DNA from: Azospirillum sp.
Lineage (GTDB): Bacteria; Pseudomonadota; Alphaproteobacteria; CACIAM-22H2
NCBI GenBank assembly: GCA_020249045.1
Contig: JADCGK010000216.1
Span: 1-41,535, forward strand
Direction: 5' to 3'
DNA: 41,535 bases
This document shows positions 1 to 41,535 of the stretch, piece after piece. Under the pieces are notes generated by a model. The model searched no databases, was not told the DNA's origin, and saw only the letters and a program-made list of their open reading frames with translations. The translations under genes were made by a program, and so were the position numbers. How positions within the stretch are numbered: the first letter of the stretch is position 1; the number at the start of each line of letters is the position of its first letter.

Positions 1-648
1 CAAAGCCTGACCCGAGCCCGTCATGAAGGCGAGCGCGTAGCCGAAGCCGGTCGTCGCCACGTCGCAGAGTTTCAGAACCTGGCGGGCGAGCGCGCGGATC
101 GGCCCCATGCGGGCGCCGTCGCGGTCCGTGACCTTGATCCCGAGCGCGCGCTTGCCGGGCGTCGCCTGGCGTTTGCCGGCCTCGAACGCGGCGAAGTAGA
201 CGAAAGGCAGCATGACGCCCACGACCTGCACCGCGACCAGCAACAGATAGGCGCGCCCATTGCGCGCGACGAGGAGTTCGCTGCGGACGTTCTCCACGGA
301 GCCGTCGTCCAGCGTGACCGTGCCTTCGCCGATCGAGTAGACGCGCAGCGTTCCGTCGGCGTAGCGGCGCGTCTCCGCATGGAACGTCACGCGCCGATGC
401 CCCGAATTGTCGTAAAGCCGCTCGTCCTCGAGTGCGACGAACTGCCGATCGACGGAAACGACCGGCGCTTCGCGCCACGGCAGCACCAGCAACGCGTCCA
501 CGCCCGTAAGCCCGCGGGCACCCAGGGCGAGCGCCCACAAGATGACCGCCAAAATCGCCGCATCGATCGCCAAGGCGCCCGCGCGCCGGCCGAACGGCGC
601 GTGCGCCGCGCGCGCGCCGGTCAGCGGCAGCGGCAGGGCCACGGCCAT
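1..648 (-). CDS. RDD family membrane protein, C-terminal end beyond the window
   Basis: Translating the minus strand from the ATG at 648 gives an open frame of 216 codons that leaves the window without a stop. It shows an RDD-type N-terminus (FGRRAGALAIDAAILAVILW) with a first membrane segment, a polar central stretch, a second membrane segment around residues 128-146 (LLLVAVQVVGVMLPFVYFAAF) and the characteristic TPGKRALGIKVTDRDGARMG motif. RDD proteins are small polytopic membrane proteins, some implicated in ion transport; substrate unknown here. A GTG at 654 is in frame and would overlap the leuC stop as GTGA, so either start is possible and the gene is translationally coupled to leuC. 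Family assignment is firm, function is not. Confidence 0.85.
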   Translation of the reverse strand, partial: MAVALPLPLTGARAAHAPFGRRAGALAIDAAILAVILWALALGARGLTGVDALLVLPWREAPVVSVDRQFVALEDERLYDNSGHRRVTFHAETRRYADGTLRVYSIGEGTVTLDDGSVENVRSELLVARNGRAYLLLVAVQVVGVMLPFVYFAAFEAGKRQATPGKRALGIKVTDRDGARMGPIRALARQVLKLCDVATTGFGYALAFMTGSGQAL

Positions 649-650
649 CG

Positions 651-2072
651 TCACTGCCAGTCGCGGACGTCGGCGAGTTTGCCGGCGAACGCCGCGGCGG
701 CGGCCATCGCGGGGCTGAGCAGATGCGTGCGTCCGCCGCGGCCCTGCCGGCCCTCGAAATTCCGGTTCGAGGTCGAGGCGCAGCGCTGGCCGGGTTCGAG
801 CTTGTCGGCGTTCATGGCCAGGCACATCGAACAGCCCGGTTCGCGCCAATCGAACCCCGCCTCGCGGAACAGCTTGTCGAGGCCTTCGCGCTCGGCCTGT
901 TCCTTCACGAGGCCGGAACCCGGCACGATCATGGCGTGGACGTGCGGCGCCACCTTCTTGCCCTTGGCGAGCGCTTTTTCGACGATCGCGGCGACGGCGC
1001 GGAAATCCTCGATCCGGCCGTTGGTGCACGAGCCGACGAACACCTTGTCGATGCCGACGTCCACGAGCTTCGTGCCGGGCGTGAGGCCCATGTACTTCAG
1101 CGCGCGCTCCATCGCCGCCTTCTTGTCGGGATCGGCGACCGATGCGGGATCGGGGACGATCGCGGTGATCGGCAGCACGTCCTGCGGGGACGTCCCCCAG
1201 GTCACCATCGGCGGAATGTCGCCGGCGGCCAACGCCACTTCGCGGTCGTAGACGGCGCCCGCATCCGACGGCAGCGCGCGCCAATAATTCACGGCCGCCT
1301 CCCACTGGGCGCCCTTGGGCGCATGCGGCCGGCCCTTCAGATAGGCGAATGTCTTCTCGTCGGGGGCGACGAGGCCCGCGCGCGCGCCGCCTTCGATGGT
1401 CATGTTGCAGACCGTCATGCGGCCCTCCATCGTCAGATCGCGGATAACCGAGCCCGCGAATTCGACGACGTAGCCCGTGCCGCCCGCCGTGCCGATCTTG
1501 CCGATGATGGCCAGGATCACGTCCTTGGCGGTGACGCCGACGGGCAGCGTCCCGTCGACGGCGATGCGCATGTTCTTGGCCGGCTTCTGCAGCAGCGTTT
1601 GGGTCGCCAGAACGTGTTCGACCTCCGACGTGCCGATGCCGAAGGCCAGCGCGCCGAACGCACCGTGCGTGGCCGTGTGGCTGTCGCCGCACACGATGGT
1701 GTTGCCGGGCTGGGTCAAGCCCTGCTCGGGCCCGATGATGTGAACGATGCCCTGGCGGATATCGGACATCCCGTAATGCTCGATCCCGAACTCGCGCGCG
1801 TTCACCTCCAGCGTTTCGACCTGGATGCGGCTTTCGGGATCGTCGATGCCCTTGGACCGATCGGTCGTCGGAACGTTGTGATCGGCCACCGCGATCGTCA
1901 GATCGGGCCGGCGCACCTTGCGTTTCGCCATGCGCAGGCCTTCGAAGGCCTGCGGCGAGGTGACCTCGTGGACGAGATGGCGGTCGATGTACAGCACGCA
2001 GGTTCCGTCGTCCTGCTTGTGGACCACGTGGGCATCCCAAATCTTGTCGAACAGCGTGCGCGGCTTGGCCAT
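651..2072 (-). CDS. leuC: 3-isopropylmalate dehydratase large subunit
   Basis: LeuC, with LeuD, isomerises 2-isopropylmalate to 3-isopropylmalate in leucine synthesis in the cytoplasm. The 473-residue product is full length for the family and has the aconitase-type [4Fe-4S] ligands: Cys349 in GSCTNG and Cys414 and Cys417 in [19 protein letters not shown] around residue 128-137 is the family substrate-binding motif. The ATG at 2072 is preceded by a purine-rich ribosome site (GGGAGGGAAGGGG). leuD is not in the window and may lie left of the edge beyond the RDD gene. The location after the rpsP-rimM-trmD-rplS block is common in alphaproteobacteria. Confidence 0.97.
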
Positions 2073-2102
2073 GCTCGTCCCCTTCCCTCCCGTGAATTCG
2101 CC

Positions 2103-2128
2103 GGACCGGGCGGCGATCCGCCCGGTCC
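2103..2128. terminator. Hairpin between rplS and leuC
   Basis: GGACCGGGCGG (2103-2113) pairs perfectly with CCGCCCGGTCC (2118-2128) around a four-base loop. On the minus strand, the direction of both flanking genes, no T run follows, so this is more likely a weak or Rho-assisted terminator, or a processing or stabilising structure, than a strong intrinsic terminator. It could separate ribosomal-protein expression from leuC. Confidence 0.55.
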
Positions 2129-2165
2129 GTCGTCGTTTTGCGCGCCGCTCGGGGCGCGGCCGGTC

Positions 2166-2603
2166 TCAGGCCTTCGCCGACGAATCCGCCGTCGCGGCTT
2201 CGAGATCGGCGGCCGTCATGTCGGCGGCCGTGGCGGCGACACCGCCGGTCTTCTCGACGATGCGCGCCGACTTGCCGGTGCGGCCGCGCAGGTAGTAGAG
2301 CTTCGCGCGGCGCACGTCGCCGCGGCGGACGACCTCGATGCCGCCCAGACGCGGCGAGTAGAGCGGGAACACGCGCTCCACGCCTTCGCCGAACGAGATC
2401 TTGCGCACGGTGAAGTTCGAGTTGAGGCCCGAGTTCTTGCGCGCGATGCAAACGCCCTCGAACACCTGCAGGCGTTCGCGCGTGCCTTCGAGCACCTTCA
2501 CCGACACGCGCAGCGTGTCGCCGGGGCCGAATTCGGGGACCTTCTTGCCCCCGGTGAGCTTGGCGATCTGGCCCTTCTCGAGTTCCTGGATGATGGACGA
2601 CAT
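2166..2603 (-). CDS. rplS: 50S ribosomal protein L19
   Basis: The 145-residue product is L19, a large-subunit protein at the interface with the 30S subunit. The start [14 protein letters not shown] and the core [37 protein letters not shown] are diagnostic. It carries a roughly 30-residue alanine-rich tail after the conserved domain, common in alphaproteobacterial L19. The frame is open well upstream, but the ATG at 2603 matches the family start and has a GAGGAGAA ribosome site. It follows trmD by 38 bases in the classic rpsP-rimM-trmD-rplS operon. Confidence 0.97.
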
Positions 2604-2641
2604 GTTCGTTCTCCTCGTTCGATTCCCAATGACTTGCGATT

Positions 2642-3400
2642 TCAGTGACGGGTCGGCGCCGCGCGCTTGGCCCACAGATCGGGGCGGCGCTCGGCGGTGA
2701 TTTTTTCGGCCTGGGCGCGGCGCCAGGCCTTGATGTTGGCGTGATGGCCGCTGGTCAGCACGGCAGGCACGTCGCGGCCGTCCCAAGACGCGGGCCGGGT
2801 GTAGTGCGGATACTCGAGCAGACCGTCCTCGAAGCTTTCCTCGCCGAGGGAGTCGCTCGCCCCCAGCACGCCCGGCAGCAGACGCACGCACGCGTCGAGC
2901 ACGCAGGCGGCCGCGGGTTCGCCGCCCGACAGCACGAAATCCCCGATCGACAATTCGCCGATGCCCCGCTTGTCGAGAACGCGTTGATCCACGCCCTCGA
3001 ACCGGCCGCACAGCAACGTGACGCCCGGACTTGCGGCCAGCGCGCGCGCGCGCGCCTGGTCGAAACGGGCGCCGCGCGGGCTGAGATACAGCGCCGGCGC
3101 GCCCGCGGGCGCCTTGGCGAGCGCGGCTTCCAGCGCCGCGTCGACGACGTCGGGCTTCATGACCATGCCCGGACCGCCGCCGAACGGAACGTCGTCGACC
3201 GAGCGGTGCCGGTCGCGGGCGTAGTCGCGGATGTCGATCGCGTCGAGCGACCAAACGCCGTCGGCCAACGCCTTGCCGACCAGCGACTGGCCCAGGCAGC
3301 CCGGAAACATGTCCGGGAAGATCGTCAGCACGACCGCGCGCCACGGCGCGGCTTTGCCGCCCGTCGCGTCCGATCCGCCGATGTCCTTCGCGCCGTTCAT
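2642..3400 (-). CDS. trmD: tRNA (guanine37-N1)-methyltransferase
   Basis: TrmD uses S-adenosylmethionine to methylate N1 of G37 in tRNAs, which prevents +1 frameshifting. The 252-residue product shows the N-terminal [24 protein letters not shown], and the SPOUT trefoil-knot motif [15 protein letters not shown], followed by the C-terminal [24 protein letters not shown] region. The ATG at 3400 overlaps the rimM stop as ATGA, which fixes the start; the upstream in-frame extension to about 3637 is only the antisense-like reading of rimM DNA in another frame. Confidence 0.96.
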
Positions 3401-3939
3401 TCTTCCTCGTCCGCCTTCGCCTCGACCCATTCGGGCGGGTCGATTTCGACCGCGCCCGCCGCGACGTCCACCTTCGTCACCACCCGCTTGGTGAAGGGAT
3501 AAAGCTGGGTCCGCCCCGCTTCGTCCTTCACCTCCAGGATGTCGCCGGCCCCGTAGTTCAGGACCGCCGCGACGACGCCCAACGCCGCGCCCTTCGTATC
3601 GACCGCCTTCAACCCGATCAGGTCGGCATGGAACCAAAGGTCCTTCGACCCCTTCGGCTTTTTGCCGAGCGCTTCGCGCCCGACGTAAAGCCGCATGCCC
3701 CTGAGCGCTTCCGCCGCGTCGCGATCCTCGATCCCGCCGAGCTTGGCGATCACGAGGCCCCGCGCCGTTCCGGTCTTGCGGATTTCGAAGCGGCGCGCGC
3801 CGCTCTCGTCCTCGACCGGGCCGTAGGAAGCCACGTCGCCCGCCTTGTCCGTGAACGCCTTGATCTTGACCTCGCCGCGCACTCCGTGCGCCGACGCGAT
3901 GGCCCCGATCAAAACGCGCGTGCCGGACGACGCGGACAA
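3397..3939 (-). CDS. rimM: Ribosome maturation factor RimM
   Basis: RimM binds S19 and helps late 30S subunit assembly. The 180-residue product has the N-terminal beta-barrel ([23 protein letters not shown]) and the C-terminal PRC-barrel ([18 protein letters not shown], then DILEV and PFTKRVV). No ATG or GTG lies at the expected N-terminus. The first usable codon is TTG at 3939, four bases after a GAGGA ribosome site and seven bases past the rpsP stop. A second TTG nine codons on is possible. Ends in an acidic KADEEE tail and overlaps trmD by four bases. Confidence 0.93.
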
Positions 3940-3946
3940 CCGGTCC

Positions 3947-4309
3947 TCAGGCCGCCGGCGCCGAAGCTTCGGCCGCCTTGGCCGCCGCTTCCTTCATGCG
4001 TTCCTGCGCCTTCTTCTTGGGCGCGGACTTCTTCGGCGTTTCGCGGATCGCCGGCTTCTCGGCCAGCCCCAGGGCGGCCAGGAAATGCGTCACGCGGTCC
4101 GAAGGCTGCGCGCCCTTCGAAAGCCAGTACTTCGCGCGCTCGACGTCGATGACCACGCGCTTGTCGTTCTCCTTCGGGAGCATCGGGTCGTAGTACCCGA
4201 TCTTCTCGATGAAGCGGCCGTCGCGGGCGAAGCGCCCGTCGGCGACGACGATCTTGTAGTGCGGGCGGTTCTTGGCACCGCCGCGGCTCATGCGAATCTT
4301 GACGGCCAT
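3947..4309 (-). CDS. rpsP: 30S ribosomal protein S16
   Basis: S16 is a small-subunit assembly protein. The 120-residue product begins [24 protein letters not shown] and has the conserved [10 protein letters not shown] segment. After about residue 82 it continues into a basic, alanine/lysine-rich tail ([23 protein letters not shown]), longer than the E. coli protein but usual in alphaproteobacteria. It lies 39 bases after ffh. Confidence 0.97.
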
Positions 4310-4348
4310 ACGATGTGTTTCCTTCTGCTGTTCGAGTTTTCCGTGGTT

Positions 4349-5698
4349 CTACCGGCGGAACAGGTTTCCGATTCCCGTCCGCATGATTCCCTTTTGGCCG
4401 AGCTTGCCCATCTGCTTCATCACGCGGCTCATCTCCATGAACTGCTTGACGAGGCGGTTGACCTCCTCGACCGACGTGCCCGAGCCCGCGGCGATCCGCC
4501 GCTTGCGCTTGCCGTCGAGAACTTTGGCGTCGCGACGTTCGCGCTTGGTCATCGAGCAGATGATCGCTTCCTGCTTCTTGAGCACGTTCTCGTCGACGTT
4601 CGCGTCCTTCATCTGCGCCTTGATCTTGGCCACGCCCGGCAACATGCCCATGACCCCGCCGAGCCCGCCCATCTTCTTGACCTGGCGCAGCTGGGACAGC
4701 ATGTCGTCGAAATCGAATTCGCCCTTCTTGATCTTGGCGGCGAGTTTTTCGGCCTGTTCGGCCTCGACCGTCTCCTGCGCCTTTTCGACGAGGCCGACGA
4801 TGTCGCCCATGCCCAGAATGCGGCCCGCCACGCGGTCGGGATGGAAGGGCTCCAGCGCATCCATCTTTTCGCCGAGGCCGGCGAATTTGATCGGCTTGCC
4901 GGTCACCGCGCGCATGGACAGCGCGGCCCCGCCGCGCTGGTCGCCGTCCAAGCGCGTCATCACAACGCCCGTGACGCCGATGCCGTCGTTGAAGCGCGTC
5001 GCCGTGACGAGCGCGTCCTGACCGGTCAGCGCGTCGACCACCAGCAGCGATTCGACCGGCTGGACCGCATCGCGCACGGCCTTGGCTTCGGCCATCAATT
5101 CTTCGTCGATCGACAGCCGGCCGGCGGTGTCGAGCACGACCACGTCATAGCCTTCGATGCGGCCCGTCTCCATGGCGCGCCGGGCGATGGCGACCGGATC
5201 TTGGCCCGCGACGATCGGCAGCGTCGCGACGCCGATCTGCTGGCCCAGGACGGCCAATTGCTCCTGCGCGGCCGGGCGGCGCGTGTCGAGGGAGGCGAGC
5301 AGGACCTTCTTGCGGTCCTTTTCGGTCAGGCGCTTGGCGAGCTTGGCCGATGTCGTGGTTTTGCCCGAGCCTTGCAGCCCCAGCATCAGAACCGGGATCG
5401 GCGGCACCGCGCGCAGATTGATCTCGCTCGCCGTGGCACCCAGCGTATCGATCAGCTTGTCGTGGACGATCTTGACGACCATCTGGCCCGGCGTGACCGA
5501 GCGCACGACTTGCTGGCCGATCGCCTCCAAGCGGACCGCGGCGACGAAATCCTTGACGACCTGAAGGGCCACGTCGGCTTCGAGCAGCGCCAGACGCACC
5601 TCGCGCAGCGCCGTATCCACGTCGGCCTCGGTGATGACACCGCGGCCGCGCAGACGGTCGAACACCGCCCCGAGTTTTCCGCCCAACTGCTCGAACAT
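4349..5698 (-). CDS. ffh: Signal recognition particle GTPase Ffh
   Basis: Ffh binds 4.5S RNA and signal sequences and delivers ribosomes to FtsY at the membrane. The product of 449 residues has the N domain (about 1-88), the G domain with P-loop GLQGSGKT at 107-114, DTRRPAA, DTAGR and TRLDGD motifs, and the methionine-rich M domain from about residue 295 (MGGLGGVMGMLPG, and the RRKRRIAAGSG RNA-binding segment). I chose the ATG at 5698 (MFEQLGGKLG) because it is the family start; an upstream in-frame ATG at 5734 adds 12 non-conserved residues. The receptor gene ftsY lies 2.5 kb away on the other strand. Confidence 0.96.
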   Translation of the reverse strand: MFEQLGGKLGAVFDRLRGRGVITEADVDTALREVRLALLEADVALQVVKDFVAAVRLEAIGQQVVRSVTPGQMVVKIVHDKLIDTLGATASEINLRAVPPIPVLMLGLQGSGKTTTSAKLAKRLTEKDRKKVLLASLDTRRPAAQEQLAVLGQQIGVATLPIVAGQDPVAIARRAMETGRIEGYDVVVLDTAGRLSIDEELMAEAKAVRDAVQPVESLLVVDALTGQDALVTATRFNDGIGVTGVVMTRLDGDQRGGAALSMRAVTGKPIKFAGLGEKMDALEPFHPDRVAGRILGMGDIVGLVEKAQETVEAEQAEKLAAKIKKGEFDFDDMLSQLRQVKKMGGLGGVMGMLPGVAKIKAQMKDANVDENVLKKQEAIICSMTKRERRDAKVLDGKRKRRIAAGSGTSVEEVNRLVKQFMEMSRVMKQMGKLGQKGIMRTGIGNLFRR

Positions 5699-5843
5699 CA
5701 CGCCCACGCGTAGCCAAAACGAAACGGCCGCCATGCGCGAAACTCGCGGATGGCGGGAGACCCGAAGGGCCCAAGGGTTCCGTACTTCCCTTGAATGGCG
5801 GCGGTTTTAGGAGATCGGGCGCCGCGCGTCAATCGCGCCCGCG

Positions 5844-5857
5844 CACATATATATGTG
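5844..5857. promoter_or_regulatory. AT-rich 14-base palindrome, possible promoter/operator of the RHH gene
   Basis: CACATATATATGTG is a perfect 14-base palindrome in otherwise very GC-rich DNA, with TATATAT resembling a -10 element. It lies about 50 bases before the ATG at 5904. Role inferred from position only. Confidence 0.4.
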
Positions 5858-5876
5858 TGGTCGCTTGCAGTCGGGC

Positions 5877-5915
5877 GATATCGCTGATATCAATGATATC
5901 AATATGCCGGATATC
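5877..5915. repeat. Four phased GATATC palindromes around the RHH gene start
   Basis: GATATC occurs at 5877-5882, 5886-5891, 5895-5900 and 5910-5915, with starts 9, 9 and 15 bases apart. Phased short palindromes are the arrangement used by ribbon-helix-helix repressors such as MetJ and Arc, so this may be an autoregulatory operator. The period is also three codons in the frame of the adjacent gene, so it could be a coding repeat if translation starts at 5853. Confidence 0.5.
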
Positions 5916-6077
5916 CTTGTTCGAAACGTCGATCCCGAACTCCACCGCGCCCTGAAGGTCGAGGCGGCGCGCACCGGCCTGACTTTGTCCGATGTGATCC
6001 GGCGCTTGATCGAGGCGCAGTTCGCCGGAACCGCCACCCCGAACCCTTCAAGCGACGCGGCCCAAACAAGCCGCTGA
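5904..6077 (+). CDS. Small ribbon-helix-helix (FitA/VapB-type) DNA-binding protein, orphan antitoxin-like
   Basis: From the ATG at 5904 the product is 57 residues. The N-terminus MPDILVRNVDPELHRALKVE followed by AARTGLTLSDVIRRLIEAQF is the pattern of an antitoxin-type ribbon-helix-helix domain: one beta strand, then two helices. Such proteins repress their own operon and neutralise a PIN-type toxin. No PIN-domain gene follows; the next gene is dapF 50 bases on. The ATG at 5853 is in frame and would add 17 residues encoded by the GATATC repeats. Neither start has an evident ribosome site. Family call is good, the role as an antitoxin is unproven. Confidence 0.75.
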   Translation: MPDILVRNVDPELHRALKVEAARTGLTLSDVIRRLIEAQFAGTATPNPSSDAAQTSR

Positions 6078-6127
6078 CGCCGGGCGTTCGTGGACAATGG
6101 GCGGGTTCCCCGCCTATATCCCCGGTC

Positions 6128-6976
6128 ATGGCTACGCTTCCGTTCGTCAAAATGCACGGTCTCGGCAACGATTTCGTCGTCGTGGATGCGCGTGCCGACG
6201 CGGCCCCCATCACGCCGGATTTGGCGCGTGCGATCGCCGACCGGCATCGCGGCGTGGGCTTCGACCAGTTGATCGTGATCGAACCGCCGAAGGACAAAGC
6301 GGCCGACGTCTTCTTCCGCTTCTACAATTCCGATGGCTCAGAGGCCGGCGCATGCGGCAACGGCACGCGTTGCGTCGCCCAACGCGTGATGGCCGAACGC
6401 GGCGCCGATCATCTCGCCATCGAAACGATCGCGGGCGCGCTCGAGGCCACGCGCCGGCCAGACGGGCGCGTGACCGTCGATATGGGCCCCGCGCGCCTGG
6501 ACTGGCGCGACATCCCGCTCGCCGAAGCCTGCGACACCGGCGCCGTACCCGTCGAACTCGGGCCGCTTTCCAGGCCGGTGGCCACGTCCATGGGCAATCC
6601 GCACGCGACGTTCTTCGTCGCCGACCTTGCGGCCATCGACCTTGCGGCACTCGGCCCCAAGCTCGAACACCACCGCATGTTCCCCGAGCGGGCCAATATC
6701 GGCGTGGCGCAAATCCTGTCGCCCGAGCGGATGCGCTTGCGCGTGTGGGAACGCGGCGCGGGCATCACGCTGGCGTGCGGCTCGGGCGCATGCGCGGCGG
6801 GCGTGGCGGCCGTCCGGCGCAAGCTGATCGCCGGGCGCAAGGTCGCGATCGTCGTCGACGGTTCGACGCCGGGCGATCCCGCTTCGGAAATCGAGATCGA
6901 GTGGCTGCGCGACGGGCACGTGTTGATGACGGGCCCGACCGCCTTGTCGTTCACCGGCGCCTGGCCGCTCGCATGA
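6128..6976 (+). CDS. dapF: Diaminopimelate epimerase
   Basis: DapF converts LL- to meso-diaminopimelate, the precursor of lysine and of peptidoglycan cross-links. The 282-residue product has both catalytic cysteines in their motifs: Cys76 in GACGNGTR and Cys217 in ACGSGACA. The N-terminal KMHGLGNDFVVVD and the MGNPHATFFV segment are conserved. The ATG at 6128 gives the standard start. The stop overlaps the mtaB start as ATGA, indicating a dapF-mtaB-ftsY operon. Confidence 0.97.
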   Translation: MATLPFVKMHGLGNDFVVVDARADAAPITPDLARAIADRHRGVGFDQLIVIEPPKDKAADVFFRFYNSDGSEAGACGNGTRCVAQRVMAERGADHLAIETIAGALEATRRPDGRVTVDMGPARLDWRDIPLAEACDTGAVPVELGPLSRPVATSMGNPHATFFVADLAAIDLAALGPKLEHHRMFPERANIGVAQILSPERMRLRVWERGAGITLACGSGACAAGVAAVRRKLIAGRKVAIVVDGSTPGDPASEIEIEWLRDGHVLMTGPTALSFTGAWPLA

Positions 6977-8193
6977 GCGTGCTGAGCTTCGGCTGCCGGC
7001 TCAACGCCGCAGAGAGCGCTGCGATCGAAGCGATGACGGCGGGCGACTCGGCATTGGTCGTCGTCAACACCTGCGCGGTCACGGCCGAAGCCGAACGCGA
7101 CGCGGCCGCCGCGATCCGGCGCGTGGCGCGCGAACGGCCCGACGCGCGGATCGTCGTCACCGGCTGCGCGGCGCAGATCGACCCCGGCCGCTGGCGCGCG
7201 ATGGACGGCGTAAGCGCCGTCGTCGGCAATCGCGAGAAGCTCGAACCGGCGACCTGGACCGAGGGCCGGCACGCGGTCGGCGACATCATGGCCGCGCGCG
7301 ATTTCGTCGCGGTCGAACCGCCGCCGGACCCCGCGCGGACGCGCGAATTCCTCGAGATCCAGCAAGGCTGCGACCATCGCTGCACCTTTTGCGTGATCCC
7401 CTACGGACGCGGCAACTCGCGTTCGCTGCCGCTCGACCGCGTTCTGGCGCGCGCACGCGCGGCCGTGGCGGCGGGCAAGCGCGAGATCGTGCTGACCGGC
7501 GTGGACCTCACCTCGTGGGGCGCCGATTTGCCGGGCGCGCCGAAACTGGGGGCGGCGGCCAAGACGATCCTGGCCGAATGCCCGGATCTGGCGCGCTTGC
7601 GGCTGTCGTCGGTCGACCCGGCCGAGATCGACGCCGATATCTTCGATCTGCTGGCGCGCGAACCGCGCTTCGCGGGCCAGCTGCATCTGTCGATCCAATC
7701 GGGCGACGATCTGATCCTCAAGCGCATGAAGCGCCGGCATTCGCGTGCCGAGGTGCTGGCGGTCGCCGCCAGGGCGCGCGCGGCGCGCGCGGACGTGGCG
7801 CTGACCGCCGATCTGATCGCTGGGTTTCCGACCGAGTCGGACAACGCCTTCGCCACGACGCGCGCCTTGGTCGCGGAAATCGCCTTGGCCGACGCGCATG
7901 TCTTTCCCTACAGCGCGCGTCCCGGCACGCCGGCCGCACGCATGCCCGCCCTGGCGCCCGAAACCGTCGCGCGCCGGGCGTCCGAGCTGCGCGCCGCGGT
8001 CGCCGAAGCGCGCGCGCGCGACCTCGCCGCGCGCGTGGGCGCGATCGCCGACGTGCTGATCGAGGCGGGCGGCGACAACGGGCTCGACGCGCGCGGCACG
8101 CGCGTGCGCCTGGATGCGTCGTTCGCGCGCGGCGCGATGGTGCGCGCGCGCGTCACCGGCCACGACGGCCGTTTTCTGAAGGCGGCGGCATGA
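6973..8193 (+). CDS. mtaB: tRNA t6A37 methylthiotransferase
   Basis: MtaB is a radical SAM enzyme that adds a methylthio group to t6A37 of tRNAs reading ANN codons. The 406-residue product has an N-terminal methylthiotransferase domain with cluster cysteines Cys8, Cys34 and Cys65, and the radical SAM motif CDHRCTFC (Cys133, Cys137, Cys140). Later come the LHLSIQSGDD and ADLIAGFPTES segments, then a shortened C-terminal TRAM-like region (ARGTRVRLDASFARGAMVRARVTGH). CDHRCTFC and SIQSGDD favour MtaB over MiaB. It overlaps both neighbours by four bases. Confidence 0.94.
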   Translation: MSVLSFGCRLNAAESAAIEAMTAGDSALVVVNTCAVTAEAERDAAAAIRRVARERPDARIVVTGCAAQIDPGRWRAMDGVSAVVGNREKLEPATWTEGRHAVGDIMAARDFVAVEPPPDPARTREFLEIQQGCDHRCTFCVIPYGRGNSRSLPLDRVLARARAAVAAGKREIVLTGVDLTSWGADLPGAPKLGAAAKTILAECPDLARLRLSSVDPAEIDADIFDLLAREPRFAGQLHLSIQSGDDLILKRMKRRHSRAEVLAVAARARAARADVALTADLIAGFPTESDNAFATTRALVAEIALADAHVFPYSARPGTPAARMPALAPETVARRASELRAAVAEARARDLAARVGAIADVLIEAGGDNGLDARGTRVRLDASFARGAMVRARVTGHDGRFLKAAA

Positions 8194-9110
8194 GCTGGTT
8201 CCAGCGCCTCAAGGCGGGGCTCAAGAAAAGCTCGGCACGGCTCGCCGAGGGCATCGGCCGCGCGCTGAATATCGGCCGCTTGGACGAGGCGGCCTATCAG
8301 GCGCTCGAAGACGCGTTGATCGAGGCCGATCTCGGACCGGCGGTCGCGGCCAAGCTGGTCGAACAGCTGCGCGCGCGCAAATTGCCCGCGGACACGCCCG
8401 CCTTGCGCGTGCGCGAGTTGCTGGCCGAGGACATCGCGACGATCCTGGCGCCCATCGCGCGCAAATTCGCCCCCGAGCCCGCGCGCAAGCCCCATGTCGT
8501 GCTGGTCGTCGGCGTCAACGGATCGGGCAAAACCACGACGATCGGCAAGCTGGCCGCGTCGCTGTCGGCGGAAGGCAAGCGCGTCTGCCTGGCGGCGGGC
8601 GACACGTTCCGCGCCGCGGCGGTCTCCCAACTCGGCATCTGGGCCGAGCGCGCGCGCGCGCATTTCGTTTCGACCCGCGAGGGGGGCGATCCCGCCGCCC
8701 TCGCCTTCGAAGCGCTCGAACAGGCCAAAGCGCGCGGCGACGACGTGCTGCTGATCGACACCGCCGGCCGGCTGCACAACAAGGCCGACCTGATGGACGA
8801 GTTGAAGAAGGTCGTCCGCGTGATCAAGAAGCTCGACGACACCGCGCCGCACACGACCCTGCTCGTGCTCGATGCGACCGTCGGGCAAAACGCGGTCGCG
8901 CAAGTCGAGACCTTCGCCTCGATGGTCGCCGTCGATTCGCTGGCGCTCACGAAGCTCGACGGCAGCGCCAAAGGCGGCGTTCTGGTCGCGATCGCGAATC
9001 GATTCGCGACTCCGACGGTGCTGATCGGCGTCGGAGAGGGCATCGACGATCTTCGCGACTTCGACGCGCACGTCTTCGCGCGCGGTCTTCTCGATCTTCC
9101 CGACGCGTGA
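8190..9110 (+). CDS. ftsY: Signal recognition particle receptor FtsY
   Basis: FtsY is the membrane-associated SRP receptor GTPase. The 306-residue product lacks the long acidic A domain of the E. coli protein and starts directly with a basic amphipathic N-terminus (MSWFQRLKAGLKKSSARLAE). It has P-loop GVNGSGKT at 108-115, AAGDTFRAAA, DTAGR and LTKLDGSAKGG. The short form is usual in alphaproteobacteria. Start ATG at 8190 overlaps the mtaB stop. It pairs functionally with ffh at 4349-5698. Confidence 0.97.
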   Translation: MSWFQRLKAGLKKSSARLAEGIGRALNIGRLDEAAYQALEDALIEADLGPAVAAKLVEQLRARKLPADTPALRVRELLAEDIATILAPIARKFAPEPARKPHVVLVVGVNGSGKTTTIGKLAASLSAEGKRVCLAAGDTFRAAAVSQLGIWAERARAHFVSTREGGDPAALAFEALEQAKARGDDVLLIDTAGRLHNKADLMDELKKVVRVIKKLDDTAPHTTLLVLDATVGQNAVAQVETFASMVAVDSLALTKLDGSAKGGVLVAIANRFATPTVLIGVGEGIDDLRDFDAHVFARGLLDLPDA

Positions 9111-9295
9111 TTTCGCGCCTTGTCGCGGACGATTTTGCGCGCGTGCACGACGAACATTTGTTCCTGATTTTCTGCGGGTTTCTTGCATGTCGCACGCTAG
9201 CGCTAGATGCGCGTTCGACGACTCCCGCAAGACTCGGCGTCATCCCCCAGCGCTGGTGGAAGCGACGCGTATCACCCCCCTCATATTGAATTTCC
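9111..9295. other. Intergenic stretch after ftsY
   Basis: No convincing gene or ftsY terminator is visible. It contains one perfect palindrome built from two CTAG tetramers, CTAGCGCTAG at 9197-9206. The next element is the promoter region at 9296. Confidence 0.5.
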
Positions 9296-9327
9296 TTGAC
9301 ATGTCATTGTGAATAATGATGTTCTAG
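9296..9327 (+). promoter_or_regulatory. Promoter and palindromic operator for the lysine-peptide unit
   Basis: A consensus -35 TTGACA (9296-9301) sits in a locally AT-rich stretch; the -10 is less clear, with GATGTT (9318-9323) the best candidate at a 16-base spacing. The -35 is embedded in the perfect palindrome TGACATGTCA (9297-9306), followed by the inverted repeat TCATT-N6-AATGA (9304-9319). This looks like a regulated promoter; the regulator is not identifiable. Confidence 0.5.
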
Positions 9328-9459
9328 CCTCGTTCGGATCGCATCAAGGGAGGGCTACCAACCCGTTATCGATCGACCGGTTCAGAACTTCGGTTCGACC
9401 CCGCCCCGATCGACGACGCGCCCGCCCCGGTCCGACACATCGGAAACAAGGAGTCAATC

Positions 9460-9510
9460 ATGGCTGCGAAGAAGAAGGCGAAGAAGAAGGCCGCTAAGAA
9501 GAAGAAGTAA
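9460..9510 (+). CDS. 16-residue lysine-rich peptide
   Basis: Short frame encoding MAAKKKAKKKAAKKKK and then TAA: 11 lysines and 4 alanines after the initiator. It has a textbook ribosome site, AAGGAG, six bases before the ATG, a consensus -35 element about 160 bases upstream, and a strong intrinsic terminator directly downstream. That makes an isolated transcription unit rather than chance coding. The composition resembles the C-terminal tails of histone H1-like and other nucleic-acid-binding proteins, so binding to DNA, RNA or anionic membrane is a guess. The unit might also act as an RNA, with the peptide secondary. It is far below usual gene-calling length. Confidence 0.6.
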   Translation: MAAKKKAKKKAAKKKK

Positions 9511-9532
9511 GCGGCGTTCGCTCGGTGCATTT

Positions 9533-9568
9533 GAGGGCGCGAAGGTTCTGCTTTCGCGCCCTCATTCT
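9533..9568 (+). terminator. Intrinsic terminator after the lysine peptide
   Basis: GAGGGCGCGAA (9533-9543) pairs perfectly with TTCGCGCCCTC (9553-9563) around a nine-base loop, followed by ATTCTATTT. It lies 22 bases after the peptide stop codon. Confidence 0.8.
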
Positions 9569-9607
9569 ATTTCAGGCCCAGCCATTTCAGGGCCCGACTA
9601 TTCCAGG
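9569..9607. repeat. Three tandem imperfect ATTTCAGG repeats
   Basis: ATTTCAGG at 9569-9576 and 9584-9591 and ATTCCAGG at 9600-9607, each followed by a GCCC/GGCCC run, are spaced 15 and 16 bases apart. They lie between the lysine-peptide terminator and the EamA gene. Meaning unknown; they may be a regulator array or a local duplication. Confidence 0.45.
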
Positions 9608-9708
9608 CCCCGGTTTTTTCGGGGCACGCTTGCGCGGGGCGCGCAGCGCTTTCCCAAGACATGACGGTTCCGTGACGGTTAGTCTGCCGTCTGGGGGAAC
9701 CGAACGAC

Positions 9709-10566
9709 GTGGATAAGCTCGATCCGACCGTGGCCGGCCTGGTGCTGCTGGCCGCCTTGATGCACGCGAGCTGGAACGCCGTCGTCAAGTCCGACCCGGA
9801 TCGATTGGCCTCGTTCGGCCTCGTCATGCTGGCGGGCTGCGTGCTGGGGGCGATCCTTGCGCCCTTCGTCGGCATGCCGGCGCCGGAAAGCTGGGGCTAT
9901 CTGCTGGCCTCGGTGCTGATCCACTGCGTCTATTACTATTTCCTGCTGAAGGCCTATGCGGTCGGCGACCTCAGCCACGTCTATCCGATCGCGCGGGGAC
10001 TGGGGCCGACCTTGGTCGCCGTCTTCTCCGGCGCGTTGATCGGCGAATACCTGTCGCTGCGCGAAACCGCCGGTGTCGTGCTCGTCTCGCTCGGCATCGC
10101 CGGCCTTGCGCTCGCGCGCGGCATGCCGTCGGCCGACGAGCGGCGCGCGACGGCGCTTGCCGTCATGACCGGCATCACGATCGCCGCCTATACCGTCGTC
10201 GACGCCATGGGCGCGCGCGCATCGGGCAACGCGCTCGGCTACATCGCGTGGCTCAACATCCTCGAAGGCCCCTGGGTCTTCGTCGTCGCGTGCCTCAAGC
10301 GCGGCGGCGCCATCGTGCCCTATATCCGCAAATACTGGTGGCGCGGCACGGCCGGCGGCATGGTCGCGGCGATCGGCTACGGCATCGCGATCTGGGCCAC
10401 GAGCGTCTCGCCGGTCGCGCATATCTCGGCGCTGCGCGAGACCTCGGTATTGTTCGCGACGCTGATGGGCACGCTACTGCTGGGCGAATCCTTCGGGCGC
10501 AAGCGCGTGGCCGCCGCGTTGCTGATGGTCTGCGGCCTGTTGCTGATGAATTTCAAACTCGGTTGA
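9709..10566 (+). CDS. EamA/DMT-family transporter
   Basis: The 285-residue product has about ten hydrophobic segments and two EamA repeats, the first with [14 protein letters not shown] near the start and [19 protein letters not shown] around residue 83-101, the second ending with [19 protein letters not shown] near residue 245. This is the drug/metabolite transporter superfamily of inner-membrane exporters and permeases of small metabolites. The substrate cannot be read from sequence. Translation starts at GTG 9709 after a GGGGGAA purine run. The stop overlaps the convergent NUDIX gene by 14 bases. Confidence 0.88.
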
Positions 10567-11077
10567 CGCGCGGAACGACCGCGTGTTCACCGCGCGTCGC
10601 GCGCCAATCCTCCAGCGCCCAGCGAACCGTCGGGAATGCGATCTCGTCCCACGGGATCTCGTCCCACGCGTAAAGCGCGGCATCCAGGCTTTCGGCACCG
10701 GCCGCGAACGCGCCGTCGACCAGCCGCGCGCGATAGATCAGCTGCACCTGCCCGATGCGCGGGATCGAATAGACGCCGATCAACGGCCCCATTTCGAGCC
10801 GCGCGCAGGCCTCCTCCAGCGCTTCGCGCGCCGCGCCCTGCTCGGCGGTCTCGCCCAACTCCATATAGCCCGCCGGAATGGTCCATCGCCCGCGCGCGGG
10901 CTCGATCGCGCGTTTGCACATCAGCACGCGCTCGTCCCAGATCGCCACCGCGCCGACGACGATCTTGGGATTGTCGTAATGGACGAAGCCGCAATCCCCG
11001 CAAATCAAACGTTCGCGCGTGTCGCCGTCGGGCACGGCGCGGATGGAGGGACCGGATTTCTTGGCGGAATCTGACAT
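10553..11077 (-). CDS. NUDIX hydrolase with N-terminal zinc ribbon
   Basis: The 174-residue product has a short zinc-ribbon-like CGDCG at 26-30, then [14 protein letters not shown] and a Nudix box beginning at Gly70: Gly70, Glu76, Arg84-Glu85 and Glu88-Glu89 fit GX5EX7REUXEE, but the last glycine position is Cys91. Family members hydrolyse nucleoside diphosphate derivatives such as ADP-ribose or NADH; the exact substrate is not predictable. I chose ATG 11077 ([11 protein letters not shown]) over an in-frame start 14 codons upstream because the extension is compositionally unlike the family. Confidence 0.88.
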
Positions 11078-11115
11078 CGGACGGCGCGAAGCTTCGCGCG
11101 CCCGCGCATCCTTCG

Positions 11116-11355
11116 TCAAACCAACAGATTGACGAGCGTGCCGCGCGGCAACGCGCGCGCGGGCTTCGCCGCCTCGGCGAAGTTCGATTCGATCGCGGCC
11201 AAAGCTTCGGAGGGACGACCGCGCGGGGAATCCGGAACGACGAATGCGCCGGCTTCGCCCGCCGCCGCCCGCGACAAATTGCGCGGCGGTACGCGGTTGG
11301 TTTCGGGCCGCGAGAGCCCGCTGGAGACGGAACTGGTACCGGGTTGTATCTGCAT
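11116..11355 (-). CDS. Small hypothetical protein
   Basis: A 79-residue frame starting at ATG 11355 ([17 protein letters not shown]) and ending [11 protein letters not shown]. It is low in hydrophobic segments, with no membrane helix or signal peptide, and looks largely disordered apart from a possible short helix near residues 50-65. It lies 38 bases upstream of the NUDIX gene on the same strand and is divergent from the DUF2336 gene. I do not recognise the family. A TTG six codons upstream is in frame but less likely. Confidence 0.6.
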
Positions 11356-11653
11356 GACTGGGCTTTGTACCAAATTTGACTTAATTCGAAGTTAACGCCG
11401 CGAGGCTCCGAGTTTCTGTGGTGGCGCGGACGCAACGAAATGATCGAAAAAGTGGCGATTCGTGAACGATTCCCGCTGTAAAAATTACGGCACTGTCGCA
11501 TTTTGCGAAGCACGGCGTTCAAAAGCCACATCGCCAGCTACAATCGTATCTTCACCGTATGAGCGTGCTGGACCGGCGGGCATCGGCCATTTACGATTTT
11601 AATTGTGAGGGTGTTCGAGAGTCGACAGTTCAGCGGGCGAAGCAGGCGGGGAC
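11356..11653. other. Divergent intergenic region between the small hypothetical gene and the DUF2336 gene
   Basis: 298 bases with a markedly lower GC content around 11365-11400 and 11440-11600, as expected for two divergent promoters. I could not assign clear -35/-10 pairs. No gene of convincing quality was seen. Confidence 0.4.
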
Positions 11654-12868
11654 ATGGCGGGACAAGATTACGAGCAACTGCAAGGTCTGTTGCTGCTCGC
11701 GCAAGACAAGCGACCGGAATCGCGGGCGAGTTTGGCCGCGCGGATGGGCGATCTCATTCTCGGCGACGAGTTCGGTGCCATGTCGGCGCGCGAGCGCGAT
11801 CTGGCCGAAGACATCCTTCAGCGTCTGCTGCACGACCTCGAAATGCCGATCCGGCGCGCGTTGGCTGAGCGGCTGGCGCCCGAAGGTGTTGCGCCGCGCA
11901 AGCTGATCGTTCAACTCGCGAATGACCGCATCGAGGTCGCTTGGCCGGTGCTTGTGCGATCCGAATTGCTGGACGACTCCGAACTTCTCAACGTGGTGCG
12001 CACCCGAACCTTGCAGCACCGACTGGCGGTCGCCCGCCGCGAACGCCTGTCCGAACCGCTGAGCGACGCGTTGGTGCGCCCGGGCGAGGCCGACGTGCTG
12101 CGCGCGGTCCTCGAGAACAAGGGTGCCGAGATCGCTTTCGACACGTTCGAAACGCTGGTCCGGTCGTCCGAGGCGGACGCCGACCTGCAGGAGCTGATCC
12201 TGCGGCGCGAGGATTTGGATCCGCGCTTGGCAGGCCGGATGTACGCCTGGGTGTCGGAGGCTTTGCGCCGGCACATCGTGGAGAATTTCGACGTCGAGCC
12301 GACGCTTCTGGACCGCGCCATCGACGCTGCATTGGCGGAGGTCGTCGCCGATCACGCCCGCGCCGTGGCCCTCAACGGCACGATCCAGCGCATCCGCTTC
12401 GCGCTCGACCGCGGCGAACTCGACGATCTGATGACGCTGCTGCCGCTGGTGCGGGCGGGCGAGCGCGCGCTGTTCGAAAGCCTTTTCGCCAAATATGTCG
12501 GCGTTTCGATCGCGCTCGGCCGGCGCATCCTGCACGAGGAAGGCGGCCGTGCCTTCGCTTTGGCGTGCAAAGGCACCCATGTCGACAAGGGCGTATTCAC
12601 CGAAATCCTGCTGGCATTGCGCGCGGCGGGCGGTGGGGGCGCGTTCGACCCGGGCGAATTGTTCGAGGCGCTCGGTTATTGGGACCAAATTGAACAGAAT
12701 TCCGCCGAGACCCTGGTCGACGCGTGGCGTCGGGGCGAAATCCACAGCCCGCTCGCGCCAGAACCCCCGGCACCCCGGCGACCGGCCGCAGAACTGCCTC
12801 CGGCAGCCCCGGTCCGTAATATGTACGGCACCGGATTCCGACCGCGGACCCAGCGCCGATTTCATTGA
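11654..12868 (+). CDS. DUF2336 domain protein
   Basis: A 404-residue, mostly alpha-helical cytosolic protein matching the alphaproteobacterial DUF2336 family: N-terminal DLAEDILQRLLHDLEMPIRRALAERLA, a VAWPVLVRSELLDDSEL repeat-like region resembling HEAT-type helices, and a QRIRFALDRGELDDLMTLLPLVRAGE segment. The last 50 residues are proline/alanine-rich and probably disordered. The family has no settled biochemical function. It starts at ATG 11654 with upstream GCGGGGA; it is followed 157 bases later by the chemoreceptor gene on the same strand, so a signalling link is possible but unproven. Confidence 0.85.
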   Translation: MAGQDYEQLQGLLLLAQDKRPESRASLAARMGDLILGDEFGAMSARERDLAEDILQRLLHDLEMPIRRALAERLAPEGVAPRKLIVQLANDRIEVAWPVLVRSELLDDSELLNVVRTRTLQHRLAVARRERLSEPLSDALVRPGEADVLRAVLENKGAEIAFDTFETLVRSSEADADLQELILRREDLDPRLAGRMYAWVSEALRRHIVENFDVEPTLLDRAIDAALAEVVADHARAVALNGTIQRIRFALDRGELDDLMTLLPLVRAGERALFESLFAKYVGVSIALGRRILHEEGGRAFALACKGTHVDKGVFTEILLALRAAGGGGAFDPGELFEALGYWDQIEQNSAETLVDAWRRGEIHSPLAPEPPAPRRPAAELPPAAPVRNMYGTGFRPRTQRRFH

Positions 12869-13025
12869 ATCTTAGGCCTGTTTCCCCAATTATGTGACCG
12901 CCGAGACCGGTCGGGGAAGCCGTCTCGTTGCCGTCGACGCGGGCTTCGGCCCGATTAGACCAACGATGTGCCCCCTCGCATCGTTTGGCAAGAAAATTTG
13001 GATAGAAATTCTATCGAGGGTTGAA

Positions 13026-15461
13026 ATGCCGAAGATGTCCGGGATCCGATTCAAGCTCGTCGCGCTGCTGCTGTGCTTCGGCCTATTGCCGGTCGCGGTA
13101 ACCGGCGCGCTGTTCCAGAGCCAGCGCACGGCGCTTGAGCAGGTGGCGTTGGACCGCCTGTCCGACGCGGCCATTTCCGTCAACGACATCGTCGACCGCA
13201 ATCTGTTCGAACGCTACGGCGACGTTCAGGCCTTCCTGCTGAACGCCGTACTCGACGACCGCGACCAGTGGCGCAAGCCGACCGACGAGAACCAGCTGAA
13301 GGCGGTGATGGACGGCTATATGGCCGCCTACGGCATCTACAAGCTGATGCTGCTCGTCGATCCGCAAGGCCGCGTGCTGGCCGTGAACACGAAGGATCCG
13401 ACCGGCAAGGCGCTCGACACGCGCTTCCTCTACGACGTTTCCTTCGCGCAGGCCGCGTGGCTCGGCAAGGCGGTGCGCGGCGAATTCCTGCAGGGCACGA
13501 ACGGCTTCACCGGTACGGTCGTCGACGCCGTGCAGCGCGAGCCGAACGTCGCGCGCATCTACGGCGACGAAGGTTGGGTCATCCCCTTCGCCGCCCCGCT
13601 CAAGGACGATGCCGGCACGGTGGTCGCCGTATGGGTGAACTTCGCCGCGCTCGAACTCGTCGAGCAAATCGCCGTCAAGGGCTACGAGCGTTTGGCCGGC
13701 GACGGCTGGAAGAGCACGCGCACGACGATCCTCGACCATCGCGGCATCGTGATCGTGGACCACAATCCCGAGGCGACCGGCAGCGCCGAATACAAGCGCG
13801 ATACGGCCGTCGTCGGCCGGCTCAATCTCGCCGACCGCGGCTTCGCGGCCGCGCGCGAGGCGCTGGCCAAGCGCCACGGCGCGCTGGTGGGCAAGCACCC
13901 GCTGACCGGCCAAGACGAAGCGACGGGCTACGCCCCGTCGGTCGGCGCCTACGACTATCCCGGCTTGGGGTGGGTGGCCATCGTCTCGGCGGATACCAAT
14001 GAGGTGTTCCGGGGTGTGAACCGTATCGCAGCCGACATGCTCACGGTGACGGCCATCTCGCTCGTCATTCTGGCCATCGCGGGCTTCGTCGTGGGCGCGG
14101 TCGCCGTTCGGCCGCTCAACGCCTTGACCGGCGCCATGAACAGCCTGGCCGGCGGCAATCTCGCCACCGACGTGCCCGGCACGGGCCGCAAGGACGAATT
14201 GGGGCGTATGGCCGCGGCCATGCAGGTCTTCAAGGAAAGCGCGCTGGAGACCGAACGCCTGAAGGCCGAACAAGCGCAAGACCGCGAGAAGTCGGAGGCC
14301 TTGAAGCGCGGCGCGCTGCAAGGCATGGCCGAAACGGTCGAGCGCGAGACCCGCACGGCGGTAACGTCGATCGCCGAAACCGGCAAGCAGGTCGATGCCG
14401 TCGCCCTCGGTATGGCCAAGCTGGCCGAGGATGTGTCGCGCGATTCGCAAAGCGTCGCCGCCGCCTCGGAGGAAGCGCTGGTCAACGTGCAGACCGTTTC
14501 GTCGGCGGCCGAGGAATTGTCGGCGTCGATCCGGGAAATCGCGGGCCAAGTCGCGCGCGCCTCGTCCGTCACCAAGACGGCCGTGGACGCGGGCGAAAAG
14601 GCGCAAGATACGATCCGCTCGCTGTCCGACGCGGTCGCGAAGATCTCGGAAGTGACCAAGCTGATCGGGGAGATCGCCGGCCAGACCAACCTGCTCGCGC
14701 TGAACGCCACGATCGAGGCGGCGCGCGCGGGCGACGCGGGCAAGGGCTTCGCGGTCGTGGCCTCCGAGGTCAAGAACCTCGCCACGCAGACCGGCCGTTC
14801 GACCGAGGACATCGACCGTCAGGTCGGCGAGATCCGTTCGGCGACGGAAGCCGCCGTGCGGGCGGTCGCGGAGATCGGCGAGCGCATCCGCGAGGTCGAC
14901 GGCGTCGCCTCGGCGATCGCCGCGGCGATGGAGGAGCAAGGCTCCGCCACGCAGGAAATCGCGCGCAACGTGGCCCAGACGGCCGAAGCCTCGCGCGAAG
15001 TCTCCTCGAAGATCCAGAACGTCAGCCAGCAGGCCGATGCGGTCGGCGCAAGGGCGGTCGAAGTCCGCGAGGCCATTTCGCACGTGATCAGCGATATCGA
15101 CGGTCTGCGCGGCATCCTCGTCCGCGTCGTGCGCACCTCCACCGAGGACGCCAACCGGCGCCAATACTCGCGCTATCCGTTGAAGCTCGCGGGCGAGATC
15201 GCCGACAGTTCGGGCAAGCGCTTCGGCGCCAAGACGCTCGATATGTCGCTCGGCGGCGCCAGCGTTTCGGCCGATTCGATGCTGGCCGCGGGTGCGAGCG
15301 GGACCTTGCGGGTGGAGGGCTTCTCGACCGCCCTGCCCTTCCGCGTGAAGGACGCCGACCGCGGGCGGATGAACCTTGAATTCGCCCTGCCCGCGCAGGA
15401 CGAGTCCAAGTTCAAGTCCTGGTTCGAACCGCGCACGGCGGGCCTGCAGGCGATGAAATAG
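13026..15461 (+). CDS. Methyl-accepting chemotaxis protein with a C-terminal PilZ domain
   Basis: An 811-residue transmembrane chemoreceptor. Order: TM1 at about 10-30; a periplasmic sensing region to about 330 with a double-Cache-like pattern ([31 protein letters not shown]); TM2 at about 337-361; HAMP to about 415; and a cytoplasmic coiled coil with the signalling tip [20 protein letters not shown] from residue 549. From about 711 a PilZ domain follows, with intact c-di-GMP motifs: Arg712-x3-Arg716 and DMSLGG at 739-744. The receptor should control CheA, and c-di-GMP binding could tune that. ATG 13026 is chosen because it precedes the basic residues and TM1; the open frame extends upstream without conserved sequence. 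Confidence 0.93.
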
Positions 15462-15473
15462 GCAGCAATACGA

Positions 15474-15506
15474 CCGTCCGCATCCGACGCGATCGGATGC
15501 GGACGG
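15474..15506. terminator. Hairpin between convergent chemoreceptor and ureidoglycolate lyase genes
   Basis: CCGTCCGCATCCGA (15474-15487) and TCGGATGCGGACGG (15493-15506) form a perfect 14-base-pair stem with a five-base loop. It sits 12 bases after one stop codon and 10 bases before the other. There is no T run, so it is probably a two-way barrier or RNA 3' end protector. Confidence 0.7.
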
Positions 15507-15516
15507 ATCGGTTGCC

Positions 15517-16068
15517 TCAAACGCCGGCGACTTCGAAGGCGATCCCGGCGTCCGCGAAATCGTGAAGTTCGGTCAGGACGGGCTTGGGCCCGCCCGCCTG
15601 TTCGCGCATCAGCTCCTCTTGCGTCGCGCGCGCGGTCAAGAACAGCACGTCGACATGCGGCGGGCGCACCGGATACCGGTCCAGCGTATGCCAAACGCCA
15701 TCGTGCATCAGCAGGCCCCGCGTGCCGTCGAGCAGAAACGCGCGCAAGGAATCCGGGCGCGGTGCGGCATCGGGGCCCGTGCGCGGCGTGGGCGGTGCAA
15801 CGACCATGACGAGCGGCGTGCCGTTGAGCGGGACGAAACCCTGGGTCACGCCGAAATGCCGCTCCAGGACCGAAAAACGCATCGGCTGATGCCGGAATCG
15901 CGAATACATCAATTGGGCGCCGCCTTGCGCTTCGAACGGCAGTAGCCAGCCGTCGGAGGCGTTGCCCTTGAAGTCGGGTCCGTCCTCGCGCGGGCCCACC
16001 ACGACGCCGAACGGCGCGAAGCTTTTTTCGGTGAAGGGTTCGACGGGGATGCGGCGAAGATCGGTCAT
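15517..16068 (-). CDS. allA: Ureidoglycolate lyase
   Basis: The 183-residue product fits the AllA cupin family, which splits ureidoglycolate into glyoxylate and urea in purine (allantoin) breakdown. Recognisable are FAPFGVVV, the YSRFRHQPMRFSVLERHFGVTQGFVPL core, and VWHTLDRYPVRPPHVDVLFLT near the C-terminus. No other allantoin or purine catabolism gene is in the window, so the pathway context is missing and the gene symbol rests on the sequence pattern alone. Start ATG 16068. Confidence 0.85.
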   Translation of the reverse strand: MTDLRRIPVEPFTEKSFAPFGVVVGPREDGPDFKGNASDGWLLPFEAQGGAQLMYSRFRHQPMRFSVLERHFGVTQGFVPLNGTPLVMVVAPPTPRTGPDAAPRPDSLRAFLLDGTRGLLMHDGVWHTLDRYPVRPPHVDVLFLTARATQEELMREQAGGPKPVLTELHDFADAGIAFEVAGV

Positions 16069-16153
16069 GTCCGCATTACAGCATAATCCGGGCCACGGCG
16101 GACACCGGCGGTGGCGTCTGGCCCTTTTGCGCAGGTTTTGCTAATATAAGTGG

Positions 16154-16549
16154 ATGCTCGTCCGTCGTTCCTTCTTGGCGCTGACCGGCGCCGCCCTGCT
16201 CGCCCAACCGGCCGTCGCCGTGGGCTTGCACGCGGCGCGCAAATTCACACCCGAAGCCTTCAAGGCCGCCCAGGACGCCGACAAAAGCATTCTGATCGAG
16301 ATCACCGCGACCTGGTGCCCGATGTGCAAGGCCCAGGCCCCGGTTTTGGCCCGCGTCATGACGAACCCGCGCTTCGCCGAGTACGTCGTTTTCGGCGTCG
16401 ATTTCGACGCGGAGAAAGAGGCGCTTCGCCGTTTCGAAGCCCGTCTGCCGGGCACCCTCGTCGTCTATCGCGGTCCGGACGAAATGGGCCGCAGCCTCGG
16501 CGACACCGATCCGCAATCGCTGGCCGCGCTGTTGGAGATGGGGCTCTAA
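16154..16549 (+). CDS. Exported thioredoxin-like protein
   Basis: A 131-residue protein with a twin-arginine-like signal (MLVRRSFLALTGAALL, cleavage near AVA at 20-22), then a thioredoxin fold with the active site TWCPMCKAQ (Cys55 and Cys58) and a cis-proline region at LPGTLVV. It is shorter than TlpA and lacks the usual central insert. The probable role is disulfide reduction or metal/cofactor protection in the periplasm; the partner is unknown. The stop overlaps the stop of the convergent VOC gene by four bases (CTAA). Confidence 0.82.
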   Translation: MLVRRSFLALTGAALLAQPAVAVGLHAARKFTPEAFKAAQDADKSILIEITATWCPMCKAQAPVLARVMTNPRFAEYVVFGVDFDAEKEALRRFEARLPGTLVVYRGPDEMGRSLGDTDPQSLAALLEMGL

Positions 16550-17394
16550 CCCGCCTCGAAGCTCAGCGCCAAGCCGCCCGCATCCTCCGGCGCCACGTGC
16601 ACGGCGCCCGCCAAATCCTTTTCGTAGGCGAACCCGCCCGCCTTCAAGGCGGCGCGCACCGCGTCGGGATCCGCGACCGCGATGGTCATTCCCGCGAAGC
16701 CGGGGCGCACCGGCTCGTCCGGCGCCACGCACGGATGCAGCAGCGCGAAATCGTCCGGCTTGAGGATCAAGACCGGCGCGCCCGTGCCCCAACGCACGGC
16801 CAAGGTATCGTCGGTCGCCGTGGCGGCGCCCAAGCCCAAGATCGCCTCGAACGGGTCGCGCAGCGCCAAGGGATCGTCGGTCACGAAGGTCAGCGAGGCG
16901 ATCGCACGCGCGGTGTTCGGGTGGCGCGTCCACGCCGGCCGCCAGACCGTTTCGCGCGTCTTGTGGACGCAGACGAACGGTTTCATGCCGCCGGGATAGG
17001 CGGCCAGCGGCATGGCGAGATCGAACGCGGGCTCGGCGTCGCCCTCGGGCAACTCGATGAACCGCGACAGCGCCTTGCGCTCGTGCGGCAGGCCCCCTTG
17101 GGCGAGAACGGCGGCCGCGGTCCCCGCATCCGCCGCGGCGATGGCGAAGCCGAGCAAGCCCGGCCCCTGCGCCGCAAGCATCGCGGTCAATCCGTTGTCG
17201 AACCCCGCCGGATCGACGACCCCCAGCAACTCGACATAGTCGGCCTCGAACATCGCGCAGTAATTGCCGGTTCCCCAACCTTTGTGCCGCCCGCGCGGGG
17301 ACAGCGTGAAACCGAGCCGCCGCCAAAGATCGCGTGCCGCCTCGAGGTCAGCGACCCCGACGAGCGCGTGATCGATGCCGGCGAGCGCGCTCAC
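16546..17394 (-). CDS. VOC-superfamily (glyoxalase-like) protein
   Basis: A 282-residue protein with two VOC-type halves: residues 1-130 begin ALAGIDHALVGVADLEAARDLWRRLGFTLS, and the second half begins near ASLTFVTDDPLALRDPFEAILGLG. The pattern is that of glyoxalase-like metal-dependent proteins; reaction unknown. Translation probably starts at GTG 17394, which overlaps the stop of the aldolase/dehydrogenase gene as GTGA, so it is coupled to that gene and to mtnP. The upstream in-frame extension reads the neighbouring gene in the wrong frame and is not conserved. Confidence 0.8.
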   Translation of the reverse strand: MSALAGIDHALVGVADLEAARDLWRRLGFTLSPRGRHKGWGTGNYCAMFEADYVELLGVVDPAGFDNGLTAMLAAQGPGLLGFAIAAADAGTAAAVLAQGGLPHERKALSRFIELPEGDAEPAFDLAMPLAAYPGGMKPFVCVHKTRETVWRPAWTRHPNTARAIASLTFVTDDPLALRDPFEAILGLGAATATDDTLAVRWGTGAPVLILKPDDFALLHPCVAPDEPVRPGFAGMTIAVADPDAVRAALKAGGFAYEKDLAGAVHVAPEDAGGLALSFEAG

Positions 17395-19427
17395 CGCAGC
17401 GCCGCCGCGATGTTGCCGCCGTCGACGGTCAGCACCGCCCCGGTCGTCGCTTGCGCCGACGCCAGCGCGACGAACGCTTGCGCGACGTCTTCGGCCGTCA
17501 CCTCGCGGCCCAGCAGGTTGCCGCCCATATAGTCCTTTTCCGTCAGTCCGCGCGCCTTCGAGCGCGCGGCGATCATCGCGTCGGTCAGCAAGCCCGTACG
17601 AATGCGGTCGGCGTTCACCCCGTTGGCGCGGATGCCGAGGGCGCCGTAATCGACCGCATATTGGCGCAGCAGGAACATCGTCGCGGCCTTGGGCAAGCCG
17701 TATGGGCCGAAATCCGGCCCCGGATTGACCGCTTGTTTGGACACGTTGAACAGCAGGCAGCCGCCCAGCCCCTGGGCCTTCATCACGCGCACGGCGTTGG
17801 CGGCGACGGTCTGATGGGCGAAGAAATTCAGCTCGAAGCTCTCGCGCAGCGTCGCATCCGCGACTTCGCCGATCTTGCCGCCCCATGCCGCCCCGGCGTT
17901 CGAAACGACGATGTCCACGCCGCCGAAGCGCGCGCACGCGGCGTCGAAAGCCGAGCGCACATCGCCTTCCTTGGTCACGTCGCAGGCCAGACCCAAACCG
18001 CCGTACTTCTTGGCGATCGCCTGGGCCGACGCGCCGTCCCGGTCGAGGACGACGACCTCGCAGCCTTCGGCGGCGAACGCGGCGACCGACGCGGCGCCGA
18101 TCCCCGATCCGCCGCCGGTGACGAGCGCCACATGCCGCTGCAGACGCTTTTCGGCCGATTTGCCGAGCTTGGCCTGTTCGAGCGACCAGTACTCGACGTC
18201 GAAGAGATCCGCCTCGGACACGCTTTCGAACGGACCGATCCCCTCGGCGTCGGCGATGGTGGCGGCCGCCGCCTCGACCAAATCGCCCGCGATGCGCGCG
18301 TCCTTGGCCGCGATACCGGCGCAAAACGCGCCGATCCCGGGAACCAACGCCACGCGCGGAGCGGTATCGAGGATCTTCTTGGCGCCGCCCACGCGCGCGT
18401 TGTGCCGCTCGAAATACGCCCGATAGGCGGCGTCGTAGGCCGTGCGGGCGGCCTTGGCGGCCTCGGCGAAGGCCGCGAGGTCGCCCGCCTTGGGGGCGGG
18501 CAGCAGCATCGGCTTGCCCTTGGTGCGGATGACGTGATCGGGCGTGATGACGCCGGCCTGCGAATAGCGCGCGACGTCGGCGCCGTTCACGAAATTCATC
18601 ACGGCGGGCGAGTTGCGCAGTTCCATCACCAGCCGCTTGCCGCCCTGGGCGAGAACGCCGCGCAGGATCGGCGCGATTTCGGCGGCCGAGGCGAGGGCTG
18701 CGGGCAGTTTGACGCCCGGGAAAACGCGCCGGCCGGCCTTGGCGATGCGCCGTTCGGCCATCGTCACCAGCGCGATCATGCGGTCATAGGCTTCCTTGGC
18801 CGTGTCGCCCCACGAGAAAATCCCGTGCTTGTGCAGCACCAGCCCCCAGGCGCCGGGCGCCTTGGCGGCGGCTTCGCCCGCCATCTTGGCGAGTGCGAAG
18901 CCGGGCATCACGTAATCGACGACCGGCGCTTTGTCGCCGTAGACCTCGCGCAGGATGTCCATGCCGTCGGCGTGGTCGGAAACCGCGAGCACGGCGTTGG
19001 CGTGGGTATGGTCGATGAATTTGGGCGCGAGGAACGCGTGGAAGATCGTCTCGACCGAGGGGTTGGGCCCCGTCGAATCGAGCATGTTCACGCGCTGGAA
19101 ATTGACCATGTCCTCGTCGCTGAGCCGGTCGAGCGTCGCGAGCCGGCGCAACGGGTCCAAGCGCACGGCCGGCAGACCCGGCGGTTCGATCGACCCCATG
19201 TCCCAGCCCGAACCCTTGACGCACAGCACATCGACCGCATCGCCGAACGTGTCGGCCATGCGCGTTTTGACCGACGTGTTGCCGCCGCCGTGCAGCACCA
19301 GCTCGCCCACTTGGCCGAGCAGACGCGTCGTGTAGGTGCGGATCGCAAGATCCGCGTCGGCGCCGTATTTCGCCTTGTAATGCGCGATCGCGGCTTGGGC
19401 GTCGGACTCGGAATAGAGATTTCGCAT
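17391..19427 (-). CDS. Bifunctional class II aldolase / short-chain dehydrogenase
   Basis: A 678-residue fusion. Residues 1-400 form a class II aldolase (RhaD/fuculose-type) with HGGGNTS at 46-52 and probable zinc histidines His140 and His142 (IDHTHAN) and His201 (LHKHGIFSWG). Residues 430-678 form a short-chain dehydrogenase with TGGGSGIG at 437-444, NAG at 510-512, Ser563 and the catalytic Tyr576-x3-Lys580. Homologues are usually annotated rhamnulose-1-phosphate aldolase/lactaldehyde dehydrogenase. Here no rhamnose gene is near and mtnP lies seven bases upstream, so the substrate may be a 5-deoxy- or 5-methylthio-pentulose 1-phosphate, giving dihydroxyacetone phosphate plus an aldehyde for the second domain. 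ATG 19427 (MRNLYSES) is the family start. Confidence 0.9.
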   Translation of the reverse strand: MRNLYSESDAQAAIAHYKAKYGADADLAIRTYTTRLLGQVGELVLHGGGNTSVKTRMADTFGDAVDVLCVKGSGWDMGSIEPPGLPAVRLDPLRRLATLDRLSDEDMVNFQRVNMLDSTGPNPSVETIFHAFLAPKFIDHTHANAVLAVSDHADGMDILREVYGDKAPVVDYVMPGFALAKMAGEAAAKAPGAWGLVLHKHGIFSWGDTAKEAYDRMIALVTMAERRIAKAGRRVFPGVKLPAALASAAEIAPILRGVLAQGGKRLVMELRNSPAVMNFVNGADVARYSQAGVITPDHVIRTKGKPMLLPAPKAGDLAAFAEAAKAARTAYDAAYRAYFERHNARVGGAKKILDTAPRVALVPGIGAFCAGIAAKDARIAGDLVEAAAATIADAEGIGPFESVSEADLFDVEYWSLEQAKLGKSAEKRLQRHVALVTGGGSGIGAASVAAFAAEGCEVVVLDRDGASAQAIAKKYGGLGLACDVTKEGDVRSAFDAACARFGGVDIVVSNAGAAWGGKIGEVADATLRESFELNFFAHQTVAANAVRVMKAQGLGGCLLFNVSKQAVNPGPDFGPYGLPKAATMFLLRQYAVDYGALGIRANGVNADRIRTGLLTDAMIAARSKARGLTEKDYMGGNLLGREVTAEDVAQAFVALASAQATTGAVLTVDGGNIAAALR

Positions 19428-19434
19428 CGGCGGA

Positions 19435-20331
19435 TCAGGCTTTCTGGAGGACGCGGCCGGCGACGGCCGAAAGTTTGGCGGCAAGGGCCGCGTCGCGCGC
19501 GGCCGGGGCGGTGATCAACGCCGCTTCGAGCGCCGTGTGGCAGCCCTTCTCGCAAGGCTGCGTGCGGCCGCGCAACCGCGGAGCGACGGCCTTGACGAGG
19601 GCGCGCGCCTTGTCGGCGTTCTCCAGCAGAACCTTGATCACCGCATCGACGGTGACGTGATCGTGGTCGGGATGCCAGCAGTCGTAATCGGTCACCATCG
19701 CCACGGTCGCGTAGCAAAGCTCGGCTTCGCGGGCGAGCTTGGCTTCGGGCATGTTCGTCATGCCGATCACCGAGCAGCCCCAGGACCGGTAAAGCTCGCT
19801 TTCCGCCAACGTCGAGAATTGCGGGCCTTCCATCACCATGTAGGTGCCGCCGCGCGCATGCGGCAGCTTCAGGTCGGCGCACGCGGCCGCGAGATGGTCG
19901 CCGAGCCGCCCGCAGACCGGCTTGGCCATCGACACGTGCGCGACGAGGCCTTGGCCGAAGAAGCTTTTTTCGCGCGCGAAGGTGCGGTCGATGAACTGGT
20001 CGACGATGACGAAATGGCCCGGCGGCAGTTCGGCCTTCAGCGAGCCCACCGCCGAAACCGAGACGATCTCGGTCACGCCGCTGCGCTTGAGCGCGTCGAT
20101 GTTGGCGCGGAAATTGAGATCGGTCGGCGAGAGTTTATGCCCACGCCCGTGGCGCGGCAGGAAGACGAGTTCCTGGCCGTCGAGTTCGCCGAACATCAAT
20201 TCGTCCGACGCGGCACCCCAGGGCGTTTCGACTTTCTTCCAGCGGACGTTCGCGAGGCCCGGGATGTCGTAAACCCCGGAACCGCCGATGATTCCGAGCT
20301 TGGGCGGGGTGCCGGGCGGGACGTGCGACAT
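19435..20331 (-). CDS. mtnP: 5'-methylthioadenosine phosphorylase
   Basis: MtnP cleaves 5'-methylthioadenosine (and in some bacteria 5'-deoxyadenosine) with phosphate to adenine and the 5-modified ribose 1-phosphate. The 298-residue product has GIIGGSGVYD, FLPRHGRGHKLSPTDLNFRAN, VIVDQFIDRT, the substrate loop MEGPQFSTLAES and MTNMPEAKLAREAELCYATVAMVTDYDCW. It opens the operon mtnP - aldolase/dehydrogenase - VOC. The isomerase MtnA, needed between MtnP and an aldolase step, is not in the window. Confidence 0.95.
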   Translation of the reverse strand: MSHVPPGTPPKLGIIGGSGVYDIPGLANVRWKKVETPWGAASDELMFGELDGQELVFLPRHGRGHKLSPTDLNFRANIDALKRSGVTEIVSVSAVGSLKAELPPGHFVIVDQFIDRTFAREKSFFGQGLVAHVSMAKPVCGRLGDHLAAACADLKLPHARGGTYMVMEGPQFSTLAESELYRSWGCSVIGMTNMPEAKLAREAELCYATVAMVTDYDCWHPDHDHVTVDAVIKVLLENADKARALVKAVAPRLRGRTQPCEKGCHTALEAALITAPAARDAALAAKLSAVAGRVLQKA

Positions 20332-20447
20332 GGGCGAAACTCCGGGGATCGGGCGGGGCGCGGAACGGCGTTGGGTATAGCCGATTCCCCGGGGCGTTCA
20401 ACGGGGTCCCTGGCCGCCATCGGGCCCCGACAACGCCGAGCCATGAA

Positions 20448-20477
20448 AAAAGCCGGCGGGTCGCCCCGCCGGCTTTT
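20448..20477 (-). terminator. Intrinsic terminator of petABC
   Basis: On the minus strand a GAAAAGCCGGCGGG stem (13 pairs, four-base loop) ends in TTTTTT, 25 bases after the cytochrome c1 stop. The GCCGGCGGG/CCCGCCGGC core spans 20452-20460 and 20465-20473. It also separates petABC from mtnP, which follows on the same strand. Confidence 0.88.
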
Positions 20478-20502
20478 CCGATCCGAACCGGGTTGCCCCG
20501 GC

Positions 20503-21270
20503 TCAGTGCTTGATGTTGCGCCAGACCTTGCGCTTGGTCGCGTAGAGCAAGCCGGTCAGGATGAACAGGAACAGCATCACCTTCACGCCCAGCGAATTGC
20601 GGGCTTCGAGGTGCGGCGAGGCCGCCCACGCAAGGAAGGTCGAAACGTCCTTGGCCATCCGTTCCACCGTCGCGGGCGTGCCGTCGGCGTAGGTCACGCG
20701 ATCGGCCATCAGCGGCGGGCCCATCGCGATCTGATGGCCGGCGAACCAGTCGTTGTAGTACATGCCGTCGCCCAGCACGAAACCGGGCGGCGGATTGTCG
20801 CGATAGCCGGTCAGCAGCGCGTAGACGTAGTTCTCGCCCCCGGCGCGGTTCTTGGCGATCAGCGACAGATCCAAGGGGTAGGCGCCGCCATTGGCCGCGC
20901 GCGCGGCCAGCTCGTTCGGGAACGGCGAGGGGAAGCGGTCGGCGGCGCGCGCCGGACGCTTGAACATCTCGCCTTCGTCGTTCGGGCCGTCGGTGGTCTC
21001 GTACTCCTTGGCGAGCGCCGCCACCTCCGCGGCCGACAACCCGATGCCTTCGAGGTTGCGGAAGCGGATCTGCTTCATCGCGTGGCACGCCGCGCAGACT
21101 TCCTTGTAGACCTGATAACCGCGCTGCAACGCGGCCCGGTCGAAGGTACCGAAGAAGCCGGTATGCGGCCATTCCTGGACCGGCGCCTTCGGGCCGACGG
21201 CCGCCGAAGCGGCCCCCATGCCCAGACCCAACGCCAGCACCGAAGCGATCAGAAGTTTCGCCGTCCGCAT
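20503..21270 (-). CDS. petC: Cytochrome c1 of the bc1 complex
   Basis: The heme-c subunit that passes electrons from the Rieske protein to soluble cytochrome c2. The 255-residue product has a signal peptide ([23 protein letters not shown]), heme motif CAACH at 59-63, the sixth-ligand methionine region IAMGPPL, and a single C-terminal membrane anchor (VKVMLFLFILTGLLYATKRKVW). ATG 21270 overlaps the petB stop by one base (TAATG), so translation is coupled. Last gene of the petABC operon. Confidence 0.97.
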   Translation of the reverse strand: MRTAKLLIASVLALGLGMGAASAAVGPKAPVQEWPHTGFFGTFDRAALQRGYQVYKEVCAACHAMKQIRFRNLEGIGLSAAEVAALAKEYETTDGPNDEGEMFKRPARAADRFPSPFPNELAARAANGGAYPLDLSLIAKNRAGGENYVYALLTGYRDNPPPGFVLGDGMYYNDWFAGHQIAMGPPLMADRVTYADGTPATVERMAKDVSTFLAWAASPHLEARNSLGVKVMLFLFILTGLLYATKRKVWRNIKH

Positions 21271-22544
21271 TACGCCTTCTCCATCGGCTTGCCCGCCGCC
21301 ATGACGCCCGCCCGTCCGCCACCCAAGATCGGCTCCGCGATCGATGCGGGCAGGGGCAACGGCCGCTCGAACCACCCGAGCAGCGGCAGGATGACCAGGA
21401 AGTGGGCGAAATACCAAATCGTCGCGACCTGCCCGACGAACAACGGCACGCCTTCCGCCGGCATGGCGCCCGCCCAGCCCAAGGCCAAGCAGCACACCAC
21501 GAACAGCCAGAAGAACACCTTGTAAACCGGCCGGAAGCGCGCCGAGCGCACGCGGCTGGTGTCGAGCCAAGGCAGCAGGAACAGGATCGCGATCGAACCG
21601 AACATCAGCAACACGCCGCCCAGCTTGTCCGGCACCGCGCGCAGGATCGCGTAGAACGGCAGGAAGTACCATTCGGGGACGATGTGCGGCGGCGTGACCA
21701 GCGGGTTGGCCGGGATCCAGTTGTCCGGATGGCCCAGCGTGTAGGGGCTGAAGAACACGAAGTAGCCGTAGAAGATGAGGAACACCGCGAGGCCGAACGC
21801 GTCCTTCGCCGTGTAGTACGGGTGGAACGGGATCTTGTCCTGCGGACCCTTGGCGTCGATGCCGAGCGGGTTGTTCGACCCGTGCACGTGCAGCGCCCAC
21901 AAGTGGAGCAGCACGAGCCCCGCGATCACGAACGGCAGGAGATAGTGCAGCGCGAAGAAGCGGTTCAGGGTCGGGTTGTCGACCGAGAAGCCGCCCCACA
22001 GCCACAGCACGATCGATTCGCCGACGATCGGGAAGGCCGAGAACAAGTTCGTGATGACCGTCGCACCCCAGAACGACATCTGGCCCCAGGGCAGCACGTA
22101 GCCCATGAATGCCGTCGCCATCATCGCAAGGAAGATCAGCAGGCCCAGCCACCACAGGATTTCGCGCGGATACTTGTACGAGCCGTAGTACAGGCCGCGG
22201 AACATGTGGATGTACACCACGATGAAGAACATCGAGGCGCCGTTCATGTGGATGTAGCGGATCAGCCAGCCGTAATTGACGTCGCGCATGATGCGCTCGA
22301 CCGAGTCGAACGCGCCCGCCGTGGACGGGTTGTAGTTCATGGCGAGGAAAATGCCCGACAGGATCATAATCACGAGCATGACCCCGGCCAGCGAACCGAA
22401 GTTCCAGAAATAGTTCAAGTTCCGCGGCGCGGGGTACTTGATCAGCTGGGTGTCGATCATCGAGAAGATCGGCAGACGATGGTCCACCCACTTCACGATC
22501 GAATTCGCCATGAACGGCGAGGGAACGTAATCGTACTTGGCCAT
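21270..22544 (-). CDS. petB: Cytochrome b of the bc1 complex
   Basis: The quinol-oxidising/quinone-reducing core of cytochrome bc1, with two b hemes. The 424-residue product has the four heme histidines with exact 14-residue spacing: His99/His113 and His200/His214. It carries the [17 protein letters not shown] Qo region and the [13 protein letters not shown] motif. ATG 22544 ([11 protein letters not shown]) is chosen; a TTG four codons upstream is in frame but the family starts here and GAGGCG lies just before it. Confidence 0.97.
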
Positions 22545-22552
22545 GTCGCGCC

Positions 22553-23128
22553 TCAACCGATCCGGATGTTGGAATCGTTGACGAAGCTATAGGTCGGCAC
22601 TTCCAGGTTCCTGGGCGCCGGCCCGCGGCGGATGCGGCCCGACGTGTCGTAGTGCGACCCGTGACAGGGGCAGAACCACCCGCCGTAATCGCCCTTGGAG
22701 TCGGCCGGCTTCTGCCCGAGCGGCACGCAGCCCAGATGGGTGCACACCCCGAGGAGGACGAGCCACTGCTCGCGCTGCACGCGGCGCGAGTCCGGCTGCG
22801 GGTCGGGCAACGCCGCCGAGTCGTCGGCCTTCGCCTTGGCGATTTCCTCGGCCGTACGATGGCGGACGAATACGGGTTTGCCGCGCCACGTCACGGTGAT
22901 CGCCTGACCCGGCGCGATCGGCTGCAGGTTCACTTCGGTCGACGCGAGCGCCAACACGTCGGCGGCCGGGTTCATCGAGTGGATGAACGCCCAGCCCGTC
23001 AACGCTGCCCCGGTGCCGGCGAACGCCGCACTGGCCAAATAAAGGAAATCGCGGCGCGTGGTGCCGTCGGGGTGCTTGCGGCCTTCCCCTTCGCCCATCG
23101 CGGTGGTCGTCGAATCCGGCTGAGCCAT
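22553..23128 (-). CDS. petA: Rieske iron-sulfur subunit of the bc1 complex
   Basis: The [2Fe-2S] subunit that takes electrons from ubiquinol. The 191-residue product has a twin-arginine membrane anchor ([16 protein letters not shown]), and the cluster motifs CTHLGC (Cys129, His131) and CPCHGSHYD (Cys153, His156), with Cys134 and Cys155 placed for the stabilising disulfide. First gene of petABC; petB starts eight bases after its stop. Its leader contains a 17-base tandem duplication. Confidence 0.97.
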
Positions 23129-23137
23129 GCCTCGATC

Positions 23138-23171
23138 CTCTCGCTGAAACCCGTCTCTCGCTGAAACCCGT
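23138..23171. repeat. Perfect 17-base tandem duplication in the petA leader
   Basis: CTCTCGCTGAAACCCGT occurs twice with no gap (23138-23154 and 23155-23171). On the minus strand, where petA is read, the two copies end 10 bases before the petA ATG at 23128 and each supplies an AGCGAGAG purine run, so the duplication alters the ribosome-binding leader. Confidence 0.85.
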
Positions 23172-23347
23172 CATCCTTGCGGCGCCCGGCCGGCAAGTCG
23201 CGCACCCGATATGCCACGGAAAGGACACTCGTTCGCGCCGACCGGCAGGTCATCCCCTGCGACGGAAGGTCGCGGAAGGACGCCCGGAACCGGACACGAC
23301 GCGCCGACGCGCCCCGGAGGGCTTGGCACGCCGTATTCGGCCCGGCG

Positions 23348-23376
23348 GGTATAGAACATCGCACGGCCGGATGCAA
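23348..23376 (-). promoter_or_regulatory. Predicted petABC promoter
   Basis: On the minus strand TTGCAT (23376-23371) and TATACC (23353-23348) are 17 bases apart, upstream of petA. The rest of the 339-base gap between petA and trmL (23129-23467) is GC-rich, with no gene that I can support. Matches are partial, four of six in the -10. Confidence 0.45.
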
Positions 23377-23467
23377 AGTCTTGCCTTCGCCCCCCGGCAA
23401 GCCGAATTCGCTCGGCTTTCCCGGTCTTTGCCCGGCGGCCTGCGGCCGGGTTAGGCTGGCTTTGCCC

Positions 23468-23938
23468 ATGCCCGCCCCCATCCGCCTTGCGCTGTACGAA
23501 CCCGATATCGCGCCGAATGTAGGCGCCATTTTGCGTTTGGCGGCCTGTTTGGAGGTCGGCGTGGACGTGATCGAGCCCTGCGGGTTCGTCTGGTCCGAGC
23601 CCAAGTTGCGCCGCGCAGGCATGGACTATCTCGACCGCGTGGCGCTGGTCCGGCACACGAGCTGGGCGCGCTATCTCGACGCGGCGCGGCCCCGGCGCCT
23701 GGTTTTGCTGACCACACGCGGGGCGAGTCCCCTGCCCGGCTTCGACTTCGCGGCCGGCGATACGCTGTTGTTCGGACGCGAAAGTGCCGGCGTGCCCGAC
23801 GCCGTGCACGCGGCGGCCGACGCGCGCGTAGCCATTCCGCTGGCGCAGGGCGCGCGCTCGCTGAACGTCGCGATCGCCGCAGGAATCGCCACGGCCGAAG
23901 CCTTGCGCCAACTGGACGCTTTTCCGGCCGCCGCGTAA
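23468..23938 (+). CDS. trmL: tRNA (cytidine34-2'-O)-methyltransferase
   Basis: A 156-residue SPOUT methyltransferase that 2'-O-methylates the wobble base of tRNA-Leu isoacceptors. It shows LALYEPDIAPNVGAILRLAACL at the N-terminus, LLFGRESAGVPD, and the knot sequence IPLAQGARSLNVAIAAGIATAEALRQL. ATG 23468 fits the family. It is a lone plus-strand gene between petABC and the puf operon. Confidence 0.93.
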   Translation: MPAPIRLALYEPDIAPNVGAILRLAACLEVGVDVIEPCGFVWSEPKLRRAGMDYLDRVALVRHTSWARYLDAARPRRLVLLTTRGASPLPGFDFAAGDTLLFGRESAGVPDAVHAAADARVAIPLAQGARSLNVAIAAGIATAEALRQLDAFPAAA

Positions 23939-23969
23939 CCCCACCCGACGGCGGACGGCCGTGGCCGGA

Positions 23970-24018
23970 AAAAGAAAACCCCGCAGGTGGCCGAAAGGGT
24001 CGGCACCCCGCGGGGTTT
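23970..24018 (-). terminator. Intrinsic terminator of the puf operon
   Basis: AAACCCCGC (23976-23984) pairs with GCGGGGTTT (24010-24018), with an inner GGTG-GCCG/CGG-CACC stem. Read on the minus strand the stem is followed by TTTTCTTTTT, 28 bases past the pufC stop. The trmL side has only three T residues, so the main role is for puf. Confidence 0.85.
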
Positions 24019-24045
24019 GTCGGTCGAGGCCGGGACTTGCGGATG

Positions 24046-25062
24046 CTAGGGCCGCAAGGCCGCCAGATAATCGCGCACCATGTTTTGGCCGAGCAGCGGC
24101 TTGTTGGCCCCCTGGTGGCAGGTGGCGCAGTTGATCTTCGCCACATCGCCGGTGGGCCCGAGACGGCTGGCCGGGAATTGCGCGGTCAGCGGCTCGACGT
24201 AGTTCGTGTTCAGATCGCGCGCCATCCGGATGCCGTGCCACGCGATCGAGCGCGTCCGCCCCGCTTGCTGCCAATCGTTCAGCGCTTGGGTGTTGTGGCA
24301 GCTGGTGCAGTTCACGCCCAATGCGTCGGACATGTGCATCATCAGGCCGTAAGTGCCTTCGGTCGCCTGGATCGAAGCCCCTTGCCCGCGCGGCAGCGCC
24401 GTCGTCGGCTGGACGCGGATCTCCGTCGCCCCCAGCAGATAGGGCGAGAACGGATCGCCGGGTAGCGAGCTGAACGCCACGGCCGGATTGGCGCGGTTCT
24501 GGTTGCCCGCGCGCCCCCCCGCGTAGGTGGCCATGCGCGAGTCGGGTTCGGGTTTGAACCAGATGTTCGCCGGCACCGGATTGCCGCGATGGCAGGTGTG
24601 GCAGGTGACCCCGGTTTCGGCGACGTGCGACTTCCATTTGCTGTTGATGTCGATCGTCATCTGGATCATGCGCCGCGCCACGATCTTCTGATAGAGCTTG
24701 TCCGAGGCGAGGTTGCCTTCCTCGTGGCAGTAGTTGCAGCCCTCCTGCGGGGACACCCACTCCGTGATCGCGGTCATGAAGCGGATGAACTCGTTGGAGT
24801 CGAGATCGCCGAGCACCTGGACGTTCTCGTAGACGGCGGAGGATTTCTCCCCGCTCGGCTCGGCCGCGGGCTGCGCCTCGGGCAGCACGTTGGCAGCGCG
24901 CAACCGAGCGACGGTCGAGGGATAGGTGATCTGCGCCATCCCCGTTCCGCGCAAGCCCGATTGCGTGTCGACCACCGGCGGGAAGCCGAAGGTCAGATAG
25001 ACGAAGAAGCACGCGGCGACCGCGGCCACCGCGCCGGCGACTTTGAGTCCGAATCCGATCAT
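24046..25062 (-). CDS. pufC: Reaction-centre tetraheme cytochrome c subunit
   Basis: PufC sits on the periplasmic face of the reaction centre and re-reduces the photo-oxidised special pair. The 338-residue product has four c-heme motifs: CNYCH at 109, CHTCH at 154, CTSCH at 252 and CATCH at 312. The N-terminus is a hydrophobic segment with Cys18 in VAAVAAC, a possible lipoprotein anchor as in other PufC proteins. ATG 25062 overlaps the pufM stop (ATGA). Last gene of the puf operon. Confidence 0.97.
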
Positions 25063-26036
25063 CGCACCGCTCCTGGCAAGGTCGCCGGATCGACAGCCGG
25101 CATGTAGGGCGCGTAGGCGGGCGCCACGTGATGTTTCACGGCCCAGAGGTACCAATTGTCGACGGCCGTGCCGGTCAGCAGGATGCCGATCCCGCCGGTC
25201 AGCGGACATAGGACGGCGAACCACCACGCCCAGCGATGGATCGACTCCATCGTGGCGTTGAAGCCCATCGTCCAGCGCCAGAACAGCGCCGCGCGCTCGG
25301 ACGCGGTGCCGCGGTCGACGATCTGCTCGATTTCGCGTTCGCCGCCGAAGCGGCTGACCGCCAGGATCGTCGCGCCGTGCATGGCGAACAGCAGCGTCGA
25401 GCCGTAGAGGAACACGATCGAGAGCATGTGGAACGGGTTGTAGAAGAGGTTCCCGTAGCGCAGCGAGAACGCGGCCGTCCAATCCAGATGCGGGAAGATG
25501 CCGAAGGGCACCGCCTCGCTCCAGCTGCCCATCAACACGGGCCGGATGAAGCCGAGCACGAGATAAAGCCAGATCGCCGCGGCGAACGCCCAGGCCACGT
25601 GCGTGCCCATGCCGAGCTGGCGCGCGCGGCGATACATGCGCAGCCACCACAGCAGGATCGACGCGGTCAGGAAGAAGCCGGCCATCAGCCACCACCCGCC
25701 CTCATTGAGGGGCGGCAGGCTCAGTCCGTATTTGGGTGCGGGCGGTTCCAACGCGAGCCAGAAGAGCTGGCGCACGAACTCGATCGGATCCCAATTCACG
25801 CTCGCGAGCATGTTGAGGCCGATGATCTCGAACGCGATGAAGCCGCAGGCGAGCGAGGCCACGCCCAGATGGCCGAGATAGATCGGTCCGATCTGCGCGT
25901 TGCCGATGATGCCCATCAGGTGCGCGAAGAACGGCTTGCCGTCCCGCGCCCAGTCGCCCGCCGGCAATGCGATCCCGTCGTGCGGATGGGCGCGCGCTTG
26001 GACGCGGGTGAAGATGTTCTGGTATTCGATGCCCAT
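25059..26036 (-). CDS. pufM: Photosynthetic reaction centre M subunit
   Basis: A 325-residue five-helix membrane protein that binds bacteriochlorophylls, bacteriopheophytin, quinone QA and the non-heme iron. Ligands are all present with one-residue offset from the Rhodobacter numbering: His183 (accessory pigment), His203 (special pair), and His220, Glu235 and His267 (iron). ATG 26036 ([13 protein letters not shown]) is the family start, 14 bases after pufL. The C-terminus has the extension typical of pufC-containing species. Confidence 0.98.
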
Positions 26037-26050
26037 GGTTCCCTCCCCCC

Positions 26051-26875
26051 TCAACGCCAAACCGGCAGGTTGAGCCACCAGCCCCACCATTCGGGCCAGC
26101 CGCGCGTCCAGAACGGCCCGCTGATCACGATGCAGACCGCGCTCCAGAAGCCCGCGTTCAACGCCAGGATCAGACCCACGCGGTGGATGCCCAACGTGCC
26201 GACCGAGTACCCGATCGCGTCGCGGAAATAGGTGTCCTCGTGCTCGGGCGTCTTGACGTGCTCGCCCGGCGCGGGATTGGTCGAGGACAGGATCAGCGAC
26301 CCGTGCAGGGCCAGCGCCATGCAGGTCGTGAAGAAGAACGTCACCGCGAGCATGTGCGCGGGGTTGTAGTGGAAGTGCAGGTATTGGTAGCCGGTGTTCG
26401 ACACCCAATCGAGATGGCTGAGGATGCCGTAGGGGAAGCCGTGCCCCCAGGCGCCCATCAGGATCGGCCGGATCACCACCAGCGTGACGTAGGCGAAGAT
26501 CGCCACCGAGAAGGCGAACGGCACGTGATAGCCCATGCCGAGTTTGCGGCAGATTTCGACCTCGCGCAGCGCCCAAGAACCGAAGGCGCCGATCGCGCAG
26601 ACCGTGATGACCTGCCAGAACCCGCCTTCCTTCAGCGGCGCGAGCCCCAAGCCGACGCTGATGTCGGGGGGCGCGATGTTGATCTGCCACGGATTCCAAG
26701 TCGGACCGTCGGCGGCGGCCACGAAAATCAGCAGCGTCCCGACGAGCGAGAAGAAGAGCGTCGTGACCCCGAAGAAGCCGACGTAGAACGGCCCGACCCA
26801 AAAGTCGAACATGTCCCCGCCGATCAACGTCCCGCCACGGACCCTGTATTTGCGCTCGAAACTCAGCATGGCCAT
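26051..26875 (-). CDS. pufL: Photosynthetic reaction centre L subunit
   Basis: A 274-residue five-helix membrane protein partnering PufM. Ligand residues: His154 (accessory bacteriochlorophyll), His174 (special pair), His191 and His231 (iron). The N-terminus [33 protein letters not shown] is diagnostic. ATG 26875 ([10 protein letters not shown]) is used; an ATG two codons later is less likely. It is separated from pufA by a hairpin-rich spacer. Confidence 0.98.
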
Positions 26876-26910
26876 CGTCGTATCCTCCGTCGGGCGCGCG
26901 CGGCGGCCGG

Positions 26911-26995
26911 CCGCCCGCGGGCGGCGCGGCCGACCGGGACGGAACGGAAGCCGCAGCCTCCGCCCCGTCCTTGTCCGCGCGCGGCTTTCGCCGCG
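26911..26995 (-). promoter_or_regulatory. pufA-pufL intercistronic hairpins
   Basis: Three structures lie in the 121-base spacer: a CGCGGC-GAAA-GCCGCG hairpin with a GNRA tetraloop starting one base after the pufA stop (26980-26995), a GGACGG/CCGTCC stem (26937-26942 with 26965-26970), and the palindrome CCGCCCGCGGGCGG (26911-26924). In Rhodobacter, hairpins here protect pufBA mRNA and set the LH1 to reaction-centre ratio; the same role is inferred. Confidence 0.75.
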
Positions 26996-26996
26996 T

Positions 26997-27179
26997 TCAG
27001 GTCAGAAGGAACAAGGATTGTTCGATCAGAGCGGAACCCACCTTCCGAGGGCCCTCGATCCAATTGAAACGATCCGTGCTTAGCAAGATGAAGTGGATCA
27101 CGATGGCGAGCGTGAAGAGAAACACGCCCGTCGCGACCAACGCTCGACGAGGATCGAACAGCTTCCAGATACGCCACAT
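26997..27179 (-). CDS. pufA: Light-harvesting LH1 alpha polypeptide
   Basis: A 60-residue single-span antenna protein. N-terminal [14 protein letters not shown], membrane segment [22 protein letters not shown] with bacteriochlorophyll ligand His29, and a C-terminal FNWIEG motif that sets near-infrared absorption. It starts 12 bases after pufB. Confidence 0.97.
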
Positions 27180-27191
27180 TGCCGCCTCCCT

Positions 27192-27392
27192 TTACGCGAT
27201 GAAGGTGGTTGCCGCCTGGATGCCCTGTTCGAGCATCGCATAGCCCTTCGGGCCGGGCAGCCACGGACGCCACATCCACGCGAGTATGTGCGCGACGATG
27301 GCGATGATCGTGAAGATGACGAAACCCTGGACGAAGTAGCCGTGGAATTCCTGGGCTTCGTTGTCGTTCAGGCCGGTATTTCCTCCTGCCAT
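27192..27392 (-). CDS. pufB: Light-harvesting LH1 beta polypeptide
   Basis: A 66-residue single-span antenna protein. His17 (QEFHGYF) and the bacteriochlorophyll ligand His35 (AIVAHILAW) are separated by 18 residues as expected, followed by the WRPWLP motif. A C-terminal tail of about 20 residues ([20 protein letters not shown]) is longer than in Rhodobacter. Its ribosome site lies in a small hairpin directly before the ATG. Confidence 0.97.
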
Positions 27393-27459
27393 GGAGAAAG
27401 TCTCCTCTCGTTGGCCTTGCGGCCGTTACCGCGCAGCTCCCGCGCGGCCGGGAACGGCC
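27393..27459 (-). promoter_or_regulatory. pufB leader: ribosome-site hairpin and upstream bulged stem
   Basis: On the minus strand GGAGA (27405-27401), the likely Shine-Dalgarno, pairs with TCTCC (27397-27393) around a CTT loop, ending directly at the ATG. Upstream, GGCCGTT/AACGGCC (27459-27453 with 27427-27421) forms the base of a longer bulged stem. No clear promoter is visible in the 122 bases between bchZ and pufB, and no pufQ is present. Confidence 0.5.
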
Positions 27460-27514
27460 GTCCGGGTCTCGCGATCCGGCCGACCGTGTCTCGAAAGTCC
27501 GGCGTCGCCGGGCC

Positions 27515-28966
27515 CTATGTTCCCGCCTCGGCCAGCGCGCGTTCGACGTGCGCGGCCGTGACTTTGCGTTCGCCCGCGCGGATCGCCTCGCGTTCGGCGC
27601 GGTCTTTGATGCGTTTGGCCGCGGAAATGCGGACCAGGAAGGGTTCGGCCTCGACCGCCCGGTCGAGCATCGTTTGGGCTTGGGCGTCCCACGCGTCGGG
27701 CGGGACCGCCGAAAGCTTCGCGGGCGTGCGGTCGACTTTGTCGAGCTCGGTGCCCAAAGGTAGGATGTTGAACAGCGCGTCGAACAGCGCGTTGCAGTAT
27801 TCCTGGATCACGTAGGCGGCCCCGGCGTAACCCATGAAGGGCGTGCCGGTGGACCGGCGGATGATCGCGCCGGGGAAGGAGGCGGGGATGTACATCGCCC
27901 TCGATCCCGCTTCGGCCGCGTACATGCGCTCGTTGTAGGAACCGAACAGCACCAAAGGCGGCGCGCGGCGGATGGTCTCGCGGATCGTCGCGTTGTCGGG
28001 CTTGGCGCCGGCCGTTCGCTCGAAGGCGAAACTGCAGGGCACGCCCATCTCGTCCTGCAGGAAGCGCTTGAGGCCGCGCGCGTAGGTCGAGGTCGCCGAC
28101 ACGCCGAAGGACGCCGTCGCGAAGAAATCCTGCGTGACCGAACGCCACAGATCCCACACGGGCTTCAGCGTCGTGTGCTTTTCGCGCTCGATGAACGGTT
28201 CGGGATCCACGCCGACCGTCTCGCCGAGTTTGCGCAGGAACTTCGTCGTCGAGAAAATTCCGATCGGCGCCATCAGATAGGGCCGGTCCAGCTCCTCGCA
28301 CAGCTTGCGCCCGAATTCCCGGTACATGCACACATTGGCGTCCGCGTCGGGCAGACGCTTGACGTCCTCCAGATGCGCGCCCAGCGGGAAGACGACGTTG
28401 ATCTCGCAGCCGATGCCTTCGACGAGGCGCCGGATTTCGGCGAGGTCGGAGGGCATGTTGAACGTGCCGTAGCAAGGGCCGATGATGTTGATCTTGGGCT
28501 TGGTGCCGGCCGCGCGCTCGACCTTGGGCTTCGGCTTGACGCGTTTGAGGCCGAATTCCTGCCACAGCCACGTCATCGCGCGGTCGGCGGCCTGCCACTG
28601 ATCCTCGTCGATCGTGCGCGGAATGAAGCGCATCAGGTTCGACCCTTCGGGCGTGACGCCGCCGCCGATCATCTCGGCGATCGAGCCCGTCACGACGACC
28701 GCGGGCAATTCCTTGTCTTGCGTGTCGTTGGCCCGGCGCAACGCGCCCTCGGTGCCGTCCATCGACAGCGATTCTTCCGACAGCCCGGTGACGACGACCG
28801 GCAATTCGTGCGGCGGCAGACCATCCGTGTAGTGCAGCACCGCGGTCACCGGCAGGTTCTCGCACCCCACCGGCCCGTCCACGACGCAGCGCAGACCGCG
28901 CACGGCCGTGAACACGTAAACGGCGCCCCAATAGCCGCCCGCGCGATCGTGATCGAGGACGAGCAT
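27515..28966 (-). CDS. bchZ: Chlorophyllide a reductase subunit Z
   Basis: BchZ forms, with BchY, the catalytic NB-type component of the nitrogenase-like reductase that reduces ring B of chlorophyllide a on the way to bacteriochlorophyll a. The 483-residue product begins [19 protein letters not shown], has Cys35 in GPVGCENLP, and conserved [18 protein letters not shown] and [15 protein letters not shown] regions. ATG 28966 lies two bases after the bchY stop. Confidence 0.97.
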
Positions 28967-28968
28967 CG

Positions 28969-30495
28969 CTAAACCTCCCCCGTCGGCGCTTCGGCTTTGC
29001 GCTTGGCGGCCAGGATTTTCCGGTAGCGGTCGCGCGCACCCGGCGGTTCCTTGGGAACGCCCGCGAAGCCGTAGCCGGCGGTCGGGCCCTTGCCCACGCC
29101 TTCGAAGAACGAGACCATCGTGCGGAAGCGTTCGGCGCCGCGCGTTTGGTTGGCGACGATGCCGGCGAGCGAACCCGCGCCGGCGGCCCCCAGCAGCGGG
29201 CGCGCGGACACCATGTTCGTGTAGTAAAGGCCGGGGATGCCCATTTCCTTCGCCTTCTGGACCAGCGGCGTGGTGCCCACGGCCAGATCCGGGCGGATGT
29301 CGAGCATCGCGGCGACGTCCTGCTCGAGCGAGGCGCGGAACTGCACATGCGTGCCGCGCGCTTCCAGCCACGCACGGTCGGTCTCGTTCCACGGCGTCTT
29401 CGGGCAGGCGGTGCCGACATAGGGCACCTCGGCGCCCGCTTCGATCAACAGGCGCGCGACGAGAAGTTCCGAGCCTTCGTACCCCGAGAGCGAGATGCGC
29501 GACTTGATCGGACACGCGGCGAGCACCGCACCGATCGTCTTTTGCGCGTGCGCCTTGGCCGCGTCGATCTTGGCGGCGGGCACGACGGCGGCTTGACCGA
29601 TCGAATCGAGCCAGGCCAGCGTGGCTTCGAGCCCGACCGGCCCCGAACCGACCACCGGCCGGCCGGCGGCGGCGAATTCGCGCACGCTGGCCGTATAGAA
29701 CGGATGGACCGCCGCGGCGACGACGCAATCGAGCGCGCCGTAAAGATCGCGCCATTCGCGGGTCGGCACTTGCGGGGCGAGACCCAAACCCATCGGCGCC
29801 AGCAGTTGCGACACGCCGACCGGATCGGCCGGGAACAATTCGCCGATCAGCGAGACCTTCGGTTCCTCGCCGCCGGGGTTGCGCGGACGTTGGACGGGGC
29901 CGGCCTCGGCCTCCAGGCGCGCATAGCGCAGCATGGCGCCGGCGAGCACGTCCTTGGCCTCGGCGTGCGTCGGCACGCCGAATCCGGGCACGTCGATGCC
30001 GATGATGCGCACGCCTTCGATCTGCTTGGGCAGCAATTCGAGCGGCACGCCCGAAGCCGTCGGCACGCACAGATTGATCACGACGACCGCGTCGTAATCC
30101 TCGGGCTTGGCGATCTTGAACACCGCGTCGCGGATGTCCTCGAACAACTGGCCGCGCACCAGGCTTTCGGAATTGAACGGCACGTAGCCCACCGACCGGC
30201 GCGCGCCGTAGAAATGCGACGTGAAGGTCAGGCCGTAGACGCAGCACGCCGACCCCGACAGGATCGTCGCCACGCGGCGCATGCGCAGCCCCACGCGCAA
30301 AGACCCGAAGGCCGGGCACATCGATTGGGGCTGGTCGTGCGGCCCTTTGGGGTAATCGGCCAGCAGCTTGGCGAGCCCTTCGCCCTTGCCCGCGACGCGC
30401 GCGGCCTCGAGCAGCGTTTCGCGGCCGCCATGGCAGCCGCTGGCCGCCGGCCGGGGGGCCGCGGGATCGCCGGGAATGACGCGGGAATCGTCCAA
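28969..30495 (-). CDS. bchY: Chlorophyllide a reductase subunit Y
   Basis: Partner of BchZ. The family landmarks run GCHGGRETL (Cys21), [17 protein letters not shown] (Cys60), [30 protein letters not shown] and NLCVPTASG. No ATG or GTG precedes the conserved N-terminus; the nearest start is TTG at 30495, two bases beyond the bchX stop, giving 508 residues. A CTG two codons earlier is the alternative. The frame is open further upstream but that region is bchX in another frame. Confidence 0.94.
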
Positions 30496-30497
30496 GG

Positions 30498-31481
30498 TCA
30501 GGCGCTTTCGTAAACGACTTCGAGGGAAGGCTTGTCGATCGTGCCGGCGGCGCACATGTCTTCGACCGTCGCGGGCACGAGCGTCACGCCCCGGCCGACC
30601 GCGTCGCCTTTGAAAAGGCCGAGCAGCCCATCCTGGGTCAGCGGGGTCGGGCGCAACGGCGGCGCTTGGGCGACTTGCACGCCCAGCGTTTCGAACAGCG
30701 GCGCCCAACGCCCGCCGGGCTTGCCGACGATTTCGTAGTTGGCGCTTTTGCGGCGGATGTCGTCGTCGGCCGGGATCGCGGCCAGAACGGGAATGCCGGC
30801 CTTCTCGGCGAAGGCGTGCGCCTCGCCGGTGCCGTCATCCTTGTTGATCACCATGCCGGCGACGCCGACATTGCCGCCGAGCTTGCGGAAGTATTCGACC
30901 GCCGAGCAGACGTTGTTGGCGACGTAAAGCGACTGCAGATCGTTCGAGCCGACGACGATGACCTTCTGGCACATGTCGCGCGCGATCGGCAGACCGAAGC
31001 CGCCGCAGACCACGTCGCCCAGGAAGTCGAGCAGCACGTAGTCGAACCCCCATTGGTGGAAGCCGAGCTTCTCGAGCAGCTCGAAGCCATGGATGATCCC
31101 GCGGCCGCCGCAGCCGCGCCCGACCTCGGGGCCGCCCAGTTCCATCGCGAACACGCCGTCGCGCTTGAAGCAGACGTCGCCGATCGCCACCGCCTCGCCC
31201 GCCGCCTTCTTGCGCGCGGAGGTTTCGATGATCGTCGGGCACGCCTTGCCGCCGAACAGCAGCGAGGTCGTGTCGCTTTTCGGATCGCAGCCGATCAGCA
31301 GCACGCGCTTGCCGAGTTGCGCCATCGAGTAGGAAAGATTGGCGAGCGTGAAGCTCTTCCCGATCCCGCCTTTTCCGTAGATGGCGATGATTTGGGTCGC
31401 CTTCGTGGCCGGCGTCGTGGCCACCGGATCGGGCGGGGCGGATGCCTCGGCGCGCAGCCGCGCGGTCATCACGTCCGTCAT
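30498..31481 (-). CDS. bchX: Chlorophyllide a reductase iron protein subunit X
   Basis: The NifH-like ATP-dependent electron donor to BchYZ. The 327-residue product has P-loop GKGGIGKS (36-43), GCDPKSD at 64-70, and the two cysteines for the dimer-bridging [4Fe-4S] cluster: Cys124 in GRGCGGRGI and Cys159 in [11 protein letters not shown] 31481 overlaps the bchC stop (ATGA); a second ATG four codons on is possible. Confidence 0.97.
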
Positions 31482-32419
31482 TGGCGAGTCCTCCAGTCCA
31501 AAACCATTTTGAGGCAGGCGGCGTCGGTGAACGCCGTCCGGTAGGCGTCGGGCGCACGTTCGGCGCTTTCGACGTGGGTCACGAGGCCGTCGAGCGACAA
31601 AGCGCCCTCGGCGACCGCGCGTTTGACGGCGGCGAGATCCGGCTCGCGCCATTCCGCGGCGACGCGCAGCCGCGCCTCGCGCATGAAGGCGGGCGGAAAC
31701 GCGAAATGGACGGGCGCCTTGTAGAATCCGGCGAGAACGATCTCCCCGCCCGGGGCGAGGCGCCCGATCAAGGCGTCGAGCAGGTCGGAGTCGCCGCTGC
31801 AGTCGTAGATCGACGCGTAGTCGCGGCGCGGATCGGTTTCGGGATCGACGACGGCGTAGCCGACGGCGCCGGCGCGGCGGCCCGCATCGGTCTCCCACAC
31901 GGTCGGCGGCGCGCCGCCGGCCGCGCAAGTCAGGCGCGCGAGCAGGCGGCCGAGCACGCCGTGGCCGACGATCAATTCGGGCGTACGCGCGCCGGGTGCG
32001 GCCATCGCATGCCGCGCGGTCGCCGCCAACGCCATAAGCACGCCGCGCTCGCCCAGCGCCGCGTCGATTCCATGCGCGCGGGCTTGGGGCGCTATCAGGC
32101 GGCGGGCGGCGCCGCCGAACAGCGCGCGCACGCCTTCGAAGCACCGCGCGCCCGGCACGAACACGTATTCGCCAACGCGCTTGCGCGCGTCGGCACCCGC
32201 GTCGACGACACGGCCGACCGTCTCGTAACCCGGAACCAGCGGATAGCCCATGCCGGGAAAGGGCGGCATCGCCCCGCTCCACAGCAACCGTTCGGTGCCA
32301 GTGCTGATGCCGCTCCACGCCACGTCGACGACGACGTCGTCCGCGCCCATCGGCGCGAGCGCGACGCGGTCGAGCGCGAGGGAACCCGGCTCCTTCAGCA
32401 CGACGGCGAACGTTTCCAT
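31478..32419 (-). CDS. bchC: 3-hydroxyethyl bacteriochlorophyllide a dehydrogenase
   Basis: BchC oxidises the C3 hydroxyethyl group to acetyl, a late step to bacteriochlorophyllide a. The 313-residue medium-chain dehydrogenase-like product has WSGISTGTERLLWSG, GYPLVPGYETVGRVV and LIVGHGVLGRLLAR. ATG 32419 (METFAVVLKEPG) follows an AAGGGG ribosome site; an in-frame start 13 codons upstream is rejected because the residues are not family-like and it would lie in the operator/leader region. Confidence 0.95.
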   Translation of the reverse strand: METFAVVLKEPGSLALDRVALAPMGADDVVVDVAWSGISTGTERLLWSGAMPPFPGMGYPLVPGYETVGRVVDAGADARKRVGEYVFVPGARCFEGVRALFGGAARRLIAPQARAHGIDAALGERGVLMALAATARHAMAAPGARTPELIVGHGVLGRLLARLTCAAGGAPPTVWETDAGRRAGAVGYAVVDPETDPRRDYASIYDCSGDSDLLDALIGRLAPGGEIVLAGFYKAPVHFAFPPAFMREARLRVAAEWREPDLAAVKRAVAEGALSLDGLVTHVESAERAPDAYRTAFTDAACLKMVLDWRTRQ

Positions 32420-32497
32420 CGAACCCCTTTTTCGGCCCCGCGGAGGGCGAATGCGCACCGCGGGCCTGTCACGGCCTCAGCTTTGAAGCCAACTGTC

Positions 32498-32537
32498 ATC
32501 TTAGAGTTACGTATGACAATGTCAAGGCAAGCTTACA
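32498..32537 (-). promoter_or_regulatory. bchC promoter with PpsR/CrtJ-type operator
   Basis: On the minus strand -35 TTGACA (32525-32520) and -10 TAAGAT (32503-32498) are 16 bases apart. The palindrome TGTCAAGGCAAGCTTACA (32520-32537) is a perfect TGT-N12-ACA and overlaps the -35. TGTCAT (32494-32499) and ATGACA (32513-32518) add further half-sites across the -10 and spacer. In purple bacteria PpsR/CrtJ represses bchC from such sites under oxygen. The operator overlaps the crtF stop codon. Confidence 0.75.
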
Positions 32538-33699
32538 CTTCGGCACGTCGCGCCGTGACGACACCAGCGCGCAGCGGCAGCGCCGTCGGGTGCGCCGCGA
32601 AATCCGCGAAGCCCGCACGGCGCGTCAGCGCTTCGATTTCGGCGGGTCGCCGCGCGCGGCCTTGGCCCATCGCCATGAGATAGAAACCGAAATAGGCGCC
32701 GCCCACGCCTTGCGCGCCCGGGGCATCGGCCATCGGCTCGCCGATCAGAATCGTGCCGCCCTGCGGCAAAGCGGCGTGCGCGGCGCGCAGGATTTCGAGC
32801 GCGGCGGCGTCGTCGTGATCGTGCAAAACGCGCACGAGCGTAACCAGGTCCGCGCCGGTCGGCAGATTCCCGCGCCGGAAATCGCCGCCATGCGCGGCGA
32901 TGCGCGACTCGAGGCCGTCGGCGGCGAAGCTCGCACGCGCGCGCTCGGCGACCGCGGGCAGATCGAACAGCGCGAGTTCCAGATGCGGATGGCGCGCGGC
33001 CAGCGCGCGCAGGAAAGCGCCTTCGCCGCCGCCCAGATCGAGCACGCGCCGATGCCGGCCGAAGGGATACGCCGCGACGATCTCCTCGGCGACCGGCGGC
33101 TGGGACATCGCCATCAGCCGCGAATAGGCCGCGACATCGGCATCGGACAGCGCCGTCGGATCGTCCTCGCGCGAATAACGCCAGTAGGCGCGCAGCGCCC
33201 CGCCCGGCGCGTTCGCGCGCAACAACGCCACGGGGTCGGCAAGATCGCGATAGACCAGCGCGTGATGTTCGATCATCGCCGAAAGGCCCGGATCCGAGCG
33301 AACGACCGCGCCCCGCGCGGCCAACGCATAGCGCCCGTCGGCGCGCCGACGGACGAGACCGAGCGCCGCCGCCGCATCGAGCAAGCGCGCGGCTTGCGCG
33401 GGCTCGAGACCCAGCGCAAGCGCGAGCGCCGCCGCGTCCATCGGCCCGTCGACGAGCCGGTCGAACACGCGCAACCGCACGCAAGCCAGCAGCACTTGGG
33501 AGTAGACGAAGCCCGCGCAAAGATCGAAGACCGCGCGCGCTTCGCGCCGCGCGAGCGGGCGGAACAACGGGAAAGCGGCGGAAAACCGGCGGAATTTCGG
33601 GTCGCCGATCAGGCGTACGGCCCAGGCACGGACGCGCTCGATCAAGCCGTCGGCCGAAGGCGGCACCGGCGCCGCGCCGCTCTCGGAAGCGACGCTCAC
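32533..33699 (-). CDS. crtF: Demethylspheroidene/hydroxycarotenoid O-methyltransferase
   Basis: CrtF transfers a methyl group from S-adenosylmethionine to the C1 hydroxyl added by CrtC, giving methoxycarotenoids such as spirilloxanthin. The 388-residue product has an N-terminal helical dimerisation region (FSAAFPLFRPLARREARAVFDLCAGFVYSQVL), and the SAM site VLDLGGGEGAFLRALAARHP; VRVLHDHDD and AYFGFYLMAMGQG follow. It starts at GTG 33699 overlapping the crtE stop (GTGA). Confidence 0.93.
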   Translation of the reverse strand: MSVASESGAAPVPPSADGLIERVRAWAVRLIGDPKFRRFSAAFPLFRPLARREARAVFDLCAGFVYSQVLLACVRLRVFDRLVDGPMDAAALALALGLEPAQAARLLDAAAALGLVRRRADGRYALAARGAVVRSDPGLSAMIEHHALVYRDLADPVALLRANAPGGALRAYWRYSREDDPTALSDADVAAYSRLMAMSQPPVAEEIVAAYPFGRHRRVLDLGGGEGAFLRALAARHPHLELALFDLPAVAERARASFAADGLESRIAAHGGDFRRGNLPTGADLVTLVRVLHDHDDAAALEILRAAHAALPQGGTILIGEPMADAPGAQGVGGAYFGFYLMAMGQGRARRPAEIEALTRRAGFADFAAHPTALPLRAGVVTARRAEV

Positions 33700-34565
33700 G
33701 CCGCGCTCAACGCGACTTCCTTGGGCAGCAAGCCCGCCGCCCGTGCGGCGATCGCCGCGCGCAACGGATCGCGGCCGGGGCAATCCGGGACCGACGCGAC
33801 CGACTCCGCGACCAATTCGTCGAAATGCTCGCGCGCGCCGCGCGCACCCAAAAGCTGCACGGCGTTGGGCCGGCCGAGTGCGGCATCGCGCCCCACGGGT
33901 TTGCCGGCCGCTTCGGCGGTGGCGAAGGCGTCGAGCAGATCGTCGGCGACCTGGAAGGCCTCGCCCAAACGTTCGCCGACCATGCGCCAAGCCTCGCCCG
34001 GAACGCCCGCAGCCGTGGCGCCCGCCACGGTCGCCGCGGCGAACAACGCGCCGGTCTTCGCCTGCTGATAGGCGGCCAGCGAAATCTCCGGCTCGCTTTC
34101 CCAAGCTTGACCCGCGACGATGCCGTTGGGTGCGCCCGCCGCGCGCGCGACGACACCCACGAGCGTGCGCATCAACGCGGGCTTATGCGCGCCCGCCAAC
34201 GCGACGGTTTCGAACGCCAGGACGATCAACCCGTCGCCCGCGAGCACGGCCAACGGTTCGCCGAACGCGCGATGCACGGATGGTTTGCCGCGGCGCGTCT
34301 GGGCATCGTCGAAACACGGCAGATCGTCGTGGACGAGCGATGCGCAATGCAGAAGCTCGATCGACGCCGCCGCCGCGTCGGCCAAAGCCGGATTCCGGTC
34401 GCCGCACGCCGCGGCCACCGCCAGCGCCAATTGCGGGCGGATCCGCGCCCCGCCGGGGAACACCGCATGGCGCAACGCCGCCACCAGCTTGGGCGGCGCG
34501 CCCACGCCGCCGGTCCTGGCCAATGCGCCTTCCAAGGCCCGCTCGATGCGTTCGGCTGCGTCCAT
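33696..34565 (-). CDS. crtE: Geranylgeranyl diphosphate synthase
   Basis: CrtE makes the C20 precursor for carotenoids and the bacteriochlorophyll tail. The 289-residue polyprenyl synthase has PGGARIRPQL, the first aspartate-rich motif DDLPCFD (80-86, with the four-residue insertion typical of bacterial short-chain enzymes), GKPSVHRAFGE, and the second motif DDLLD (208-212). Start ATG 34565. It heads the crtEF-bchCXYZ-pufBALMC series. Confidence 0.94.
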   Translation of the reverse strand: MDAAERIERALEGALARTGGVGAPPKLVAALRHAVFPGGARIRPQLALAVAAACGDRNPALADAAAASIELLHCASLVHDDLPCFDDAQTRRGKPSVHRAFGEPLAVLAGDGLIVLAFETVALAGAHKPALMRTLVGVVARAAGAPNGIVAGQAWESEPEISLAAYQQAKTGALFAAATVAGATAAGVPGEAWRMVGERLGEAFQVADDLLDAFATAEAAGKPVGRDAALGRPNAVQLLGARGAREHFDELVAESVASVPDCPGRDPLRAAIAARAAGLLPKEVALSAA

Positions 34566-34615
34566 GGCACGTCCTTCCGTCGCGAGTGAGCGTCAATTCT
34601 TCTGGATATCTCGAT

Positions 34616-34633
34616 TGTCATGCTAGATTGACA
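34616..34633. promoter_or_regulatory. PpsR/CrtJ-type operator between crtE and crtD
   Basis: TGTCATGCTAGATTGACA is a perfect TGT-N12-ACA, centred between the divergent crtE and crtD genes, so it could control both. It runs into a second inverted repeat, TTGAC-N6-GTCAA (34628-34643). The ribosome sites and promoter elements here are not clear-cut. Confidence 0.7.
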
Positions 34634-34670
34634 CTCGCGTCAACCCGTTTCTTTCCGGAACACAGCCGCG

Positions 34671-36242
34671 ATGACCGACGGACGGACGATCGTGATCGGC
34701 GCGGGCGTGGGCGGTCTCGCTTGCGCCATCGACCTCGCCGCGCGCGGGACGCACGTGCGCGTGCTCGAGCGCGCGGCCGCGCCCGGCGGAAAGATGCGCG
34801 CGCTTCCCGCCGGGGACGCCGCCGTCGACGCGGGCCCGACGGTGTTCACCATGCGCGGCGTGTTCGACGCCCTGTTCGCGGACGCGGCCGCCCGGCTCGA
34901 GGATCGCTTGCGGCTGACGCCGCTCGAAGTCCTGGCACGGCACGCCTGGGACGGATCGGCGCATCTCGATCTGTTCGCCGATCGCGCGCGCTCGGCCGAC
35001 GCGATCGGGCGTTTCGCGGGCGCGGGCGCGGCCCGCGGCTATCTGGAATTCTGCGCGCGCGCCAAGCGCGTGCACGACGCGCTGGACCGGGATTTCATGC
35101 GCGCGTCGAAGCCCACGCCCGCGGGGCTCGTGCGCAGGATCGGCTGGCGCGGCGCGCGCGACATGCTGGCGGCGCCGCCGTTCGCCTCACTGTGGTCGGC
35201 GCTGGGCCGCGATTTCGCCGATCCGCGCTTGCGCCAGCTTTTCGGCCGCTATGCGACCTATGTCGGTTCCTCGCCGTTCGCCTGCCCCGCCACGCTGATG
35301 CTGATCGCGCACGTCGAACAGGAAGGCGTGTGGTCGGTCGAGGGTGGCATGGCGCGCGTGGCCCAGGTCTTGGCCGCACTGGCGCGCGAACTGGGCGCGA
35401 CGATCGACTGCGGGGCGGAGGTCGCGCGGATCGAATTGGGCGACGGGGGCGCGCGCGGCGTGGTTCTCGCCGACGGGACGTTCCTGGCCGCCGATGCGAT
35501 CGTCTGCAACGCCGATGCGGCGGCGCTGGCCGGCGGGCGGTTCGGGGCGGCCGTCGCCGCGCGCACGCGCGCGTTGGCGCCCGCGCGCCGTTCGTTGTCG
35601 GCCCGCACATGGACCTTGCGCGGGCGCGGCACGGGCTTCGCCTTCGTGCGCCACAACGTGTTCTTCTCGCGCGACTACAAGGCCGAGTTCGACGCGATTT
35701 TCGGCCGCGACGAGGCCCCGGCGGAACCCACCGTCTATGTCTGCGCGCAAGATCGCGCGGACGCGGCGCAAGCCCCCGACGGGGGCGACGAACGTTTCCT
35801 TGTCCTGGCCAACGCGCCGGCCAACGGCGACCGGGGCGATGGCGGGCCTGCGGCGATGGCGCGCGCGGCCCAAGCTGCAACGGAGGTATTGAAGCGATGC
35901 GGAGCGGCGATCGAACTGGATCACCCGACCGCGACGGCGACGGGTCCGACGGGGTTCGAGGCGCTGTTCCCGGCGACGGGGGGCGCGTTGTACGGCCAAG
36001 CGTCGCACGGCTGGACGGCGTCGTTCGCCCGGCCGGGGACGGCGACGCCGATCCCGGGCCTGTTTCTGGCGGGGGGCAGCGCGCATCCGGGGGCGGGCGT
36101 GCCGATGGCGGCGCTGTCGGGGCGGCTGGCGGCGGCGGCGGTGCGCGCGCATTTGGTTTCGATCGCGCCGTCCCGCACGACGGTTACGCATGGTGGTACG
36201 TCGATGGCTGGAGCGACGACGGACGCCACGGGATCGTCCTGA
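34671..36242 (+). CDS. crtD: Hydroxyneurosporene (1-hydroxycarotenoid 3,4-) desaturase
   Basis: CrtD introduces the 3,4 double bond in hydroxylated or methoxylated acyclic carotenoids. The 523-residue frame has the FAD-binding start TIVIGAGVGGLACAIDLAARG, GPTVFTMRGVFDALF, and the C-terminal GLFLAGGSAHPGAGVPMAALSGRLAA. The YGQASHGWTASFARPG segment favours CrtD over CrtI. Roughly the last 25 residues (PSRTTVTHGGTSMAG onward) overlap the DNA that encodes the conserved start of CrtC in another frame and do not look like desaturase, so the true C-terminus may end earlier or the junction may hold an indel. Confidence 0.92.
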   Translation: MTDGRTIVIGAGVGGLACAIDLAARGTHVRVLERAAAPGGKMRALPAGDAAVDAGPTVFTMRGVFDALFADAAARLEDRLRLTPLEVLARHAWDGSAHLDLFADRARSADAIGRFAGAGAARGYLEFCARAKRVHDALDRDFMRASKPTPAGLVRRIGWRGARDMLAAPPFASLWSALGRDFADPRLRQLFGRYATYVGSSPFACPATLMLIAHVEQEGVWSVEGGMARVAQVLAALARELGATIDCGAEVARIELGDGGARGVVLADGTFLAADAIVCNADAAALAGGRFGAAVAARTRALAPARRSLSARTWTLRGRGTGFAFVRHNVFFSRDYKAEFDAIFGRDEAPAEPTVYVCAQDRADAAQAPDGGDERFLVLANAPANGDRGDGGPAAMARAAQAATEVLKRCGAAIELDHPTATATGPTGFEALFPATGGALYGQASHGWTASFARPGTATPIPGLFLAGGSAHPGAGVPMAALSGRLAAAAVRAHLVSIAPSRTTVTHGGTSMAGATTDATGSS

Positions 36243-37069
36243 TCGCGTTCGTCGGCAGCGTTTTCTCGCCCTACTACGCGCGCGCGCGGGCCAACGGCCC
36301 GGCGGATCCCGCAAACCACGCGGCGCTGAACGTCGCGCTTTACGGTGCTGCACCGCGGCGCTGGGCGATGACCGAGCGCGGACGCGGGGGGCTGACGCGC
36401 GCGCCCGACGCCCTGCGCATCGGCCCGAGCCGGGTGGCAACCGACGGCGCCGATCTGGTCTTCGAGATCGACGAGGTCGGCATGCCCTTGCCCCGGCGCG
36501 TGACCGGAATCGTGCGCGTGCGGCCGGAGATTCCCGCAGGACCGCGCGTGACGCTTGACCCCGACGGTCGGCATCGCTGGCAAGCGCTGGCCCCGCGCGC
36601 GCGCATCGAAGTCGACCTCCGCCGGCCCGAGTTGCGCTGGTCGGGGACCGGTTATCTCGACGCCAACGACGGCGACGCGCCGCTCGAACGCGATTTCCAT
36701 TCCTGGGAATGGGCACGCGCGGCGACCGCAAGGGGCGCTTCGGTCGTCTACGACGTGCGCACGCGCGCGGGTGCGCGCACGGCGATCGCGACGCATTTCG
36801 ACGCCGACGGCTTCAGCGCCTTCGAGCCACCGCCGGCTTGCGTGCTGCCGCCCACCTCGATCTGGCGCATCCCCCGGCCCGCGCGCGGGCGCGACGCGCG
36901 CATCGCCGCGACGCTGGAGGACACGCCGTTCTACGCGCGCTCGCAAATCCGCACGCATTGGGAAGGCGCGCCCGTCGAAGCGATGCACGAATCCTTGCTT
37001 TTGGATCGCTTCGCGACGCCGATCGTGCGCGCGATGCTGCCCTTCCGGATGCCGCGCCGGGCGCGTTAA
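36152..37069 (+). CDS. crtC: Acyclic carotenoid 1,2-hydratase, start codon unresolved
   Basis: CrtC adds water across the terminal double bond of neurosporene or lycopene. The conserved protein runs from FGFDRAVPHDGYAWWYVDGWSDDG, through IAFVGSVFSPYYARAR and DFHSWEWARA, to the stop at 37069, about 305 residues as in Rhodobacter-type enzymes. I report the conserved part because no ATG, GTG, TTG or near-cognate codon lies in frame near it. The nearest in-frame ATG is at 35897 with GGAGG ten bases upstream, but that would add about 85 residues with shadow-like composition inside crtD. A GC-run indel or frameshift from crtD is likely. Confidence 0.85.
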   Translation, partial: FGFDRAVPHDGYAWWYVDGWSDDGRHGIVLIAFVGSVFSPYYARARANGPADPANHAALNVALYGAAPRRWAMTERGRGGLTRAPDALRIGPSRVATDGADLVFEIDEVGMPLPRRVTGIVRVRPEIPAGPRVTLDPDGRHRWQALAPRARIEVDLRRPELRWSGTGYLDANDGDAPLERDFHSWEWARAATARGASVVYDVRTRAGARTAIATHFDADGFSAFEPPPACVLPPTSIWRIPRPARGRDARIAATLEDTPFYARSQIRTHWEGAPVEAMHESLLLDRFATPIVRAMLPFRMPRRAR

Positions 37070-37218
37070 TTCCCGTTTTCGGCGTCGCGCGCGGCGCGCT
37101 CGCGTTTGCGTCGCTCGCGGCGCAGATCGAGCATCTGGTGGATCCCGAAACCCAGCGCCAGCGCGAAAACCAGCGCGAGTTCGATCAGCCCGACGAAATG
37201 CCCGCCGCCCTCGCCCAT
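37066..37218 (-). CDS. 50-residue single-span membrane protein downstream of crtB
   Basis: The product MGEGGGHFVGLIELALVFAL... has one hydrophobic segment (about residues 8-28) and a strongly basic, charged C-terminal tail (LRRERRKRERAARDAENGN). The ATG at 37218 follows the crtB stop by three bases, so it is probably translationally coupled to crtB. Its TAA overlaps the crtC stop tail to tail (TTAA). Positive tail suggests the C-terminus faces the cytoplasm. I know of no firm function; carotenoid or antenna assembly is a guess from location. Confidence 0.65.
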   Translation of the reverse strand: MGEGGGHFVGLIELALVFALALGFGIHQMLDLRRERRKRERAARDAENGN

Positions 37219-37221
37219 CAC

Positions 37222-38280
37222 TCAATCCCCGCCGTTGCCGTATTGCTCGCGCTCGGCCAGGCGCTCGAACAGCACGATCATCCGTTCGGCGCGGGCGTGC
37301 AGGCGCCACCAAGCGGGCGGCGGGGCGGGAACAGGGCGGCGCGACAAAGAGGCGGCCTCCGCCAGCCGGGCGATCGCCGGCAATGGTGCAGGGCCCGGAC
37401 CTGACGGCGCGCCAGGCGGCGCCAGCGTCGCGCGCAGCAGCACTGCGGCTTTGCGCGACGGTGCGACGACCGCGCGGCCCGAAATTGAATCGAACCCGCG
37501 CCGGGCCACCTCGCGGCCGATCTCGGCGTAAAGGAAGGCGGCCGCGCGGATCGCGGGCCGGCAGCCCGCGGGCAATGCGGCGATACCGGAGACCCCGCGC
37601 TCGTAGAGCGCGTCCGCCGCGTCGAGCACGTCGCCCACGACGCGCGCGACCCGATCGTCGAATCGCGGCCGGGCGAGGAAGACGTCGGGATCGAGGCCGG
37701 CCGCGCGCATGCGGTCAAGCGGCAGATAAAGCCGGCCGAGCCGGGCATCCTCGCCCACGTCGCGGGCGATGTTGGTCAGTTGCATGGCGACGCCGAGTTC
37801 GCATGCGCGCGCGTAGGTTTCCGCGCCGCGTGCGCCCATCAGGATCGCCATCATGGCGCCCACGGCGCCGGCCACCCGAGCACCATAGGCGTAAAGCGCA
37901 TCGAGATCGGGATAGCGCCGACGTTCGGCGTCCCACTCGAAACCCTCGACCAGCGCTTCGGGCAGCGCGCGCGGAATGGCGAAGCGTTCGACCGTTTCTG
38001 CGAAACAGCGGTCGACCGCGTCGTCGAAAGGGCCGCCGTCGTAGATGCGGCGCAAGCGCCAACGCACCGTGTCGAGCGCGCGCGCGGGTTCGGGCGCCAG
38101 ATCGATCGCGTCGTCAACCGCGCGGCAGAACGCGTAAAGCGCCGTGGCGGGTCCGCGCACGTTGCCGGGAAGGATCAGCGAGGCGGCGAAAAACGTCTTC
38201 GAACCGCCGCGCAACGCGCCGCGGCAGGCGTCCAGATCGGCGGCGAAGCCCGCCTCAGCGCCGAAGTTTCGGGCGCGCAT
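37222..38280 (-). CDS. crtB: Phytoene synthase
   Basis: CrtB condenses two geranylgeranyl diphosphates to phytoene, the first committed carotenoid step. The 352-residue product has GSKTFFAASLILP, the aspartate motifs DDAID (56-60) and DVGED (174-178, in TNIARDVGEDARLGRLYLP), and ATALYAFCRAVDD. The usual partner crtI is not adjacent. Start ATG 38280; divergent from bchO. Confidence 0.95.
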   Translation of the reverse strand: MRARNFGAEAGFAADLDACRGALRGGSKTFFAASLILPGNVRGPATALYAFCRAVDDAIDLAPEPARALDTVRWRLRRIYDGGPFDDAVDRCFAETVERFAIPRALPEALVEGFEWDAERRRYPDLDALYAYGARVAGAVGAMMAILMGARGAETYARACELGVAMQLTNIARDVGEDARLGRLYLPLDRMRAAGLDPDVFLARPRFDDRVARVVGDVLDAADALYERGVSGIAALPAGCRPAIRAAAFLYAEIGREVARRGFDSISGRAVVAPSRKAAVLLRATLAPPGAPSGPGPAPLPAIARLAEAASLSRRPVPAPPPAWWRLHARAERMIVLFERLAEREQYGNGGD

Positions 38281-38380
38281 CGGTCGGACGGATTCGGACG
38301 GAGGGACGGCGACGCACCATGCGCTTTCTTTTCTCCTCGGCGCATCGTAAACCCATCCGACGCATTTGCCGACGAAAAAC

Positions 38381-38399
38381 GACAGGCTGGGTTGACACT
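38381..38399. promoter_or_regulatory. TGACACT element in the crtB/bchO region
   Basis: GACAG-N7-TGACACT; the same arrangement recurs at 40059-40077. TGACACT is shared with the perfect operator at 34616. It lies 20 bases before the bchO ATG, too near to be a -35 for that gene, so it is more likely a regulator site for bchO, crtB or both. Confidence 0.5.
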
Positions 38400-38418
38400 T
38401 CGAGCGTCAGGAGGCGAC

Positions 38419-39312
38419 ATGGGAGCCTCTCGCAAGCGCGAGTGGGAGCGGCGGGCGAAGGATTGGCCGAACCGCGACGCCAGCCGTTTCGTCGCGGCGG
38501 GCGGCATCGAGTGGCACGTCCAGGTCATGGGTAACGGCCCGTGGGCGCTGCTCGTCCACGGTACGGGGGCTTCGACGCACTCGTTCCGCGATCTCGCCCC
38601 GGCGCTGGCCCGCGACTTCAGCGTGCTCGCCCTCGACCTGCCCGGCCACGGATTCACCGGCACCCCGCCGGCCGGGCGGATGTCTTTGCCCGGCTTCGCG
38701 GATTTGGCGGCGGAAGTGTGCCGCGCGCTCGACGTGGCACCCGCCCTTGCGGTCGGTCATTCGGCCGGTGCCGCGGTCGTCGCGCGCATGGCTTTGGACG
38801 GCGCGATCGCACCGCGCGGATTGGCGGCTTTGAACGGCGCGCTGCTGCCATTGCGCGCGCCGGGTGCGGCGTTCTTCAAACCGGTCGCCAAGCTGCTGGC
38901 GGCCTTGCCGATGGTGCCGGCGATCGCCGCCTGGCGCAGCGATGCGCCCGGCCGGGTCGAGCGGTTGCTGGCGGGGACGGGTTCGCGGATCGACGCGGCG
39001 GGTTTGCGCGGCTATCGCCGGCTTTTCGCCGACGCCGACCATGTCGGCGCGACGTTGGCGATGATGGCAAACTGGGACGTGGCGGTTTTGGCGCGCGACT
39101 TGGCGCGCTTGACGGTTCCGCTCGCCTTGGTGATCGGGGCCAATGACCGTACGATTCCGCCCGCCGAGCAGCGTCGCGTCGCCGACCTCGCCCCGCGGGC
39201 GACCATCGATATGCAGCCGGGTCTCGGCCATCTCGCTCACGAGGAGGATCCCGAAGGAACCGCCGCGATCCTGCGCGCGCGCTTCGAATCCTGGCGCGAC
39301 GCGCCGGCCTAA
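38419..39312 (+). CDS. bchO: Alpha/beta hydrolase BchO, magnesium chelatase accessory protein
   Basis: BchO is a conserved protein of photosynthesis clusters, thought to assist magnesium chelation into protoporphyrin; the exact reaction is not settled. The 297-residue product has LLVHGTGASTHSFRDLAP, DLPGHGFTG, the nucleophile elbow GHSAGA (Ser115), a late Asp in GANDRTIPP and a catalytic-type His in GLGHLAHEEDP. The ATG at 38419 has AGGAGG four bases upstream, which decides the start. Its stop overlaps the next gene by four bases (CTAA). Confidence 0.9.
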   Translation: MGASRKREWERRAKDWPNRDASRFVAAGGIEWHVQVMGNGPWALLVHGTGASTHSFRDLAPALARDFSVLALDLPGHGFTGTPPAGRMSLPGFADLAAEVCRALDVAPALAVGHSAGAAVVARMALDGAIAPRGLAALNGALLPLRAPGAAFFKPVAKLLAALPMVPAIAAWRSDAPGRVERLLAGTGSRIDAAGLRGYRRLFADADHVGATLAMMANWDVAVLARDLARLTVPLALVIGANDRTIPPAEQRRVADLAPRATIDMQPGLGHLAHEEDPEGTAAILRARFESWRDAPA

Positions 39313-40040
39313 GCCACCCGCGAACGGACCGCGAAACGCCGGTCGATGGCGCGGCGGTGCCACAGAATGATCGCCAACCCCACCGTCAAAGGGACCGCCC
39401 ACATGAAGGGATTGAGGGCGAGTTCCGGCAAAATGCGGACCGACCCGAAAGCCATGAACGCGGTGTAGACGGAGATACCCGCGCCGACGAGCGCCTTCAC
39501 ATGCTCCTTGAGCCACGCGTCGGGCCCCGGATCGCGCGACAGGATGAACCAAAGATTGGTTCCCGCCGTCGCGAGACCGACGATGCCGATCCCGACGATC
39601 AAAGGGTTGTCCAGCACCCAGCTTTGCCACACGCACGCGAGCGACGCCGGGACCAAAGCCGCCTGCAGCAGCAGATTGAGCGGCGTGCGATTGGCTTCGT
39701 GCCGCCCTTTGTTGCGGATCGCAAGCCAGCCGTACCAGGCGAGATTGACCGTCAGCAACCCTGCGGCCAGCATCATCCAGCCAAAAATTCCGCGGATGAA
39801 CGGGGCATCGAACAGATCGACGAGATGGGGATGCGTCTCCAACGGGGCGAACAGCGTCATCGTCCCCATCGCCATCGCAAAACAGCCGGTGGCGAACAGC
39901 GCGAAAGCGAAGATGCGGCCCCATTTGGCATGGGCTGCGCCGCCTTTGCGCCCCAGCACGGGGACCCAGAACGCCACAGCACCCGTCACACCCGTGACGA
40001 TGTGGGCGGCGATCAGCACTTCGAACAGGAAATAGGTCAT
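39309..40040 (-). CDS. Polytopic membrane protein (DUF2306-like)
   Basis: The 243-residue product has about seven hydrophobic segments. The N-terminal half, AHIVTGVTGAVAFWVPVLGRKGGAAHAKWGRIFAF, has the histidine and GG-x2-H-x3-G-x-I/F pattern seen in DUF2306-type membrane proteins, which might bind heme or quinone; that is inference. ATG 40040 (MTYFLFEVLIAAHIV) is chosen over a start 12 codons upstream, which lies inside the TGACACT operator region. It is divergent from the P450 gene and convergent with bchO, inside the photosynthesis cluster. Confidence 0.65.
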   Translation of the reverse strand: MTYFLFEVLIAAHIVTGVTGAVAFWVPVLGRKGGAAHAKWGRIFAFALFATGCFAMAMGTMTLFAPLETHPHLVDLFDAPFIRGIFGWMMLAAGLLTVNLAWYGWLAIRNKGRHEANRTPLNLLLQAALVPASLACVWQSWVLDNPLIVGIGIVGLATAGTNLWFILSRDPGPDAWLKEHVKALVGAGISVYTAFMAFGSVRILPELALNPFMWAVPLTVGLAIILWHRRAIDRRFAVRSRVA

Positions 40041-40058
40041 CCGGCCCGCTCCCCAACT

Positions 40059-40099
40059 GACAGTCGCACTTGACACTCCAAGTGTAAAGGGCGTCTACT
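40059..40099 (+). promoter_or_regulatory. P450 promoter with TGACACT element
   Basis: -35 TTGACA (40070-40075) and -10 TCTACT (40094-40099) have an 18-base spacer. GACAG-N7-TGACACT (40059-40077) and the inverted repeat ACACT-CCA-AGTGT (40073-40085) overlap the -35 and spacer. TGA-N12-ACA at 40058-40075 is one base off the PpsR pattern. It could regulate the divergent membrane protein too. Confidence 0.55.
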
Positions 40100-40155
40100 T
40101 TCCGTGCGGCGTTTACCGCCGGACGCGGCGCCGCCCAGGAACCGGCAGGGCGCGC

Positions 40156-41535
40156 ATGGCAACGACCGCATTCGCCGCGATACCGCGCGAAACGCGAGAC
40201 GATCAGCAGGACATATCCTTCGCGCCGCGGCCCACGCCGCTTCCCGCCCTTTTCGCGCTGCTGCGGTGCGTGCTGCGCGGCGATGGGGATCTTCTATCGC
40301 TGCTGCCCAAGGCCGCCTACAGCGCGGAGATCGGCCCGCTTGGCTATTCGCGCCGCTCCACGATCGTGGTGAACCGCCCGGATCTCGCGCGCGAGGTTCT
40401 GGCCGACCCGCAGGGTCTGCTGCCGAAAAGCGATCTGATGGTCAACGCGCTGGCGCCGCTGATCGGGGATTCGATATTCGTGTCGTCGGGGAGCACGTGG
40501 AAGCGCCAACGCGCGATGATCGATCCGGCCCTGACGATGATGCGGATCACCCGCGCCTTCCCCGCCATGCAAGCCGCCGCCGAAGCCGCGGAGGCGACGC
40601 TGGCCGCACGCGCAAGCGACGGCCAGCCGTTCTCGCTCGACCTCGCCATGAGCCACGTCACGGCCGACGTCATCTGCCGGACCGTGTTTTCGACCGGCCT
40701 TGAAACCCGGGTCGCGCACGAGGTCTTCGACGCCTTCATCGCCTTCGAGCGAAGCGTCGCGCAAGTCGAGATCCGGCGCCTGATCTTCGACCGCGCCTGG
40801 AAGCCGGTGCCGCAGAAGGACCATGTGCTCGCGGCCTGCCGCCTGATCCGCGGGCATCTCGGCACGTTGGTCGACACGCATCTGGCTGGCGGTGCCGCTG
40901 CGTTCGACGACATCGCCGCAGCCATCGCCGCCGCGCGCGACGATACGGGCCAGGCCTTCACGCGCGAGGAACTCGTCGACCAACTGGGCGTATTGTTCCT
41001 GGCCGGGCACGAAACCAGCGCCAGCGCGCTGACATGGGCGTTCTATCTGCTGGCGACGCGGCCCGCCATGGTCGCGCGCCTGCGCGCCGAGGTGGAAGCG
41101 GTGGCCGGCGACGGCCCGATCCTTTTCGAGCACACGCGCCAGCTGCCCTTCGTGCGCAACGTGTTCCGCGAAACGCTGCGGCTTTATCCGCCGATCACGT
41201 TCCTGCCGCGCGTGGCGAACGAAGCGATGCGCATCGGCGGCCGCGCCGTGAAAAAAGGCGCGCTGGTCATCGTGGCGCCATGGCTCATGCATCGCCATCG
41301 GCGCTATTGGCGCGATCCCGACGCGTTCGATCCGGACCGTTTCCTGCCCGCGCGCGAAAGCGAAATGACGCCGGGCGCCTATATCCCCTTCGGGGTGGGG
41401 CCGCGCGTCTGCGCGGGCGCGGGCTTCGCGCAAGTCGAAGCGGTGCTTCTGATCGCGCGGCTGTTCCGGCGCTTCGATTTCCACGTCGAGTCGCCCGAAA
41501 CGGTCCGTCCGGCGGCGCGCTTGACCACGCGACCG
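40156..41535 (+). CDS. Cytochrome P450, C-terminal end beyond the window
   Basis: A 460-codon open frame starting at ATG 40156 and still open at the window edge. Soluble-type P450 without a membrane anchor: WKRQRAMIDPALT (helix C), oxygen-binding I-helix AGHETS at 283-288, ExxR Glu339-Arg342, RYWRDPDAFDPDRFLP, and the heme loop PFGVGPRVCAG with axial Cys419. Nearly the whole protein is present, so only a short tail is missing. It is a monooxygenase needing ferredoxin and reductase partners not seen here. Its place next to bchO and its promoter element suggest a carotenoid or bacteriochlorophyll substrate, which is inference; a terpenoid or fatty acid is also possible. Confidence 0.92.
   Translation, partial: MATTAFAAIPRETRDDQQDISFAPRPTPLPALFALLRCVLRGDGDLLSLLPKAAYSAEIGPLGYSRRSTIVVNRPDLAREVLADPQGLLPKSDLMVNALAPLIGDSIFVSSGSTWKRQRAMIDPALTMMRITRAFPAMQAAAEAAEATLAARASDGQPFSLDLAMSHVTADVICRTVFSTGLETRVAHEVFDAFIAFERSVAQVEIRRLIFDRAWKPVPQKDHVLAACRLIRGHLGTLVDTHLAGGAAAFDDIAAAIAAARDDTGQAFTREELVDQLGVLFLAGHETSASALTWAFYLLATRPAMVARLRAEVEAVAGDGPILFEHTRQLPFVRNVFRETLRLYPPITFLPRVANEAMRIGGRAVKKGALVIVAPWLMHRHRRYWRDPDAFDPDRFLPARESEMTPGAYIPFGVGPRVCAGAGFAQVEAVLLIARLFRRFDFHVESPETVRPAARLTTRP

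Follow-up and report, generated by a model that had tools for sequence, protein, structure and literature searches.

The cytochrome P450 gene at the right-hand end of the 41,535-nucleotide stretch analysed here (the window) probably encodes a dedicated carotenoid-tailoring enzyme of aerobic bacteriochlorophyll-based phototrophs; we would put the probability at about two in three. Judged from the gene itself and from its partners in other genomes, the enzyme most likely oxygenates a linear carotenoid in a previously undescribed way, and the position attacked and the product are what we infer below.

The window spans contig C131, from end to end, of a draft genome of 3.87 Mb and 255 contigs. The P450 gene (40156–41535, plus strand) has 460 codons within it and matches Pfam family PF00067 (p450) at 250 bits (cut-off 22.8; E 4.8e-74), and its reading frame reaches the contig end before any stop codon. 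The first 141 bases of contig C132 (reverse strand) match the last 141 of the window exactly, and C132 supplies 12 further codons and a stop, giving a completed protein of 472 amino acids. The join is supported by a relative in another genus (G021) that has P450, ATP-grasp and CrtI genes in that order on a single contig. The P450 core noted in the first-pass annotation is present in full: AGHETS is at residues 283–288, the ExxR pair is E339 and R342, and PFGVGPRVCAG contains the heme cysteine C419. Across 41 aligned homologues A283–T287 (including the I-helix acid-alcohol pair E286–T287), E339, R342 and C419 are invariant. NCBIfam matches of the window P450 are to P450 models only, with the CrtA model not among them. 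The same genome has one other P450, of ordinary type, on contig C29.

The gene order before the P450 is crtD, crtC, crtB, bchO and a gene for a membrane protein of 243 amino acids. The 1-hydroxycarotenoid 3,4-desaturase gene crtD (34671–36242, plus strand; NF045637, 638 bits, above cut-off) is the customary neighbour of the P450 module among relatives. The carotenoid 1,2-hydratase gene crtC (36194–37069, plus strand) scores 250.8 bits with NF045922, under the curated cut-off of 400, and its real start may lie further upstream than 36194. The phytoene synthase gene crtB (37222–38280, minus strand) matches NF045921 at 356.5 bits as well as PF00494, and bchO (38419–39312, plus strand) matches TIGR03056 at 297.5 bits, above cut-off. 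The P450 had been described as lying next to bchO and crtB, and this needs adjustment: its immediate neighbour is the membrane protein gene (39309–40040, minus strand; DUF2306-like), which is divergent to it and adjoins the P450 in most lineages, bchO comes next after that, and crtB is about 1.9 kb upstream. Genes for the bc1 complex (Rieske, cytochrome b) are found at 21270–23128, near pufLMC. Beyond the P450, C132 carries an ATP-grasp gene, then crtI, then convergent bchD and bchI; the ATP-grasp gene and crtI were outside the view of the first-pass annotation because both are on this next contig. Since the P450 stop and the ATP-grasp start share bases (ATGA) and the candidate crtI starts are at the ATP-grasp stop or a few bases from it, the P450 heads a coupled run of P450, ATP-grasp and crtI. 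TspO-like and ispH genes, read by inspection of the sequence, follow bchI on C132 (L004:11949–13394), and the photosynthesis cluster therefore extends onto that contig.

An upstream element shared with the crtB/bchO region, which had also been noted, is indeed there. One operator-like palindrome, TTGACACTCCAAGTGTAA, is at 40070–40087 in the gap that separates the P450 from the membrane gene, and a second copy, TTGACACTTCGAGCGTCA, is at 38392–38409 in the crtB/bchO gap, just upstream of bchO. The pattern TTGACACT-N3-AG(C/T)GT(C/A)A finds two sites in the window and none in shuffled sequences, a count that is post hoc because the pattern was derived from those same two sites. The element was not found in the equivalent gap of the 44 other loci examined. 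The window has 5 sites of PpsR type (TGTN12ACA), where 2.0 would be expected, and 4 of 100 shuffles reach that count; none of those in the window is beside the P450, and among relatives such a site falls inside the P450/membrane-gene gap in two loci only. A PpsR/CrtJ-type site, TGTCATGCTAGATTGACA, lies at 34616–34633 just upstream of crtD, and a similar one, TGTCACATGAAACTGACA, is upstream of bchI (L004, near 13376).

The window P450 belongs to a discrete P450 clade. Members are 51–87% identical to it, and no more than about 40% is shared with other P450s; in the Acetobacteraceae there is an empty gap in identity between 56% and 39%. The family tree that the first-pass annotation had called for places the 43 clade sequences in one group (support 100/99, stem 0.97) apart from 11 other P450s. 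The closest matches are from Paeniroseomonas (74%), Rhodovarius (71%), a Burkholderiales MAG (61%) and many Luminiphilus/Halieaceae MAGs (54–61%). A whole-genome search of the nearest relatives found five carriers at 57–87% identity, and the clade is present in 57 of 140 Halieaceae-family, 21 of 220 Acetobacteraceae-family and 4 of 74 Burkholderiales-family genomes and also in two further families of Alphaproteobacteria (G554 and G563, 52–53% identity). A search of plasmids with the P450 returned no clade member, all matches being under 60% and the best listed about 40%. In one Burkholderiales genome (G455) the P450 is interrupted by an in-frame TGA (L141:6278–7649), either a pseudogene or a sequencing error.

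Carriers are for the most part phototrophs, taking the reaction-centre family PF00124 (Photo_RC) as the marker and with Fisher tests that ignore shared ancestry. All six carriers among the nearest relatives are phototrophic. The reaction centre is found in 48 of 57 Halieaceae-family carriers versus 5 of 83 non-carriers (Fisher p 2e-22, ignoring relatedness), in 19 of 21 Acetobacteraceae carriers versus 55 of 199 non-carriers (p 2e-8, likewise) and in 4 of 4 carriers versus 22 of 381 non-carriers in the class sample (p 2e-5, likewise). A reaction-centre match is lacking in 11 carriers, nine from the Halieaceae and two from the Acetobacteraceae; incomplete assemblies are the likely cause, because several of them (G078, G157, G325 and G411) nevertheless have bch or crt genes adjoining the P450. 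Outside the Halieaceae most phototrophs do without the P450: it is missing from 55 of the 74 in the Acetobacteraceae sample and from 22 of the 26 in the class sample, so it is not essential.

Such patchiness would suit a passenger gene unconnected with pigments, a possibility the first-pass annotation had allowed for, as would the contrast within the genus of the window genome: four phototrophic congeners (G002–G005) carry the P450 and one (G010) does not, and where G004 reads bchI, P450, membrane gene, ispH, in G010 ispH directly follows bchI with no P450 pair between. The proposed check for absence from close relatives therefore gives a mixed answer, four congeners having the gene and one lacking it. 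Against a passenger stand the association with phototrophy in three samples, the repeated pairing of the P450 with different crt genes, its retention when unlinked from the photosynthesis cluster, and dN/dS values under 0.13. Distribution, crt partners, co-transfer and dN/dS all contradict the idea, and we regard it as extremely improbable.

Which genes adjoin the P450 varies by lineage, and they are mostly carotenoid genes (crtD, crtC, crtI or crtA), a linkage found in Halieaceae, Acetobacteraceae, Burkholderiales and other families. The order crtD, membrane gene, P450, ATP-grasp is that of Halieaceae and many Acetobacteraceae; crtD, crtC, P450 occurs in G308, G314 and G411; and crtI, membrane gene, P450 in the Burkholderiales G455 and G456. 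The cultured strain Paeniroseomonas aquatica CECT 7131 has all three of membrane gene, P450 and ATP-grasp. In G554 and G563 crtA is directly upstream of the P450 (NF045923, 294.6 and 307.6 bits, cut-off 300); these crtA-type monooxygenase genes are at L148:8883–9653, separated from the P450 by a short gap, and at L149:8697–9479, overlapping it. The G554 pair sits among apparent histidine-use genes, with the reaction centre on another contig. Several Acetobacteraceae clusters (L117, L118, L119, L125, L129 and L132) have two CrtD-type desaturases, one adjoining crtC and the other the membrane gene/P450 block, and the second of these may have a different function. In many Halieaceae loci the protein two genes past the ATP-grasp gene has a rubredoxin-like N-terminal sequence (e.g., L022:15028–16467) and is a possible candidate for the electron donor of the P450.

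Bacteriochlorophyll, or its phytyl/geranylgeranyl tail, is another conceivable substrate, the P450 being located between bchO and bchD/bchI in the window genome and the P450–membrane gene pair between bchI and ispH in G002–G005. The genomes in which the P450 is not linked to puf speak otherwise. It lies 2.5 Mb from the reaction centre in G082 and 126 kb from it in G081, each on one contig, and on a separate contig in G083 and G554; it adjoins crtD in the first three of these genomes and crtA in G554, and in none of the four was a bch gene seen among its neighbours. The block transfer described below also goes with crtI. A pigment-tail target, raised in the first-pass annotation, is thus disfavoured, since off the cluster the gene keeps company with crtD, crtA or its own module and not with bch genes, and we consider it very improbable. 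The membrane gene, P450 and ATP-grasp gene stand together without crt or bch neighbours in G108–G110 and therefore form one unit. That arrangement is what would be expected if the three made a non-carotenoid lipid, quinone variant or photoprotective compound useful to phototrophs alone, an explanation that leaves the pairing with crtA, crtC, crtD and crtI across lineages unaccounted for and that we think quite improbable. The P450 can also do without the ATP-grasp partner, of which it is independent in G002–G005, where the gene is missing, and in G308 and G314, where none was seen beside the P450; in G064 the P450 is on its own.

The history of the block favours a carotenoid role as well. By PufM the window genome groups with its own genus (93% identity to G010 and 84% to G002, against 77–78% to Acetobacteraceae). 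CrtI, the membrane protein and the P450 are 81%, 73% and 77% identical to those of the Acetobacteraceae genome G407 and only 62–66%, 50–52% and 57–59% identical to those of its own genus; the ATP-grasp protein is 76% identical to that of G407 and is missing from congeners. The P450 and CrtI trees both nest the window genome in the Acetobacteraceae next to G407, and in both trees the Burkholderiales genomes G455–G457 fall with the Acetobacteraceae. The membrane gene, P450, ATP-grasp gene and crtI have been horizontally transferred as a block that does not include CrtC and CrtD, and their joint transfer fits a single pathway. Pairwise dN/dS is 0.03–0.12 for the P450, 0.04–0.12 for the membrane protein and 0.06–0.28 for the ATP-grasp protein, so all three are maintained, the P450 under strong purifying selection. 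Gene partners, phylogenetic profile, purifying selection and joint transfer with crtI, all drawn from comparison between genomes, lend good support to the earlier suggestion of a P450 acting on an acyclic carotenoid, with the substrate itself still a prediction.

Two known enzymes are informative comparisons. A profile of the clade matches the plant carotene ring hydroxylase CYP97A3 (LUT5; 6j94) best among solved structures, at E 1.7e-70 and over almost the entire P450 domain, and its matches are the only ones under 1e-60; this likeness to CYP97 holds among solved structures only. Both enzymes would have carotenoid substrates. Those of CYP97A3 are cyclic carotenes, in plastids, whereas carriers of the bacterial clade encode an acyclic pathway (crtC, crtD), and the clade is distant in sequence with other gene linkage. 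Spheroidene monooxygenase, CrtA, is an O2-dependent heme enzyme that acts on acyclic carotenoids in phototrophs and, as noted above, is encoded directly upstream of the P450 in two genomes. CrtA is not a P450 (PMC10604819) and is unrelated to the clade enzyme, which comes in addition to it. On a rival reading the P450 would place just a hydroxyl or keto group close to the chain end (C-2 to C-4), beside or in place of CrtA, to give a 2-oxo or hydroxy spirilloxanthin, and the ATP-grasp enzyme would have a different substrate. In its favour, G554 and G563, which branch off first within the clade, have CrtA, the maker of 2-keto groups, encoded beside their P450. Ketolation at C-2, however, is already the work of CrtA, which would make a second, overlapping gene with that task superfluous, and the coupled ATP-grasp gene is left unexplained; we judge this reading unlikely.

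Under the preferred reading of a carotenoid-tailoring P450, CrtB, CrtI, CrtC and CrtD would supply the substrate in the window genome, and the O2-dependent P450 would act on an acyclic carotenoid of the spirilloxanthin/spheroidene type, introducing a hydroxyl group or carrying the oxidation further. The branching order of the clade, in which P450s with crtA come earliest, then those with the membrane protein and then those with ATP-grasp, suggests that the P450 acts alone and that the ligase joined later to use its product. The ATP-grasp neighbour matches PF02655 at 27.7 bits (cut-off 23.2), and a structure model of the Paeniroseomonas homologue (L021) resembles carboxylate-amine ligase folds with Z of about 24. 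The likeness is to 2pn1 (Z 23.8), PylC (Z 21.8) and L-amino acid ligases, with Foldseek E values down to 4.8e-15 and only 15–20% identity to known carboxylate-amine ligases. Such ligases require a carboxylate, so the three proteins would most simply oxidise a methyl group to an acid and then conjugate it. We accordingly propose, with lower confidence, that wherever the ATP-grasp gene occurs, the window genome included, one carbon (a methyl at the chain end being the simplest choice) may be oxidised as far as a carboxylic acid, which the ATP-grasp enzyme may then join to an amine or a comparable nucleophile. The membrane protein may help the P450 at the membrane, perhaps by giving access to the substrate or by supplying electrons. 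Its AF2 model is all-helical (pLDDT 88.7), and a fold search gave nothing under E 0.001 and common helical arrangements only (best Z 8.3); similarity to DUF2306 is weak in 5 of 7 homologues (best 22.4 bits, cut-off 31.6), and the window protein itself has no Pfam DUF2306 match. The whole sequence, in which the three proteins convert a spirilloxanthin-type carotenoid first to a carotenoic acid and from there to an amide-type conjugate in many aerobic phototrophs, is a tentative proposal that we rate as unlikely in this complete form. Rhodopinal-type oxidation at C-20 was also considered as the function and was dropped as a direct explanation; rhodopinal of purple sulphur bacteria is made anaerobically, and a P450 needs O2. 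The rhodopinal producers named in the literature are purple sulphur bacteria (PMC10604819).

Among the open-access papers searched, none deals with a P450 from this cluster; a Citromicrobium study mentions a P450 just as a flanking gene (PMC3338782). There is a precedent for the proposed chemistry in gemmatoxanthin from the aerobic phototroph Gemmatimonas phototrophica, a linear C40 carotenoid with a 1′-methoxy, a 19′-aldehyde and a 16-carboxyl group; according to its authors C-19/C-20 oxidation has no known enzyme, and CruH-like proteins are offered just as a suggestion for the acid (PMC8342508). The likeness lies in the product, and a role of this P450 there would be hypothetical. More generally, the enzymes for oxidised methyl groups on linear carotenoids are stated to be unknown both in a review and in the gemmatoxanthin paper (PMC10604819; PMC8342508). 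Against the carotenoid-tailoring reading, earlier work on Halieaceae phototrophs names bacteriochlorophyll a and spirilloxanthin as their pigments; in Congregibacter and Luminiphilus spirilloxanthin is reported as the sole photosynthetic carotenoid, mostly from absorption spectra and in strains that may not be P450 carriers, and Congregibacter has further polar pigments that the authors set apart from the photosynthetic ones (PMC2654016; PMC3679898). A conjugate with an intact chromophore, or a minor product, could have escaped earlier pigment work.

The carotenoid pathway of aerobic anoxygenic phototrophs, such as the Luminiphilus-type Halieaceae that are common in the sea, is treated as textbook spirilloxanthin. 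A conserved P450 with partner genes of its own points to a step missing from that picture, and P450s are a concrete candidate enzyme type for the oxidised methyl groups on linear carotenoids. Pairs of strains with and without the gene inside one genus make its role directly testable. If the reading as carotenoic acid and amide is true, the photosynthetic pigment class would be new and this would be the first P450 known to act on an acyclic carotenoid.
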